A DNA stretch of 64,000 nucleotides. It comes from Ohtaekwangia koreensis (lineage in GTDB: Bacteria > Bacteroidota > Bacteroidia > Cytophagales > Cyclobacteriaceae). Shown here one piece after another: positions 1 to 64,000 of this stretch (the first letter of the stretch is position 1; each line of letters opens with the position of its first letter). The translations under genes and the position numbers were made by a program. The notes below the pieces were generated by a model that was not told the DNA's origin, ran no database searches, and saw only the letters and a list, made by a program, of their open reading frames with translations. The DNA lies in NCBI RefSeq assembly GCF_900167975.1, contig NZ_FUZU01000001.1, forward strand, positions 1,646,580 through 1,710,579. The letters run 5' to 3'.

Positions 1-329
1 CCAGAATTCTTCAAGGCGAGATAGGCGAGTATATTATTACGGCAAGAAAAAGTGGTGATCAGTGGTTTATAGGTGCTATAACCAATAATACAGCGCGTGA
101 GGTATCAATTTCGCTTAACTTTTTATCCAACGCGAAGAAATACACTGCAATTATATACTCCGATGATGCCGCGGTCAATACACGTACACATGTAAAAACA
201 GAACAACGCAAAGTGAAACCGTCCGATGTATTGAAAGTAAAACTTAATGGTTCCGGAGGTATAGCACTTTGGATATACCCGGAACAAGACAAGGCTAGTG
301 TAAAGGATGCTGCAGGAAATAAAAAATAA
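1..329 (+). CDS. Glycoside hydrolase family 97, C-terminal fragment
   Basis: This is the 3' end of a gene that begins before the window. The frame enters at base 3 and gives 108 residues to the TAA at 327-329. The segment starts with GEYIITARKSGDQWFIGAIT, which matches the C-terminal beta-sandwich of GH97 enzymes (alpha-glucosidase or alpha-galactosidase, SusB type). The remainder is alternating beta strands ending in a hydrophilic tail. The catalytic barrel lies outside the window, so inverting versus retaining subtype and substrate cannot be read. It is likely a periplasmic exo-glycosidase. A strong terminator follows, so it probably ends its own transcription unit. Identification rests on pattern memory of the C-terminal domain only. 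Confidence 0.75.
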   Translation, partial: RILQGEIGEYIITARKSGDQWFIGAITNNTAREVSISLNFLSNAKKYTAIIYSDDAAVNTRTHVKTEQRKVKPSDVLKVKLNGSGGIALWIYPEQDKASVKDAAGNKK

Positions 330-370
330 TGATTTGGTAGGTTGCGGTTTATTTTGGGTTAATAAACCTT

Positions 371-412
371 CACTCATGGTACACTTCGGTGTCCATGAGT
401 GTTTTGTTTTTT
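371..412 (+). terminator. Rho-independent terminator after the GH97 gene
   Basis: CACTCATGG pairs perfectly with CCATGAGTG. Inside this lies a second stem ACAC-TTCG-GTGT closed by a stable UUCG-type tetraloop, and the hairpin is followed directly by TTTTGTTTTTT. This is a textbook intrinsic terminator on the + strand. Confidence 0.93.
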
Positions 413-462
413 ACGTTAGTAACCAATAGACTGCTGAATATTCTATATTTATAAATAAGCAC

Positions 463-1638
463 ATGAACATGAGAGGGAGACATTCTTATATTTCTTCAAT
501 TGGTTTTATTGGTATAGTCATTTTGATAGGAGTGTTTTTGGATGCTTGCTCAATCAAGTCTTCCCATGACACAGCACAGGGTGGAGCTGTAGAGTATGAT
601 TTTTTATCGGTCAATTCCCAAATACAAAACTGGATAGACAGCGGGTATTACGATGGAGCGTCAATTCTTGTGGTGAAAGATAGCCAGGTAGTGCTTGAAA
701 AGTACTTTGGGAAGTATATTCCGGAAACACAGGTATATATAGCTTCAGCAGGCAAGTGGCTTGCGGCTGCTACAATTGCAACACTGGTTGCCGAGCGCAG
801 ACTTTCGTGGAATGATTCAGTGGCAAAGTGGCTTCCGGAATTTAAAGATATAAAGGGCAAGGCTACTGTGAGACAACTACTGTCCCACACTTCCGGATAC
901 CCGGATTATCAACCGGAAGGCAATCACCGTGATGATTATCAATCTCTCGAAGAAGCTGTAAAGCACATTGCAAACCTTCCTGCAGATACAATGCCGGGAA
1001 CTAAATTTCAATACGGCGGCCTCGCAATGCAGGTGGTTGGCAGGATAGCCGAGGTTGCTACAGGGAAGAAATGGGAAGATCTTTTCCAGGAAAAGATAGC
1101 GATACCGCTCAACATGACGAATACACATTTTACACCAGTCGATAGTACGGATGGTCATAATCCGATGATCGGAGGTGGCGCACGCAGTACACTGCACGAC
1201 TATATTCACTTCCTGGAAATGATTGCAGGGAACGGTATATATAAAGGAAAGTATATTCTCTCACCCGAAAGTATAGAAGCCATGCAGGCCGACCAGGTAA
1301 AGGAAGCGATCGTTCCGGTTGGTGAGTATGTTGAGAAAGCACGTGCGTCCAAGCATACCGGTATATATGGATTAGGGGAGTGGCGTGAGATCCTCAATGA
1401 CGAGGGTGATGCCGTGCTGATCAGCAGTCCGAGTTGGGCGGGTGCCTATCCGTGGATCGATAAGGAATACGGAATATATGGATTTTTTATCGCTCATGTA
1501 AATGTCGGAAAGGCAAACCGTGATAAGTTCTCATCCTTTTATGCAAGCCCTTTGCTTCCTATACTTGTGCGCAATGCGATTGATAGCACAGAGCCATCTA
1601 ATCTCAGTAGTAAAGGCGTTGTAAAGAAAAAGTATTAG
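463..1638 (+). CDS. Serine hydrolase lipoprotein, class C beta-lactamase family
   Basis: A 391-residue protein of the beta-lactamase/EstB/DD-peptidase superfamily. An N-terminal hydrophobic stretch (about 11-27) ends in a lipobox with Cys29 (LDAC), so it is probably a lipoprotein. The nucleophile motif SxxK is SAGK at 95-98. LLSHTSG at 139-145 is the family landmark after it, and YGG at 184-186 sits where the YxN motif is expected. A glycine-rich GGGAR segment follows near residue 228. Members range from beta-lactamases to esterases and peptidases; placed between GH97 and GH39 genes, an esterase removing acyl groups from a glycan is attractive but only inferred. The ATG at 463 immediately precedes the signal sequence and is well placed. 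Confidence 0.85.
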   Translation: MNMRGRHSYISSIGFIGIVILIGVFLDACSIKSSHDTAQGGAVEYDFLSVNSQIQNWIDSGYYDGASILVVKDSQVVLEKYFGKYIPETQVYIASAGKWLAAATIATLVAERRLSWNDSVAKWLPEFKDIKGKATVRQLLSHTSGYPDYQPEGNHRDDYQSLEEAVKHIANLPADTMPGTKFQYGGLAMQVVGRIAEVATGKKWEDLFQEKIAIPLNMTNTHFTPVDSTDGHNPMIGGGARSTLHDYIHFLEMIAGNGIYKGKYILSPESIEAMQADQVKEAIVPVGEYVEKARASKHTGIYGLGEWREILNDEGDAVLISSPSWAGAYPWIDKEYGIYGFFIAHVNVGKANRDKFSSFYASPLLPILVRNAIDSTEPSNLSSKGVVKKKY

Positions 1639-1734
1639 CCTGTGCTAATGAAAAGATCGTATCTTCGGATGATGCATGACACTACAGGATTCTGCTCCCT
1701 GCCAAATAGAATATACTTCCATTAAACTGCTGCT

Positions 1735-3432
1735 ATGAATAACAAGCTTTTACATAACATACTATTAACGGGGTTACTGGCACTTATATTTTCGTGCGGT
1801 ATATCTTTGGCACAGCCATCCAACAGACAGATTACAATGGATCTTCGCCAGCAGGGTAAACCACTGCGGCCGATATGGGCATACTTTGGATATGATGAGC
1901 CTAATTATACCTATATGCGCGATGGCAAGAAATTGCTCAGCGAGCTGGCAGCACTTAGCCCGGTGCCGGTATATGTACGCGCCCATAACCTCTTGACAAC
2001 CGGTGATGGGACGGCAGCATTAAAATGGGGATCCACCAACGCCTATACCGAAGATGCGCAAGGAAATCCAGTTTATACCTGGAATCTTGTGGACAGCATC
2101 ATGGACACGTATGTGAGTCGCGGAATGAAACCCATTGTAGAAATTGGCTTTATGCCAGAGGCATTGTCTGTACAACCCAAGCCCTACCGGCACGAATGGA
2201 AGCCTGGCATGGACTACAATAAAGTATATACCGGCTGGGCGTATCCTCCAAGAGATTATAAAAAATGGGAAACACTGATATATGAGTGGGTGAAGCACTC
2301 TATACAACGGTATGGCCAGGCGGAAGTAAAAAGCTGGTGGTGGGAAGTATGGAATGAACCAAATATAGGATACTGGAAGGGTACACCGGAGGAGTATTTC
2401 AGGCTATATGACCACGCAGCGAATGGTGTAAAGCATGCGCTCCCCGAGGCACGTATAGGCGGGCCCTCTACAACCGGTCCGGGCTGGGATAAAGCAGCTG
2501 CTTATCTGAAAAGCTTTTTACAGCATTGTTCAGATGGGAAAAATTATGCAACCGGAAAGAAGGGATCTCCCCTGGACTTCATCAGCTTCCACGGAAAGGG
2601 AAGTCCGAAGGTCATCGATGGACATGTGCGCATGAATATGTCTCCGGAATTAAACGATGCTGCGAAAGGTTTTGAAATTGTAAATGCTTCACCGTTTAAG
2701 CATTTACCTCTACTTCTTACTGAGTTCGATCCCGAAGGATGTGCAGCCTGTGGCATGACCACGAATCCAGAGAATGCATATCGCAATGGAACAATGTATT
2801 CAAGCTATACCGCGTCTTCTTTTGCAAGACTATACGATCTCGCGGACAAGTATAGCGTAAATTTGGAGGGTGCTATAAGTTGGTCGTTTGAATTTGAAAA
2901 TCAACGCTGGTTCGATGGATTCAGAGATCTCGCCACGAATGGTATAGATAAACCAGTGTTGAATGTTTTTCGCATGTATGGAATGATGTCCGGCAACCGG
3001 GTAAAGATTATAAATCCCATGGAGATTCCGCTTGACAGTATAGTAAAGACCAGTGTCCGTGGGAATGTCGCAGATATACATGCGCTCGCCACAGTTGATA
3101 AAAATTCAACATCCGTCATGATCTGGAATTATCACGATGCCGATGTTCCCCGGGAAAATATACCGGTTACTATTACGATACAGAACATTCCTGCTGGTAA
3201 AGTTTTATTGAATCATTATCGAATCGACCAGGATCACAGTAATTCGTATGAAGTCTGGAAAAAAATGGGATCGCCTCAAGCCGTTACTGATGAGCAATAT
3301 CAAATTCTTGAAAAAGCAGGACAATTACAGTTGTTACAGTCACCTCAATGGATAACAACCAAAAAAGGCGAAGCCTCTATACATTTTACATTGCCGGCAC
3401 AAGCTGTTTCATTTCTAAAATTGACGTATTGA
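1735..3432 (+). CDS. Secreted glycoside hydrolase family 39 (beta-xylosidase-like)
   Basis: A 565-residue secreted protein with a signal peptide (1-26, cleavage near SLAQ). The (beta/alpha)8 barrel carries the clan GH-A signature WNEPN at 206-210, where Glu208 is the expected acid/base. The likely nucleophile is Glu330 in LLLTEFD. The surrounding WWWEVWNEPNIGYW and GGPSTTGPGWD segments are typical of GH39 (beta-xylosidase, alpha-L-iduronidase and related retaining enzymes). A C-terminal beta-sandwich follows from about residue 430. It probably acts in the periplasm on xylose- or uronic-acid-containing oligosaccharides, fitting the lyase and GH88 genes downstream. The exact substrate is not deducible. 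Confidence 0.85.
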   Translation: MNNKLLHNILLTGLLALIFSCGISLAQPSNRQITMDLRQQGKPLRPIWAYFGYDEPNYTYMRDGKKLLSELAALSPVPVYVRAHNLLTTGDGTAALKWGSTNAYTEDAQGNPVYTWNLVDSIMDTYVSRGMKPIVEIGFMPEALSVQPKPYRHEWKPGMDYNKVYTGWAYPPRDYKKWETLIYEWVKHSIQRYGQAEVKSWWWEVWNEPNIGYWKGTPEEYFRLYDHAANGVKHALPEARIGGPSTTGPGWDKAAAYLKSFLQHCSDGKNYATGKKGSPLDFISFHGKGSPKVIDGHVRMNMSPELNDAAKGFEIVNASPFKHLPLLLTEFDPEGCAACGMTTNPENAYRNGTMYSSYTASSFARLYDLADKYSVNLEGAISWSFEFENQRWFDGFRDLATNGIDKPVLNVFRMYGMMSGNRVKIINPMEIPLDSIVKTSVRGNVADIHALATVDKNSTSVMIWNYHDADVPRENIPVTITIQNIPAGKVLLNHYRIDQDHSNSYEVWKKMGSPQAVTDEQYQILEKAGQLQLLQSPQWITTKKGEASIHFTLPAQAVSFLKLTY

Positions 3433-3803
3433 TTTATGTTGAAAACATTTTGCAATTTATCCTGACTACATAAATCCCATAATAGAAGCCGGAAGTTTAA
3501 AACATTTTGCACTACAACGATGAAGTAAAATGCTTCAGGTATATAAACAAGCCACTGAAGAAATCGGTGGCTTGTTTCGTTTTCACGAAAGTCTGAAGAA
3601 ATGCTTTTGGATATTATTCTGTGCCAATTCCGGAGTGTGTTGTTTGAAACGATTGAAATGTATGATTTGGTTTATGATTTATCGCCTTTGAGCCATAATT
3701 AATACGCCTTTTCTCCTCGTATCAGCAATTTTAGAACATTAAAATTTGTGTTATAGGAGTCTTTTGAGGATTAGGCACAAGGATAGTTTAAAGCAAAGTA
3801 CCG
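3433..3803. other. Intergenic region with one terminator
   Basis: About 370 bases without a supported gene between the GH39 gene and the next secreted protein. Apart from the hairpin at 3546-3583 I see no RNA gene or repeat. Bases 3590-3800 probably contain the promoter of the downstream gene, but no clear Bacteroidota -33/-7 pair (TTTG / TAnnTTTG) could be picked out. Confidence 0.5.
3546..3583 (+). terminator. Rho-independent terminator after GH39
   Basis: AACAAGCCAC (3546-3555) pairs perfectly with GTGGCTTGTT (3567-3576) across an 11-base loop, and the stem is followed by TCGTTTT. It lies 113 bases after the GH39 stop codon. Confidence 0.85.
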
Positions 3804-6146
3804 ATGATCTCTACCAAAGAAATGTATACTGTAAAGACGCTGTTGTTGGTAATATTAAGCAATATTTCTATTTGCGTTTCCGCGCAGTACAAGATTGCCG
3901 ATACGATCATCACCGGAGAGGCAGCTTCTGAGAAAGTTCACGCATTGAAAGGGGTAAGAAGCGAAGCGATTATTGGTGCGCTGAATGAACCCGCACGAAT
4001 TCTCTTACCTCCTGAGACTGCCTATTGGGAAGGAGGCAAGATCACATTCACGATGAAGGTAGATCCTGAGAAACAGAATTACTTCACGGCTAAATTCTGG
4101 GGCTCCGAAGCGAACCCGAATTCACTAGTACTGTCTTGTGAAGGTAAACAAATCGGGTATAATCATTTAGGAGATTATGATGTACTATATCTGGGCGATG
4201 AAGCGCCTGCTTATAAGGATCGTTTTTTTTATAATACAAGTCCATTGCCGATTTCACTGACCAAAGGCAGAAGTGAATTGAACTTTGAGATTCGCAGTCG
4301 CGGACCTGCCTGGCGTTACGGACAAACCTTCGAGCAATACCAGAAAAACATGGAGAAGTCAAGCTGTGGTATCTATCGCCTATATATACATACGAATAAT
4401 TATTTTATACCACCTTCTCAAGAGAAGCAAGGCACTACACCAAAGCCCACGCTACGAAAAGAACCGGGTGAAGCTATACTGGTGAAACTGAAAGACCGGG
4501 TCAATAAAAATATTGACGCATTACTGAAGGGTACTTATCCATTGACGCAGCAGGAAATATTTTTCCTGGCGAAAGCGTGGCATGTTCGCTGGACAACGGC
4601 TTATCATAATCAAACTGTTCTGCCGCGCGTTGTTTACTCCATTGACGCATTCTTCTGGAGAAACCGTAAAGATCCGAAGTTGGTAACATACGATCCGCAT
4701 CAATATAATCCTGACTGGTTTGGTTTCGGAACGATTGGCAGCGCTGTTCTTTTATTGGAGGAGCAACTTGCTCCAACATGGCAGGAGTCGATAACGGATA
4801 GCCTTGGGAATACAATCAACAGGAAAGCCGCCTGGGCAGAAATGCTCCTGGCGAGTCGCGAATATTTACGAACACACAGGCGACAGTATACTAATCAGTC
4901 GATGATTATAGACATGAATCTATACCTAAGCAACAAGTGTCTCGCAAGACTTGATGCAACGAGAGCCTTTTCTGAAGGTGAAGCACTTCGGTATATATAT
5001 GAAGCTATAGGATTGCAACCGTGGCTCGGCAGTGATACTGATCATGGTCCTGAAAAACCGTTGGGTGATCAGTATTATCAGCTTACCGATAAAGGCCTTA
5101 CAAAGGAGCTGGGTTATGTTGGCTATTACGGTGAGGTACTGGACTGGGTAACGCAAATATATATTGCTACCTGCAAGGCGAATGATCTTTCATCAGGGGA
5201 TTTTAAAATAAAAGAGCAGCTTGTCAGAATGGCAAAGGCGCGCGCAATGTTTCGATATCCAACGGTGGATGCCGAGGGTAATAAAGCCATGCGCATCGAA
5301 ACGATCATTGGCTGGCGCGATACACACTATCCCGGAGACGTTACCTATACTGAACGCCAGGGGTGGGATGCATCACCATTTCTTTCCGTGGTTGCCACGA
5401 TGGATCAACAATCTATAGGATATGCACAGCAGATGTTAGAGGATAACCAGTTCTTTAAATCGGTTGAAGATAAAATGGCGACCAGTGCAAATCTTCGGGT
5501 TACACAAAGCCTGTTGCCGATCCCCGATCAGTATGAAACAATTCGGACACAACCACAGAGTATATATCGTTTGCCAATGTCATTTGATCAGCCTGACCTG
5601 GTGTGGTCTGACGAAGAGGATGGTGTAGTGGCTATAAAGAACGGTGATGATATACTCTACACATCCCTCTACTGGAGAGCACGGCATGCGGTTAACAACC
5701 TGGCGCGCGTTCACTACATAACACCGCTATTTGACCGCGTTGCTATAGTACAGCAGAAGACGGAGTTTGAACCCAGCGGTTTGGTATATAGTCGGCCTGA
5801 TCACGTTGATTTTGGTTTTGGCAATGGAGGACATCAATATCCTGGCGACCTGCATTCTGCCCACGCAGGTGAAAAACTTCCGATCGCAAAAATTCCGGCA
5901 GGTATAGTATACAAGCAAGGTGAAGAGAATAGCTATGCAGGGCGAGCAGGCTTCTATATTCTTGAATATGGCGGCTACCTGATTGCTATGAATATGTCTG
6001 ACAATAAAACATATACACTTACCGTTCCCGAGCATTTTAAAAATGCGATCAATCTGTCAACGCATGTAAGTATAAAGAAGGTCCAGTCCATAAAGATTGG
6101 CCCTAAGAAGACGCTTGTGCTTTATGAAAAAAATGGAAGTAAGTAA
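3804..6146 (+). CDS. Secreted protein of unknown function in polysaccharide locus
   Basis: A 780-residue protein that I do not recognise. A second ATG at 3822 is the more likely start, because it follows AAAGA and directly opens a signal peptide (MYTVKTLLLVIL..., cleavage near VSAQ). Residues about 40-200 look like a beta-rich jelly-roll domain. Residues about 220-560 are helix-rich with many Trp/Tyr and resemble an (alpha/alpha) toroid of the kind found in polysaccharide lyases and GH88/GH105 enzymes. The last 170 residues are beta-rich. Candidate catalytic residues are abundant (for example the DTDHGPEKP, GWRDTHYPGD and GNGGHQYPGDLHSAH segments) but cannot be assigned. It lies between GH39 and a heparinase II/III-type lyase in the same direction, so a glycan-active enzyme is likely. 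The function is inferred from context only. Confidence 0.8.
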   Translation: MISTKEMYTVKTLLLVILSNISICVSAQYKIADTIITGEAASEKVHALKGVRSEAIIGALNEPARILLPPETAYWEGGKITFTMKVDPEKQNYFTAKFWGSEANPNSLVLSCEGKQIGYNHLGDYDVLYLGDEAPAYKDRFFYNTSPLPISLTKGRSELNFEIRSRGPAWRYGQTFEQYQKNMEKSSCGIYRLYIHTNNYFIPPSQEKQGTTPKPTLRKEPGEAILVKLKDRVNKNIDALLKGTYPLTQQEIFFLAKAWHVRWTTAYHNQTVLPRVVYSIDAFFWRNRKDPKLVTYDPHQYNPDWFGFGTIGSAVLLLEEQLAPTWQESITDSLGNTINRKAAWAEMLLASREYLRTHRRQYTNQSMIIDMNLYLSNKCLARLDATRAFSEGEALRYIYEAIGLQPWLGSDTDHGPEKPLGDQYYQLTDKGLTKELGYVGYYGEVLDWVTQIYIATCKANDLSSGDFKIKEQLVRMAKARAMFRYPTVDAEGNKAMRIETIIGWRDTHYPGDVTYTERQGWDASPFLSVVATMDQQSIGYAQQMLEDNQFFKSVEDKMATSANLRVTQSLLPIPDQYETIRTQPQSIYRLPMSFDQPDLVWSDEEDGVVAIKNGDDILYTSLYWRARHAVNNLARVHYITPLFDRVAIVQQKTEFEPSGLVYSRPDHVDFGFGNGGHQYPGDLHSAHAGEKLPIAKIPAGIVYKQGEENSYAGRAGFYILEYGGYLIAMNMSDNKTYTLTVPEHFKNAINLSTHVSIKKVQSIKIGPKKTLVLYEKNGSK

Positions 6147-6219
6147 GCATAAGCATGATTTTCAATTTGTAGATCACGAATGTCTAACCTCTGAAGTAAT
6201 TTATTAAATCCAGACCCGA

Positions 6220-8574
6220 ATGTGTTCGCGCTATAAAATATACCTTACCCTTTTGTTACTATATGTAGTGTTTATACCTGCAATCTCACAAGATCGACAG
6301 GCCGGGCATCCGTTCTTGTTCTTTACAAAAGATCGCGTTCAACACTTGCAGGAAACAATAAAGAAAGATACCGCGATTGCCCGTGCCTGGAGTGACATGA
6401 AAACCAAAGTGGATCGCTTGTTGGCAGAAAGTAAAGAGGCAAATATAGAGGTGTTAAGCCTGGCCTGGTGTATGACCGGTGATGTGAAATATGCAGTGGC
6501 TGCCCGTAGCAACTTATTGCAGTTGATTGACCGGAAGCAGTGGGATGGAATGGATGATCGGACACCGCGTTGGAATTCCGGACTTAATACTGCACATACA
6601 TGCTTTTCCGCAGCGGTGGCCTTTGATTGTATATATGTATACCTGACCCCGGCTGATCGAAAGCAGATAGCACAGGGGATTTTACAGCTTGGCATTAAGC
6701 CGTTGCTCGATGACTGGATTTCAGAAGACAAACGAATTCATTCCCTGAACTCGATGGGACACAATTGGTGGAGCGCCTGTGCGTATATGGCTGGCGTTGC
6801 GTCCATCGCGGTCAGACAGGAAATTCCCGAAGCAACGGAATGGGCTCACACCATTATGCAAGCCAGCAAGGAATGGTTTGCTTTTTCAGGAAGTGTTTTG
6901 GAAAATAAACCTTCGAACTTCGATGCTGCTGGAGGTTTCTATGAAAGTATAAGCTATGCTGATTTCGGAATGTCCGAGTATCTATACTTTCGTCTTGCAT
7001 ATACCCATGCATTTGGTGCAGTGAAAATGCCGTATGACGTGATGCTTGAAAAAACAGCGGACTGGTTTATCAACGGATGTTATCCAAATTCCAATCGTAT
7101 GATGTCATTGAACTTTGGTGACTCAAATCCTTTTGCTACGGGCGTGAAGCCTATCAAACTTATGCTCGCCCTCGGGTATAAAAAAGAGCAATACCAATGG
7201 TACTTGCAAGAAGTAAAAAACAGTGTAAGCAGAGATATTACTTCTCCTGTAGGTTTGGTGCTCGAACCCGATTATGATAATAAGATTTCTGTGCCAGCTC
7301 TGCCTCCATCGGCTATATATAGTGATATGGGCTGGGCGATGCTGCGCTCATCTTGGAATAAGAATGCAACACTGCTTGGAATTAAATGTGGCTATACCTG
7401 GAATCACGCACATGCTGATGCTGGTTCCTTCGTGCTGTACCACCGCGGAAAAAATCTATTGATCGATGGGGGTGATGTGAATTACGGATTGCCCGAGTAT
7501 AGCAGTTACTTTGTTCGAAGTGAAGCACACAACGTGATGTTGTTTAACGGTCAGGCACAGGACTCACAAGACCAGTATCATGCCGTTAAAAACCCTGGAC
7601 GATTGTATAATCTGATCGATGCAGGTAAACTTAAATATATACTCGCCGATGCAACCGGTCCTACATCGCATTTTTTCCTGAGGAACTACAGGAATTTCCT
7701 CTGGGTCGGTAATGTCATTCTTGTAATAGACGATGTAAAGACGTATGAGCCTGGTAAATTTGAATGGCTTCTGCATGCTGAGAAGGATGTAAAGCAGAAA
7801 GGTCCTGATTTGGAGATTACCTGTGATTCTGCTTCTGTATTAGTACGTCCTTTATTCCCAGAGATGCTACCCACAGGCTACCCGCATGATTTTCCGGAGA
7901 AAATGAAACTGGAAGAAAGAGTCGGCATAAAAGATCGCGATGCAAAAACAAAGATTACCTATTATGCTATATCTCCAGCGGAGCCTTCACGCCAGACTAA
8001 ATTTATAACCGCCATCCTGTTGCTGGATGATGCAAACAAACCTATAAAAACATTTACAGGTTCTTCCGGTGCCAGTGGAGCAGCTGGTCGAACCAACCTT
8101 CCTATACTTGAAAAACTGGAAGGCAAGGATATGATCGGGGTGAAGATAACACAAGGCGAGGAGGTGACTTATATATACTTTAACCTGTTGGCAGATGGAA
8201 GATTAATGCACCGGAACAGTATCAATACAATGAATGGTTGGGAAACCGATGCGTATATGTTGGTAATTACATTTCCAGAAAAATCCGATACTGGTAATCC
8301 TGACGATGCTACAGAATATTTTGTAAGCAACGGAAGTTTTTTACGAAAAGATGAAAAGGTAATCGTTCACTCACTTTCCAAAGTATTTATGTCGGTGCAA
8401 CATGATGATGGTAAACTAAATGTTCATTTACAAGGGCAGCCAATAATTAATGTAAAGTTGCTTGCGAACAAAAAGCCAACTGTCTTACGGGTGAATGACG
8501 TGAACACGTCCCCTATATATACAAAAGGAAAGTTGAAAATTGTTCTGGATGAAACTGCAAAAAGCGATCGATGA
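6220..8574 (+). CDS. Heparinase II/III-family polysaccharide lyase
   Basis: A 784-residue secreted protein with an N-terminal signal peptide (cleavage near AISQ). The N-terminal half is an (alpha/alpha) toroid: HPFLFFTKDRVQHLQ opening, MGHNWWSACAYMAG around 180-195, and GFYESISYADFG near 240. The second half is the heparinase II/III-like beta-sandwich, with the hallmark WNHAHADAGSF (His396 and His398 within it) and then LLIDGGDVNYGLPEY and SEAHNVML. This family contains heparin, alginate, ulvan and related lyases that act by beta-elimination on uronic-acid linkages. It probably releases unsaturated oligosaccharides that the GH88 encoded next would process. I cannot assign a PL family number with confidence. 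Confidence 0.85.
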   Translation: MCSRYKIYLTLLLLYVVFIPAISQDRQAGHPFLFFTKDRVQHLQETIKKDTAIARAWSDMKTKVDRLLAESKEANIEVLSLAWCMTGDVKYAVAARSNLLQLIDRKQWDGMDDRTPRWNSGLNTAHTCFSAAVAFDCIYVYLTPADRKQIAQGILQLGIKPLLDDWISEDKRIHSLNSMGHNWWSACAYMAGVASIAVRQEIPEATEWAHTIMQASKEWFAFSGSVLENKPSNFDAAGGFYESISYADFGMSEYLYFRLAYTHAFGAVKMPYDVMLEKTADWFINGCYPNSNRMMSLNFGDSNPFATGVKPIKLMLALGYKKEQYQWYLQEVKNSVSRDITSPVGLVLEPDYDNKISVPALPPSAIYSDMGWAMLRSSWNKNATLLGIKCGYTWNHAHADAGSFVLYHRGKNLLIDGGDVNYGLPEYSSYFVRSEAHNVMLFNGQAQDSQDQYHAVKNPGRLYNLIDAGKLKYILADATGPTSHFFLRNYRNFLWVGNVILVIDDVKTYEPGKFEWLLHAEKDVKQKGPDLEITCDSASVLVRPLFPEMLPTGYPHDFPEKMKLEERVGIKDRDAKTKITYYAISPAEPSRQTKFITAILLLDDANKPIKTFTGSSGASGAAGRTNLPILEKLEGKDMIGVKITQGEEVTYIYFNLLADGRLMHRNSINTMNGWETDAYMLVITFPEKSDTGNPDDATEYFVSNGSFLRKDEKVIVHSLSKVFMSVQHDDGKLNVHLQGQPIINVKLLANKKPTVLRVNDVNTSPIYTKGKLKIVLDETAKSDR

Positions 8575-8636
8575 TCTTGATGATAGCTATTTTTTGGTCT
8601 ATGTTAATGTGGGTATAAGCAGCTTATATATTGAAT

Positions 8637-9887
8637 ATGAAAGATGTAATGGTTACAAGTATGGTAAGTGAACAAGCTGCAAGACGGAGCATGTTAAAAC
8701 GATATATACTGATGGCCGGTTTAATGATTCTTTTGGCGCTAACCAGTGCCGCATGGATTAAGTACAGGAATGACGCATCCTTGGATGTAAACGAGAATCT
8801 TGATTACTGCGTGGATCAGGCTCGTAAAACATTACTCCAAATTCCTGGCGGAGCTTTGATGCCTCGTAGTATCGACCATGATAAATCTTCCTGGCGATAT
8901 GTACCCATCGAAGATTGGACAAGCGGCTTTTGGCCTGGTACGCTGTGGTATATTTACGAAGCCACTGGCGATGAACAATGGAGGGTAGAAGCGGATAGAT
9001 ATACCCGGATGCTCGCACCTTTATCACAACGCAGGGCAATGGATCATGATCTTGGGTTCCAAATGTTTTCAAGCTTCGGTAACGGCTATCGTCTTATACA
9101 AGATACTTCCTATAAAGAAATAATTCTTCGTACAGCCGATACGTTGGCAACGCTATATAATGAAGCAGCCGGAACCATCCGATCGTGGCCCGGAATGGTG
9201 AAGGAAAAAGGATGGCCGCACAATACGATCATCGATAATATGATTAATCTTGAATTATTATTCTGGGCCAGCAAGCATGGCGGTGATAAATCATTGTATG
9301 ATATAGCTGTTCGTCACGCAGAGACGACCATGAAAAATCATTTCCGTCCTGACTATACGTCTTACCATGTTGTACTCTATGATACCCTTACCGGGGAGAA
9401 AATTAAAGGTATGACGCACCAGGGATTTTCAGATGAAAGTATGTGGGCTCGTGGACAGGCCTGGGCTATTTATGGATTTACAATGGTATATCGTGAAACG
9501 AAGGATCGCAGATTTCTCGATTTTGTACAAGCGGTGATAGATGTATACTTGTCTCATTTACCGGCAGACGATATTCCGTACTGGGATTTTAATGCGCCTC
9601 GTATTCCTCATGAGACTCGCGATGCTTCGGCCGCAGCCATTACTGCATCGGCTTTGCTTGAACTTGCAAGGTATGTTCCGAAGTCTAAGAGCGATTACTA
9701 TCAGGAAAAGGCAACACGAATGCTATATATCCTTTCATCGGAGCAATACCAGAGCCGTAATCGTAACGCATCATTTCTTCTTCATTCAACAGGTCATCGG
9801 CCTAATGGAACGGAGGTTGATGCATCCATTATTTATGCTGATTACTATTATATCGAAGCATTGTTGAGACTAAAGGTCCTGCAATAA
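8637..9887 (+). CDS. Glycoside hydrolase family 88, unsaturated uronyl hydrolase
   Basis: GH88 enzymes hydrate the 4,5-unsaturated uronic acid left at the non-reducing end after lyase cleavage. The protein has an N-terminal hydrophobic anchor (about residues 23-42, from Ile-Leu-Met to Ala-Trp) and an (alpha/alpha)6 barrel. Conserved segments visible are WTSGFWPGTLWY, HDLGFQMF with Asp138, IIDNMINLELLFWA with Asp200 (the two expected catalytic Asp residues), WARGQAWAIYGF and RDASAAAITASALLEL. The ATG at 8637 is chosen over an in-frame TTG at 8631. It starts 62 bases after the lyase gene in the same direction, and the lyase/GH88 pair is a classical two-step route. Confidence 0.9.
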   Translation: MKDVMVTSMVSEQAARRSMLKRYILMAGLMILLALTSAAWIKYRNDASLDVNENLDYCVDQARKTLLQIPGGALMPRSIDHDKSSWRYVPIEDWTSGFWPGTLWYIYEATGDEQWRVEADRYTRMLAPLSQRRAMDHDLGFQMFSSFGNGYRLIQDTSYKEIILRTADTLATLYNEAAGTIRSWPGMVKEKGWPHNTIIDNMINLELLFWASKHGGDKSLYDIAVRHAETTMKNHFRPDYTSYHVVLYDTLTGEKIKGMTHQGFSDESMWARGQAWAIYGFTMVYRETKDRRFLDFVQAVIDVYLSHLPADDIPYWDFNAPRIPHETRDASAAAITASALLELARYVPKSKSDYYQEKATRMLYILSSEQYQSRNRNASFLLHSTGHRPNGTEVDASIIYADYYYIEALLRLKVLQ

Positions 9888-10365
9888 AATAAAGTACAAT
9901 GTCCCGATGGCATCACAAAGAGCCATGTCGATCCATGTTAGCTTTTATGTTTGATATATACCTAATTATAGGTGATGCTTAATGTCAGGAAGCGGTTTTA
10001 TTAGCTGATCTGAATGTCTATGTTTTTAATTGACTATAGGACCTTAAACTTACTGTAGGGGAACAGATAAGTCTTTCAATATTTTACAATTATAGTATTG
10101 GAGGCGGAGCCAGACGAAGTTTTAGAAATTTGATAAAACTGCAAAAAGTAATTTTTTAAGCAATCGTATTGCGCCTCTGTATCGACTACGGGTATATAGA
10201 TAAGTGAAAATACGGAGGTCACTACGTGTATTAAGACTTATAATTCTATGTCTTTTAGCAAAAATGATTTTAAAACTTACAATATGTTATTACAGTGGTT
10301 AGGATAAATATAGATTGATATCGATTGATGACTTTTGATCTCGGAATGAAACTAAAACAGAACCG
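9888..10365. other. Long intergenic region before the chemotaxis operon
   Basis: 478 bases with no supported open frame, RNA gene or repeat. It separates the polysaccharide block from the chemotaxis operon and must hold the operon promoter. TATGTTTG at 9946-9953 matches the Bacteroidota -7 element (TAnnTTTG), but no -33 TTTG lies at the right distance and it is more than 400 bases from the first gene, so I do not call it a promoter. Confidence 0.5.
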
Positions 10366-11124
10366 ATGATCATCTCGATTGTCAATCATAAAGGAGGAAC
10401 CGGTAAAACTACTACAACCTTAAATCTGGGGGCGGCCCTGGCATTGAAAGGATACCGTATTTTGTTGGTAGATCTTGATGCACAAGGTAATCTAAGCTAT
10501 TCGCTGGGTGCAGCTGATGCAAGTGCAACGTTAAGCGATGTTTTGTTTGAAGAAGCGACATTGGAGGATGCACTTGTATCGTGTGAAGGTATGGATCTTT
10601 TACCCGGTAACACGAAGCTGGCGGACGTAGAACTCGCTCTATCTAAAATAGATAATCGGTATTTTTTGCTAAGGAATGCACTGCAACCTGCGGTTGATAA
10701 GTATGATTTTATATTGATGGACTGCCCGCCTTCGCTTTCACTTCTTACGGTAAATGCTTTATGCGCATCCGATAGTATACTGATTCCGCTCCAGCTTGAA
10801 GTATTGTCAGTGCGTGGACTTGATCTGATCCTCAATTCAATTTCCAAGATACAGGGGACACTTCATCCAGGTTTATCTATACTTGGCGTACTTCCTGTAT
10901 TGGTAGATATGCGTAAGAATCTGAACACAGAAATTGTGTCCTATATAAATACGAATTACAAACTCAAAATTTTCGAGAGCTATATCCGCTCCAATGTAAA
11001 GGCATCGGAAGCGCCTTCTTTTGGATCCAGTGTTATTCAGTATGCGCCGTCTTCAACGAGCGCACAAGACTATATCAAATTTTCGAAAGAGTTTTTAAAA
11101 GCGATACAACTAACATTGAAATAA
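10366..11124 (+). CDS. ParA/MinD-family ATPase at head of chemotaxis operon
   Basis: A 252-residue deviant-Walker ATPase. The P-loop is [10 protein letters not shown] with the signature Lys9 and Lys14, followed by [10 protein letters not shown] (Walker A') and [10 protein letters not shown] (Walker B). The length is that of the short, chromosomal or 'orphan' ParA/Soj class without an N-terminal DNA-binding extension. No ParB or parS follows; instead a soluble chemoreceptor begins 5 bases after the stop. ParA-like ATPases in other bacteria (PpfA of Rhodobacter sphaeroides, ParC of Vibrio) position chemosensory clusters, and I infer the same role here: ATP-dependent distribution of the cytoplasmic array over the nucleoid. 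Confidence 0.9.
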
Positions 11125-11129
11125 CCACT

Positions 11130-13445
11130 ATGGCTCTAGGTAAAAATCTAAGAAAGGAATCTGTATTGCCAACGGCAGTTCCGGCAAATCCAATTGATGA
11201 CATAACAAGCTTTGAAAATAAAAAAGACATGGATACGAATTTTGCAATGACGGAGGATAGTGAATCCATTTTAAAGATGGAGCAGATGCAGCGTGAACTG
11301 GACGCTCGCATGGCGCAAATCAATATAGCTTGTATTGTTTCAGAAGCCGATCTGAAAGGTGATATAATCTTTGTGAACGACAAGCTTTGTGAAGTGTCTC
11401 AATATACCCGTGAAGAATGTATTGGCCAACCACACAGTATGTTTCGTCATCCGGATACCCCGAAGGCAGTATTCAAAGAACTTTGGGCTACAATAGGCAG
11501 AGGCAAAATATTCAGAAGTGTAATCAAGAACAGGAAAAAAGATGGCAGTCCATATTGGGTTGATGCGTTGATCGCGCCAATTCTTGGACCGAACGGGAAA
11601 CCAATCAAATATATAGGAGTACGGTATGATATTACCGAGCAAGTACTCAAGGAAGAAGAACTGAAAAAATCGCAGATAGAATCCGAAGGACAGCTGGATG
11701 CCATCAACACGACCAATGCATTTATAGAGTTCAAAACCGATGGCACGATTGTAAAAGCGAACGATCTATTCCTGGAGGCGATGAAGTATCGACAGGAAGA
11801 TATCGTTGGAAAGCATCACCGTATATTTTGTGAAGATAGTTTTGTCCGGTCGAAAGAGTATGAGCACTTCTGGGAAGACCTTCGTAAAGGTAAAGCACGG
11901 ACCGGTGAATTTAAACGTGTTGCAAAAGATGGATCAGATGTATGGATCCAGGCAAGTTATACTCCTGTAAAAGATGCGACCGGTGAAGTCGTAAAGGTCA
12001 TTAAGATCGGTGTGGATGTCAGCGTTCAGAAATTTAAGAATGGTGATTACCAGGGGCAGTTGGATGCGATTGGAAAATCAAACGCGGTGATCGAGTATAA
12101 TATGGACGGCACCATCATCACAGCAAATGATAATTTCCTGGCAGCAATGGGAGGATACTCGCTAAATGAGATCGTAGGACGTCATCATCGTATGTTTGTC
12201 GATCAGGCGTATGCCAGAAGTGAAGAGTATAAAGATATATGGACCCGCTTGGGACGTGGAGAATTTTTTGTAGGTACATATTCGCGCATTGACAAGTATG
12301 GTAGGGAAGTATATCTGCAGGCATCCTATAATCCTATACTTGATCTGAACGGCCGGCCTTTTAAAGTTGTAAAGTTTGCATTGGATATGACCGAAGTAAT
12401 TCGTGTCATTAAAGCAATGGCCGGTGGCAACCTGGCACTTCGCTGTGATATATCAGTAGACAACGGTGGGCTCACACAAGAGATTAACAAGACACTCGAT
12501 AATCTTACTTCGGTGTTAAGTAATATTAGTCAGGGTTCAGATGTTGTTTCAAAATCATCAGATCTTCTGCAAAAGAAGACTGAAGAAATGAAACGTAATA
12601 CAACGGAAGTTGCATCGGCAATGAGTCAGATGGCGAAAGGCGCGCAAGACCAGGCGCAGCGTACAGATGAATCATCGAAGCTTGCAAATCATGTTATGAA
12701 CTCAGCTGCAGGCATGGAAAATAAAGCAGGCTTCATTAACAAAGCTGCTGAACGCGGTATGGAAAGTTCTAATTCTGGACTAAAGACTGTAAAGCATTTA
12801 GTGAAGAATATGAATGGTATAAAGGAGTCTGCAAGTCTCACGGCTCAATCCATTAGTGTATTGACAAAACGTTCTGAAGAGATAGGCCGTACGTTGCGTG
12901 TGATCACAGACATCGCGAGCCAAACTAATTTACTCGCATTGAATGCTGCTATTGAAGCTGCACGTGCAGGTGATGCAGGGCGTGGTTTTGCAGTTGTAGC
13001 GGAAGAGATACGCAAGCTCGCAGAAGATTCTCGTAAATCTGCAGTGGAGATTGAGAAGATCATCAGTGATGTGCAGAAAGACACTCATGCTGCCGGCAAA
13101 GCTATAGAAACCATGGAAGCCAGTGTAAAGGAAGGCACGCAGGCAACGGAAGAATCAGAACGTATATTCCAGGAGATAACAAAGTCTACAGAAGAGACCT
13201 TTGGTTTTTCAAAAGATATTCTGGATGCTGCGTCCGGTCAGAAGGGTGCCATTGATAGTGTAGTGAAAAATATAGAACAGATTGTAGTGGTGGCGGAAGA
13301 AACTGCTGCGGGTACCCAACAGGTTGCGGGCTCAAGCCAGCAAATGAATAATGGCATGCAGGAAATTTCAAGAGCAGGTGATGAACTCGCGGCTGTTGCT
13401 GCAGAGCTTCAGGCTGGTATTCAGCAATTCAAGCTTACGAAATAA
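11130..13445 (+). CDS. Soluble methyl-accepting chemotaxis protein with three PAS domains
   Basis: A 771-residue chemoreceptor without any membrane segment or signal peptide, so cytoplasmic. Three PAS domains occupy about 62-170, 187-300 and 308-425; the second and third are clear duplicates sharing GQLDAI, HHR(I/M)F and (I/L)QASY. A short HAMP-like segment (about 430-470) precedes the signalling coiled coil, whose hairpin tip carries the canonical [20 protein letters not shown] (around 598-617) and [16 protein letters not shown]. There is no C-terminal CheR/CheB docking pentapeptide; the protein ends in QQFKLTK. The first residues [10 protein letters not shown] resemble the ParA-contacting N-terminus of ParB. 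It is likely an internal redox, energy or small-ligand sensor. A heme- or FAD-binding PAS cannot be distinguished. Confidence 0.93.
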
Positions 13446-13490
13446 CGGTTTTATAAGAATATACTATATATAGTCTGATTTAATTGGCGT

Positions 13491-14012
13491 ATGAGTACAA
13501 GAGCACAAGAAGAGAATAATCAAACCAGTGGGTACGCGAGTACTTTTCAAATTGTAGTATTCCGTCTCGGTGACGAAGAATATGGTATAAGCATTGATCA
13601 GATAAAGGAAGTCGTGATCACGCCAACCATTACGCGTGTTCCTCAAAAACCTGCATTCATTAAAGGTGTGGCAAACATTCGCGGGAACATTATCGCGATC
13701 CTGGACCTGGAGCAAAAATTCGGATTGCAAAAGACAGAAGAAACGATGCCGTCTAATAATAACTTTACACTTGTTATTGACAGTAACGAGTATAAAATGG
13801 GTGTGCTCGTAAAAGAGGTTCCCAATACACTTACTATATCTTCGAGTGCTGTTGAGGATTTTATCTTTACAGGTGATGGTAATGTTGAGCAGTCCTATAT
13901 CAAAGGCATTGTTAAACTCGATAAAAGACTAATCATCATGATTGATATTTTCAAGGTACTCAGTCAGCAGGAAGAACAACAGATTTTTAAAAAACAAACT
14001 ATTTCTATATGA
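13491..14012 (+). CDS. cheW: Chemotaxis coupling protein CheW
   Basis: A 173-residue CheW that links chemoreceptors to CheA. The two SH3-like subdomains are recognisable from FQIVVFRLGDEEYGISIDQI at the N-terminus, RVPQKPAFIKGVANIRGNII in the middle (the typical receptor/CheA-binding loop) and a C-terminal IKGIVKLDKRLIIMIDI strand pair. It starts 45 bases after the receptor gene and overlaps the next gene by 4 bases (ATGA), so it is translationally coupled to cheD. Confidence 0.95.
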   Translation: MSTRAQEENNQTSGYASTFQIVVFRLGDEEYGISIDQIKEVVITPTITRVPQKPAFIKGVANIRGNIIAILDLEQKFGLQKTEETMPSNNNFTLVIDSNEYKMGVLVKEVPNTLTISSSAVEDFIFTGDGNVEQSYIKGIVKLDKRLIIMIDIFKVLSQQEEQQIFKKQTISI

Positions 14013-14464
14013 TGTCCCATATACTAAATATCAATGATATTGCTGTATCAGCAAAGCCTGTAGAACTTGTTTGCTTTGGCCTCGGCTCCTGCATCGGATT
14101 ATTTGTTACCGATAGAATTAAGAAAGTTTCCGGTGGTGTACATATTCCCTTACCAGGCGGAACGACAGGCATAGACATGAAGGGCGCGGATGAATTGCTG
14201 GAGCAGATGCTGCAGAAAGTTCAAAGTAAAGGAGGTAACCTTAACCGGCTGCGCGCAAAAGTTACAGGAGGTTCGAGTATACTATCGCATGAAAATGCTA
14301 TTGGAGAGCAGAATGCTCTTTCAGTGGTACAACTGCTTCAGGCAAGAAAAATATATATAGCAGCAACCGACCTGGGCGGAAATGTATCGCGATCGGTCCG
14401 TTTTAACAGCGTTACTCAAGAGCTTATTATTTCTACCTCTACACATGAATTTTATAAGATTTAA
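14009..14464 (+). CDS. cheD: Chemoreceptor glutamine deamidase CheD
   Basis: A 151-residue CheD. The cysteine-protease-like active site is visible as GLGSCIG with Cys28 and GGVHIPLPG with His45, and the downstream KVTGGSSIL loop is typical. CheD deamidates Gln residues in receptor methylation helices and in several species binds CheC to stimulate its phosphatase activity; a CheC-like gene is present later in this operon. The ATGA overlap with cheW sets the start. The family often shows CheY-P dependent feedback through CheC. Confidence 0.93.
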   Translation: MMSHILNINDIAVSAKPVELVCFGLGSCIGLFVTDRIKKVSGGVHIPLPGGTTGIDMKGADELLEQMLQKVQSKGGNLNRLRAKVTGGSSILSHENAIGEQNALSVVQLLQARKIYIAATDLGGNVSRSVRFNSVTQELIISTSTHEFYKI

Positions 14465-14481
14465 AGTAAACGACACCCTGT

Positions 14482-14838
14482 ATGAGTAAAAATGTTTTAG
14501 TAGTTGATGACTCACTTTATATGAGAACCATTATCAAAGACGCGCTTGAGCAAGGCGGATATACAGTTGTCGGCCAGGCAGCCAGTGGTGAGCAGGCTAT
14601 AGATATGGCATTTGATCTTAACCCCGATATCATAACACTCGATAATATTCTTCCGGATATGCTCGGCAGCGATATCCTTAAAGTATACCGCGCGGAAGGA
14701 CTATCCTCCAAGATAATTATGATTAGTGCGGTAGGGCAGGAGTCTGTTATTCAGGAGGAACTCAGCCTGGGCGCCATTGCCTATATAGTAAAGCCTTTTA
14801 CAACGGAGCAGCTATTGCAAACCTTTCACGCGCTTTAA
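14482..14838 (+). CDS. cheY: Chemotaxis response regulator CheY
   Basis: A 118-residue single receiver domain. The acidic pair is Asp9/Asp10, the phosphoacceptor is Asp54 (ITLDNILPDM), Ser82 (ISAVG) occupies the Thr/Ser switch position and Lys104 is the conserved lysine (YIVKPF). Phosphorylated by CheA, it would carry the signal to the motility machinery. No flagellar switch gene is nearby, so the target may be the gliding or type IV pilus apparatus, or another output. It starts 17 bases after cheD. Confidence 0.93.
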   Translation: MSKNVLVVDDSLYMRTIIKDALEQGGYTVVGQAASGEQAIDMAFDLNPDIITLDNILPDMLGSDILKVYRAEGLSSKIIMISAVGQESVIQEELSLGAIAYIVKPFTTEQLLQTFHAL

Positions 14839-14844
14839 TTAAAC

Positions 14845-15888
14845 GTGAGCAAAAAGAAAATCAATACGCTTTTAATTGACGACTCCGGGCTTATGCGCAT
14901 CATACTTTCTGACTTGCTTCGTGAAGATAGTAGAATCAATCTACTAGCTACTGCGAGTAACGGACGTGACGGTGTTGCAAAAGCAAAGGCGTTGAAGCCT
15001 GATGTTGTCATTACAAATATGATTATGCCGCTTTACGATGGGCTATTTGTCGTGAAAGCGCTTATGAAAGATATGCCCTTGCCTATTATTTTAATCAGCT
15101 CACTTCAACGCACAGACCCACAAATATTTGATGCTTTACAGGAAGGCGCTTTTGCCTTTTTAGAGAAACCGCAGGAGCAAGAAATCTCCAATGGATATCC
15201 GCGTCTGAAAACACTTGTATACAAGGCAAGCCAGGGAAGCGATCTTGACTTTACTCACGACACAGGTGTAAGCAATGTAGCCGAATATACTTCATCAGCT
15301 CTACCCCAATACGATATTATAGCGATCGGTGTATCTACCGGTGGCCCGAAGGCAATTGAACATATAGTTCATAATTTACCCCAGACTATAGATGTACCGA
15401 TTATTATAGCGCAACATATGCCGGAGTCTTTCATTGAGTCCTTTGCAAGCCGCCTGAATGAGACATCCGTAATCAATGTTTCAGTTGTGACCGATGGAGA
15501 AATTTTGCATCCTAATCATGTTTACCTGGCACCAGGTACTTCTAATATTCGCGTCTATAGAAATGAACATCAAAAACCGGCAGTCAGGTTTGTGAAGGAT
15601 ATATATAAAGAATTTAATAATCCTTCGATTGATTGCCTTTTTGAATCTATCGCAGAAATATACAGACACCGCGCAATGGCAATTGTGTTGACAGGCATGG
15701 GTAGAGATGGCACGGTAGGATTAACGAAAATAAAAGCACAGCGAGGTCTTACCATCGCACAAGATGAAGCATCTTCCGTTGTTTACGGCATGCCCAAGGT
15801 AGCTTTTGAATCGGGTGCAGCAACGCATCAATTGCCCATTACAGAAATTCCGGATTTCATTATACATAGCTTATACTTCCTTTCATGA
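14845..15888 (+). CDS. cheB: CheB methylesterase with non-canonical receiver
   Basis: A 347-residue receptor methylesterase starting at GTG. The C-terminal hydrolase domain (about 155-347) has a complete triad: Ser164 in GVSTGG, His191 in AQHMP and Asp288 in TGMGRDG. The N-terminal receiver keeps the acidic pair Asp12/Asp13, the Ser switch (ISS) and the Lys in FLEKP. At the phosphoacceptor position, however, the sequence is KPDVVITNMIMP, giving Asn58 where Asp is expected. Phosphorylation by CheA would normally relieve autoinhibition, so this enzyme may be constitutive or regulated differently. It overlaps cheA by 4 bases (ATGA). Confidence 0.92.
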   Translation: MSKKKINTLLIDDSGLMRIILSDLLREDSRINLLATASNGRDGVAKAKALKPDVVITNMIMPLYDGLFVVKALMKDMPLPIILISSLQRTDPQIFDALQEGAFAFLEKPQEQEISNGYPRLKTLVYKASQGSDLDFTHDTGVSNVAEYTSSALPQYDIIAIGVSTGGPKAIEHIVHNLPQTIDVPIIIAQHMPESFIESFASRLNETSVINVSVVTDGEILHPNHVYLAPGTSNIRVYRNEHQKPAVRFVKDIYKEFNNPSIDCLFESIAEIYRHRAMAIVLTGMGRDGTVGLTKIKAQRGLTIAQDEASSVVYGMPKVAFESGAATHQLPITEIPDFIIHSLYFLS

Positions 15889-17597
15889 GCAATAAAGAAG
15901 AAGAATATCGTGAAATCTTTTTGACAGAAGCACTAGAGAATTATACAGAGATCAATCGGCTGTTGACGGTTCTGGAAAAAAATCCTTCGGATATAAAACC
16001 GGTACATGCATTGTTTCGCATAACGCATACGCTAAAAGGCAACGCTACCGGTATGGGCTATGAGAAAATTGCAGAAGTAGCGCATGTTCTGGAAGATCTC
16101 TTTGATGCGATCCGTGACCAAAGGATAATGATCACTCCGGACATTTTTAAGTCTGTGTATAAAGCAGCGGATATAGTGGGGGAGTTGATCCAGGCAGTAA
16201 AGGAACCTCGTGATGTAAAATATAGAGGTATAAAAACAAAGCTTGAGGTATTGCTTCGCGAAGCTCAGCATAATCATGCGGTTACGATAAATACTCAGGC
16301 AATACTTCAAAGTATATCTGGAACAGATGAGGACGACCGTCAACTTGATATTATAGCAGAGGAACAATCCGATGAAGAAAGCGTTGACTTGAAATTTTCG
16401 TTTTCCGACTTGGTACAAGTACCGGTTCAAAAACTTGATAATTTGCTGAACCTGGTGGGAGAATTGATAATTGAACGTGATCGCATCATCACTTCCGGTA
16501 ATGGGAGACATACTACCAGTGAATACTCGCGGCTTAGCCGCATCTCATCCGACCTGCAATATTCGGTGATGGATGTAAGACTTGTGCCGGTTGATTTTCT
16601 TTTTAATAAATTTCATCGCATAGTTCGCGATGCAGCTACGAAAGAACAAAAATCAGTAACCTTAAAATTAAAAGGTACTGAAACGGAGATTGATCGAAAT
16701 ATACTTCAGGTGATCAGCGATTCCCTTATTCACCTGATCCGCAATGCTGTTGGTCATGGTATAGAAAAACCTGAGGTACGGAAGCAGGCAGGTAAAGCTG
16801 AGGAAGGAGTTGTTACGCTTGAGGCAAGTAGCGAATCTGACACTGTTATTATTACCATACAAGATGATGGTGCCGGAATTGACATGCCGCATATTCGGAA
16901 GAAAGCAATTGAAAAAGGTTTCCTCAATAATCAGGAGGCAACACAATGGAGTGATGCCGATATCATGATGCTAATCTTCGAGCCCGGCTTTTCAACAATG
17001 GAAGAAGTTACCGCGATTGCTGGAAGGGGTGTCGGAATGGATGTAGTAAGGAAAGCGCTTGATTCCATTGGTGGTACAATTCATATACAATCAACAAAAG
17101 GAGAGGGTACTACATTTTACATGCGTCTCCCGTCATCCATGGCGGTAAAGTCAACACTTCTTTTCGAATTGAACAATGAAACTTTTGCTATACCATTGTC
17201 CTATACAGAATCTGTAATTTCAATATATAAATCAGATATACATGCAGTGGCCCATGGATTGATCTCTGTACATCTGGGGAAAACAATCTCACTTGTATTT
17301 TTGAATGACTTGTTCAAGCATGAAAAGAACAGTGTAAAAACATTGGAACAATTGCATCCGGAGGCACGGATCGAAGTGGTCGTTGTTACATTCAATGGTA
17401 AACGAATGGGCTTCATCGTAGATAAATTATTGCAACAGAAAGAAATTATAGAGAAGCCACTTCATAAACCTGCAGATGGTATATCCTATATAAGTGGTGT
17501 TACTATTCTTGGAAATGGAAATGTATGTCTGGTTTTGAATATTCCAGGTATTCTAAATGTTATTAATCATAATCAATTTAATAAAGTGAGTTTATGA
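15885..17597 (+). CDS. cheA: Chemotaxis histidine kinase CheA
   Basis: A 570-residue CheA. P1 (Hpt) carries His48 in ITHTLKGNA. After P1 (about 1-120) a linker of only about 55 acidic residues leads to the P3 dimerisation helices (about 170-240), so the CheY/CheB-binding P2 domain appears to be missing. P4 has the N box HLIRNAVGHGIE, the G1 box DDGAGID and the G2 box AGRGVGMDVV. In the N box, Gly replaces the usual Asp before His-Gly. P5 (about 425-570) is the CheW-like regulatory domain, with GFIVDKLLQQKEIIEKPL. The short form without P2 is smaller than the usual 650-700 residues. Start and stop overlap cheB and the CheC-like gene by 4 bases each. Confidence 0.94.
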   Translation: MSNKEEEYREIFLTEALENYTEINRLLTVLEKNPSDIKPVHALFRITHTLKGNATGMGYEKIAEVAHVLEDLFDAIRDQRIMITPDIFKSVYKAADIVGELIQAVKEPRDVKYRGIKTKLEVLLREAQHNHAVTINTQAILQSISGTDEDDRQLDIIAEEQSDEESVDLKFSFSDLVQVPVQKLDNLLNLVGELIIERDRIITSGNGRHTTSEYSRLSRISSDLQYSVMDVRLVPVDFLFNKFHRIVRDAATKEQKSVTLKLKGTETEIDRNILQVISDSLIHLIRNAVGHGIEKPEVRKQAGKAEEGVVTLEASSESDTVIITIQDDGAGIDMPHIRKKAIEKGFLNNQEATQWSDADIMMLIFEPGFSTMEEVTAIAGRGVGMDVVRKALDSIGGTIHIQSTKGEGTTFYMRLPSSMAVKSTLLFELNNETFAIPLSYTESVISIYKSDIHAVAHGLISVHLGKTISLVFLNDLFKHEKNSVKTLEQLHPEARIEVVVVTFNGKRMGFIVDKLLQQKEIIEKPLHKPADGISYISGVTILGNGNVCLVLNIPGILNVINHNQFNKVSL

Positions 17598-18208
17598 CTA
17601 TATCTGATCACGTAAAGAAAAAGACTTCTGGAAGCGCAAAGATTGCTTTTGAAAATGGGTTTGAGAATGCAGCCGCGTCATTCTCTAAATTTATTAGCAC
17701 AGAAACGTCCTATACCATGCTACACCAGGGGCTTCATGCAGTGGAAGATGATAGTATCCACGGATTGAATATTAATGGGAAGAGTGGCACAAACTTTCTG
17801 TTGACCACTGACATCGTAGGGGATGTGTATGGCAAGAGTTATCTTTTGCTGGATGCTTCCGAGTTTGATGCGCTTTCGAGTGGTGTGTACGCGAAGGAAG
17901 AAACCATGATGGACATTAAGGAAGAGTTCATTAAAGAGCTGGATAACATTCTGTCCGCTTCGGTTATCACCAAGCTTTCCAATGAGTTGAATCTGAATAT
18001 ATATGGAAATATACCGATTCTTGTAAAGCCACAGAGTTGCTGTTTAATGAATATAATTTATGACGATTTCTCAGAGGACTCGGAAGGTATATATGTTAAC
18101 GCAATCCATTTTAGCTTTGAGAAATATCCTATGTTAACACCTTACTTTGTATGGGTAATGGATCTCAATGTTTTTGACACGATAGAATCGAAATCAGAAT
18201 TATCCTAA
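17594..18208 (+). CDS. CheC-like CheY-P phosphatase
   Basis: A 204-residue protein of the CheC/CheX/FliY fold. One phosphatase signature is visible as ELDNILSASVITKLS around residues 115-130, matching the E-x2-N pattern of CheC. The N-terminal counterpart (FENGFENAAASFSKF) aligns with the first CheC motif but lacks the Glu and Asn at the expected spacing, so only one site seems functional. CheC dephosphorylates CheY-P and partners with CheD, which is encoded in the same operon. It could alternatively be named CheX-like. It overlaps cheA by 4 bases (ATGA). Confidence 0.75.
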   Translation: MTISDHVKKKTSGSAKIAFENGFENAAASFSKFISTETSYTMLHQGLHAVEDDSIHGLNINGKSGTNFLLTTDIVGDVYGKSYLLLDASEFDALSSGVYAKEETMMDIKEEFIKELDNILSASVITKLSNELNLNIYGNIPILVKPQSCCLMNIIYDDFSEDSEGIYVNAIHFSFEKYPMLTPYFVWVMDLNVFDTIESKSELS

Positions 18209-18276
18209 TCTATTTGCGAAGTCTGTTAATTCCGATCGTCAAAACACTATTGATTACTTAGATCCCGAAGGAATGT

Positions 18277-19128
18277 ATGAGTGAGAAGCTATATAAGCCT
18301 TCAGAAACAATAACGATCACCGATGAAGAGCTTCAATCTCTTGCCTTGGCTATCTTTAAACGTCATGGTATTGATTTTACCTGCTATGAACGTCTTTCAT
18401 TGAAGCGAAGGATCATCCGTGCAATGGGTATCTTTAATATAGATTCGATCCATGGGCTGTGGACAATGATTCTTTCCGACCGCGCATTTATTTATTCCTT
18501 CATGGACGAAATCAGTGTCGGACTAACAGCTTTATTTCGCGATCCTGTTCTCTGGCGAAAGTTGAAGTCGCTTTTGAGGAATGACCAGATGATCTCAAAG
18601 TCTTCCTTGGCAATCTGGCATGCGGGCTGTTCTACGGGCGAAGAGATTTATAGTATGGGCATTGTTCTGAAGGAATCGATGTACGAGAAGCCGGTTACAG
18701 CATGGGCGACAGATATCAGCAAGCAATCCATTGATCATGCGCAGCGTGGTGAATATCACCAGATGAAATTTCAGGAATATGAGCAGAACTATAAAGAGTA
18801 TAACATATATGGCTCTCTAAAGAATTATGCAGTACAGGATGCAGGGTCTTTTCGAATGTATACCGGACTTGTTGATCACGTAACATTCGAATATCATAAC
18901 CTGATCACAGATCAGTTCAATAAAAAATTCGATATCATCTTTTGTAGGAACGTGATGATATACTTTGATAATGGAGCCAAGAGCAAGCTCCTGAAAAAAT
19001 TCCATGAGTCACTTAATCCTGGAGGACTATTAATCATCGGATTCTATGACGCCATCATGTCATTGATTGATCCTGATAAATTCCAAGTTCTCGATTTGAA
19101 TGCCAAGATCTTTATAAAGGTTGAATAG
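18277..19128 (+). CDS. cheR: Chemotaxis protein methyltransferase CheR
   Basis: A 283-residue S-adenosylmethionine-dependent methyltransferase that methylates Glu residues of chemoreceptors. The N-terminal helical CheR domain (about 15-85) is followed by the Rossmann domain, with the SAM-binding HAGCSTGEEIYS segment (about 115-126), the acidic WATDIS motif and CRNVMIYF. GAAGG (AGG in AAGKD) has been shortened, but the motif order is intact. A Shine-Dalgarno-like GAAGGA lies 5 bases before the ATG. It is the last gene of the operon, 68 bases after the CheC-like gene, and is convergent with the next gene, only 8 bases apart. Confidence 0.94.
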   Translation: MSEKLYKPSETITITDEELQSLALAIFKRHGIDFTCYERLSLKRRIIRAMGIFNIDSIHGLWTMILSDRAFIYSFMDEISVGLTALFRDPVLWRKLKSLLRNDQMISKSSLAIWHAGCSTGEEIYSMGIVLKESMYEKPVTAWATDISKQSIDHAQRGEYHQMKFQEYEQNYKEYNIYGSLKNYAVQDAGSFRMYTGLVDHVTFEYHNLITDQFNKKFDIIFCRNVMIYFDNGAKSKLLKKFHESLNPGGLLIIGFYDAIMSLIDPDKFQVLDLNAKIFIKVE

Positions 19129-19136
19129 TTAGTCTG

Positions 19137-20072
19137 TTATGCAGGTTTATAGCCGGACCGGATCGTGTCCTCGATGCCTTGCTGATAAGAGGTTGGTTTT
19201 ATGCCAAATCGTTTTTCAAATTTGCTGCTGTTAAATATATAGTCTCTGTCGTACTGATACATCATTTCCGCCAGTTCTTTCATCAGTGGTATAAATAATC
19301 CAGTAATCTTTACTATGAATTTTGGCACGGCACGAAATTTAGGTTTGACACCCATTTCAACTGCAATTGCTTCCACCCATTCTTTTCCGGTAAGCGGATT
19401 CGATGCTGTTGGTAAATGCCAAACCTGGTTGTATGCATCCGGAGTGTTTCCCAGTAATGCTGTTGCTCTTCCTGCATCCGGTGTATAGGTAAAGGAGTGT
19501 TTGAATTTTGTTGCGCCCATCCAGTTTGCTTTCTCTCCTTTACCCAAAGGCTTTATAACCGTTTCGGTAAGCATACTTGTATTTTGAATTGCCGGGCCAT
19601 AAAAATCTGCTGACCGTGCTATCAACGCAGTAAGTTTTCCGAGCCGTACTTCATTCATTATGGTTTCGGCTATTGTAGCCCGTAGTTTCCCTTTTTCACT
19701 GGGCGGATTTATAGGTGTTTCTTCCGTCATCCCATTCAAGTAGTTTGAATCGTACATATAGATGTTGTCGAAGAATACCAGCTTTGCATTATACTCTTTG
19801 CATGCCGCGATTACATTGCGAATAAGTTTAGGCCAACTCTCTTTCCATACTTTTAGTGTATAGGGGAAACCTACCGTAACGTATACTATAGATGATCCTT
19901 GTACAGCCTTTCGGACTTCGTCAAGATTCAGTAGGTCGGCAGAAACCAGTTGATCCGTGGCATTTACCTTCGCAGGTTTTCTGCTTACCAGTCTTATATC
20001 TTGCGTATACTCAGCAAGTGCTTTTGCTAATTCAACTCCGATAGCTCCGCCAGAACCTAATATGGTTTGCAT
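19137..20072 (-). CDS. NAD(P)-dependent epimerase/dehydratase-like SDR protein
   Basis: A 311-residue extended short-chain-dehydrogenase-type protein. The dinucleotide-binding loop is ILGSGGAIGVELAKAL (Gly-rich residues 6-12), followed by the LVSRKP basic segment that suggests NADPH preference and by VYVTVGFPY. YMYDSNYLNG and a later ARSADFYGP segment are typical of the atypical SDR group annotated as NAD-dependent epimerase. A classical YxxxK catalytic pair is not evident. The substrate is unknown. It is convergent with cheR, so not part of that operon. Confidence 0.82.
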   Translation of the reverse strand: MQTILGSGGAIGVELAKALAEYTQDIRLVSRKPAKVNATDQLVSADLLNLDEVRKAVQGSSIVYVTVGFPYTLKVWKESWPKLIRNVIAACKEYNAKLVFFDNIYMYDSNYLNGMTEETPINPPSEKGKLRATIAETIMNEVRLGKLTALIARSADFYGPAIQNTSMLTETVIKPLGKGEKANWMGATKFKHSFTYTPDAGRATALLGNTPDAYNQVWHLPTASNPLTGKEWVEAIAVEMGVKPKFRAVPKFIVKITGLFIPLMKELAEMMYQYDRDYIFNSSKFEKRFGIKPTSYQQGIEDTIRSGYKPA

Positions 20073-20202
20073 ACCTTATTGTTAAAATAGGTTTTGTATG
20101 AATATCAATAATAAAATTGAATTCATGTCTACAATGACGCATCACTCTTAATTTTATTGTGGTATGCCAGCGGCCGATATACCAGGTTGGAAAGGCATAG
20201 CC

Positions 20203-21111
20203 TCAAAACGTCTCCTCAATAAATTCTTTATTCATAAAAGCTCCGGCTTTGGTTCCTGACGCAGTCGCGAACGAAACAGATCTGAAAATACTCGAGTTAT
20301 CACCGGCAACAAAGATTCCGGGAATACTGGTTTTGCCAAACTCATCCGTTTTAATGAAAGACTGCTCCGTTATTTCGCAGCCCAGTTCCTGAGGTATAGT
20401 ACAATGTTGTTGGTGGGAAATCCTTGCAAATATAGCGTCCACTTTTTCTTTTGAGCCATCTTTAAAAACAACACTGGCTATATTTCCATTGGTGTGTTCT
20501 AGCACAGCGATTTCCTTTTCATTGATTTTAATACCGTGGCTTTTTATTTTTTCAGTGTGCTCTTTTGTAACCAATGATTTCCCATTTGTGAAGAGGATGA
20601 GGTCTTTGCTCCAGTTATATAGCAGCCTGCTCAATTCAAATCCCAAATCACCATTGGCCAAAAGTCCGATTGTTTTATTCTTGAATTCATATCCATGGCA
20701 GTATGGGCACGGCACAACAGAGATACCCCAGCATTCAGAAAATCCCTCGATCGGTAGCATTTGATCAACCACGCCTGTGGCAAAGAGTAATTTTTTTGAA
20801 GTAAATATTTCACCAGACAGCGTTGTGATTTCAAAACCATAGTGGGTTCTATTGCCGCGTATAGCCAGGTCGTTAATAAAGTTTACCGTGCTGTATTTCA
20901 ATACCTGCTGCTTGGCAACCTCGGTTATTTCCTTGGGAGTCTTGCCATCTTGCGTGATAAAATTATGTGAATGAGGAGCTTTACGATTGCAAGGTTGGTT
21001 GCTGTCTATTATCAATACTTGCCTTAGCGATCTGCCCAAGGCCATTGCTGCCGAGAGTCCTGCAAAGCTTCCGCCTATTATAATTACTTCGTAAATTTTT
21101 TTGGTGGTCAT
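20203..21111 (-). CDS. Thioredoxin reductase-like FAD/NAD(P) oxidoreductase
   Basis: A 302-residue two-dinucleotide-binding-domain flavoprotein. The FAD-binding loop is IIIGGSFAGLSAAMAL (10-25). A redox-active pair CPYC is at 135-138, as in thioredoxin reductases, and the C-terminal FAD motif is GIFVAGDNSS. The SFAGLSAA loop and DSNQPCNRKAPHSHNF resemble the thioredoxin-reductase-like family that often lacks the C-terminal extension. It may reduce a thioredoxin-like or small disulfide partner. A perfect 15-base palindrome and a -7-like box lie upstream (see 21166-21180), so it is probably under specific repression or activation. Confidence 0.85.
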   Translation of the reverse strand: MTTKKIYEVIIIGGSFAGLSAAMALGRSLRQVLIIDSNQPCNRKAPHSHNFITQDGKTPKEITEVAKQQVLKYSTVNFINDLAIRGNRTHYGFEITTLSGEIFTSKKLLFATGVVDQMLPIEGFSECWGISVVPCPYCHGYEFKNKTIGLLANGDLGFELSRLLYNWSKDLILFTNGKSLVTKEHTEKIKSHGIKINEKEIAVLEHTNGNIASVVFKDGSKEKVDAIFARISHQQHCTIPQELGCEITEQSFIKTDEFGKTSIPGIFVAGDNSSIFRSVSFATASGTKAGAFMNKEFIEETF

Positions 21112-21151
21112 GGATTTTATGCTTTATCGTTTTCAGCAATAGAACATACCG

Positions 21152-21159
21152 CAAATCTA
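21152..21159 (-). promoter_or_regulatory. Probable -7 promoter element of the FAD oxidoreductase
   Basis: On the - strand the bases read TAGATTTG, an exact match to the Bacteroidota -7 consensus TAnnTTTG, 41 bases upstream of the ATG at 21111. No clear -33 TTTG is seen; the upstream position is taken by the palindrome at 21166-21180. Confidence 0.45.
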
Positions 21160-21165
21160 TTTAGT

Positions 21166-21180
21166 TGCAACATTGTTGCA
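21166..21180. promoter_or_regulatory. 15-bp perfect palindrome, candidate operator
   Basis: TGCAACA-T-TGTTGCA is a perfect inverted repeat placed 6 bases upstream of the -7-like box of the divergent-free - strand flavoprotein gene. Its size, symmetry and position between the promoter elements are those of a dimeric transcription factor site. The regulator is not identifiable from the window. Confidence 0.6.
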
Positions 21181-21321
21181 TTTATTTTGATATAAAAGAT
21201 TCACTCATTCAATGATATATAAAGTATTGTAAATCTGTTTTGTAGGGTCTGAAAATGAATGTGGCGAACAAAGGTGGAATGGTGTGATAAGGATATAGGT
21301 ATATCTAAGCTTCCCTATAAA

Positions 21322-21549
21322 TCATTGAAGTGTGGTACTATCTTCAAAGCTGCAGTCAGCTTTACAAACAGTCATTAGCTGACGTACCGATGGGCTTGTT
21401 ATCCGTACGATCCAATCTTTCCAAATGGGATGCAATACAATTTGCTCGTTTGCGTCACTGATTAAAATATCCGGGTACTCATCTATAAATACAACGTACA
21501 AGTGCTTTTGATACCTTATTTTTTGATGGGTCTCCGCATTGAATTCCAT
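21322..21549 (-). CDS. Small hypothetical protein (75 aa)
   Basis: A 75-residue protein without a recognised domain: HLYVVFIDEYPDILISDANE suggests a short alpha/beta unit, and there are two Cys near the C-terminus (VCKADC). It has an ATG start, with no clear Shine-Dalgarno site. It stands alone between the FAD oxidoreductase and the next + strand small gene. The amino-acid composition is protein-like and the frame is not covered by a larger gene on the other strand, so I accept it with caution. Confidence 0.5.
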   Translation of the reverse strand: MEFNAETHQKIRYQKHLYVVFIDEYPDILISDANEQIVLHPIWKDWIVRITSPSVRQLMTVCKADCSFEDSTTLQ

Positions 21550-21828
21550 AGGATTGCCGTGTAAATTGGTTTAGGATAATTGTAATAGTACAAATACATT
21601 TTTTAGCGAATAAAATGGAGTAGTATTTTTGTACCACTCATCACGTAGTAAAAAAATACTATGACACGCATTGGAAATAAATTATTTACGAGCTGGCATG
21701 AATTTTTTTGAATCTTTTCGTGTAGTAGACAGCGAGTTGGAAAGCAATGAGAACTTTCGAGATATGCAAGACCTCCAAACTATATTGTTGAATCCTTTTT
21801 TGTGCTATCATTGAGTATTCATTCATCT

Positions 21829-22170
21829 ATGCTTAACGTGTCGGCAGAGGTTCAAGTGTTGAGATTATCAACAGAGAAAATAATAGAACTCATTCATCAA
21901 ACTCGTAACGATCTTATAACATCACACCTGGAGGATGATGCTATTCAAGCTTACTTCAATAGCCACTTTCATCTTGATAAAGTGAGTGCTATAAAAGTGG
22001 AATTTTTGAAGCGCGATCTGAAGGAGCTTTTGTCAACGCCGATAGATCTCGTGCATTACGCTGCTGCGATTAAGGAAATAAAGGAGTTTAATAATGTTAC
22101 TTTAATAAGTAATCATCATCAAACTTTCATGCAGGAAATCGATACCCTCTTCAAGAAATATATATTCTGA
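21829..22170 (+). CDS. Small hypothetical helical protein (113 aa)
   Basis: From the ATG at 21829 the product is 113 residues; an in-frame GTG at 21802 would add nine. The sequence is predominantly amphipathic helix (STEKIIELIHQTRNDLI, VEFLKRDLKELL, HYAAAIKEIKEF) with a conserved-looking aromatic end (FKKYIF). It has no membrane segment, signal peptide or known motif. Together with the 55-residue frame that starts 50 bases later it may form a small operon. Function unknown. Confidence 0.6.
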   Translation: MLNVSAEVQVLRLSTEKIIELIHQTRNDLITSHLEDDAIQAYFNSHFHLDKVSAIKVEFLKRDLKELLSTPIDLVHYAAAIKEIKEFNNVTLISNHHQTFMQEIDTLFKKYIF

Positions 22171-22220
22171 AAAAAAGAAGCAGCACTCTCTTCTTCTAAT
22201 GATTCTTATTAAATAACTAT

Positions 22221-22388
22221 ATGGAAATTGAAATTGGCCGTCAGTACTTACTGGACGGTAAAACCCCTGTGTCAGTTGTAAAAGCAATCAACAAAGCAAA
22301 AACGGTATATAGTATAGTCGTGGGACAAAGTATCATCACCGTTGAAAAGGAAAGATTAAAAGACATGGAGCCTGTTAAAGAAGGATAA
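22221..22388 (+). CDS. Small hypothetical protein (55 aa), SH3-like pattern
   Basis: An ATG-TAA frame of 56 codons, 50 bases after the previous small gene. The product alternates hydrophobic strands with charged turns: EIGRQYLLDGK, VSVVKAINKA, YSIVVGQSIITV and EKERLKDMEPV. The pattern (strand, Gly/Asp turn, strand, final short helix) is that of a small barrel such as KOW or SH3-like domains. I infer only a compact beta fold; no family is named. Codon use is like that of the neighbours (for example TATAGTATAG), which supports a real gene. Confidence 0.6.
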   Translation: MEIEIGRQYLLDGKTPVSVVKAINKAKTVYSIVVGQSIITVEKERLKDMEPVKEG

Positions 22389-22826
22389 ACCGGGAGGTTA
22401 CATCTCTGTTACAACGCTGATCTATATCAAGATACTTTGCATAGAGCATCTTGACTATTTGATTGGAAAATTATCTTAAGGCGCTGAAGTGCTATAGTCA
22501 GAATTTTTCTTATTCTATATCAGAGAAATTCTGATACGGCATTCATCAGACCATACCCTGTTTTTGGTTATAATTCAGAGGCCTATATTCTATTATAAAG
22601 CGCTTATACCTTGTTTTAAACCCAGGTAAGCAATATCGCAGTCACAAGCAGTGACTTTTGCGATCCGTTTGTTTTCAAAATCTCCAGAATTACATTGTCA
22701 TAACGCTGTTTAGCGTAATCTTTCCGCGTATTTCCACCCCTTCCCTTATTTTTTTAAAATCAGTTTTCCCCTGATTTATACCGTTCATCGAGCGACCATC
22801 TTTGCTTTAACAACAACTAAAAATTT
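22389..22826. other. Intergenic region with an inverted-repeat motif
   Basis: 438 bases without a supported gene. The only structure I find is the AAAATCAG-N6-CCTGATTT element near its end, which recurs with identical spacing upstream of the gene at 30727. The rest is unremarkable AT-rich sequence. Confidence 0.5.
22756..22777. repeat. Inverted-repeat element, copy 1 (AAAATCAG-N6-CCTGATTT)
   Basis: AAATCAG and CTGATTT form a 7-base inverted repeat around a 7-base centre. The copy is 50 bases before the start of the Hpt gene. A second copy with the same arms and the same spacing is at 30635-30656. In RNA it could fold into a short hairpin; in DNA it could be a regulator site. Confidence 0.6.
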
Positions 22827-23171
22827 ATGAGGACTTTCAGAATGTCGACCGATACAGCACGAAGACCGCTTTTCATCGATTTCGATGCCTATACCGATGG
22901 CGATCCTGAATTTAAAAAGGAAATAACCGATCTGATGATCGACAACCTGCAAGAGATGCAGCAAGTACTTCAAATCGCATCCAAGCAAAATGATCTCGCT
23001 TTATTTCAGAAGGTCTGTCATAAAATCAAAGCAACGTTGGATATGCTCGAAGACAAAGAGTTGTTGGAAGTTGTAGCGCAGTTGAAAATTTCGATGGCAG
23101 ATGCTGAGCTGGTAAAACTGCTCGACAGGTTATGTATAGATATTATAGCAAGTCTCAACGAAAGCAAATGA
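22827..23171 (+). CDS. Stand-alone Hpt-domain phosphotransfer protein
   Basis: A 114-residue helical protein with the histidine-phosphotransfer signature VCHKIKATLDML, in which His65 is the likely phosphorylated residue and Lys68 takes the place of the Lys of HxxKG. The preceding EFKKEITDLMIDNLQEMQQVL helix matches Hpt four-helix bundles. A second ATG at 22842 has AGGA 8 bases upstream and may be the true start, giving 109 residues. None of the three hybrid kinases encoded downstream has its own Hpt domain, so this protein could relay phosphate from their receivers to another regulator. Confidence 0.8.
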   Translation: MRTFRMSTDTARRPLFIDFDAYTDGDPEFKKEITDLMIDNLQEMQQVLQIASKQNDLALFQKVCHKIKATLDMLEDKELLEVVAQLKISMADAELVKLLDRLCIDIIASLNESK

Positions 23172-23209
23172 CCTTACTGGTACTTGCCAGTTTTATATAG
23201 TACATAATT

Positions 23210-23758
23210 ATGGAGGAATCTGCATTCGACAAAATTGATATTTTCCTGACTGTGGATAGGCAAACCATTAACAACTATTTCAATAGCCATGATCCAGCGC
23301 CTATATATAAGCGTCAGCTCAGTCATCAGTTAGAAGAGTATATCCGTACATCGGTTCTGTCTGCGAAACGATACTCGGCTATATTTTACAAGTTTAAGTG
23401 CATTAGTGAAATTGATAAGCAATATGCTATGCCACTGATGTATGCTATACGAACGCATTACTTGAAAAAAAAGGAAATGCGCGAAAAGGAGTTTAAAAGA
23501 TTCAGGAATCGCAGTTGGATACTTCTTGGTATTAGTCTCGTGATGGTTTTGATCTGTCAGGGATTTATACCCATGATGTTGGATGAACACAATAGATTAC
23601 ATACTGCATTGGGCAACAGTCTTGATATTTTTAGCTGGGTACTTTTATGGCGGCCAATTGACTTGTTACTCTTTTATTGGAATCCACATTTGAAGGATAT
23701 CTCTTTATTAAACAAACTGGCAACTGCAGAACTGATTGTTATCGACAACGAAAAATGA
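23210..23758 (+). CDS. Membrane protein of unknown function (182 aa)
   Basis: A 182-residue protein. The N-terminal 100 residues are soluble and helical with a charged KKKEMREKEFKRFRNR region, followed by a membrane segment (SWILLGISLVMVLICQGFI, about 103-121) and a second, aromatic, hydrophobic stretch (IFSWVLLWRPIDLLLFYW, about 140-157). It is probably an inner-membrane protein with the charged region in the cytoplasm. It starts 38 bases after the Hpt gene and overlaps the next gene by 4 bases, so the products likely work together. No family recognised. Confidence 0.75.
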   Translation: MEESAFDKIDIFLTVDRQTINNYFNSHDPAPIYKRQLSHQLEEYIRTSVLSAKRYSAIFYKFKCISEIDKQYAMPLMYAIRTHYLKKKEMREKEFKRFRNRSWILLGISLVMVLICQGFIPMMLDEHNRLHTALGNSLDIFSWVLLWRPIDLLLFYWNPHLKDISLLNKLATAELIVIDNEK

Positions 23759-24378
23759 AAATTCAAATCATTTTCATAGTAGCGTTTATAACCATCCTTA
23801 TACCCAAAGTATACGGACAGGCGGGATTTGAACAATACTATTATGTTCAGGATAAGGAAGCTGTTGAGTTCGTACCCGTTGTTAGTTTTCAGGCGAAGAA
23901 TAACTGGTATGCCGAAGCCCGGTATAATTATGAAGAGAAGAATACATTTTCTTTATATGCAGGAAGAAAATTTTCAGGCGAATGTAAAAAGCTGATGTAT
24001 TCCCTCACACCGATTATGGGCGCAGTGACGGGTGAGCTGGATGGTGGATCAGCAGGTATGAATGTATCTGCAGAATTAGAAGGTGTTTTCTTTTCGTCAC
24101 AATCGCAGTATACATTTTCGCCCAAAGATCCCACATGTGATTTTTTGTTTAGCTGGTCAGAGTTGGGATACGAAATTTCATCGTGGTTTTATCTGGGGGT
24201 TAGCATGCAGCATACGCGTATGCTACATACAAACACACAGATATTCGAACACGGTGCCGTTATAGGTTTTGAATTTGGAAAGTGGACAATCCCGGTCTAT
24301 AGTTACAATACGTTTGATCGGGGACGATATTTTGTATTGGGTATAAATCTGGGTATCGGATCTAAACCGGCACAGTAA
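23755..24378 (+). CDS. Secreted beta-barrel-like protein (207 aa)
   Basis: The ATG at 23755 overlaps the previous stop (ATGA) and directly opens a signal peptide (MKIQIIFIVAFITILIPKVYGQ), so it is preferred over a longer frame starting at 23677. The mature protein of about 185 residues consists of alternating aromatic/hydrophilic strands (NNWYAEARYNYEEKNTFSLY, SSWFYLGVSMQHTRML, RYFVLGINLGIG), the pattern of a small outer-membrane beta-barrel. It may be a sensor or porin component of the same signalling operon. Function unknown. Confidence 0.75.
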   Translation: MKIQIIFIVAFITILIPKVYGQAGFEQYYYVQDKEAVEFVPVVSFQAKNNWYAEARYNYEEKNTFSLYAGRKFSGECKKLMYSLTPIMGAVTGELDGGSAGMNVSAELEGVFFSSQSQYTFSPKDPTCDFLFSWSELGYEISSWFYLGVSMQHTRMLHTNTQIFEHGAVIGFEFGKWTIPVYSYNTFDRGRYFVLGINLGIGSKPAQ

Positions 24379-24401
24379 CCCTTAACAACAATCTTACGAA
24401 C

Positions 24402-26180
24402 ATGGTATATATATTCTCTGCAGCATCGTCATCGGCAATTTTTGTCCTGGCTCCATTATGGGTAGAGCTCACTATATTGGCAGGTTTGATCATCGTGCTG
24501 TTGATTTTCTTTGGCGTACGCCTGAATAAGATAAAACATGAAAAAGCGGAACTGCAACGCCAGGTAATTGAGAAAGCAGAACTTTTATTATATGCAGGAA
24601 AGAGAGAACAAAAAGCTCTTGAAGAAACTGCAGAAGTAGAGCGCGCCAAGAAAGTTTTACTCGGGCGAATTAACCATGAGATACGCACGCCAATGAATGG
24701 TATTATGGGCATGGTCTCGTTATTATCTGAAACTTCGTTAACCAACGAACAGAAAGATTTTAACGATACGATTCGTAACTGTGGTGAAAGCCTTCTTACC
24801 GTTATCAATGATATATTGTTGAGCGATATACTGGCGCACGCGAAAGTAGAATCAAATGCGGCCGAGTTGGAACAGAAAGATTTTGACTTGCGAAATTCCA
24901 TTGAAGAGGTGTTCGATATTTTTGCAAGCCATGCAGCGCAAAAAGATATAGAGCTCATATACCAGGTAGATCATCGTATACCTTCGCAGATCATTGGCGA
25001 CAGTACGCGCTTGAGACAAGTACTAACCAACCTCGTAGAGAACTCCATAAAGTTTACCAAACAAGGTGAGATCCTGGTTGAGGTATGGATCCGGAGCGAG
25101 AACGCAAATGGAACCATGGACCTTGGTTTTGAAATACGCGATTCAGGTATAGGTATACCAGCCAAAGACCTTGCGTTTTTAACAAATACAATTTCGCAAT
25201 CCGGAGCGCAGCAATCCGGTATAGGGCTGTTCTTGTGCAATCGTCTTGTTGGCATGATGGGTGGTATATTTACAATTGAGAGTTGGGAAGACGAGGGGAC
25301 AGTTGTTAAATTTAATATACCGGTTAATGCAGGTTCGCATATGTTGCGAAGCAACCCGGATATGGTGGGGGTTGAAGGAAAACGAATTCTGATTGTAGAA
25401 GACAACGTAACACAGCGTAATGTATTGAAAGATGAAGTAGCGTATTGGAAACTGATTCCAATCGTAGCCGATTCCGGAAAACAGGCGATGGAAATACTTT
25501 CACATGGACCAGATATAGACCTTGTGCTTGCAGAAATGCAAATGCCGGAGATGAACGGAATGGAATTGTCACAGACGATTCGCCACCTTTATCCGATGTT
25601 GCCAATTATATTGATGAGTACCAGTGGTGATGAAACCAGCAAAAAACATCCGGAGATTTTTAGTTCCGTGGTAAGCAAACCTATACGATTCAATAATCTA
25701 AGTCAGCGTATACTCAGTGCGTTGTTGAACAGAGGGGAGAGCTACACGGTAGATACTGCCCCTGCTAAACCAAAATTATCAACAGAATTTTCGAAGAAGT
25801 ATCCGTTACGCATTTTGATAGCAGAAGATAACCGCATGAACCAAAAACTGGCAATGCGTATTCTCGGAAAACTGGGCTACGATCCGGACATCGCGGAGAA
25901 CGGTAAAGAGGTATTGGAAGAAGTGAGTAAGAGGATTTATGATGTGATCCTGATGGATGTTCAGATGCCTGAGATGGATGGACTTGAAGCGACTCGCATG
26001 ATTCGCGTTTGTCTGGATACTCAGCCCGTCATTATTGCTATGACTGCGAACGCAATGCAGGGTGATCGTGAAGAGTGTTTGAAAAATGGTATGGATGACT
26101 ATATCAGTAAACCAGTAAACCTGGAAGATCTCGTGATCATATTGGAGAAGTGGGCGTTGCAGGTAAAAGTCAAACAGTAA
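24402..26180 (+). CDS. Hybrid histidine kinase with degenerate ATP lid and receiver
   Basis: A 592-residue protein: one membrane helix (about 19-42), short coiled coil, HisKA domain with His92 ([11 protein letters not shown]), HATPase (N box NLVENSIKFT, G1 RDSGIGIP), then two receivers. The region that should contain the F box and ATP lid is shortened to ISQSGAQQSGIGL and lacks the usual [12 protein letters not shown] arrangement; a five-residue insertion also follows the H box helix. Receiver 1 reads LVLAEMQMP, placing Glu378 at the phosphoacceptor Asp; receiver 2 is intact with Asp519 (ILMDVQMP). It begins 23 bases after the barrel gene. It may be a weak kinase, a phosphatase or a scaffold. 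Confidence 0.88.
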   Translation: MVYIFSAASSSAIFVLAPLWVELTILAGLIIVLLIFFGVRLNKIKHEKAELQRQVIEKAELLLYAGKREQKALEETAEVERAKKVLLGRINHEIRTPMNGIMGMVSLLSETSLTNEQKDFNDTIRNCGESLLTVINDILLSDILAHAKVESNAAELEQKDFDLRNSIEEVFDIFASHAAQKDIELIYQVDHRIPSQIIGDSTRLRQVLTNLVENSIKFTKQGEILVEVWIRSENANGTMDLGFEIRDSGIGIPAKDLAFLTNTISQSGAQQSGIGLFLCNRLVGMMGGIFTIESWEDEGTVVKFNIPVNAGSHMLRSNPDMVGVEGKRILIVEDNVTQRNVLKDEVAYWKLIPIVADSGKQAMEILSHGPDIDLVLAEMQMPEMNGMELSQTIRHLYPMLPIILMSTSGDETSKKHPEIFSSVVSKPIRFNNLSQRILSALLNRGESYTVDTAPAKPKLSTEFSKKYPLRILIAEDNRMNQKLAMRILGKLGYDPDIAENGKEVLEEVSKRIYDVILMDVQMPEMDGLEATRMIRVCLDTQPVIIAMTANAMQGDREECLKNGMDDYISKPVNLEDLVIILEKWALQVKVKQ

Positions 26181-26210
26181 AACTTCAGAAAATATTTTAA
26201 TACCCCCCGC

Positions 26211-29200
26211 ATGCGTGTTTACTGTATCTTATTTTTTATACTGCTGACTATAGATTCCTATACACAGGGTCTTAGTTTCAGACACATTGGTAAACGTGAT
26301 GGGCTTTCGCATAGCAATACCGTATGTATGCTTGAAGACAGCCGCGGGTTTATGTGGTTTGGTACCAGTGATGGGTTGAATAAGTTTGATGGATACTCAT
26401 TCAGGATATTCCGCAATAACCCTAAAGATGAAAATTCGATCAGCAATAACTTTATCAATAGTATAATTGAGGATTCAAAGGGCGCATTGTGGATTGCTAC
26501 TTTAGGCGGTGGTTTAAGCCGCTATAATCGGGAGAAGGAAAAGTTTACACACTTTAAGCACGATCCTAAAAATCCCAATTCAATTTCCAGTAACGAAGTG
26601 GTCAGTGTTATGATTGATCACGAAGGACTTTTATGGATCGGTACCGAGGAAGGGATGGATGTATATAATGAGGCCGACAATACATTCACGCACTATATAC
26701 ATGACAAGAATAATCCCAGAAGTATAAGTGATAATTCCATTAATCACATATTTGAAGACCACGAGCAGAATATCTGGATTGCTACTTTGAATGGGTTGAA
26801 TCTTTTTGAACCGAAGAGCAAGACATTCGCTCGCTTTACACACGATGATAGCGATCCTAAATCAATCAGCGGCAATTATACCAAGGTAATTTTTGAAGAT
26901 GATGAGAAACAACTTTGGATTGGAACCTGGGGCGCAGGATTAAACAAGTTTAACCCTCGCACGAAGGAGTTTAAACGTTTTGGAATGGAAGACGGTCTTG
27001 CCAATAATTTTGTAATGGCAATTGAGGGAGATCCGGACGGCAATTTATGGGTAGGTACCGAGAACGGAGGATTAAATGTACTATACAAAAACGCCAACTC
27101 ATTTTTAACTTATAATCATGATGATATAGACCCTGCCAGCATCAGTATAAACTCGATATGGTCTATATATAGGGATTCAAAAAATAACATGTGGGTGGGT
27201 ACATTTTCTGCCGGCATTAATCTTTTAATGCGTGATGGAAGTCGATTCCAACACTTTCGCCATACTTCGTCACCCGGAAGCCTGAGTAATAACAAGGTTC
27301 TTCATTTGTTTGAAGATTCAAAAAATAACCTGTGGGTCGGAACAGATGGAGGCGGGGTAAATTTATACGATAACAAAACCGGAAACTTTAAACATTTTTA
27401 TCATGAGAAAGGTAACCCCGCCAGTATATGTGGTGATTATGTTTTGAACGTTCATGAGGACAGGCAAGGAAATTTTTGGTTCGGAACATGGGCGGATGGT
27501 GTTACATTATATAATCCGAAGAAGAATACATATAAACACTTTAAAAATGATCCGAAAGATCCAGGGAGTATAAGTTCTAATAATGCGTGGGCTTTTTACC
27601 AGGATAAGTATGATAATATCTGGATTGGAACTTTTAATGGAGGACTTAATCTCTTTAATCCAAAAGATAGCTCCTTTACTCATTATGTTCATGACGATGA
27701 AAATCCGAATAGTATCAGCGGAAATAAAGTATACCTGGTATATGAGGATAGTCACGAAAATTTATGGGTTGGTACACAAGGCAATGGTCTTAATATTTTT
27801 AATCGTACTACGAAGAAGTTCACACGCTTTCAACACCAGGACGGAGTCAATAGCATTAGTAACAATGCTATAAATCAGATGCATGAAGATAAGAAAGGTA
27901 ATCTTTGGATCGGTACAATGTCGGGCCTGAATTACTACGATATTCAAAGTAAAACATTCAAAGTATACCACACGAGAGATGGTCTTCCCAGTGATGCCAT
28001 CTATGGAATGCTTGAGGACTCCAGCGCAAACTTGTGGATTGCGACAAACAATGGCTTATCTAAATTCAATCCGAAAACAGGGAAATTTAAAAACTTTGGC
28101 GCTGCGGATGGTTTACAATGCACAGAGTTTAAACAGAGTGCTTTTCTGCAAAGCCGTTCAGGTGCTATGTACTTCGGAGGGGAAAATGGATTTATTAAAT
28201 TTTTTCCGGATAGTATAAAGTATAAGAATTTTCAGGTGCCGATTGTTCTCACTGATTTTCAATTATTCAACGCACCGGTTGCTATAGCAGACAGCGCAAA
28301 TGGTAAATCTCCCCTTATAAAAAGCATTTCGGAAACAAAAGAGATCACGCTGTCGCATACTAATTCCGTAATTTCATTTGAGTTTGCCGCATTGTACTAT
28401 GCTGATAGCGAGCGTAAGTTATATACTTACATGCTCGAAGGGTTTGATAAAGAGTGGAGCAACGAACGTGCCCGGCGAAGCGTGACCTATACCAATCTGG
28501 ATCCGGGAGAGTATATATTTAAAGTGAAGGGACGTGACCGTGAGGGAAACTGGGCTACGGAAACCCTTAGTTTAAAACTTGTTATTACACCGCCCTTCTG
28601 GCGGACCTGGTGGTTTATAGCGAGTGCTGTGTTCTTTGTGATCGGCGGGAGTATATTTCTATACCATGTACGTGTAAATTCAATCGAAGCACAGAAAGCA
28701 GCTTTGGAAAAGGAAGTGCGCGAACGCACTGCTGAAGCGATCGAGCGAAAAGAAACACTCGAGGCCCAGACAGAAGATATGCAAACCCTGAACGAACAGT
28801 TGCAGGAGCAGACCATGTTTCTTCAATCCATCAATGAAGAGATTCACCAGCAGCGTGAGGAAGCAGAAGCAGCACGTCAGGAAGCTGAACGCGCGAACCA
28901 GGCGAAGAGTATATTTCTGGCCACGATGAGCCACGAAATCCGAACGCCTATGAATGGTGTGTTGGGTATGGCGTCACTGCTGGCGGAGACAACCCTTACT
29001 CCCGAGCAGCAAGAATATACCAATACAATCCGGGGAAGCGGGGAAGCATTGCTTACGGTTATCAATGACATTCTTGACTTTTCAAAAATAGAATCCGGTA
29101 ACCTCGAACTCGAAAATCACAGCTTCGATCTGCGTCAATGTATAGAAGAAGTGATGGATGTATTTTCAGGGAAGGCAACACAGAAAGGTTTAGATCTGCT

Positions 29201-30473
29201 CTACCAGATTGATCATACTATACCTACTATGATCATTGGTGATAGCCACCGCTTGCGTCAAATCCTTCTTAACCTGATTGGCAATGCCATGAAATTTACG
29301 CACCAGGGTGAAATTTTTATAGGGGTCGATTTGCAGAAAACAGAAGGCGATGATCTGGAACTTTCCTTTCGCGTACGCGATACAGGTATAGGTATACCAT
29401 CGGATAAACTTTCGCGGTTGTTCAAAGCTTTCTCTCAGGTAGACTCATCGACTACACGCAAGTATGGAGGAACAGGTCTTGGCCTCGTGATCAGCCAACG
29501 TTTGGTGGAATTGATGGGCGGTGTTATTCAGGTGGAAAGTGAAGCTGGATCTGGAACTACGTTCAGCTTTACAATCAAAGGTGCGGTAAGTCATGAGCCG
29601 GGTATACAGTACGATTTTGTAAACGTCATTAGCAATGAAGGCAAGAAAGTGTTAATCGTGGATGATAATACAACGAACCTCACCATTCTGAAAAAACAAC
29701 TGATGTTATGGAAGTTAATTCCAACGCTGGCTTCATCCGGGGCGGCAGCACTGGATATACTTTCGCAGGACGCATCGTTCGATTTGATTATAACCGACAT
29801 GCAGATGCCCGATATGGATGGTGTTCAGGTAACGCGCCTTATTAAAGCAAGTTATCCTGCTATTCCTGTTATACTGTTGAGTTCGGTTGGTGATGAAAGT
29901 AAAAAACAGAATGCCGAATTGTTTTCAACAGTATTGAATAAGCCAGTGAAGCAACTTCCCTTAAGCAAGGCCATTCAAGCTGCGCTTCGCCCGGTTGAAA
30001 ATATAGTAAAAGAAGAAGATGCTAAACCGAAGCAATTACTGTCGGAAGAGTTCGCGAATAAATATCCACTTCGCATTCTGGTAGCAGAAGATAATCCAGT
30101 CAATCAAAAATTAACCACACGAATTCTTAATAAGCTGGGCTATCAGCAAATAGAAATAGCACAAAACGGATTGGAAGCGATTGAAAAATTCGATGATCAA
30201 TTCTTCGATATGATTTTGATGGATGTGCAAATGCCGGAGATGGATGGATTGGAAGCAACACGAATGATTCGGTTAAAGCGATATCATCAGCCCGTAATTA
30301 TTTCCATGACGGCCAATGCTATGCAAGGTGATCGCGATGAGTGTATGAAAGCAGGCATGGACGATTATGTTAGTAAACCGGTGAAAATTGAAGCGCTTGT
30401 AGCAGTGCTTGAAAAATGGGCGTTGCATACGCACAATCAAACACCTGAAGATCGCTACTCAAGTAATCTATAA
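26211..30473 (+). CDS. Propeller-sensor hybrid histidine kinase (14 repeats, two receivers)
   Basis: A 1420-residue one-protein sensory system: signal peptide, about 14 Reg_prop repeats (each ending in a form of NLWVGT..GGLNLF...F) forming two beta-propellers to about residue 660, a Y_Y_Y domain (about 690-785), one membrane helix (796-820), a coiled coil, HisKA with His908, HATPase with a normal GGTGLGL lid, and two receivers with Asp1196 and Asp1338. Related HTCS proteins sense glycans in the periplasm but end in an AraC-type HTH; this one ends in a receiver, so its output must pass to another protein such as the Hpt protein at 22827. It starts 31 bases after the previous kinase. Confidence 0.92.
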
Positions 30474-30634
30474 GTATATATTGCTTTAACTATAGAAGGT
30501 ATATAGTGTGGATTTTTTGCCACTATTTTTTTATCTGCATTGTGCTTTAGTATAGCGATGTCATTGAGTTTCAGTATATAATGATGTTGCGTGTTGTAAC
30601 TTCTGTTTAGAGTATAACCATTTTATGGTTTATT

Positions 30635-30656
30635 AAAATCAGCATTTTCCTGATTT
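30635..30656. repeat. Inverted-repeat element, copy 2 (AAAATCAG-N6-CCTGATTT)
   Basis: Same arms and same 6-base spacing as the copy at 22756-22777, here 70 bases upstream of the ATG at 30727. Additional T residues follow the right arm, so a terminator for the preceding kinase gene is also possible, although it lies 160 bases beyond that stop codon. Confidence 0.6.
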
Positions 30657-30726
30657 TTTAACAGGTATATGTTATCACCTTTGGTAATATATACATCTTA
30701 ATTCATAGCCAACTAAAGATATCCTT

Positions 30727-32520
30727 ATGGTAAAAAGATTTTTACTTTTTATTTATCTGTTGATTCATTTAATTGTTAGTGTAAGTGCCCAGGTTAAAAT
30801 CGGGGACAATCCCACTACGATCAATGCGAATTCATTGCTTGAGTTGGAAAGTACAAATAAAGGTTTACTACCACCGAGGATAATTTTAAACGATGTAAAT
30901 TCTGTATCTCCGCTTACAGGTGCAGTTCCTGCCGGTATGCTTGTTTATAGTAGTGGCGGTACACTTGCCGATGGCTACTATTACTGGGACGGGACTAAAT
31001 GGGTAGCATTCATTGCCGTAGGGGAACCGAGTATAACTTCGAAGACTACCACCACCACCGTGGCAAAGAGTGAAACATTTGTCGTGGCCAGCAATGATAT
31101 TACGCTTACACTTCCGGCTATTACAGCTGCCGATGATGGACTGTCCATCACTATAAAAAATATAGGTACCTATACGGATGAAGTCGATGTTGTGCCGAGC
31201 GGTTCCTCCACCATTGAAGGAAGCAGTATATCCAAGCATTTTCGGTGGATAGGGAAGACCTATATCGCTGTGAATGGTAACTGGATCATAAAAGGGAATG
31301 AAGAGCGTGATGATAATGTATTTGACGTAACGCCATCCGGAAGCTGGACTACCCTTGAGGAAGTTCTGGGATTTCTTGATTTGCACATGGTGGGGCCTTC
31401 CGTAGTGAAGCTGGTAGGTGGAGACTATCCTATATCCAGTACACAAGTAATTGATTTACCCTATCCGCTTACTATACAAGGAAGCTCATACGGCACATCC
31501 TATCTTACGGCAGCTTCTGGGTTGGGGGGCTCTCCGATGTTTAGTTGTGTATCGGAAAGTTATTTTAAAATGCTCGCCTTTGATGCCACCACCTTGGGAG
31601 GATATGGTTCAAGCGCGGGAGATGATGCCATACAATTGGTTACAAGTGGAGAATATAGTGAGGTGAAGGACTGCACCTTCGATGGTTTTAACAGAGCTAT
31701 AGCAGCGTTAAGCAACATTGAACTCTGGGTTTTTGAGGTAGATATAACCAATGCCGTTGGATCCGGTATAGAATTGGCTGCGGGTGCTACCAGTGGGGTT
31801 TCTTTTAAAATTTCTGAAACAGATTTTATCAACTGTGCCAAAGGTATAAATTTCTTATCAGGTTCGGGTGCGATTACATCTGTATTGAACTGTGGTTTCT
31901 ATAATGCTTCAGGAGGTATAGGGATCAATTATGCGCCTGCTACATTTACTTCGCTTGCCAGTATGTTTATCACCAATAACACCTGGAATAATATAGGCAC
32001 ATTTATGAGTGGATTTGATTTTTCGCGATCGGATGGAAGAGACGCCAACGTTTTTATTCGTAACAATTCAGGTGGGCCTGATCAGAATCCGCATTGCAGG
32101 ATCGGTGTGAACAACAGCAGTGCTACCACATCGATTGTAACGGCTGGTACATGGTATAAGGCTAACTGGACTGCCGGTACGCAAACCTCCACCACTACCA
32201 AATGGACCATTGCCACGAATAGAATAACCTATCAGCCTGTTAATAAGAGTGAAGGATGGGCCATTATTTCAGGAAATATTAGTGTTCCCAGTAACAACAG
32301 AACCATATCGATCGCGATCGTTAAGAATGGTGTGACGACAACACGGTTTGGTGAAACAGATTTACGCCTTACGACAGCCAATGATCCGTATCAATTTGCA
32401 ACAACCATTTATTTAACAGATATAGCACCAGGTGACTATTTTGAATTATACTGTACTTCCGCAAACAGCGGTGAAACGACAACATTTCGCGATCTACAGT
32501 GGTTTACAGAAACAAAGTAA
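30727..32520 (+). CDS. Secreted beta-helix-like surface protein
   Basis: A 597-residue secreted protein with a signal peptide (cleavage near SVSAQ). Residues 25-100 contain the segment NANSLLELESTNKGLLPPRI followed by GYYYWDGTKWV, a head domain common in Bacteroidota surface and tail-fibre-like proteins. From about residue 200 to 430 the sequence has repeating short strands with Gly/Ser turns (VKLVGGDYPISST, PLTIQGSSYGTSYL, EVKDCTFDGFNRAI, VLNCGFYNASGG), consistent with a right-handed parallel beta-helix of the pectate-lyase type. The final 130 residues look like a beta-sandwich. No catalytic motif is certain; adhesin or glycan binding is plausible. Confidence 0.75.
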   Translation: MVKRFLLFIYLLIHLIVSVSAQVKIGDNPTTINANSLLELESTNKGLLPPRIILNDVNSVSPLTGAVPAGMLVYSSGGTLADGYYYWDGTKWVAFIAVGEPSITSKTTTTTVAKSETFVVASNDITLTLPAITAADDGLSITIKNIGTYTDEVDVVPSGSSTIEGSSISKHFRWIGKTYIAVNGNWIIKGNEERDDNVFDVTPSGSWTTLEEVLGFLDLHMVGPSVVKLVGGDYPISSTQVIDLPYPLTIQGSSYGTSYLTAASGLGGSPMFSCVSESYFKMLAFDATTLGGYGSSAGDDAIQLVTSGEYSEVKDCTFDGFNRAIAALSNIELWVFEVDITNAVGSGIELAAGATSGVSFKISETDFINCAKGINFLSGSGAITSVLNCGFYNASGGIGINYAPATFTSLASMFITNNTWNNIGTFMSGFDFSRSDGRDANVFIRNNSGGPDQNPHCRIGVNNSSATTSIVTAGTWYKANWTAGTQTSTTTKWTIATNRITYQPVNKSEGWAIISGNISVPSNNRTISIAIVKNGVTTTRFGETDLRLTTANDPYQFATTIYLTDIAPGDYFELYCTSANSGETTTFRDLQWFTETK

Positions 32521-32577
32521 TGTTTTCGTAACGAATTACCCTTAGCGAAAATTGAGCGATATAAACCCTATAGCATC

Positions 32578-33990
32578 ATGAAAAAGTTAGCAGTATATAG
32601 TGTGTTGCTTTTGAATTTTTTCTTTGTGCACGCACAAGATCAATTTACCAACTCCGGTAGTATACATGTGTTCTCAACTTCCTCGATAACATTTTTTGGT
32701 AACTTTGTTAATAACGGAGTCTTTACCGATGATGGAGGCGTCACCTTTAAAGGCTCAGCCAGCCAGGCTATATCCGGAACATCTATTACAACATTTTATA
32801 ACCTTACCGGAAATAATGCAGCCGGCGTAACCATGCAGCAAAATGCTATCGTGGAGAATGCGCTGATTCTTACCAGTGGTCCTTTACATCTAAGCTCGAC
32901 TACGCTTACCATAAGCAATAGTGCATCGACTGCAGTATCCCGAACCTCCGGATATATAGTGAGTGAACAGGTGAATAACTCCAGTAAATTAAGATGGAAT
33001 ATAGGCGCCAATACCAGTGCACATGTTTTTCCTTTCGGTACAGCATCAGGAGTATATATACCACTTACCTTAACAAATACGGCAGGGGACATAGGCAACG
33101 TAACCATTTCCACTTATACTACAGCGGCAAATAATACACCGTATCCTACAACACCCGTTGCTGTTACAGATATGAATCGTAATGGAGCTGATAATAGTGC
33201 CAACGTGGTGGACCGCTTCTGGCAAATTGATAAAGACGGTGTTAGTGGAACCGCCACTGTACGCTTCGAGGTATCGGCTGCTGAGGCGGGTACAATAACA
33301 CAATTGCGGGCGCAGCGGTGGAACTCTGCGACGAATGTATGGGAGGCGCCAATTGCAGGACAAACCAGTACAGCAACAAGTGCAACAGTATCTGGTGTTA
33401 CTTCATTTTCTCCCTGGACCTTATCAGGCAACAACGCTCCGTTGCCCGTGGAGTTGCTAACCTTCACAGCAAAGGTTAACGAGGATGATAATGTTGACCT
33501 TTACTGGGAAACGGCATCGGAAATTAACAACGATTATTTTGCTATACTCCGAAGCGAGGATGGAAATACATTCTCTGAGATTGCAAGAATTGATGGAGCC
33601 GGTAACAGTCAAAGTATAGTGAAATATAGACATGTCGATACAGATCCGTTAGTAGGCCGTTCATACTATAGACTGAAGCAAACTGATTTTGATGGTGTTT
33701 ATAAACTCTCGGATATCCGAACAGTAGAGGTTGATGGAAAGTTGAAGTTGATTGCATCTCCTAATCCCGTTACAGATAATGCCTTTACACTTGACTTTCA
33801 CACGCGGCTTGAAAGCCTAACCTTTATTTCGCTTTATGATCGTACCGGCAAGATAATTTATTCACACATCGTGCAACCTGGAGTAAGCAAACATGAAGTG
33901 AATTTATCTGCGAATCCAACCACAGGAGTATATTTGCTCCGTGCGGTCAATGGGCAGGCTACATTTCAGCAGACGGTAATGATCGAGTGA
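32578..33990 (+). CDS. Secreted protein with type IX secretion C-terminal sorting domain
   Basis: A 470-residue secreted protein: signal peptide (cleavage near VHAQD), a Ser/Thr/Asn/Gly-rich region (about 20-280) of short strands resembling an adhesin repeat, then PLPVELLTFTAKV-EDDNVDLYWETASEINN, the hallmark linker domain that precedes the sorting domain in Cytophagales proteins. The C-terminal 75 residues (ASPNPVTDNAFTLDF, ISLYDRTGKII, GVYLLRAVNGQ) are a type A type IX secretion signal. The product is therefore likely exported and attached to the cell surface. It is 57 bases after the previous gene, and both are probably co-transcribed. Confidence 0.9.
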   Translation: MKKLAVYSVLLLNFFFVHAQDQFTNSGSIHVFSTSSITFFGNFVNNGVFTDDGGVTFKGSASQAISGTSITTFYNLTGNNAAGVTMQQNAIVENALILTSGPLHLSSTTLTISNSASTAVSRTSGYIVSEQVNNSSKLRWNIGANTSAHVFPFGTASGVYIPLTLTNTAGDIGNVTISTYTTAANNTPYPTTPVAVTDMNRNGADNSANVVDRFWQIDKDGVSGTATVRFEVSAAEAGTITQLRAQRWNSATNVWEAPIAGQTSTATSATVSGVTSFSPWTLSGNNAPLPVELLTFTAKVNEDDNVDLYWETASEINNDYFAILRSEDGNTFSEIARIDGAGNSQSIVKYRHVDTDPLVGRSYYRLKQTDFDGVYKLSDIRTVEVDGKLKLIASPNPVTDNAFTLDFHTRLESLTFISLYDRTGKIIYSHIVQPGVSKHEVNLSANPTTGVYLLRAVNGQATFQQTVMIE

Positions 33991-34054
33991 TATATATTTA
34001 AACTGATGCTAAGGCAAGGAATATCGATATATACCCGACAAGCTTTAGCAGGAT

Positions 34055-37000
34055 CTATACTCGTTTCGTTTCTTCCATAATAGAAGCCCATTTTTCAATA
34101 GTCTTCATAAGTTCGTCCAGGTTTACAGGTTTACTGATATAGTCATTCATGCCGGCTTGTATACACTGTTCGCGGTCGCCCTGCATAGCATTAGCCGTCA
34201 TGGCAATAATAATAGGTTGCTTTCCGGAAAGTGAGCGAATTTTCTGTGTAGTTTCCAAACCATCCATTTCCGGCATCTGTACATCCATCAGGATCAGCGT
34301 GTGCTGCGCGTTGATGAAAGCATGTAATGCTTCGCGTCCGTTCGCAGCTACATCGGGTTTATATCCCAGCTTGTTCAATACGCGTGTGGCCAATTTTTGA
34401 TTGACAGGATTATCTTCCGCGATCAGGATATGAAGCGGGTGCAATACTGCAAAGTCTTCACTAAGCTTTTGTTTCACGGGCTCTTCGCGAACAGATGATG
34501 CTGAATGCTTACGAAGATCCATGAGTATATGTTTGCAGAGCATAGCTTGCTTTACTGGCTTTGTTAGTATTGACGAAAATATAGACGAGAATTCTTCATT
34601 ACGATCAACGCCGATCGAGCTCAGTAACATGATCGGTATATCCGGGTAATGTTGATGGATCAGTCTGCCCAGTTGCAAGCCGTCCATCTCTTGCATTTGC
34701 ATATCCGTTACCACCAGGTCGAATCGCGGATTCCGTGATAATATTTCCAATGCATGTTTAGCAGAATGAGCAAGTGAAGGTTCTGCCTTCCACAGCTCCA
34801 GTTGATTTTTAAGAATGAGACGATTGGTAGCGTTATCATCTATGACCAATATTTTTTTCTGGCCAAGCGAGGCTATATCATAATGTATATAGGTCTCTTC
34901 CGGTTTGTCGCTTAACCTTGTTTTAATGGTAAAGAAAAAAGTGGTGCCTTTTCCCACGGTGCTCTCGATCCAGATACGGCCTCCCATTAATTCAACAAGT
35001 TTCTCAGATATAGCAAGACCCAGCCCGGTACCTCCATATTTACGGGTAGTGGAAGCATCTACTTGTGAGAATGCTTTAAAGAGACGATTCAATTTATCTT
35101 CGGGTATACCAATACCACTGTCGCGCACGTCTATTTGCAATTCATATTTGTCGTCTACCTTGTTCAGCAAGTGAACGCTTACAAATATTTCTCCGTGTTG
35201 TGTAAACTTGATAGCATTACCCACAAGGTTTAATAATATTTGTCGCAGGCGCAAGCTATCACCAACAATCTGATTCGGAACATCATTGTCCAATTGATAG
35301 ATCAAGTCCAGGCCAAGGTCTGCAGCTTTACCGGCAAACAGGTCAAGTACATCTTCAACGCAGCTTCGCAGGTTAAAATCTTTTTCTTCCAGCTCCATCT
35401 TTCCGGATTCGATCTTTGAGAAATCAAGTATATCATTGATCACACCTAACAAACTTTCTCCAGAAGTCCGGATGATTTCAATATACTCCCGTTGCTCGGG
35501 CGTAAGCGGAGTTTCTCCCAATAAAGAAGCCATACCAATTACACCGTTCATAGGCGTTCGGATCTCATGGCTCATCGTAGCCAAAAATATACTCTTCGCC
35601 TGGTTCGCACGCTCTGCTTCGAGACGCGCGGCTTCGGCTTCTTCACGTTGCTGCTGGATTTCATCATTGATGGATTGTAGAAAATCCGTTTGTGACTGAA
35701 GCTGCTCGTTCAGTGTCTGCATATTTTCAGCTTGCGCTTCCAACGCTTCTTTTTGTTCGATCGCTTCAGCCGTGTGCCATTTTACTAATCTTTCAAGCTC
35801 TATCTTTTTATTGTCAATAGCGCGGATTCGGATTCTGATAAAAAGAAATATAGCACCAGCAATAAGAAGTACACCCAATAGCTTGAACCACCACGTAAGC
35901 CAGAATGGTGGTGTAATAATGATTGCAATGCTCGTACCTTGTTCATTCCAAAGCCCATCATTGTTTGATCCCTTTACATGAAATATATACCTACCCGGAT
36001 CGAGGTTAGTATAGGTGGCAGTTCGTTTATTGCCAACGTAGTTCCATTCTTTATCGAAGCCATCGAGCTTATAAGCGTATTGATTTTTTTCCGGTAATGT
36101 ATAATTGAGTGCGGCAAATTCCAGGGTGAAAACGGATTGATCGTGCGACAGTGTAATCTCCTTTGCCACATGGATATGCTCGTGAAGAATAGAGTCATTA
36201 TTGTGAATGGAAATCGACTTGTTAAAGATTTGAAAACCTGTAAAGTATATAGGCGGAACAAAGGTATTGTCTTTGAGACTGTCGGGATAAAATGCGTTAA
36301 GGCCATTCGGTCCACCGAAGAACATTTCTCCATCGCTTGCTTTATAGCATGCATGTGATTTGAACTCGCTTCCTTGCAGGCCATCAGCACTGCTATAGTT
36401 TCGTATATATCTGGTCTTGGGGTCGAATTTGGAAATTCCTTTGTTAGAACTGATCCATAGATTTCCATGCTGATCTTCCAGCAGACTTCGTATCATATCA
36501 TTCGGGAGACCATCGCGTTCCGTATAGGATGTGAAACTTTGTGTCTCCGGATGATATAGGCTTAAACCTCCTGCAGTGCCGAACCATAAATTTCCTGAAT
36601 GATCTTTTAGGATTGTCTCTACAACATCATGCGCCAGACTCGTGGAGTCCGATTTGTTATTCGTAAAATGTGTGATCTTTCTGGTTGCCTTGTTAAGCCG
36701 GTTCAATCCAGAGTTTGTGCCAACCCACAAATTGCCATCCTTGTCTTCCCCGATACAATGAATAAAATTATCCGTGAGACCGTCCTGGTTATGCGCCTTT
36801 TGCTGATACCATGTAAACTCTTTTTTATCCGGATGATATATACCAACACCGCCACCCCAACTGCCAATCCATAAGGTTGAATCACGGTCTTTATATACGA
36901 TGGTGTTAGAAGTTGCCGAAAGACTATTGGGATTGCCTTCTTCGGGCATATGATGTGTAAATTTTCCGGTGTGAGTATTGAAGAGATCGAAGCCTCCCCG

Positions 37001-38287
37001 GTGATAGCTGAGGGCTAATATACCGGGCATGGCTTCAACCACTGATAGTATATAATCGCTGGCCGGACTATTGGTATTCTGTGGATCATGACGATAATGT
37101 GAAACGGCCTTTGTTTTCCGGTTTATACGATTAAGTCCGCCACCATCGGTGCCAATCCACAGGTTGCCTTTGATGTCACACGTAACAGATAATACAATGT
37201 TATTGCTGAGACTGTTCTTTTGGTTCGGTAGTTGTTTGTACAGATCAAACTTCTTTCCATATCGTGCAATGAAATTTATACCACCGGACCATGTACCCAC
37301 CCACATGTTTCCGATGTCATCTTTATACAAGCTATAGATCGAATTGTTACTCAGGCTGGTTTCATCGAAAAGATCATAGCGGTACGTTGTAAACGTAAAG
37401 TTTTTTTTATCTAAAATACTGATGCCACCATTTTCGGTGCCGATCCATAACCTCCCCGAGTTGTCTTCGGCAAAGGAGAGTATATCATTATAGCCGATGG
37501 TAGTAGCGTCTGCAGGGTCATGCTTGAAGTTTGTGAAGTAATTAAACCCCGGATTAAACAAAGATATACCACCCCCTTGTGATCCTGCCCATACATCTCC
37601 CTTCGAGTCCGTGTATACACTTTTTATCCAGTTTGCGCCAATACTGTTCATATCCTTTGGATTATGCATATAGCGTTCGAATTTTGCCTGATCGGGATCA
37701 AACCGGTTAAGTCCTTCTTTTGTGGCGATCCAAAGGTTACCTTTTAAGTCTTGCGTGATGCGGTAGATATAGTTGTTGCTCAGGCTGTGCGGATCCTGCT
37801 CATCATGCTGATAGAGTTTGAAATTTCCGTTGCTTTTGTCAAAACGATATAGCCCTTCCGTTGTACCAAGCCAAATGATTTTATTTTTATCCAATAGTAT
37901 ATCCCGCACCGAGAGCGTTGCAGTAGAAGGACTAAAGCGCGTAAATATATCTTTGCTGCGATCAAATTTGTCAAGCCCGCTTCCTGTGGCGACCCACATT
38001 GTATTATTTTCATCTTCGATGATATCAAATACATAATTATTGCTGATCGTAGTAGCAATCGAAGGATCATGCCGATAGGTTGAAAAAGTATAACCATCAT
38101 ATTTGTTAATACCTTCATCGGTAGCAAACCACATAAATCCCTTATGATCTTTCAGGATTGCGTTGACGTGATCTTGTGAGAGACCATGCGATGTATTCAG
38201 GTGTGTAAACGTGAGTTTCTGGTTTTGAGAGAATCCAACTTTGTAAATCAACAAAAGACATATCCATACAAAATAACGATAACTCAT
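34055..38287 (-). CDS. Propeller-sensor hybrid histidine kinase, second paralogue
   Basis: A 1410-residue paralogue of the kinase at 26211, in the opposite orientation. The ATG at 38287 is preferred over an in-frame GTG at 38293 and opens a signal peptide (cleavage near GFSQN). About 14 Reg_prop repeats, a Y_Y_Y domain, one membrane helix ([20 protein letters not shown]), coiled coil, HisKA with His907, a complete HATPase ([12 protein letters not shown]) and two receivers with Asp1195 and Asp1335 follow in the same order. There is no DNA-binding domain. It lies 64 bases from the surface protein gene, convergent to it. Divergent GH36 is encoded upstream, so the ligand may be a galactoside-containing glycan, but this is inference. 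Confidence 0.92.
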
Positions 38288-38774
38288 AAACACGCTTGTT
38301 TAGCGGAAGAATATTTAAAACACTGAGCAACCCTGAGTTGTCAGGCATGATGAATCTTTTTTCTCATGCCCGTATGAAGTATTTTGGCATCGCTACCCAA
38401 TACCCTATACTGTTCCTAATATACAAACTATTGCTGTTGGAATAAATCTATTAACCATGATAATTGGTTCTTTAACAGCAGACCAATCTCGTTTTTTCGT
38501 TAAGTGGTGATGAACAGGTAAAGTGGGTAATTATGTCCTCTTTTTCATTTGCACAACCTCCTGTTTTCGGCCGTAGAAATTATTAAAAAATCATCTATAA
38601 TAGTGTAGTAAGTTCTATGGACTTGAAAACACAACCTTTAAAAAAGAAATAGTATGGAGTACAACCTATCACCATTCGGGGTATTGTAGTTGTTCGGAAT
38701 AAAAAATGAAAAAATATAGCCATCCATTCAGGATACATGCTACTTTTATAAATGTCACAAAAACTGATTTAACA
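38288..38774. other. Divergent intergenic region
   Basis: 487 bases between the divergent kinase and alpha-galactosidase genes. It presumably holds both promoters. I see no clear TTTG/TAnnTTTG pair, no palindrome and no RNA gene. An in-frame ATG at 38706 could extend the downstream gene, but it would place extra residues before the signal peptide. Confidence 0.5.
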
Positions 38775-40970
38775 ATGAAGTCACACTCACGTATACGGTT
38801 TGCTTTTATTTTAATGTTGTTTGTATCATCGGTATATGCTCAGAATACCATTATCCCGATTGAGACAGCAAGCAATGCCTTTGTGTTGGAAGTCAATGCA
38901 GAGAAGAGTGTTAATATTATTTATGCAGGGGAGAAACTTGCGGATAGAAGAGAATATGAAGCCGTGCCTGGTATATACCGCCAAACGGAAGACTATACGG
39001 AAGTACTGAATGCAGCCTATACTTCTTCCGGTTCACAAAATCTGGTTGAGCCTGCCATTGCTGTAACGCATGCAGATGGGAATAATTCGCTGGACTTGCG
39101 CTATGTGAGCCATACCGTGAAGACGTTGCAAGAAAATATAGTGCTATATACCGTTCTGTTAAAAGACCCGGTATATCCCTTTACGGTGCAGTTGTTTTAC
39201 AAAGTATATCAACAGGAAGATGTGATCGAGCAATGGAGCGTGATCAGTCACCAGGAGAAAGGGAATGTAACGCTGCATAAGTTTGCTTCTGCAAATTTAC
39301 ACTTGAAGTCAAAAGCATTCTGGTTAACACAATATCATGGAGACTGGGCAAAGGAAATGCAGCCGGAAGAATCGCGGATCACACACGGTATTAAAACACT
39401 GGATTCAAAATTAGGAACGCGTGCCAATCTTTTTCAACCTTCTGTATTCATGGTGTCGCTGGATAAGCCTGCAGAAGAGGAAGCGGGTACAGTGCTATAC
39501 GGTGCAATGGAGTGGAGTGGAAATTTTAGAATTGACCTCGAGCTCGATTACCAGGACAATCTGCGCATTCTGGCAGGCATGAATAATTATGCATCGGCCT
39601 ATACGCTCAAACCGAAAGAAGAATTTGTTACCCCTGCATTTGTATTCCTGTTGTCGCAGCATGGTAAAGGTGATGCCAGCAGAAAAATGCACCAATGGGC
39701 TCGCAACTATAAGATACTCGATGGTAACGGAAACAGGTTAACGTTGCTCAACAACTGGGAGGCTACCTATTTTGACTTCAATGAAAGTAAACTGTTTCAA
39801 TTATTGAAGGATACAAAGAACCTGGGTGTAGATTTGTTTTTGCTGGACGATGGATGGTTTGCCAATAAGTATCCGCGCAACGGTGACACTGCTGGTTTAG
39901 GAGATTGGGAAGTGAATCGAACGAAGCTTCCCAACGGTATATCTTCGCTGGTAAAAGAAGCTGATAAAAATAATGTGAAGTTTGGAATCTGGATTGAACC
40001 TGAAATGGTAAATCCAAAGAGTGAACTGTATGAAAAACATCCGGAATGGGTTGTAAAACAACCGAAGCGAGATGAACATTATTTCAGAAATCAACTCGTA
40101 CTTGATCTTACGAATCCGAGTGTACAGGATTTTGTTTTTAAGGTAGTCGATGATTTATTCAAGGAGAATCCATCGCTGGCCTATATAAAGTGGGATTGTA
40201 ATGCAGTAATCTATAATGCACACTCCTCGTACTTGAAAGATCAATCACATTTTTATATTGACTATGTAAAGGGACTTTATTCAGTGCTTCAAAGAATTCG
40301 CGCACGTTATCCGAAAGTGCCGATGATGTTATGCTCCGGTGGTGGTGGACGTGTAGACTATGCCGCGCTCGCATACTTTACAGAATTCTGGCCAAGCGAT
40401 AATACTGATCCGCTGGAAAGGATATATATGCAATGGGAGTATTCTCACTTCTATCCTGCGATCAGTGTTTCGAACCATGTTACGGAGTGGGGCAAACAAC
40501 CTTTAAAGTTTCGGGTAGATGTAGCGATGATGGGAAAGCTTGGGTTCGATATCGTTGTTCATGATCTGGCAGAGAAAGATCTTGCATTTTGTAAACTCGC
40601 TATTGAAAACTATAACCGCATAAAACCCATTGTATGGCAGGGAGAACTCTATAGACTTGCCGATCCGAAGAAAGAAAGTATAGCATCGCTGATGTATGTG
40701 GGAAAGGATCAGGCTTCCGCCATCATCTTTAATTACCTGGTGAACAACCGGTATGGTGAGGGCAGTAAATTTCCGGTGAAACTCAAGGGATTGGATCCAT
40801 CCAAACTATATACGGTGAAAGAACTTAATATATATCCGGGAGCGGAAAGTCGCATTGATGCTGCGAAAGTATACTCAGGCGATTTTCTGATGAAAGTTGG
40901 GTTTAATCCCCAGGTAAATAATCGCAGAACGAGTGTCATTCTGCAGGTTGACCAAAAGTCAGGCAAGTAA
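38775..40970 (+). CDS. Secreted alpha-galactosidase, glycoside hydrolase family 36
   Basis: A 731-residue retaining alpha-galactosidase. The ATG at 38775 is chosen because it directly opens the signal peptide (cleavage near VYAQN); an upstream in-frame ATG at 38706 would add 23 residues. The N-terminal beta-supersandwich is followed by the catalytic barrel with LFLLDDGWF, FGIWIEPEMVNP, and YIKWDCN where Asp474 is the expected nucleophile. SDNTDPLERIYMQ contains Asp542, the expected acid/base. A C-terminal beta domain ends the protein. It would release terminal alpha-1,6-galactose from oligosaccharides such as raffinose or galactomannan, in the periplasm. Confidence 0.93.
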   Translation: MKSHSRIRFAFILMLFVSSVYAQNTIIPIETASNAFVLEVNAEKSVNIIYAGEKLADRREYEAVPGIYRQTEDYTEVLNAAYTSSGSQNLVEPAIAVTHADGNNSLDLRYVSHTVKTLQENIVLYTVLLKDPVYPFTVQLFYKVYQQEDVIEQWSVISHQEKGNVTLHKFASANLHLKSKAFWLTQYHGDWAKEMQPEESRITHGIKTLDSKLGTRANLFQPSVFMVSLDKPAEEEAGTVLYGAMEWSGNFRIDLELDYQDNLRILAGMNNYASAYTLKPKEEFVTPAFVFLLSQHGKGDASRKMHQWARNYKILDGNGNRLTLLNNWEATYFDFNESKLFQLLKDTKNLGVDLFLLDDGWFANKYPRNGDTAGLGDWEVNRTKLPNGISSLVKEADKNNVKFGIWIEPEMVNPKSELYEKHPEWVVKQPKRDEHYFRNQLVLDLTNPSVQDFVFKVVDDLFKENPSLAYIKWDCNAVIYNAHSSYLKDQSHFYIDYVKGLYSVLQRIRARYPKVPMMLCSGGGGRVDYAALAYFTEFWPSDNTDPLERIYMQWEYSHFYPAISVSNHVTEWGKQPLKFRVDVAMMGKLGFDIVVHDLAEKDLAFCKLAIENYNRIKPIVWQGELYRLADPKKESIASLMYVGKDQASAIIFNYLVNNRYGEGSKFPVKLKGLDPSKLYTVKELNIYPGAESRIDAAKVYSGDFLMKVGFNPQVNNRRTSVILQVDQKSGK

Positions 40971-40987
40971 TATCAGTCATGTATATA

Positions 40988-41026
40988 CCGTCTAGGCCGT
41001 ACAGTATATCTGTATGGCCTAGACGG
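40988..41026. repeat. 17-bp hairpin between convergent genes, overlapping a stop codon
   Basis: CCGTCTAGGCCGTACAG and CTGTATGGCCTAGACGG are inverted repeats with a single G/A difference (a G-U pair in RNA) around a 5-base TATAT loop. The right arm contains the TAG stop (41019-41021) of the - strand regulator gene. No T run follows on either strand, so it is not a standard terminator, but it could protect or end both converging transcripts. Confidence 0.8.
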
Positions 41027-42008
41027 TTCTCATACCTCCGGGGGTGATACCAAATTTTTTCTTAAACGCAGTAGAGAAATGCTGCACATATTGATAGCCA
41101 CAATACTCTGCTACTTCGTGAATGGATTTGTGATCGTTCAATAGAAGTTTTTTTGCTTCCTGCATTCGGATCTCGTGAAGGTAGCCGAATACAGTATTGC
41201 CGAAGACTTCCTTGAATCCTTTCTTTAGTTTGAAGTCATTTATACCCACGGCCCGCGCCAGTTCTACGAGTGAATAAGGACTGCTTATATTCTGCTCCAG
41301 GAGAAACCGTGCATGATGGATCTTTTCAATATCATTTGCTTTCAGTGATGTAGCTTGTTCCGTTGTAACGCTTTCAAACTGTTCCATCTGCAGCATGAAT
41401 AATTCCATGACCTTAGATTCCAGGAAAAGCCGCTTGAGTACACCTTGTTTGTTACAATTTGTAATTTGCTGAATCAATATTTCCATATAGGGTGTAATGG
41501 ACATGTTATGCTTGCTCATAGCCGAAAGCTCTTTACGTTGTATCTTTTTCATGAACGTATCAAGAGAGGTTGATTCTGCACCCGCAAGCCGTTGAAAGTA
41601 TGTTTCTGTGAAATGTACTTCTATCATTTGGGAGATTTGCTCCTGTGGTGTTGCCTCAAAGTAGCCTTCAAACTCAGGCATGTAAAAAAGATTATGCTGA
41701 CGACTATCAAAGGAAAATCTTTGACTACTTCCCTTTAAATATGCTTCCTGACTGCCGACAAGATTAAAATGCATTTCAATGACCGGGGTATCGCTTTCAA
41801 GCTTGAGGGAGACTCCATTGTGGAGTATTCCTGCGCCATAGTTCAGATGTATACCTTCGAACCAGACTTCATTTAATGTAGCTTTCCCAAACCGGTGATT
41901 GATCTCGGAGGTGCTTTCAACAATCCCATGATCACACTTGAAATCAGGAGGAAGATTCCGTTCGCAGATAATCTCGTTAAGGTCTGAGTCCGTTATTCGA
42001 AAAACCAT
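41019..42008 (-). CDS. AraC-family transcriptional regulator
   Basis: A 329-residue regulator. The ATG at 42008 is preferred over an in-frame TTG at 42014; AAAGGA lies 9 bases upstream of it. The C-terminal two-HTH AraC domain begins near residue 230 (IEKIHHARFLLEQNISSPYSL, VGINDFKLKKGFKEVFG) and ends with EVAEYCGYQYVQHFSTAFKKKFGITPGGMR, a clear family signature. The N-terminal 200 residues are a beta-rich ligand domain typical of the PchR-like group that controls siderophore uptake. It is divergent from the ferric siderophore reductase gene and probably controls it. Confidence 0.9.
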   Translation of the reverse strand: MVFRITDSDLNEIICERNLPPDFKCDHGIVESTSEINHRFGKATLNEVWFEGIHLNYGAGILHNGVSLKLESDTPVIEMHFNLVGSQEAYLKGSSQRFSFDSRQHNLFYMPEFEGYFEATPQEQISQMIEVHFTETYFQRLAGAESTSLDTFMKKIQRKELSAMSKHNMSITPYMEILIQQITNCNKQGVLKRLFLESKVMELFMLQMEQFESVTTEQATSLKANDIEKIHHARFLLEQNISSPYSLVELARAVGINDFKLKKGFKEVFGNTVFGYLHEIRMQEAKKLLLNDHKSIHEVAEYCGYQYVQHFSTAFKKKFGITPGGMRTV

Positions 42009-42077
42009 GGTCAATAATCCTTTAAGCGTAAAACAAAATCCCTTTATCGTACAAGACCCTTAACGTACACCGGGATC

Positions 42078-42106
42078 TTTGCGACTAAACTAATAACATA
42101 ATATTT
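42078..42106 (+). promoter_or_regulatory. Possible Bacteroidota promoter of the siderophore reductase gene
   Basis: TTTG at 42078-42081 and TAATATTT at 42099-42106 are separated by 17 bases, close to the -33/-7 consensus TTTG-N17-20-TAnnTTTG (the -7 box matches 6 of 8). A start about 5-8 bases later would fall at or just before the ATG at 42112, giving an almost leaderless transcript or favouring the ATG at 42121. Confidence 0.35.
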
Positions 42107-42111
42107 AATTT

Positions 42112-42840
42112 ATGCCACACATGCCAAAATGGATCGGAAACGCTGTCGAGACAGTCTTCAAAAGATTTATTCATGACGTGATAGTAACAGAAGTAGACTA
42201 TATCCACCCGAATTTAAAAAAGATAACCTTTCACGGAGACTTTACAGATGTATCATTCAGGCTTACCCAGGCCGTTGCTTTTCGTGTGGATGATGTACAT
42301 TATCGAAACTATACGCCCGCTTTTTTTGATGGTGATCAAGGCCTCTGTACTATATATTTTTATTTGCACGGCAACGGCCCAGGAAGTCGTTTTGCTTCAC
42401 GGTTGCAGATCGGAGACAAACTCAAGATGATTGGCCCGCGAGGCAAAAGCCTATATGAACCGGAAAGTAAGTATCACTTTTTTTATGGTGATGAAACCTC
42501 CATCGGAGTGTTCAATAGTCTCAGGGAAATTATCCATACCCGCCAGCAGGAGTATCTTGGATTATTAGCGTTCAATGAAGAACTCCCTGCGCTGCCCGAC
42601 AAGCTAGACCTGATGTTGGATGTCGTGTCGACAGACTCCGCTGAGCCGTATGATAATTCCGTACTATATTTAGACGGCCTTCAGGGTAAGTTATGGGACG
42701 TATGGAGGAAGGGTACATTTTACCTGACGGGTAATGCCAATGCTATAAAAAAAGTTCGTAAGGTTTTACTCACAAAAGGGGTGGCACCCGATAAGATACG
42801 CGCACAAGCGTATTGGGTTGAAGGTAAACAGGGATTATAG
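42112..42840 (+). CDS. Siderophore-interacting protein (ferric-siderophore reductase)
   Basis: A 242-residue FAD-dependent reductase of the SIP family that releases iron from ferric siderophores in the cytoplasm using NAD(P)H. The FAD-binding segment is HYRNYTPAFF, with GNGPGSRFASRLQIGDKLKMIGPRG following as in other members; the C-terminal half (YHFFYGDETSIGVFNSL, FYLTGNANAIKKVRKVL, RAQAYWVEGKQGL) is the NAD(P)-binding domain. The protein is a little shorter than the usual 250-290 residues. Its AraC/PchR-like regulator is divergent upstream, a common iron-regulated arrangement. Confidence 0.88.
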   Translation: MPHMPKWIGNAVETVFKRFIHDVIVTEVDYIHPNLKKITFHGDFTDVSFRLTQAVAFRVDDVHYRNYTPAFFDGDQGLCTIYFYLHGNGPGSRFASRLQIGDKLKMIGPRGKSLYEPESKYHFFYGDETSIGVFNSLREIIHTRQQEYLGLLAFNEELPALPDKLDLMLDVVSTDSAEPYDNSVLYLDGLQGKLWDVWRKGTFYLTGNANAIKKVRKVLLTKGVAPDKIRAQAYWVEGKQGL

Positions 42841-43000
42841 CCATAGCCGTGTCCTTGGCGTAAAATATAAAGCTGAGAGATTTTTACGATTGTGTTCCTT
42901 TGATTCATAGTCTCCCTGCTAGTATGTGTAAAATTTTATAGATTTAAAGAAGTGTATTGCAACTTCTAAATTCTATATATTTTTTTGTGGGGCGGACTAT

Positions 43001-44809
43001 ATGAAAAGCAATCGGAATATATTTACAGTTTCAATCAGATCCATTGCTTTCGCCTGGCAAACAAACCGGAAAATATTATTACTGTTGATCTTTCTTAACC
43101 TTTTTCAGGGATCGGTAGTATATCTCCAATTTACCAGCTTCTCTGCGATTGTAGATGAAATCATCCGCATCAAGCAGGGAGTCAGCAGTACACGTGAATT
43201 GATCCAGTCGGCAGTTATATTAGGATTATCTTTTCTTGTTCCAACCATTGTAGGGAACATTGTATCGTTTTACAGAAATAAATTTCGTCTTCAGCAAGGT
43301 GTACAACTTGAGCTTTATAAGATTGAAAAGCAAAGTGCCCTGGATATAGGCACAATTGAAAGCAGTTCGTATCAGAATTTATTGCGCGGTGCAAAAGAGT
43401 GGGGGAGTGGAAGTGTATTGAACCTCCAGGATTTCATCTTTACATCCGCTACAAGTTTTGCTGGTATTATAACATCCATTGGTATTCTCTGGGCACTCAA
43501 TCGCTGGTTGGTTTTATTTGCTGCACTGGCAGCGGCACCGGTATATTTCTTTTACAAGAAATATAGTATGGAAGTTTTTAGAATTCGCTATCTCTCCCTG
43601 GATGACCACCGGGTCATTGGTAATCGCATTTCACATTTTGAAGAACTTCAAAAGGCAGTCGATGTTATACTTCTGAAATTAAAGGACTGGTTCAAAGAAC
43701 AGATCAGAGATCGTAAAGTTTCTTTCAATGAGAAAATTATAGCGGCCGAACAAAAGAAATCACTTTCCTATGCTGTGTTGAGTTTGTGGTATTTACTTTT
43801 TCTTTTTGCAGCGATCGCACTGATGACGAAAGAGGCACTTGCCGGAAGTATTGCTGTTGGTGGATTGCTGTTAGCGTTCAATACATACACACGGTTTTAT
43901 CAAACAATCAACGGGTATATAGAATCGATTTCATTTACGGAAGAGGCTGCCCGGTATGCCGCCCGTTGGTTTGAACTATTCGAAACCGAGCCGAAGATTC
44001 GTTCTCGCAAGGATGCTGTACGCATCTCGTTTACCACAGCGCCACTCATTGAATTTAAGAATGTTTCATTTCGATATCCCAATGAAGAAGGCGAAACTCC
44101 GCTGGTATTGCAAAGTCTTTCTTTCACTATACGGCCTGGCGAAAAGATCGCCATCGTTGGTATTAACGGTTCCGGAAAGACTACGTTGATAAAATTGCTC
44201 TGCAGAATATATGATCCTACCGAAGGCAATATATACATTAACGGAACCGATCTGCGTGATATATACCTTGAAGACTGGCAGAGTGCTATCGGTATTCTAT
44301 TTCAGGATTTTCCTGTTTATAACCTCACCGTCCGTGAATCGATTGGAGTGGGGCGGATTAGCGAAACTCCAGATGCTACACAAGAAGAACGGCTTCGTCA
44401 GGCAGCACATTTTTCAGGAGCCGATGAATTTATCACTAGCTATGATCAACTCATCTGGAAAGAATTCAAAGATGGCGTTGATCTTTCCAAGGGACAGCAT
44501 CAGCGACTCGCAGTAGCGCGCATGTTCTATAGAAATGCACTGGTCACAATTCTCGATGAACCCACAGCCTCTATAGATGCTGTAACGGAAGAAAAGATTT
44601 TTAACTCTCTTGAAAAGCACATGGAGGGTAAAACGGTTATACTTATAACGCACCGTTTCAGTACCGTAAAAAATGCGGACAAGATTCTGATGCTGGAACA
44701 CGGCAGGATCATCGAACAAGGATCACATAAAGAACTGATGCTTTTGCGCGGCCAATATGAAGCGCTGTTTACCATGCAGGCAAAACGTTATCTTGAAAAT
44801 GAAGACTGA
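43001..44809 (+). CDS. ABC transporter, fused membrane and ATP-binding domains
   Basis: A 602-residue exporter half-transporter. The N-terminal membrane domain (about 20-330) has several hydrophobic helices (LLLIFLNLFQGSVVYLQF, SAVILGLSFLVPTIVGNIVSF, WLVLFAALAAAPVYFFY, YAVLSLWYLLFLFAAIALM). The ATPase domain has Walker A GINGSGKT (387-394), signature LSKGQHQRLAVAR with an unusual Lys after Ser, Walker B VTILDEPTA and a switch His in LITHR. It is likely to act as a homodimer exporting a peptide, lipid or antibiotic. A MarR-family regulator is encoded 119 bases downstream in the same direction. The substrate is unknown. Confidence 0.9.
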   Translation: MKSNRNIFTVSIRSIAFAWQTNRKILLLLIFLNLFQGSVVYLQFTSFSAIVDEIIRIKQGVSSTRELIQSAVILGLSFLVPTIVGNIVSFYRNKFRLQQGVQLELYKIEKQSALDIGTIESSSYQNLLRGAKEWGSGSVLNLQDFIFTSATSFAGIITSIGILWALNRWLVLFAALAAAPVYFFYKKYSMEVFRIRYLSLDDHRVIGNRISHFEELQKAVDVILLKLKDWFKEQIRDRKVSFNEKIIAAEQKKSLSYAVLSLWYLLFLFAAIALMTKEALAGSIAVGGLLLAFNTYTRFYQTINGYIESISFTEEAARYAARWFELFETEPKIRSRKDAVRISFTTAPLIEFKNVSFRYPNEEGETPLVLQSLSFTIRPGEKIAIVGINGSGKTTLIKLLCRIYDPTEGNIYINGTDLRDIYLEDWQSAIGILFQDFPVYNLTVRESIGVGRISETPDATQEERLRQAAHFSGADEFITSYDQLIWKEFKDGVDLSKGQHQRLAVARMFYRNALVTILDEPTASIDAVTEEKIFNSLEKHMEGKTVILITHRFSTVKNADKILMLEHGRIIEQGSHKELMLLRGQYEALFTMQAKRYLENED

Positions 44810-44902
44810 TCTGTGATCAGGGGTTTCATAGGGGAATCACAGCATAATCAATACTTATAAAATTAATTTAATTCTGGTTTTGTGTTTTTATTAACTATTT
44901 AC

Positions 44903-44914
44903 GTAATTAGTTAC
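44903..44914. promoter_or_regulatory. Palindromic AT-rich site before the MarR-GNAT gene
   Basis: GTAA-TTAG-TTAC lies 14 bases upstream of the ATG at 44929 and is embedded in a longer AT-rich segment (ACGTAATTAGTTACATAATT) flanked by ACGT/GACGT. MarR-family proteins commonly bind such palindromes over their own promoter, so autoregulation is plausible. The assignment is inferred from position only. Confidence 0.35.
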
Positions 44915-44928
44915 ATAATTAATGACGT

Positions 44929-45882
44929 ATGGAATTTTTCAATCGCGTTGGCAAGCTGGCGTTGGGAAGCCGGCTTCGAATGCTTACGGAGCGAATCACA
45001 GATGATGCCGCACAGATCTATAAGCTATATAATATAGAGTTGCAGCCCAAGTGGTTCCCCGTGTTCTATGTACTATCACAGGGAGAGAATAAAACGATTA
45101 CCGCTATCGCTAAAGAGATCGGTCACTCACATCCTTCTGTTAGCAAGATCATTACAGAAATGTCGGATAAAGGGTACGTAACCGAACGGAAGGATAAAGC
45201 AGATGGACGGACAAATATAGTGTCGCTATCACCGAAAGGTAAAACGATAACCGAAAAGATAGCAGTTCAGTATACCGATGTGAATAACGCTATTGAAGAA
45301 ATTCTGGCACAGACCCGGCATGATCTCTGGCAGGCTATTGAAGAATGGGAATTTTTGCTTGAGCAGAAAAACTTGTTACGCAGAGTACACGAGCAAAAGA
45401 AGAAACGGGAAAGTCGCAAGGTGAAGATTGTTGACTATCAACCTAAATATCAAAAAGCTTTCCGTGACTTGAATGAAGAGTGGATCTCCAAATATTTTAA
45501 AATGGAGGAAGCGGATTACAAAGCACTTGATAATCCGAAAGGATATATATTAAAGAATGGCGGTCATATTTATGTGGCGCTATACGATGATGTTCCGGTA
45601 GGCGTGTGTGCATTGATTAAAATGGATGACCCGGTATATGATTTCGAATTGGCTAAGATGGCCGTGTCTCCACGGGCACAGGGCAAAAATATAGGCTACC
45701 TGCTAGGTCAAGCCGTTATCAAAAAAGCAAAGTCGCTGGGAGCTTCCAAACTTTATCTGGAAAGCAATACAATCCTGGTGCCCGCAATCAACCTGTATCA
45801 CAAGCTTGGTTTTCAGAAGGTAGTGGGGCACGCTACACCTTATGAACGATGCAACATTCAGATGGAGCTTACTCTGAAATAA
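44929..45882 (+). CDS. MarR-family regulator fused to GNAT acetyltransferase
   Basis: A 317-residue two-domain protein. Residues about 5-145 form a MarR winged helix: KNKTITAIAKEIGHSHPSVSKIITEMSDKGYVTERKDKADGR spans the recognition helix and wing. Residues about 150-317 form a GNAT domain: AKMAVSPRAQGKNIGYLLGQ (acetyl-CoA loop, RAQGKNIG) and LYLESNTILVPAINLYHKLGFQKV. Such fusions are known and may combine acetyl-CoA or acceptor sensing with repression. It may control the ABC exporter upstream. Confidence 0.9.
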   Translation: MEFFNRVGKLALGSRLRMLTERITDDAAQIYKLYNIELQPKWFPVFYVLSQGENKTITAIAKEIGHSHPSVSKIITEMSDKGYVTERKDKADGRTNIVSLSPKGKTITEKIAVQYTDVNNAIEEILAQTRHDLWQAIEEWEFLLEQKNLLRRVHEQKKKRESRKVKIVDYQPKYQKAFRDLNEEWISKYFKMEEADYKALDNPKGYILKNGGHIYVALYDDVPVGVCALIKMDDPVYDFELAKMAVSPRAQGKNIGYLLGQAVIKKAKSLGASKLYLESNTILVPAINLYHKLGFQKVVGHATPYERCNIQMELTLK

Positions 45883-45932
45883 ATCACACATGCCCTGGAT
45901 ATATATAATAATAAATTGTAAACAGTAGTGGG

Positions 45933-45963
45933 ATTTTCCGGAGAGCATGTCACTCCGGAAAAT
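45933..45963. terminator. Inverted repeat between convergent genes, possible bidirectional terminator
   Basis: ATTTTCCGGAG and CTCCGGAAAAT are perfect 11-base inverted arms around a 9-base loop. It lies in the 89-base gap between the convergent MarR-GNAT and NTF2-like genes. A run of only four A or T at the stem base makes the intrinsic-termination assignment tentative. Confidence 0.55.
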
Positions 45964-45971
45964 ATACTATA

Positions 45972-46331
45972 CTACATGAAGAATTGTTCGGAGACGATTT
46001 TTCCATTCTTTACCTGGTATACACAGAGCTCACTCATTGTCATGCGTTTCTGCCCTTTCATGGTTATATCCATGGTAAGGATGAATGCGATTGCATTGCC
46101 GACTACGATCGGCTCTGATATAGTTATTTGGTGTGACTTTTCAACCATGGATTCGAACTTCTTTCCTTTTTCGATTATAGCAGGAAGACCTTTTGTTTCT
46201 TTTTCAAATCCGTTTGAAGCCTCGGGTTCTATGCTGATGGCATCATCGGCAAAAAGTTCTTTTTGTGCTTGTTCGTATTTCTCTTCGCGACATAAGGCGG
46301 CAAGACGATTAGCGATCTCTTGAGTTGTCAT
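45972..46331 (-). CDS. SnoaL/NTF2-like small protein
   Basis: A 119-residue protein with the cone-shaped NTF2-like pattern: an N-terminal helix (TTQEIANRLAALCREEKYEQAQKELFADDAISIEPEA), a middle helix (KGLPAIIEKGKKFESMVEKSH) and three C-terminal strands (ITISEPIVVGNAIAFILTMDI, MTMSELCVYQVKNGKIVSEQFFM). The fold occurs in enzymes and ligand-binding proteins, so no reaction is assigned. It is monocistronic, with the divergent alcohol dehydrogenase gene next to it. Confidence 0.8.
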   Translation of the reverse strand: MTTQEIANRLAALCREEKYEQAQKELFADDAISIEPEASNGFEKETKGLPAIIEKGKKFESMVEKSHQITISEPIVVGNAIAFILTMDITMKGQKRMTMSELCVYQVKNGKIVSEQFFM

Positions 46332-46493
46332 GGGGGATTATTTTTAGTGTGTGTTAAAAAACTATACCTTACTTTAAATCAATATGAACAATGGAGTCAA
46401 TAAAATTCTTTGAATTTTATAATTATATGTTTGAATATTGCTATTGAGGTAAACGGTTTCTTCCGACTTTTGATTTTTAAATTTAAAGGATCT

Positions 46494-47537
46494 ATGATAC
46501 AAGTTAAAGGATATGCAGCACAAAATGCTAAAACAGATTTAGCACCCTGGAATTTTGAGAGACGTGAAGTAGGACCACACGATGTACAATTTGATATTTT
46601 ATATTGTGGTATTTGCCATTCTGATTTACACCAGATTAAAGATGAGTGGGGCGGTGCGATTTACCCCATGGTACCCGGTCATGAGATTGTTGGTAAAGTA
46701 GTAAAGGTAGGCGCGCACGTAAAGAAGTTTAAAGTAGGCGATCTGGCTGGTGTAGGTTGTCTTGTAGACTCTTGTAGAACATGCGACAACTGTAAAGAGG
46801 GACTGGAGCAGTATTGTCTCACAGGAAGCTCATATACCTACAACGGCTATGAGCAAGATAAGAAGACACCGACATACGGAGGTTACTCAAACACGATTGT
46901 AGTACATGAAGATTTTGTATTGCAAATTTCTGAAAAACTTTCACTTGCTGCTGTTGCTCCGTTACTGTGTGCTGGTATTACAACATACTCTCCACTGAAA
47001 TACTGGAAAGTAGGAAAAGGACATAAACTTGCTGTGCTGGGTCTTGGCGGATTAGGACACATGGGTGTTAAATTCGGAGTTGCTCTGGGTGCTGAAGTTA
47101 CCGTGTTAAGCACATCAGCTTCTAAAGAAGCAGACGCTAAGAAATTGGGTGCACATAAATTTGTTGTAACATCAGACGAGAAGCAATTCAAAAGTGTAAC
47201 GGGCTATTTCGATTTCATACTCGACACAGTGTCTGCACCACATGATTTCAATCAATACTTGTCGCTGCTGAGAACGAATGGCACACACATTTGTGTCGGC
47301 GTTCCGCCAGAGGCTTCGGCCGTGCATGCCTTTAGTCTCCTCGGAGGACGTAAGAGTCTGGCAGGATCCATGATTGGTGGTTTACCGGAAACACAGGAGA
47401 TGCTGGATTTCTGTGCTGAACATAATATAGTATCGGATATTGAAATGATCGATATAAAGAACATCAAGCAAGCCTTCGACCGTATGGTGAAAGGCGATGT
47501 GCGATATCGTTTCGTGATCGATATGGCAACGCTATAA
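46494..47537 (+). CDS. Zinc-dependent NAD(P) alcohol dehydrogenase
   Basis: A 347-residue medium-chain dehydrogenase of the YahK/cinnamyl-alcohol type, reducing aldehydes with NADPH. The ATG at 46494 follows AAAGGA by 3 bases; an upstream TTG would add 28 unrelated residues. Zinc ligands are visible: Cys38 in YCGICHSD, the GHE motif (His63, Glu64), and the structural-zinc cluster CRTCDNCKEGLEQYC. The nucleotide loop is LGLGGLGHMGVKFG. Codon use is visibly different from the neighbours, with fewer ATA and CTA codons and TTA-TAT for Leu-Tyr. TATGTTTG at 46426-46433 resembles a -7 element. A strong terminator follows. Confidence 0.92.
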   Translation: MIQVKGYAAQNAKTDLAPWNFERREVGPHDVQFDILYCGICHSDLHQIKDEWGGAIYPMVPGHEIVGKVVKVGAHVKKFKVGDLAGVGCLVDSCRTCDNCKEGLEQYCLTGSSYTYNGYEQDKKTPTYGGYSNTIVVHEDFVLQISEKLSLAAVAPLLCAGITTYSPLKYWKVGKGHKLAVLGLGGLGHMGVKFGVALGAEVTVLSTSASKEADAKKLGAHKFVVTSDEKQFKSVTGYFDFILDTVSAPHDFNQYLSLLRTNGTHICVGVPPEASAVHAFSLLGGRKSLAGSMIGGLPETQEMLDFCAEHNIVSDIEMIDIKNIKQAFDRMVKGDVRYRFVIDMATL

Positions 47538-47560
47538 TGCTATAGGTATATATAGTTCCG

Positions 47561-47593
47561 AAAGCCTCCTTGCTCATGCAGGGAGGCTTTTTT
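47561..47593 (+). terminator. Rho-independent terminator after alcohol dehydrogenase
   Basis: AAAGCCTCC pairs with GGAGGCTTT across a 12-base loop and is followed by TTTTTT (the stem and tail share T residues). It is 24 bases beyond the stop codon. Confidence 0.92.
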
Positions 47594-47727
47594 ATGTTAA
47601 CGAACTGTTAATGGATAGGTATCTGGTGGGCATATATGTACAACTACTGTTCACATCCGCTCACTTTGCTGGCAACGGGCATGATGAAAAACGTGTCTCT
47701 TGTTCAGGACGAGTGATTTCATAACAA

Positions 47728-47742
47728 CGGCATTGTTCTTGA
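47728..47742 (+). promoter_or_regulatory. Weak sigma-54-like -24/-12 site before the permease gene
   Basis: CGGCATTGTTCTTGA has GG and GA separated by 10 bases; the final base pair of the -12 element deviates from the GC consensus. It ends 35 bases upstream of the ATG at 47777. It is weaker than the site at 53218-53232 and would be relevant because an NtrC-type activator is encoded nearby. Confidence 0.3.
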
Positions 47743-47776
47743 ATGGTTGGCAAGGTTATCAAATCCCAAACCAGCT

Positions 47777-50191
47777 ATGTTAAAAACTCATTTAAAGTTT
47801 TCCACACGCGTCTTTCTCAAGGACAAGTTTTTTTCTACCCTCAATATTCTTGGCCTTGCATTGGGTATAGCGGTGAGTATAATTTTGTTGCTCATCTTGC
47901 AAAATGATCTTACCTACGATCAGTATCATGAAAAGCATGCACGCATTTATCGCTTGGGTGGACATCTTTCAGCAACGGGTATAGATATACGGGTAGCACG
48001 TTCTGCGCGTGAGCTTGGTAAGATTTTACAGGATGAGTTACCGGAAGTAGAATCGTGTGTCAGGGCGAACAGTTGGGACAGGACCTTGGTGAAGTATGAA
48101 GCAGGGGGCGAAGAGAAGGCTTTCTACGAAGAGAATATAGTCCGCACGGACTCTAATTATTTCCAGATTTTTACACACGAATTTATAGCGGGTAATCCAA
48201 AGACTTGTCTTGTGGATTTGAATACAATGGTAATGTCGGAGTCAACCGCGAAACGATATTTCGGAAATGAAAATGCCCTCGATAAAAGTGTTATCGTAGG
48301 CGACCAGCAGTATAAAGTAACAGGTGTTATTAAGGATGTACCGGAGAATACGCATCTCAAATTTGATATTCTTCTGTCGCAACTAGTCGATCGCGAATGG
48401 GTAATCGAAAATGGACAACTGAAATCAGAGGCCTTCTGGAACCCCGATGTATATACCTACCTGTTGATGCCGGAAAATTATAATCCCGAGGATTTTAACG
48501 CCAAGTTCACTTCAATCTTTACTAAATATTTTAAATCATTTGGCGACCAGGTAGGAGGGAAGTATGAACCAGTACTGGAACGTCTCGATAAAATTCATTT
48601 GCATTCTACTTTGGAAGCCGATGAACCACATGGTAATCTTTCATACCTCTATGCATTTACAGGTATAGGCTTCTTTATCATTCTGCTGGCATGCATTAAC
48701 TATATGAATCTCTCCACCGCTAAATCAGTAAACCGTGCAGCGGAGATTGCCATGAAGAAAACTTTGGGCTCCAGCAAGCGCGATCTTGTCTTTTCATTCC
48801 TCGGAGAATCTATATTCCTCTCCTGTATAGCGTTGGTCCTCGCTGTAGGTATGGTATATACTGTTCTGGAAGCTACTTCTTTCAATAGCCTCATCGATAA
48901 GAAGCTTACGCTCGACTTTGTGCACAATCCGTTATTGCTGTTTGGTGCTATAGGCCTTACGTTGGGCATCGGCATAGTGTCGGGTTTATACCCTGCCTTT
49001 TACCTGCCGGGCATTCCTACAATCCAGGCATTGAAAGGTGCTTTTAAAAATCAAAAGTCAAGTCTGGTATTACGCAAAGTATTGATCACGACACAATTCG
49101 CTATATCTATATTCGTGGTGGTCTGTACACTTTTTATGCAGCACCAGATTGATTATGTACGAAGCACTGAACTGGGGTTTAATAAGGAGAACATGTTATT
49201 GTTACCGATCCAGGACACTATTATTGAAAAACAGATCGGAAGTATAAAAAGTGATTTTTTGCAGAACCCAAATATACTGGAGGCTACAACATCGTATAAC
49301 GTTTTGGGAATGAATGTTGGTGGCAGCACCGTGATGATGGTTGAAAGCGAAACCGGCATGAAGCAGCAAGCCTTCTCATTGATGTTTGTGGGTGATGACT
49401 ATATTGAATCGATGGGCATGAAACTTATTGCCGGTCGCGATTTTGTGGCAGGCAATGGCGATGCACAAAAAGGCTTTATTGCAAATGAAGCAGCGGTAAA
49501 GTTGATGGGATGGGACAAAGATCCTATCGGTAAGAAAGTAAAATTCTTTCATGATAAAGATGATAAACAAATATTAGGCGTTGTGAAAGATTTTAATTTC
49601 AACTCGCTGCATAATAAAGTAGAACCGTTGCTCATGGTGCGCGCTGGTAATGAGGGAGGATTTTTACATCTCAAAATAAAGGGCGACCGATTGCCCGAGA
49701 CGATGAAATATATACAGGAAAAATGGACATCCCTTGATCCGAATCATCCTTATGAATACTTCTTCCTCGATCAACGCTTTAATGAACAATATCGTGCCGA
49801 TGAAATTCAATACAAGCTTCTTTCAGGACTCTCCTATATCTGTATCTTTATTTCATTACTTGGTTTATTAGGACTCTCTGCTTTCACAGCAGCACAGCGC
49901 ACCAAGGAAATCGGAATTCGTAAAGTACACGGTGCTTCAATTCCGAGCATCATTTACCTGCTCTATAAAGATGTAATGTACCTGGTGATCATTGCCGCGA
50001 TCATTATCGTTCCTGTGGCATACTATAGTATTACACAATGGCTGGGTAACTTTGCTTACAAAGCCAATATTAATTATATGCTGTTTGCACTGGTAGCATT
50101 GGTAGCGTTGCTCTTTACATTCATGACCGTGGCCTTTCACTCCCTGCGAACAGCCAGAACAAACCCGGTTGATTCACTGAAACATGAGTAG
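47777..50191 (+). CDS. FtsX/MacB-like ABC transporter permease
   Basis: An 804-residue permease. The ATG at 47777 begins MLKTHLKFSTRVFLKDKFFS, the usual start of this family; an in-frame TTG at 47747 is ignored. A first membrane helix (about 21-40, LGLALGIAVSIILLLIL) is followed by a large periplasmic MacB-type domain, three helices with an FtsX domain (about 280-420), a second periplasmic domain and a final set of three helices ending in AFHSLRTARTNPVDSLKHE. The C-terminal PVDSL..E ending is typical of Bacteroidota paralogues. It has no ATPase in the window; such permeases act with a separate ATP-binding subunit to export peptides or lipids, or to signal envelope stress. Confidence 0.9.
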   Translation: MLKTHLKFSTRVFLKDKFFSTLNILGLALGIAVSIILLLILQNDLTYDQYHEKHARIYRLGGHLSATGIDIRVARSARELGKILQDELPEVESCVRANSWDRTLVKYEAGGEEKAFYEENIVRTDSNYFQIFTHEFIAGNPKTCLVDLNTMVMSESTAKRYFGNENALDKSVIVGDQQYKVTGVIKDVPENTHLKFDILLSQLVDREWVIENGQLKSEAFWNPDVYTYLLMPENYNPEDFNAKFTSIFTKYFKSFGDQVGGKYEPVLERLDKIHLHSTLEADEPHGNLSYLYAFTGIGFFIILLACINYMNLSTAKSVNRAAEIAMKKTLGSSKRDLVFSFLGESIFLSCIALVLAVGMVYTVLEATSFNSLIDKKLTLDFVHNPLLLFGAIGLTLGIGIVSGLYPAFYLPGIPTIQALKGAFKNQKSSLVLRKVLITTQFAISIFVVVCTLFMQHQIDYVRSTELGFNKENMLLLPIQDTIIEKQIGSIKSDFLQNPNILEATTSYNVLGMNVGGSTVMMVESETGMKQQAFSLMFVGDDYIESMGMKLIAGRDFVAGNGDAQKGFIANEAAVKLMGWDKDPIGKKVKFFHDKDDKQILGVVKDFNFNSLHNKVEPLLMVRAGNEGGFLHLKIKGDRLPETMKYIQEKWTSLDPNHPYEYFFLDQRFNEQYRADEIQYKLLSGLSYICIFISLLGLLGLSAFTAAQRTKEIGIRKVHGASIPSIIYLLYKDVMYLVIIAAIIIVPVAYYSITQWLGNFAYKANINYMLFALVALVALLFTFMTVAFHSLRTARTNPVDSLKHE

Positions 50192-50230
50192 TTTCCAGAT
50201 TAATACTTGCCCAAGAATATAGTATAGAGG

Positions 50231-50268
50231 AAGTGAGTTTCTCATTTGGGAAACTCACTTTTTATTTT
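50231..50268 (+). terminator. Rho-independent terminator after the permease
   Basis: AAGTGAGTTTC (50231-50241) pairs perfectly with GAAACTCACTT (50250-50260), loop of 8 bases, followed by TTTATTTT. Confidence 0.92.
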
Positions 50269-50350
50269 AACCTCGTGAAGCTTTCAAGGTTAGCGGTGAT
50301 CGATTAAGCTTTATATAAAGCAGCATGTATAGGGTACCTCTGACTACACG

Positions 50351-51688
50351 CTATAATGTAATAACAAATTCAGCGCCCTGCTGCGGTGCACTGATCACCT
50401 GGATATCAGCGTGATGAAGTTGAAGAATCTGTTTGGTAATTGCCAGGCCAATACCGGATCCATTCTTTTTAGTTGTATAAAACGGAATAAAGATTTTTTC
50501 AAGCGTACTCTCATCCATCCCTTCGCCATTGTCTCGGATATGAATACTTACATTTCCTTTCTGGATTCTTTGCGCATGAATCTGAATGACCGGCTGCTCT
50601 TTCCCTGCCAGGGCATCGATCGCATTCAGTAGTATATTAATGATGACATGTTCGATCAGCGCAGGGTCAACTATAATATTCTGATCAACGTTGGAGATCT
50701 GTAATGCTATATTTTGCTCCGCTAGTTTTGTTGCCATCAAAATCTCTACACGGCTGATTATATCTTTGAGATTGGTTTGGATAGGTGTATGATTCGGAAT
50801 CGTAGCCAGTTTGCGATATGTTTTGGTGAAATTATACAATCCTTCGCTTCTGATGCGAATAGCATCCAAGCCTCTTTCCAGCGGATCATATATACTATTT
50901 TCAGAAGGTTGCGCTGTCTTGTTTTCCTGTGCTACCAATCCGTGCAACGTACCACTCAAAGAAATAATCGGAGCAACGGAATTCATGATCTCATGGCTCA
51001 TCACGTGTATCAGTTTCTGCCAAGCGTCCATTTCGTGTATATCAAGCTCCTGTCGTATGTTTTGCATGGAGATCAATTTATAGTACATATTCTCGAGCTT
51101 AAACTCAGAGGCATGAATGGACAGTTGCAGTAGGTCGTTGTTAACCCGGAGCTTTACAAGTCGCGTTTCTCCTGTACGAATTTCGCTAATCGCTGTAACC
51201 AGCGAGGCATCTATAGCCTTGAAAGAATTTAGGTCAGAGAGTATATTTCTATGGAACATATCTTTCAATGCCTGGTTTGCATGCTGTACTTTTCCAGTAG
51301 CATCTATGCTTAGTATTCCTACGCGTACATGTTCGAAGAGCATTTCCAGGTACCGGTATTGAACTTCTTTCTGAACGCTTATTTCCCGGAAAGCTGCCGA
51401 GATCCGGTTGAGAACTGCGTAGAGTTCATCGATATGCTTACCATTGCCGGAAGTATTGAAGTGTGTCGTAAAATCACTTTGCAGCAAACTGATCATCAAC
51501 GTTTTCAAATCCCGGTTAAACCGATCTATATACCAGATCAGTTCAATTAATAAAATAATGAGTCCTGCGCCAAGGTATACACTTCGCAAGTAAAAACCGT
51601 GCAGCAGACACCATGCTAACAAAGCTATACTGGCCGTAAGTATGATTATCCGAAGGATAACCTGCAGTCTGAAATTTTTAAATACCAT
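50351..51688 (-). CDS. Sensor histidine kinase partnering the NtrC-type regulator
   Basis: A 445-residue membrane kinase. The ATG at 51688 follows AGGAGA by 10 bases and overlaps the regulator gene by 11 bases; a longer frame would begin at 51745. Two membrane helices (about 10-50, IILTASIALLAWCLLH and LGAGLIILLIELIWYI) are followed by a linker (about 60-110), a PAS-like domain (about 115-215, HVRVGILSIDATGKVQHANQ), HisKA with His232 (MSHEIMNSVAPI) and HATPase (N box IINILLNAIDAL, G1 RDNGEGMD, GSGIGLAITKQI). It should phosphorylate the sigma-54-dependent regulator encoded immediately before it. Confidence 0.9.
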   Translation of the reverse strand: MVFKNFRLQVILRIIILTASIALLAWCLLHGFYLRSVYLGAGLIILLIELIWYIDRFNRDLKTLMISLLQSDFTTHFNTSGNGKHIDELYAVLNRISAAFREISVQKEVQYRYLEMLFEHVRVGILSIDATGKVQHANQALKDMFHRNILSDLNSFKAIDASLVTAISEIRTGETRLVKLRVNNDLLQLSIHASEFKLENMYYKLISMQNIRQELDIHEMDAWQKLIHVMSHEIMNSVAPIISLSGTLHGLVAQENKTAQPSENSIYDPLERGLDAIRIRSEGLYNFTKTYRKLATIPNHTPIQTNLKDIISRVEILMATKLAEQNIALQISNVDQNIIVDPALIEHVIINILLNAIDALAGKEQPVIQIHAQRIQKGNVSIHIRDNGEGMDESTLEKIFIPFYTTKKNGSGIGLAITKQILQLHHADIQVISAPQQGAEFVITL

Positions 51689-53048
51689 ACAATTGCATTC
51701 TCCTGTATAAAGCGCCTCGCGATAAACCCAGCTCGTCTGCTGCATGACTGATATTCCCCTGGTGCTTTGCTATAGCTTTACGAATCGCCCATGCCTCCAA
51801 CTTTTCGAGGTTAAAAGAGTCAAAGGAGAATTCACTGGATAATTGTTTTTGCAAAGCCCCGAGATCCTGCATTTGAATTTCCTGTCCTTCGCACATAATC
51901 ACAGCTCTCTCTATGGCATGCTGCAATTCACGGATGTTGCCAGGCCATCTATATTTCTGAAGATGCGTCATTACCGTGTCTGACAATTTCAAATATGACT
52001 TTTGATATTTATGACTGAATCGGCTGAGAAAATGATCTGCAAGCAAAGGTATATCTTCAGGCCTGTCGTGCAAAGGCGCTACGGTGATCTCTACCGTATT
52101 GATACGGTAAAATAAATCTTCCCTGAATTTTCCTTCCTGTACCATAGCCCTGAGGTTGCCGTTAGTAGCGCAGACAATGCGTACGTCAAGATCAATGGGT
52201 TCGTTAGTACCCAGGCGCACCACTTTTTTATGCTGCAATACAGTGAGCAGTTTTGCCTGTAAAGGAAGCGACAGGTTTGCGATCTCATCTAAAAACAGTG
52301 TACCCCCGGCAGCAGCTTCAAATCTTCCGATGCGATCTTCTTTCGCATCCGTAAATGCACCCTTACGATGTCCGAATAATTCACTCTCAAATAAGTTTTC
52401 ACTCAGTGCTCCTACATCCACGGTCATGAATATATCTTCAGCACGTTTTGAAAGCCTGTGAATTTCGCGTGCGATAACTTCTTTGCCCGTTCCGTTTTGT
52501 CCGAGGATCAGGACCTCTGCTTCTGTAGGAGCCACCTTCTCGATCGTCTTGCGAATGGAAGATATACCTTCGGATATTCCGATCAGTAGTTCATACCGAT
52601 GCAATGAAGACACAATAGATTTTTGCTGCGACTTCAACTGCTTTACTTTCCTTTTTTCAAGACTTAACAGGTTTGCAGTTTTTACCGTGGCCAATAGTTT
52701 TTCATTCTGCCAGGGTTTCACAATAAAATCAAGTGCACCTTCCTTCATCGATTCTACAGCGACCTGTATATCTCCATACGCAGTCACCAGTATAACTTGC
52801 GTATCCGGTGAAATACTTTTGATCTTCTTCAACCAAAAGCGTCCCTGGTTGCCAGTTGTATCGCCATGCCTGAAGTTCATGTCGAGCACAATTACATCGA
52901 ATTGCTCCCGATCAAGCAGCGCCTGTATCCGCTCCGGGTTATTGATTGTTTTTACAGATGCAAAATGTGGCTCCAACAGGAGCTTGATAGATAGGAGAAC
53001 GAATTCGTCATCATCAACGAGTAGTATATTTCCGGGAGCCTTTGTCAT
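51678..53048 (-). CDS. Sigma-54-dependent response regulator, NtrC family
   Basis: A 456-residue regulator: receiver (1-120, phosphoacceptor Asp56 in VIVLDMNFR, Lys111 in FIVKP), AAA+ domain with Walker A GQNGTGKE (183-190), sigma-54-contact loop GAFTDA at 230-235 (a common variant of GAFTGA), Walker B LFLDEI (251-256), and a Fis-type C-terminal HTH (ISHAADELGLSRGALYRRMQ). It would activate -24/-12 promoters after phosphorylation by the adjacent kinase. The gene is transcribed away from the second permease, whose upstream region has a sigma-54-like site. Confidence 0.95.
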   Translation of the reverse strand: MTKAPGNILLVDDDEFVLLSIKLLLEPHFASVKTINNPERIQALLDREQFDVIVLDMNFRHGDTTGNQGRFWLKKIKSISPDTQVILVTAYGDIQVAVESMKEGALDFIVKPWQNEKLLATVKTANLLSLEKRKVKQLKSQQKSIVSSLHRYELLIGISEGISSIRKTIEKVAPTEAEVLILGQNGTGKEVIAREIHRLSKRAEDIFMTVDVGALSENLFESELFGHRKGAFTDAKEDRIGRFEAAAGGTLFLDEIANLSLPLQAKLLTVLQHKKVVRLGTNEPIDLDVRIVCATNGNLRAMVQEGKFREDLFYRINTVEITVAPLHDRPEDIPLLADHFLSRFSHKYQKSYLKLSDTVMTHLQKYRWPGNIRELQHAIERAVIMCEGQEIQMQDLGALQKQLSSEFSFDSFNLEKLEAWAIRKAIAKHQGNISHAADELGLSRGALYRRMQLYGI

Positions 53049-53217
53049 TATCTATAGAGGTGTAAGAGATTGTATAGATGGTTAAAGGTATAGATCACTG
53101 AATTGAAATCAATGAAAAGTGCCCAATAATGGACAGTTTTATTTCTATGGATGGTCACTCGATATTTTAGTGACAGCCGAGGTGCTGTATTTTGCGAAAA
53201 AACAAACATATTGTTTG

Positions 53218-53232
53218 TGGCATTCCATTGGC
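53218..53232 (+). promoter_or_regulatory. Sigma-54-like -24/-12 promoter before the second permease
   Basis: TGGCATTCCATTGGC has TGGCA at -24 and TGGC at -12, with exactly 10 bases between GG and GC. The only mismatch to the core TGGCA-N6-TTGC is T to G in the -12 box. It ends 27 bases before the ATG at 53259, so transcription would start about 15 bases before that codon. This supports 53259, not 53151, as the start. An NtrC-type activator is encoded divergently 210 bases away. Confidence 0.6.
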
Positions 53233-53258
53233 AAAAGCAAAGTCAAAGAACATGTAGT

Positions 53259-55619
53259 ATGCTTAGACATAATTTTATACTCCTCTACAGAAACATCAGG
53301 CGATTCAAGAGCTCTTTCCTGATCAACCTGGTTGGTCTGTCAGCCGGCCTTGCGTGTACACTTTTGATTTACCTCTGGGTAAATGACGAATTGCAAATAG
53401 ATGCATTCCACATAAAAGATGAACGTCTTTTCAGGGTGCTGGAGAAACAGCAGCGCTCCGCGAACATTGGTGTTACAGAATCAACGCCTGGGCTACTGGC
53501 CGAAACGCTTGCGGAGGAAATGGCGGAAGTGGAGTATGCTGTAGTGGCAACGCCTTCTCATTGGTATGATAAATTTACGCTTTCAATAAAGGAAAAAAAT
53601 ATCAAAGCGTCCGGTATATATGCAGGCAAAGATTATTTCAATGTATTCTCTTATGATCTCCTGCAAGGTGATGCGAGCCGTGTGCTCACCGATAAAAACT
53701 CCATTGTGATTTCGGAGAGCATAGCGAAAAACTTGTTTAATACAACCGATAACCTGATCGGAAAGCCTATTGAGTTTCAACACCAGCAACAATATTTTAT
53801 CAGCGGTATCTTTAAAGATATACCTTCCCATTCATCAGAGCATTTCGATTTCGTGTTATCCTTCGATATAATGAAGGATATAAATGAAGGTGTTTTGAAT
53901 TGGAGCAATTCCGGTCCGATGACATTTATAGTCTTGAAAGACGGAACCGATGCTTCACTTTTTGAAAGGAAGATTGCTGGTATCATTAAGACAAAAACAG
54001 ATGACACGCATCGCACATTGATTCTTCAGCAATATTCACAGTGCTATCTTCACGGTCGCTATGAAAATGGTGTTCAGGCAGGCGGAAGAATTGAGTATGT
54101 GATCCTGTTTTCTGTGATTGCACTTTTCATACTGATGATTGCCTGCATAAACTTTATGAACCTCTCCACTGCGAAAGCTTCAAGGCGCATAAAAGAAGTT
54201 GGGATAAAGAAAGCGGTTGGAGCAGGACGCAAAGCGTTGATCGTACAATACCTGGGTGAGTCGATGTTCATGAGCTTCCTTTCGTTATTTCTTTCCATTC
54301 TTATTGTCGATATTTTTCTGCCAACATTCAATATCATAACGGGAAAACAGATCACCCTTACGTTTGATGCAAATATACTGTTGACATCGTTCGTCATTAC
54401 AATTGTTACCGGTGTGATTGCAGGAAGTTATCCAGCCCTATATCTTTCCGGTTTTAGTCCGGCTACCGTTCTAAAAGGTAAACTGAATACATCTATAGGT
54501 GAACTTTGGGCACGTAAGGGATTAGTTATATTTCAATTTACGCTGTCAGTTGTATTTATAGTAACGGTTCTTATAATCTACAAGCAAATTGATTTTCTGC
54601 AATCGCGAAACGTTGGCTATAACAAAGAGAATGTTATATACTTCCCAATGGAGGGGCGAGTAAAGGAGAACCTGGAGACTTTTCTAACGGAGATGAAACG
54701 GATCCCCGGAATTGTAAATGCTTCCAGCATCGGACAAAGTATGGTAGGCGGTGGAAACACGACGAACCTGGAATGGGAGGGAAAACCTGAAGGCACGGTT
54801 GTCCCATTTGCCATACGTCCGGTGAATTATGATGTCATCGAAATGCTAAATATAGACATCAAAGCTGGGCGCTCTTTCTCGCATAACGATGTAACCGGTT
54901 TCAAAGCTATATTTAATGAAAAGGCCATTGATGTTATGGGACTGGAAGACCCCATTGGTAAAATCGTAAAACTAGGGGATGGAAAGTTTGAAGCTGAAAT
55001 TGTTGGTATAGCAAAAGATTTTCATTTTGAGTCCCTTCATACTTCGGTTAGCCCTATGTTTTTTATATTAGCTCCCGTCCATACGCAGAGAGTGATTGCC
55101 AAACTTGCTTCCGGCACGGAACGTGAAACAATCGCGAAGCTTCAGAAATTCTATAAGGCCTATAATCCCGGGTTTGACCTCGACTATAGATTTATAGATG
55201 AAGACTACCATGCACAATATGCATCCGAAGAACGTGTCGGTACACTATCCCGCTACTTTGCAGTGCTCGCCATCCTCATATCGTGTCTTGGATTGTTTGG
55301 TCTGGCTGCCTTCACCGCAGAGCGTAGAATCAAAGAAATTGGCATCCGTAAAGTTTTAGGATCCAGCGCACTGAATATAGTATATCTCTTGTCTGTTGAC
55401 TTTACCAAGATTGTGCTCATTGCCATTGTTATAGCCTTACCAACAAGCTATATTCTCTCGACTTTCTGGCTAAATAACTTTGCATACAAAATTCCATTGT
55501 CATGGTGGTATTTTGTGAGTGGCGGATGTATAGCCTTGTTGATCTCGTGGTTAACCGTAGGAGTACAGGCTATCAAAGCAGCCTATGTTAATCCTGCAAA
55601 GTGCCTTCGTGACGAATAA
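53259..55619 (+). CDS. FtsX/MacB-like ABC transporter permease, second copy
   Basis: A 786-residue paralogue of the permease at 47777. The ATG at 53259 begins MLRHNFILLYRNIRRFKSSF, the family start; the 36-residue extension from 53151 does not resemble the family and contains the sigma-54-like promoter. N-terminal helix (LINLVGLSAGLACTLLIYLWV), MacB-type periplasmic domain, FtsX helices (about 255-400), second periplasmic domain, and C-terminal helices ending in VQAIKAAYVNPAKCLRDE. KASRRIKEVGIKKAVGAGRKALI and AERRIKEIGIRKVLGSSALNI are the cytoplasmic loops typical of the family. No ATPase partner is in the window. Confidence 0.9.
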   Translation: MLRHNFILLYRNIRRFKSSFLINLVGLSAGLACTLLIYLWVNDELQIDAFHIKDERLFRVLEKQQRSANIGVTESTPGLLAETLAEEMAEVEYAVVATPSHWYDKFTLSIKEKNIKASGIYAGKDYFNVFSYDLLQGDASRVLTDKNSIVISESIAKNLFNTTDNLIGKPIEFQHQQQYFISGIFKDIPSHSSEHFDFVLSFDIMKDINEGVLNWSNSGPMTFIVLKDGTDASLFERKIAGIIKTKTDDTHRTLILQQYSQCYLHGRYENGVQAGGRIEYVILFSVIALFILMIACINFMNLSTAKASRRIKEVGIKKAVGAGRKALIVQYLGESMFMSFLSLFLSILIVDIFLPTFNIITGKQITLTFDANILLTSFVITIVTGVIAGSYPALYLSGFSPATVLKGKLNTSIGELWARKGLVIFQFTLSVVFIVTVLIIYKQIDFLQSRNVGYNKENVIYFPMEGRVKENLETFLTEMKRIPGIVNASSIGQSMVGGGNTTNLEWEGKPEGTVVPFAIRPVNYDVIEMLNIDIKAGRSFSHNDVTGFKAIFNEKAIDVMGLEDPIGKIVKLGDGKFEAEIVGIAKDFHFESLHTSVSPMFFILAPVHTQRVIAKLASGTERETIAKLQKFYKAYNPGFDLDYRFIDEDYHAQYASEERVGTLSRYFAVLAILISCLGLFGLAAFTAERRIKEIGIRKVLGSSALNIVYLLSVDFTKIVLIAIVIALPTSYILSTFWLNNFAYKIPLSWWYFVSGGCIALLISWLTVGVQAIKAAYVNPAKCLRDE

Positions 55620-55945
55620 GACTGTCAAAACTATATATACTACGGAGGCGGAAGAATCTGGTTTCATCCTTGATGGCTGGGGAGATAGTGGATCAATAGA
55701 TTCTCACCTTTATTGACCAATAGTATTCCGCGTATAAATGCATTTAGCGCGTTTGTTATTTTTGCGGCGTATCCCATAGGTATAGTATCGTTTATTGTAC
55801 ATCATCGGTATACTTCTGCAAAAATCCCTGAGGGAATAATGCAATTTTAGATGATTAGTATAAAAAAACGGACAGGCGTTGAAATGTTTTTGGTTTCTGT
55901 AGTGTTGTACCGAAATCCACAAAATAAAGATTAACCAAAAATATT
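55620..55945. other. Intergenic region without recognisable feature
   Basis: 326 bases between the permease and the aldo/keto reductase. TATTTTTG near 55757 fits TAnnTTTG but no -33 TTTG is at the right distance. I see no RNA gene, repeat or credible open frame. Confidence 0.45.
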
Positions 55946-56806
55946 ATGAGTACTAAAACTATTAGCGAGACTTTTCCCATAGGTGATGAATTGATTGTTA
56001 AACGATTAGGCTATGGAGCCATGCGTATTACGGGTGATGGAATCTGGGGACCTCCTGCAAATAAGGCAGAAGCGTTACATGTGTTGAAACGTGCCATCGA
56101 GCTCGGTGTAAATTTTATTGACACTGCCGATAGCTATGGCCCGAATATATCGGAAGAGCTAATTGCTGAAGCGCTATATCCATATCCAAAAGATCTCGTG
56201 ATCGGCACGAAAGGTGGATTATTGAGAACAGGACCGAATGCCTGGCCGGTAGATGCACACCCGGATCACTTAAAAAAAGCGCTTGAAGGAAGTCTGAAAC
56301 GTTTGAAGTTGGATCGTATTGATCTTTACCAGTTGCACAGAATTGACCCCAAAGTTCCTGCTGAAAAAACATTTGAGTTTTTAAGCAAAGCGCAGGAGGA
56401 AGGAAAGATCAAGCATATAGGTTTATCGGAAGTAAGTGTTGAGAATATAAAACATGCGCAGGAATTCTTTAAGGTTGTCTCCGTGCAAAACATGTATAGT
56501 GTTGACAATCGTAAATGGGAACCTGTGTTGGAATATACCCGTCAGCATAATATTGCATTTATACCCTGGTATCCGCTGAATGCCGGAAATGTAGCGGCAC
56601 AAGAAACTTTGAAAACTATTGCAGACTTGCACAAAGCAACTGTACATCAAGTAGCATTGAGTTGGTTACTGCATCACGCTGATAACATTCTGTTAATACC
56701 CGGTACATCGCGCGTAAGCCATCTCGAAGAAAACATGAAAGCAATCTCTATTGATCTCACGGATCAGGATATACAAGAGTTGAACAATATATCTCCTATG
56801 TCCTAG
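55946..56806 (+). CDS. Aldo/keto reductase
   Basis: A 286-residue NADPH-dependent oxidoreductase. The TIM-barrel active-site tetrad is visible: Asp60 in FIDTADSYG with Tyr64, Lys89 in VIGTKGG, and a His in LDRIDLYQLHRID (the fourth residue). The C-terminal NADPH-binding segment is LLIPGTSRVSHLEENMKA. It reduces aldehydes or ketones; the physiological substrate is unknown. A-rich sequence (ACCAAAAATATT) precedes the ATG, and the gene ends in a strong terminator, so it is probably monocistronic. Confidence 0.92.
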   Translation: MSTKTISETFPIGDELIVKRLGYGAMRITGDGIWGPPANKAEALHVLKRAIELGVNFIDTADSYGPNISEELIAEALYPYPKDLVIGTKGGLLRTGPNAWPVDAHPDHLKKALEGSLKRLKLDRIDLYQLHRIDPKVPAEKTFEFLSKAQEEGKIKHIGLSEVSVENIKHAQEFFKVVSVQNMYSVDNRKWEPVLEYTRQHNIAFIPWYPLNAGNVAAQETLKTIADLHKATVHQVALSWLLHHADNILLIPGTSRVSHLEENMKAISIDLTDQDIQELNNISPMS

Positions 56807-56831
56807 TCAAATCCGTCACTATGATTATTTG

Positions 56832-56866
56832 AAAGCTTTGGCGTGGCAACTCGTCAAAGCTTTTTT
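56832..56866 (+). terminator. Rho-independent terminator after aldo/keto reductase
   Basis: AAAGCTTTGGCG pairs with CGTCAAAGCTTT (one G-U pair) around a loop of about 5-8 bases, followed by TTTTATT. Confidence 0.88.
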
Positions 56867-57005
56867 ATTGACTCACATTTTTTATTGACTTCTTATACCA
56901 GCGCTACTGCAGACACAATTTTTTCCGCTCCAATTTTTTTCCGTTTATAAAACTCCACAGAAATTAATCAATCTGACACGGCACAGCTTTTTGCTGAATG
57001 ATCGG

Positions 57006-58622
57006 ATGACAATGGAAAATGATCAGTCTAAAAAGTTATGGTGGCAGAGCGGCGTAGTTTACCAGATATATCCGCGTTCATTTCAGGACGGTAATGGCGA
57101 TGGTGTTGGCGATCTGCAAGGTATAATTGCCCGGCTTGACTATCTCAAGTGGCTGGGAATACGCGCTGTGTGGATTTCCCCAATATACCCGTCACCGATG
57201 GCAGACTTCGGATATGATATTTCCGATTACACGAATATACATCCGCTCTTTGGCACGCTTCAGGATTTCGACCAATTGCTAAAAGAAATTCATGCACGTG
57301 GCATGAAACTTATTTTAGACTTCGTGCCCAATCATACTTCCGATCAGCATCCGTGGTTTATAGAATCACGCTCTTCACGCAATAATCCCAAGCGAGACTG
57401 GTATATATGGAAAGATGCTCGTGCCGATGGAGGCCCTCCTAATAACTGGCTTGCCGCTTTTGGTGGCACAGCATGGGAGTGGGATGAATCGACTCAACAA
57501 TATTACTATCATGCTTTTCTCAAAGAACAACCCGATTTGAACTGGCGTAATCCGGAAGTACAAAAAGCAATGCTTGATGCGATGCGCTTCTGGCTCGACA
57601 AGGGAGTGGATGGCTTTCGGGTGGATGTCATGTGGCACATGATCAAAGATGAAAAGTTACGCGACAATCCTGTTAATCAGGATTACCAGCCCTATATGGC
57701 AACGTATGATCAGTTGTTGCCGGTATATTCAACCGATCAACCGGAAGTACATGACATTGTGCGGGACATGCGTGCGTTGCTCGACAAGTATCATGAGCGT
57801 ATGTTGATTGGTGAAATATACTTGCCTATACATAAACTGGTAACGTATTATGGTAAAGATAATCAGGGTGCACATCTGCCGTTCAATTTTCAATTGTTAA
57901 CACTCCCGTGGGAAGCACGAAAAATTTCTGCTGCTATAGGCGAATATGAAGGAGCCTTACCTTCACAAGGTTGGCCAAACTGGGTATTGGGTAATCACGA
58001 TCAACCACGTATTGCAAGCCGTATAGGCTCGCAACAGGCACGTGTAGCCGCGATGTTATTATTGACCTTGCGCGGTACACCCACTATATACTATGGCGAT
58101 GAAATCGGGATGCGGGATGTGCCCATTCCGGTTGATGAAATACAAGATCCACAGGGATTGAACATGCCCGATAAAAATTTAAGTCGTGATCCTGCCCGAA
58201 CACCGATGCAGTGGAACAACAGTGAGCAGGGTGGGTTTACCACCGGCAAACCCTGGTTGCGACTCGATCGGAATTTCCTGACAGTAAATGTTCAGTCGCA
58301 ACGCGAGGATATATACTCTATGCTTTCATTGTATCGGAAATTGATTCGCCTGCGCGATGAAGAACCATCGCTTATCGATGGAAGCTACATACCGGTATAT
58401 TCCGATCACCAGATGATCGCCTATATTCGCCATCGTGAGGGATCACCGCGATTGCTCATACTGTTAAACCTCAGCCACCGTCCATGCTACTTCAGACAGA
58501 GTAGCGAACCTATGAAGGGCGTCATCGTTGTGTCAACCTCTCCGGAACTGGAAAATATAGTCGTTGAAAATACAATCAGTCTCAGTGGAGACGAAGGCAT
58601 AGTGGTTAAACTTGATAATTAA
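57006..58622 (+). CDS. GH13 alpha-glucosidase (oligo-1,6-glucosidase type)
   Basis: A 538-residue cytoplasmic alpha-glucosidase. The ATG at 57006 is preferred over the TTG at 56991; the ATG at 57012 is also possible. GH13 signatures: WWQSGVVYQIYPRSFQD, LILDFVPNHTSDQHPWF, GFRVDVMW with nucleophile Asp207, LIGEIYLP with acid/base Glu270, and LGNHDQPR with Asp332. The order and length match oligo-1,6-glucosidase/alpha-glucosidase family members acting on maltose, isomaltose or trehalulose. No signal peptide is seen. It starts 199 bases after the aldo/keto reductase, and the trehalose gene treZ begins 39 bases downstream, so both are probably co-transcribed. Confidence 0.93.
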   Translation: MTMENDQSKKLWWQSGVVYQIYPRSFQDGNGDGVGDLQGIIARLDYLKWLGIRAVWISPIYPSPMADFGYDISDYTNIHPLFGTLQDFDQLLKEIHARGMKLILDFVPNHTSDQHPWFIESRSSRNNPKRDWYIWKDARADGGPPNNWLAAFGGTAWEWDESTQQYYYHAFLKEQPDLNWRNPEVQKAMLDAMRFWLDKGVDGFRVDVMWHMIKDEKLRDNPVNQDYQPYMATYDQLLPVYSTDQPEVHDIVRDMRALLDKYHERMLIGEIYLPIHKLVTYYGKDNQGAHLPFNFQLLTLPWEARKISAAIGEYEGALPSQGWPNWVLGNHDQPRIASRIGSQQARVAAMLLLTLRGTPTIYYGDEIGMRDVPIPVDEIQDPQGLNMPDKNLSRDPARTPMQWNNSEQGGFTTGKPWLRLDRNFLTVNVQSQREDIYSMLSLYRKLIRLRDEEPSLIDGSYIPVYSDHQMIAYIRHREGSPRLLILLNLSHRPCYFRQSSEPMKGVIVVSTSPELENIVVENTISLSGDEGIVVKLDN

Positions 58623-58661
58623 TATACACGCGTTTGAACGGTCTTGGTATATATTTAGAAT

Positions 58662-60491
58662 ATGAGAATTTTCGGTTCTGAGTTTTCGGCTCATAAATGT
58701 GCTTTTTCGGTTTGGGCTCCGGAAAAGAAAACCATGTTGTTGCACATCGTTTCACCGGAGGAGCGTACCGTTGAAATGGAGAAGGATGCCTCTGGATATT
58801 TTTATACTACGTTGAAAAATATAGATCCTGGCACACGCTATTTTTTTATGCCAGATGGAAAAAAAGATGTTCCGGATCCTGCTTCACATTATCAACCCCT
58901 GGGTGTTAAAGGCCCTTCTGAAATAGTGGATCACTATGCGTTTGAGTGGGAAGACCAGGCGTGGCGCGGTATACCGTTGCAAGACTATATTATTTACGAA
59001 ATGCATATCGGTACATTTACCCAGGCCGGTACGTTTGAAGCCGCTATACAACAACTCGATGATCTTCTGGATATTGGAGTCAATGCTATACAGATCATGC
59101 CCGTGTCGCAATTTTCCGGGGAGCGTAATTGGGGATATGATGGCGTGTTCCCGTATGCCGTACAGAATTCATACGGTGGACCGGATGGATTAAAGAAGCT
59201 CGTAAACGCATGTCATAAAAAAGGCATGGCCGTGATACTGGATGTTGTATATAACCATATAGGCCCCGAAGGAAACTGCTTCAGTGAGTACGCAAATTAC
59301 TTTACAGACACCTATAGAACTCCGTGGGGTCAGGCTATAAACTATGATGGTGAATGGTCGGATGGAGTTCGCGATTATTTTTCCAGCAATCCTATATACT
59401 GGTTTTCACAATTCCATTTTGATGCACTGCGTGTCGATGCCATCCATACTGTATTTGATACGAGTGCTGTGCATTTCTGGGAACAGGTAAATACTAAAGT
59501 GAAGTCTCTTGAGAAAAAGATAGCACGACCGATATATATGATTGCCGAAAGCGATTTGAATAGTACGAAAGTAATCAAGTCACCGGAAGACGGAGGGTAT
59601 GGATTCGATGCCCAATGGCTGGATGATTTTCACCATGCCCTATATGTATTGCTGGATAAAAACGGTAAGAAGCGATATGAAGATTTTGGTTCGATCGAAC
59701 AATTACAAAAAGCTTACAATGAAGGTTTCGTATTGAGCGGTGAATTTGTAAAATTCAGAAAGAGAAGATACGGGTCATCTTCCGTGGGAGTATCTGGCAA
59801 TCGGTTTGTAGTTTTTACAATGAATCACGATCAGGTAGGAAACCGCGTGCGTGGCGAACGATTGTGTTCTTTACTGGATTTTGAAAGATTGAAATTAGCG
59901 GCAGCAGCATTCCTTTTTTCTCCCTATATACCGATGTTGTTTATGGGAGAGGAGTATGCAGATGAGTCTCCTTTTTTTTATTTTATCAGTCATGAGGATT
60001 CCAAGTTGATCGAGGCTGTACGCGAAGGCAGAAAGAAAGAGTTTGCTCCCTTTAAATCAGAAGGGGAACCACCCGATGCCTATGCGCCAGAGACGTTTTA
60101 TGATTCCAAGTTAAAATGGCAAAAACGAAACGAAGGGAAGCATGGTGTCATTCTGCGTTGGCATAAAAAACTGATTTCTATGCGAACCAGCTATGAAGCA
60201 TTGCAGAACATGGATAAGAAAGATACGCTGGCGCACGTTGTGGGAGAGAAAGCGATAGCACTTCATCGAAAGCGTGAACATGAGAATATACTATGCTTGT
60301 TTAATTTTTCAGAACAAGGTTTTTTATATACTATGCCAGCATATGGTGAGCGTTGGGAAAGAATACTTGATTCAAGAGAAGCGGAGTGGAGTGTTGATGG
60401 GAGTTCAAATGCTACGTCCGCAGCGCAGATCAATGCTGGTCAAAATATGCAAGTAGAATCCTTACAGGTTCTGGTATATAAAACGATATAG
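58662..60491 (+). CDS. treZ: Malto-oligosyltrehalose trehalohydrolase
   Basis: A 609-residue GH13 enzyme that releases trehalose from maltooligosyl trehalose. The N-terminal beta-sandwich (FSVWAPEKKTMLLHI) is followed by a barrel with YEMHIGTFTQAGTFEAA, GERNWGYDGVFPYAVQNSYG, VVYNHIGPEGN, ALRVDAIH with nucleophile Asp259, IAESDLN with Glu296, and MNHDQVGNR with Asp390. The NWGYDGV and NHIGPEGN segments are diagnostic for TreZ rather than branching enzyme. Its usual partner TreY (maltooligosyl trehalose synthase) is not in the window. It starts 39 bases after the alpha-glucosidase gene. Confidence 0.93.
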   Translation: MRIFGSEFSAHKCAFSVWAPEKKTMLLHIVSPEERTVEMEKDASGYFYTTLKNIDPGTRYFFMPDGKKDVPDPASHYQPLGVKGPSEIVDHYAFEWEDQAWRGIPLQDYIIYEMHIGTFTQAGTFEAAIQQLDDLLDIGVNAIQIMPVSQFSGERNWGYDGVFPYAVQNSYGGPDGLKKLVNACHKKGMAVILDVVYNHIGPEGNCFSEYANYFTDTYRTPWGQAINYDGEWSDGVRDYFSSNPIYWFSQFHFDALRVDAIHTVFDTSAVHFWEQVNTKVKSLEKKIARPIYMIAESDLNSTKVIKSPEDGGYGFDAQWLDDFHHALYVLLDKNGKKRYEDFGSIEQLQKAYNEGFVLSGEFVKFRKRRYGSSSVGVSGNRFVVFTMNHDQVGNRVRGERLCSLLDFERLKLAAAAFLFSPYIPMLFMGEEYADESPFFYFISHEDSKLIEAVREGRKKEFAPFKSEGEPPDAYAPETFYDSKLKWQKRNEGKHGVILRWHKKLISMRTSYEALQNMDKKDTLAHVVGEKAIALHRKREHENILCLFNFSEQGFLYTMPAYGERWERILDSREAEWSVDGSSNATSAAQINAGQNMQVESLQVLVYKTI

Positions 60492-60554
60492 ATTAATATA
60501 TAGAAGACTATGCATATTTATCTGGTGGGAGTGGGAGTAGAGTAAAAGCAAGGG

Positions 60555-61775
60555 TTAGTTTTTCTTGTCTTTATCATCGTCTTTTTTGTCACTATCTTTT
60601 TTCTTTTCTTTCTCTTTTTCTTCTTCCTTGTTCTTGTCCTTATCCTTATCCTTATCGTCCTTCTTGCCGAAGATTTTTTGCAGGATATTTTTCTTTTCCT
60701 CTTTCTGAGTGTCTACCGTAGCGATGTTTATCTCCTGGTCAATGGAGGGTTGAATAGCACGTATAAATGCATTTTGAAGAATGCTGCTCAGTGCATACCA
60801 TACATTTGTATCGGGATTTTTCAGATTACCCTCGAAGGGAACTTTGGTTGCTACTTGATCTTTGCGCTGATTTTCAAAAACTTCTCCGACCGTACCCGCC
60901 AATCCTTCCCACATTTTTCGAAGAATATTATCCTTTCGATCTTCTTTACCTAACACATCAAGATCTTGTATCAACGGTTTAACATACCCCGCAAATTTTC
61001 CCTCTTTTGCCGCTACTTCTGTATAGAGACCAAACCTTCCTTTGTTTACATCTATTTTAGCATAAGCTTTAAAAAAGTCATTAAGCTTTACCAGGTTTGT
61101 ATTTTTTACTTCCGCATTCATATCAAATGTAGGATCGTCCGCCAGCGGATTTAACTTTACGTTCAACGCAAGTTCACCTTCATATATATTTGCATGAGCC
61201 GTTAGTGATGCAGGCAACACAACCGAAGAGTCATAACTGTTCCTGAGATTTTGCGCCAACAAGTATGCATTGCTAAGTTGAATATCTACCGGAGGTTTTG
61301 ATGTTTCATCTTTATACTGAATGCTGCCGTTGTTTATTTCAACACGGTTTACCTGAAGCGGCATAAAATCATCCAGCAAGTTCTTGAAACTACTCGAATC
61401 ACTTCGTACTTCTTTTGGCTCAACTTTATATTTCGTAAAACGCAACATTGCATCTTCGAAAACAAGCTCTCCGACAATTGAACCATGGAACAACGCTTTC
61501 CATTCTACCGAAAGGTCAATCTCCGAAGCTCCAAAAAATGGTGTCTGCTTATCGGTAGTGCTGTCGAGTTTATTCAGGTATATACTATCAATGGTATAGG
61601 CACCCCGTATTAAAGCTATATCAATATCATCGGCATGACCGTAATAGCCTTCCATGGTTGCCAGCGTCTTATTTAAATAGTGCAGCACCACATACGGCAA
61701 TATTACGCGAACAATCACCAGTAGTCCGAGGACAATAATAAAAAACCAAATAATTTTTTTCTTCTTCGATGTCAT
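60555..61775 (-). CDS. AsmA-like (DUF748-type) protein with charged C-terminal tail
   Basis: A 406-residue protein anchored by one N-terminal helix (KIIWFFIIVLGLLVIVRVILPYVVLHY, about 6-33). The periplasmic part (about 40-350) consists of beta-strand pairs like those of AsmA/DUF748 proteins: IDIALIRGAYTIDSIYLNKL, VNRVEINNGSIQYKDETSKP and NLVKLNDFFKAYAKIDVNKGRFG. The last 45 residues are almost only Lys, Asp and Glu (KDKDKDKNKEEEKEKEKK), a low-complexity tail. The protein is shorter than most AsmA-like proteins (800-1200 residues). It may act in lipid transfer or outer-membrane assembly, but this is from family knowledge only. Confidence 0.8.
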   Translation of the reverse strand: MTSKKKKIIWFFIIVLGLLVIVRVILPYVVLHYLNKTLATMEGYYGHADDIDIALIRGAYTIDSIYLNKLDSTTDKQTPFFGASEIDLSVEWKALFHGSIVGELVFEDAMLRFTKYKVEPKEVRSDSSSFKNLLDDFMPLQVNRVEINNGSIQYKDETSKPPVDIQLSNAYLLAQNLRNSYDSSVVLPASLTAHANIYEGELALNVKLNPLADDPTFDMNAEVKNTNLVKLNDFFKAYAKIDVNKGRFGLYTEVAAKEGKFAGYVKPLIQDLDVLGKEDRKDNILRKMWEGLAGTVGEVFENQRKDQVATKVPFEGNLKNPDTNVWYALSSILQNAFIRAIQPSIDQEINIATVDTQKEEKKNILQKIFGKKDDKDKDKDKNKEEEKEKEKKKDSDKKDDDKDKKN

Positions 61776-61827
61776 GAATATAGTTGTATAGTATTTTTAG
61801 GTACTATATATATTAGATTACGAGTTC

Positions 61828-62007
61828 TTAGATCGTTGTCTCGTCCGTAATTTCGGTTTCCGATTCGCCCAAACGCTTTGGTTTGTTCTTGTCTTCTTTG
61901 GAAGAGTTCGTAGAGATTTCAGCTCCCGTTCCTTTTGCATTTGGCTGATCTTTTTTATCGGTGGATTTCTTCGCATTCTGAGAATCCGATTTTGTTTGCT
62001 GTTTCAT
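61828..62007 (-). CDS. Small hydrophilic hypothetical protein (59 aa)
   Basis: A 60-codon frame on the - strand beginning at the ATG complementary to 62005-62007. The product is almost entirely hydrophilic: MKQQTKSDSQNAKKSTDKKDQ..., with the C-terminus LGESETEITDETTI. It is rich in Lys, Thr, Asp, Ser and Asn, has no hydrophobic segment, and is probably disordered. It lies 52 bases upstream of the AsmA-like gene in the same direction. Such small charged proteins are common in Bacteroidota but have no known role. The frame also avoids stops for only a short distance, so coding status is moderate. Confidence 0.55.
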   Translation of the reverse strand: MKQQTKSDSQNAKKSTDKKDQPNAKGTGAEISTNSSKEDKNKPKRLGESETEITDETTI

Positions 62008-62138
62008 ATGGATGTTCAGTTATCTGAATGAAACAAATAAAAAAATGGTGCCGCGGTTGCTTGTGGAAGTGTATATAAAAATGGGAACAGAATTTTAAGT
62101 ACTTCTTATCACAGAAAAATGAAGTAAACAGAACCGCC

Positions 62139-62627
62139 ATGAACACAACATGTAAAAAAATTACCCCACTCGAAAGATTTTCCTCTGTAGTAACGTATGC
62201 GGCAGGAAGTTCCACAGCTTTTCTTGTAGCAGTCTCATTGATAATGGTGTGGCTGATTACCGGCCCCATATTTCACTATTCTGATACATGGCAACTGGTT
62301 ATTAACACGGGCACAACGATAATAACTTTTCTGATGGTCTTTCTCATTCAGCGAAGTCAGAATAAAGAATCGATAGCCATTCATTTAAAACTAAATGAAC
62401 TCGTAGCGGCACATAGTAAAGCCAGTAACAGGCTTGTGTCCGTGGAAGATCTTACCGAAGAAGAGTTAAAGGTATTACAGAAATTTTATGCAAAGCTCGC
62501 GACTATGAGTAAACAGGAAATAAATATGCAACAGACGCATTCCATAGAAGAAGCGGAAGAACTTCACGAAGAGAAGATCGATAGAATGGAAGAAGAAGAC
62601 GAACTCCGTGTAAGAGGAGAGAAGTAG
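62139..62627 (+). CDS. Low-affinity iron permease family protein
   Basis: A 162-residue membrane protein with two helices (about 19-41, SSTAFLVAVSLIMVWLITGPI, and about 51-67, TGTTIITFLMVFLIQRS). The segment GPIFHYSDTWQLVINTGTT is the family hallmark. A C-terminal cytoplasmic helix (LKLNELVAAHSKASNRLV, EELKVLQKFYAKLA) is followed by an acidic end (EAEELHEEKIDRMEEEDEL). Members are annotated as low-affinity iron permeases after the yeast Fet4 domain, but transport has rarely been tested in bacteria. Confidence 0.85.
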   Translation: MNTTCKKITPLERFSSVVTYAAGSSTAFLVAVSLIMVWLITGPIFHYSDTWQLVINTGTTIITFLMVFLIQRSQNKESIAIHLKLNELVAAHSKASNRLVSVEDLTEEELKVLQKFYAKLATMSKQEINMQQTHSIEEAEELHEEKIDRMEEEDELRVRGEK

Positions 62628-63048
62628 AACCACATTACGCCAGAAGTATCGATTCAACTCATGTCCAAGTATATATTGACTCAAGCACTGGCAAGCGTTA
62701 TACATTTTTGTTGCGCATGCACTATGCAAATCTTTGAGCGCGACCTCCTATTTTCAAATGAGAGGTTAAACATTGATCAGCAATTTACAAGTGATAACGT
62801 GACACTTATCGAACGCGTCTGGTACGCTTTTATACTCCCAACCACTTGGCTACAGTTTTTTTATACCTTTTGATAGAGTGTCTGCTGATATAATTTTTTT
62901 TATCTCTGATAAATCACTACTTTCTAGAATAATTTGATCGAACGAAAATGAGTAGTAGCTATCCACTATTCAATCCTGATTATATAATTCTATTAATGTT
63001 TTGATCAGTTATAGGAAATACGTTGATGTTGATCTGAATTTATATAAG
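62628..63048. other. Intergenic region without a supported gene
   Basis: 421 bases. A 70-codon frame at 62661-62873 exists but has no support (see rejected items). The end of the region is AT-rich and presumably contains the promoter of the sensor gene at 63049. Confidence 0.45.
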
Positions 63049-64000
63049 ATGCGGATACACCATTGGATTTATTTATTAGTAGTATGTTTTGGACTTCTGA
63101 TTTCCTGCGCTCCGAAGAACAGCAGTAAAAAATTCAGGATTGGATTTGCGCAATGTACAGGCAGCGACCTATGGAGGAAGCAGATGCTGGCTTCGATGTA
63201 TGCAGAACTGTTATTCCACCCCGACATCGAATTAGAGTATCGCGATGCACAAAACAATACTGAAAAACAACGAAGAGACATAGAGAACTTTATCGATGAT
63301 AAGATCGATTTGCTTATCGTTACACCGAACGAAGCTGATGCCATCACACCATCCGTAGAGCTTGCCTATAATAAAGGTATACCGGTAGTAATGGTAGATC
63401 GAAAGATCAATTCTGAAAAATATACTGCATATATTGGAGCTGATAATTATGAGATCGGGAAGCTGGCAGGAGCGCTCGCTGCAGAGATATCCAAAGGCAA
63501 TGGAGCTATACTCGAAGTATGGGGCTTACGCGAATCCTCGCCAGCCCTTGAAAGACATCGTGGTTTTAGCGATGCCATTGCACCGTATCCGAATTTGAAA
63601 ATTGTTGCTTCGTTAGATGGGCAATGGGAGCAGGACACTGCAGCACACAGGTTCCGCGAAAGCGCAAGTATTCTTCCTTCTTTTAATATAGTATATGCAC
63701 ACAATGATGTGATGGCGTACTCCGTATATACCTTGTGCCAGAAACAAGGGCGTGCCGATAGCATTAAATTTATTGGGGTTGATGGGCTTTCCGGTCCCGG
63801 TGGTGGCCTGCAGTTGGTGAAAGATAGAATACTGACAGCAACATTCTTATATCCTACAGGAGGCGAAGAGGCTATCCGCACAGCCAGCGATATTTTACAC
63901 GGCCAACCCTATATAAAAGATAATATACTTGAAACAACTCCCATTGACAGCCGGAATGTAAAAGTAATGCAATTGCAGCAAATGAAAATGGAGGCGCAGC
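63049..64000 (+). CDS. Periplasmic sugar-binding sensor protein, N-terminal part
   Basis: The start of a gene that continues beyond the window; 317 codons are visible without a stop. A hydrophobic N-terminus ends in LLISCAP, a possible lipobox. Residues about 35-300 form a LacI/ribose-binding-protein-like periplasmic domain: RIGFAQCTGSDLWRKQM, DLLIVTPNEADAITP, KGIPVVMVDRKI, YIGADNYEIGKLAG, YAHNDVMAYS and FIGVDGLSGPGGG. The final NVKVMQLQQMKMEAQ resembles the linker that leads into the membrane helix and kinase of hybrid sensors such as the Bacteroides fructose sensor, so a hybrid histidine kinase is likely. A free sugar-binding lipoprotein is the alternative. Confidence 0.8.
   Translation, partial: MRIHHWIYLLVVCFGLLISCAPKNSSKKFRIGFAQCTGSDLWRKQMLASMYAELLFHPDIELEYRDAQNNTEKQRRDIENFIDDKIDLLIVTPNEADAITPSVELAYNKGIPVVMVDRKINSEKYTAYIGADNYEIGKLAGALAAEISKGNGAILEVWGLRESSPALERHRGFSDAIAPYPNLKIVASLDGQWEQDTAAHRFRESASILPSFNIVYAHNDVMAYSVYTLCQKQGRADSIKFIGVDGLSGPGGGLQLVKDRILTATFLYPTGGEEAIRTASDILHGQPYIKDNILETTPIDSRNVKVMQLQQMKMEAQ

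Follow-up and report, generated by a model that had tools for sequence, protein, structure and literature searches.

The chemotaxis operon in the 64-kb window, by which we mean the whole stretch of DNA that was analysed, would encode a cytoplasmic chemosensory array together with its own ParA-type positioning ATPase, the putative cargo tag of this ATPase being the first 8 to 14 residues of the operon's soluble receptor. In this regard, we consider it probable, from comparisons of sequence, that the tag is the docking and activating peptide of the ATPase, which in turn would space the array, probably on the nucleoid. The conserved N-terminal tag of the receptor co-occurs with the ATPase, and it is from this co-occurrence that binding of the one to the other is predicted. 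If this reading is true, ParA-based positioning of arrays extends to the Bacteroidota, the members of which are known more for their gliding than for flagella.

The operon and its ATPase

All genes of the operon lie on the + strand. The first of them encodes a deviant-Walker ATPase of the ParA type (10366..11124; 252 aa; Pfam AAA_31, 9.7e-54), the stop codon of which (11122-11124) is separated by 5 bases from the ATG (11130) of the soluble chemoreceptor (11130..13445; 771 aa), a spacing that had been given in an initial annotation of this DNA and that the ORF coordinates confirm. The receptor is made up of the N-terminal tag (codons 1-14, 11130..11171), which is the proposed ParA-docking and ParA-activating peptide, followed by three stretches of PAS domain and by the MCP signalling domain (MCPsignal, 3e-44). 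It contains no hydrophobic 19-mer, its top Kyte-Doolittle mean being 1.29, such that hydropathy agrees with the earlier description of a receptor with no membrane segment. Downstream lie CheW (13491..14012; 173 aa), which is untagged and has no N-terminal extension, CheD (14009..14464), a CheY-type single receiver domain (14482..14838; Pfam response regulator), CheB (14845..15888), CheA (15885..17597; Hpt, dimerisation, HATPase and CheW domains), a CheC-like protein (17594..18208; 204 aa) and CheR (18277..19128). The cheW-D-Y-B-A-C-R order of the annotation stands, with Pfam matches over the cut-off for every one of these proteins except the CheC-like one, the assignment of which is weak; it has no Pfam family match, and its match to the NCBIfam CheC model (7.5e-4) is far under the cut-off. 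Just upstream of the operon, positions 6220-9887 of the window hold a heparinase II/III-like gene and then that of a glycosyl hydrolase family 88 protein, probably a polysaccharide-use locus.

The ATPase is an orphan insofar as no ParB gene adjoins it, and no parS-like site was found in the 64-kb window when up to 3 mismatches to the consensus were allowed; the locus is without the ParB and parS that accompany ParA in ParABS systems. Both absences had been pointed out in the annotation and both hold, but the candidate partner had been missed there, namely the receptor's own N-terminal residues. What the locus does have is the PpfA-TlpT type of arrangement, where an ATPase gene adjoins that of a soluble receptor inside a che operon. 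Elsewhere in the same genome (G000), a Soj-like ParA is followed by a ParB-like gene (G000:C6, about 1829 kb), and this Soj-like ParA is just 41% identical to the ParA of the window.

The nearest solved structure to the window ParA by sequence is that of a ParA family protein (8ray, 1.9e-51), and the PDB sequence search also matches 1wcv (2.1e-43), which we take to be the Thermus-type Soj; as judged from these matches, the ATPase is a member of the ParA/Soj group. It belongs to a clade which, in a search of 148 genomes of the family, was delimited by ParA matches at E<=3.5e-71, the next best match being 3.2e-58. Two trees, one of 66 and one of 73, set it apart from Soj and the remaining ParAs, with support of 100/100 and 100/99 respectively. 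The Walker motif of the clade is KGGTGKT, its T being present in 30 of 31 members, and K9 and K14 are invariant in all 31, giving KGGxGKT with the signature lysine. Two basic DNA-binding positions are also kept, R183 in 30/31 and K/R212 in 31/31 members; these were matched by local motif to R195 and R224 of Caulobacter ParA, which are given as basic DNA-binding residues in PMC7229837. Residues specific to the class in comparison with Soj include T12, Y45, S125, V178, E189, S222 and P228, which are candidates for recognition of the tag in place of ParB; insulation of the paralogue from Soj would depend on positions such as these.

Clade ParAs are present in 17 of the 148 family genomes, the window's own included. 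In 15 of the 16 others the gene sits among che genes, in some of them with the receptor preceding it; in the sixteenth (G077) it lies outside the che genes, and a che operon with a tagged receptor is found on another contig. Since the placement of ParA within che operons recurs among relatives while the gene order varies, it is not a matter of chance. The initial annotation had staked its claim on ParA being conserved next to soluble receptors in related genomes, and comparison of gene order across genomes shows that this adjacency does recur and is kept in several family codes. The coupling of the ATPase to the receptor thus withstands the refuting condition set there, and the N-terminal tag that is shared offers a plausible mechanism for it, but the link is to a tagged component of the array and not to soluble receptors as such, because those relatives whose receptors are membrane-bound bear the tag on CheW or on a STAS-like protein. 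As to the number of ParA-family genes, two genomes, G049 and G113, have ten matches each at E<=1e-30, the rest of the 28 genomes searched having at most 2.

The N-terminal tag and its carriers

All 17 clade-positive family genomes have the tag, MALGxNLK or a close variant, at the start of a che protein (soluble receptor or CheW) or of a STAS-like one, the ParA-adjacent protein starting with near-identical residues whatever its type. The CheW carriers have a long, mostly Lys-rich N-terminal extension (e.g. MALGKNLKKQKLIP). STAS-like carriers form a third group (e.g. MALGNNLKRIKKDSLIP), the assignment of which comes from a single Pfam hit that falls short of the curated cut-off (1.8e-5), with a second member placed by BLASTP similarity to the first. 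Across 81 distinct N-termini (46 distinct 14-mers), A2, L3 and K8 occur in 75, 78 and 71 respectively, and none of the 81 has fewer than two basic residues at tag positions 5-12; one of the 81, a 64-aa ORF (L174), is probably spurious, and the carrier counts use complete ORFs. M1, G4 and N6 are invariant, yet these three residues were demanded by the search expression, which also limited the choice at positions 3, 5 and 7. Codons of the tag vary synonymously between genomes, which points to selection on the tag at the protein level.

An [AG]LG[KR]xL-like core is common to the tag and to the N-terminus of the ParB of the same genome, a loose similarity; no more than 48 of the 81 tags have K or R at position 5, the residue aligned with the Arg/Lys of ParB. 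A profile of the N-termini of 17 Soj-linked ParBs raises the tagged proteins as a group, with a median of -3.1 versus -7.2, but with 1258 other ORFs for comparison none of the 33 passes the 99th percentile, for which reason homology of the tag to ParB is not claimed. Because the profile misses the tag and position 5 is so often neither K nor R, the likeness may serve as a weak hint only.

Which protein carries the tag follows the topology of the receptor. By hydropathy, all 31 complete tagged receptors are soluble, a count that includes close relatives. Where it is a CheW or STAS-like protein of the locus that bears the tag, membrane segments are present in all 17 of the complete receptors, which are untagged. 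The carrier in family codes f2 and f73 is a soluble receptor of great length, 1344 to 2090 aa where complete, with 10-11 HAMP stretches in the one that was scanned; che genes come next wherever the stretch is long enough to show them. In genus g278 the tagged protein, of 215-216 aa, matches PAS weakly, and the stretches read are free of che genes; it is a possible non-chemosensory cargo. Since ParA and tag persist on this PAS-like protein without che genes, the ParA clade may position cargo other than chemosensory arrays. Loci of the g278 type are L225, L226, L231 and L243, and in L226 a GAF-domain protein follows.

It could be argued that ParA is incidental to the operon and that the shared N-termini were inherited from one ancestral receptor gene, as most carriers are indeed receptors and neighbours on the tree have a common carrier. 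We regard this as very improbable. Besides receptors, the carriers include CheW, STAS-like and PAS-like proteins, the other domains of which differ; at the fewest, 4 changes of carrier are needed on the tree, with three new carriers, where starred branches force one change each for CheW, STAS and PAS; and the tag accompanies ParA even when the two are unlinked. The reading of ParA as a bystander is disfavoured, and we lean, by a small measure, towards the tag being a transferable address, in which one ParA clade of the order around this genome reads a conserved peptide that was transferred to proteins unrelated to one another, with the ATPase indifferent to its cargo. Were this true, then with membrane receptors the tag shifts to a soluble component of the array. 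The distance from the ParA stop to the ATG of the tag is -1 to 7 bases where the carrier listed is a CheW and 1 to 3 where it is STAS-like; it is 5 in the window and 117 to 337 in f2 and f73. With close spacing, a new downstream gene could presumably inherit the tag.

The tagged CheWs of relatives bear on where the array is placed. The CheW that comes after ParA there is much extended at its N-terminus, which is the architecture of ParP, the N-terminal domain of which interacts with ParC (PMC5706961), and in Halothiobacillus the partner of ParC taken for docking was a CheW (PMC10241942). Both parallels would suit an ATPase that does not distribute the array over the nucleoid but keeps it at a cell pole by way of a polar landmark. 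Such polar placement seems unlikely for the present operon; the tagged protein of the window is a soluble receptor, the extension that marks the tagged CheWs of relatives is missing from the window's CheW, and both basic DNA-binding positions are retained in ParA. A further alternative is suggested by Myxococcus, where FrzCD binds DNA through a basic N-terminal tail (excerpt of PMC5716589). Direct anchoring of this sort, in which the basic N-terminus itself holds the nucleoid and ParA only modulates signalling or expression, would agree with the linker after the tag (residues 15-74), which has at least 15 K/R in 9 of 11 ParA-adjacent CheWs and in 3/3 of the STAS-like proteins listed. The linker of the window is, however, acidic (5 K/R, 13 D/E), the second tagged CheWs are not Lys-rich, and the tag tracks the presence of ParA, which direct binding to DNA does not require, all of which leaves direct anchoring decidedly improbable.

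Tag and ATPase across genomes

The genomes compared here are related, so that the counts are not of independent events. A tag-first scan of GTDB species genomes found 39 loci. At 19 of them the tag opens an ORF of the receptor, CheW or STAS-like kind, and the remaining 20 are short or unrelated ORFs. Cultivated species among the loci are Marinoscillum furvescens DSM 4134 (L074) and Ekhidna lutea DSM 19307 (L066), in each of which the tagged protein is a CheW. ParA adjoins 17 of these 19 carriers, and the genomes of the remaining two hold a clade ParA elsewhere. From the other direction, a tag-blind profile of 19 clade ParAs, searched against 390 genomes of the order, found 56 ParA places in 55 genomes; ParA stands directly before a tagged protein at 49 of the 56 (48/54, plus G583, which is place L174, and G599, which is L173 and has no tagged neighbour). 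As for the 7 places lacking a tagged neighbour, two of the genomes (G557 and G599, with coordinates identical to those of G533 and G534) are tagged elsewhere, one place, a second ParA in G801, is not part of the clade, and no tag was found near ParA in the stretches read of G576, G601, G609 and G651. L227, L228, L224 and L230 are loci where clade ParAs have no tagged neighbour in the stretches read. The tag-first and ParA-first searches agree; they are not fully independent, since some members of the profile were found through the tag.

At the level of the phylum, the tag pattern matches 5 of 392 genomes, the window's own and 4 others, with 2 for the reversed control, and the stretches of the 4 others contain neither ParA nor a tagged che neighbour. 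A phylum-wide search with the single ParA protein fell below 1e-70 in the window's own genome only, of 392, which is a lower bound because the wider clade surfaced only with the profile search of the order.

Within the family, the DNA pattern of the tag is found at 32 places in 30 of 148 genomes, as against 10 places for the reversed pattern, and does not spell the tags of G060 and G072; that of G135 was seen in one frame next to a run of N. Starts of che or STAS-like proteins account for 17 of the 32 places, all in clade-positive genomes, and the other 15 (14 clade-negative genomes and one place in G072) lie inside other ORFs or start short ORFs. Put differently, the pattern matches 14 of the 131 family genomes below the clade threshold, never at the start of a che protein.

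Clade-negative genomes that do bear che genes were represented by the 25 best CheA scores of the 41 found, with one operon each and two in G090. Their best ParA reaches at most 252 bits in the profile search, versus 364-384 for three clade-positive genomes. Of the 45 receptor-like ORFs listed for these 25 genomes, 3 are cut at the start; the full tag is present on 0/42 of the others and on 0/28 CheWs, one stretch (G137) holding neither kind of ORF. Partial tags do occur in clade-negative che operons (L158, L171, L161), in the form of MALGKNSQ (G107), MALGKNGA (G090) and MTTGRNLKKK (G088); these are possible relics left after loss of the ATPase, or could be precursors.

Among clade-positive genomes, the operons with no adjacent ParA include untagged ones, namely two in the window's own genome and one of G052, and tagged ones, namely L154 (G014, with a variant of the tag), L118 (G035) and L120 (G077). 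The window's own genome has three MCP-domain genes. Its second che operon (L047; G000:C6, about 1587-1596 kb) has the identical gene order and a CheA that is 67% identical, without ParA, and there the tag is absent from both receptor and CheW, such that L047 provides an internal control for function in the same genome. The third operon (L048) consists of different, more distant genes, likewise without ParA. GldL is also present in this genome and, because of this, the output of the che operon may be gliding. Contrasts exist within genera too, in that of the window (G000 with; G074 and G127 without) and in g8 (G007 with; G088, which has the partial tag, and G133 without). Such contrasts, where ParA and tag are both present or both absent, offer a handle on the purpose of array positioning.

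Proposed positioning and comparison with known systems

Cargo-moving ParAs are described as ATP dimers on DNA that are released when the basic N-terminal stretch of a partner stimulates hydrolysis, and this mode of activation has been proposed to hold generally, Rhodobacter TlpT being one example suggested (PMC7993993 and PMC3964821); in the rule as worded in the former, a basic N-terminal stretch on an interaction domain makes a partner of ParA or MinD. By analogy, the tag would dock on a ParA dimer that has ATP and DNA bound and would set off hydrolysis of the ATP, acting like the basic N-termini of ParB or PomX, as has been proposed for TlpT. Receptor, CheW and CheA would then assemble into an array that displays many tags and which, because of these many tags, would track the ParA gradient over the nucleoid, becoming spaced and shared between daughter cells. 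The array would in this way be distributed by its own ParA. The membrane-bound arrays of relatives would be served by the same ParA clade, with the tag on CheW or on a STAS-like protein.

The partners of ParAs are so diverse that many ParAs have been termed orphans (PMC10241942). For the present clade the likely partner can be read from sequence, as a short N-terminal peptide that is found across families and whose carrier changes with receptor topology, and natural swaps of the tag make the rule that any protein given an N-terminal tag turns into cargo a testable one. Among the literature matches listed, which cover few subscription journals, there is no description of a ParA-chemotaxis system in this phylum, nor of MALGKN, in keeping with the initial annotation, which knew of no such system for the phylum.

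Of the known systems, ParABS (Soj-Spo0J) has in common with the window ATPase the ParA family and its motifs; it differs in that the window ParA has neither ParB nor parS with it and falls in a separate clade, the genome having its own Soj-ParB pair elsewhere. Activators of the PomX/McdB type are similar insofar as an N-terminal stretch is grafted onto an interaction domain, but their partners are diverse with a common charge, whereas here one conserved sequence is found on four kinds of carrier.

The PpfA-TlpT system of Rhodobacter sphaeroides is alike in that a ParA-like ATPase is encoded beside a soluble receptor, the N-terminus of which is the proposed ParB-like activator (as excerpted from PMC3964821 and PMC7993993). 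That system belongs to another phylum, however, and here one tag is on several carrier proteins; moreover, the Walker motif is KGGTGKT here and KGGVGKT as listed for PpfA in the excerpt of PMC9178275, a comparison by description and motif only. The ParC-ParP system of Vibrio and relatives also has a ParA-like ATPase within a che operon, and in many relatives of the window the tagged partner is, as in ParP, a CheW-domain protein with an N-terminal extension; in the window, by contrast, it is the receptor that bears the tag, and its CheW is a plain one. Taken as a whole, the clade uses the soluble receptor of PpfA-TlpT and the CheW-type partner of ParC-ParP, plus two more, with one tag.
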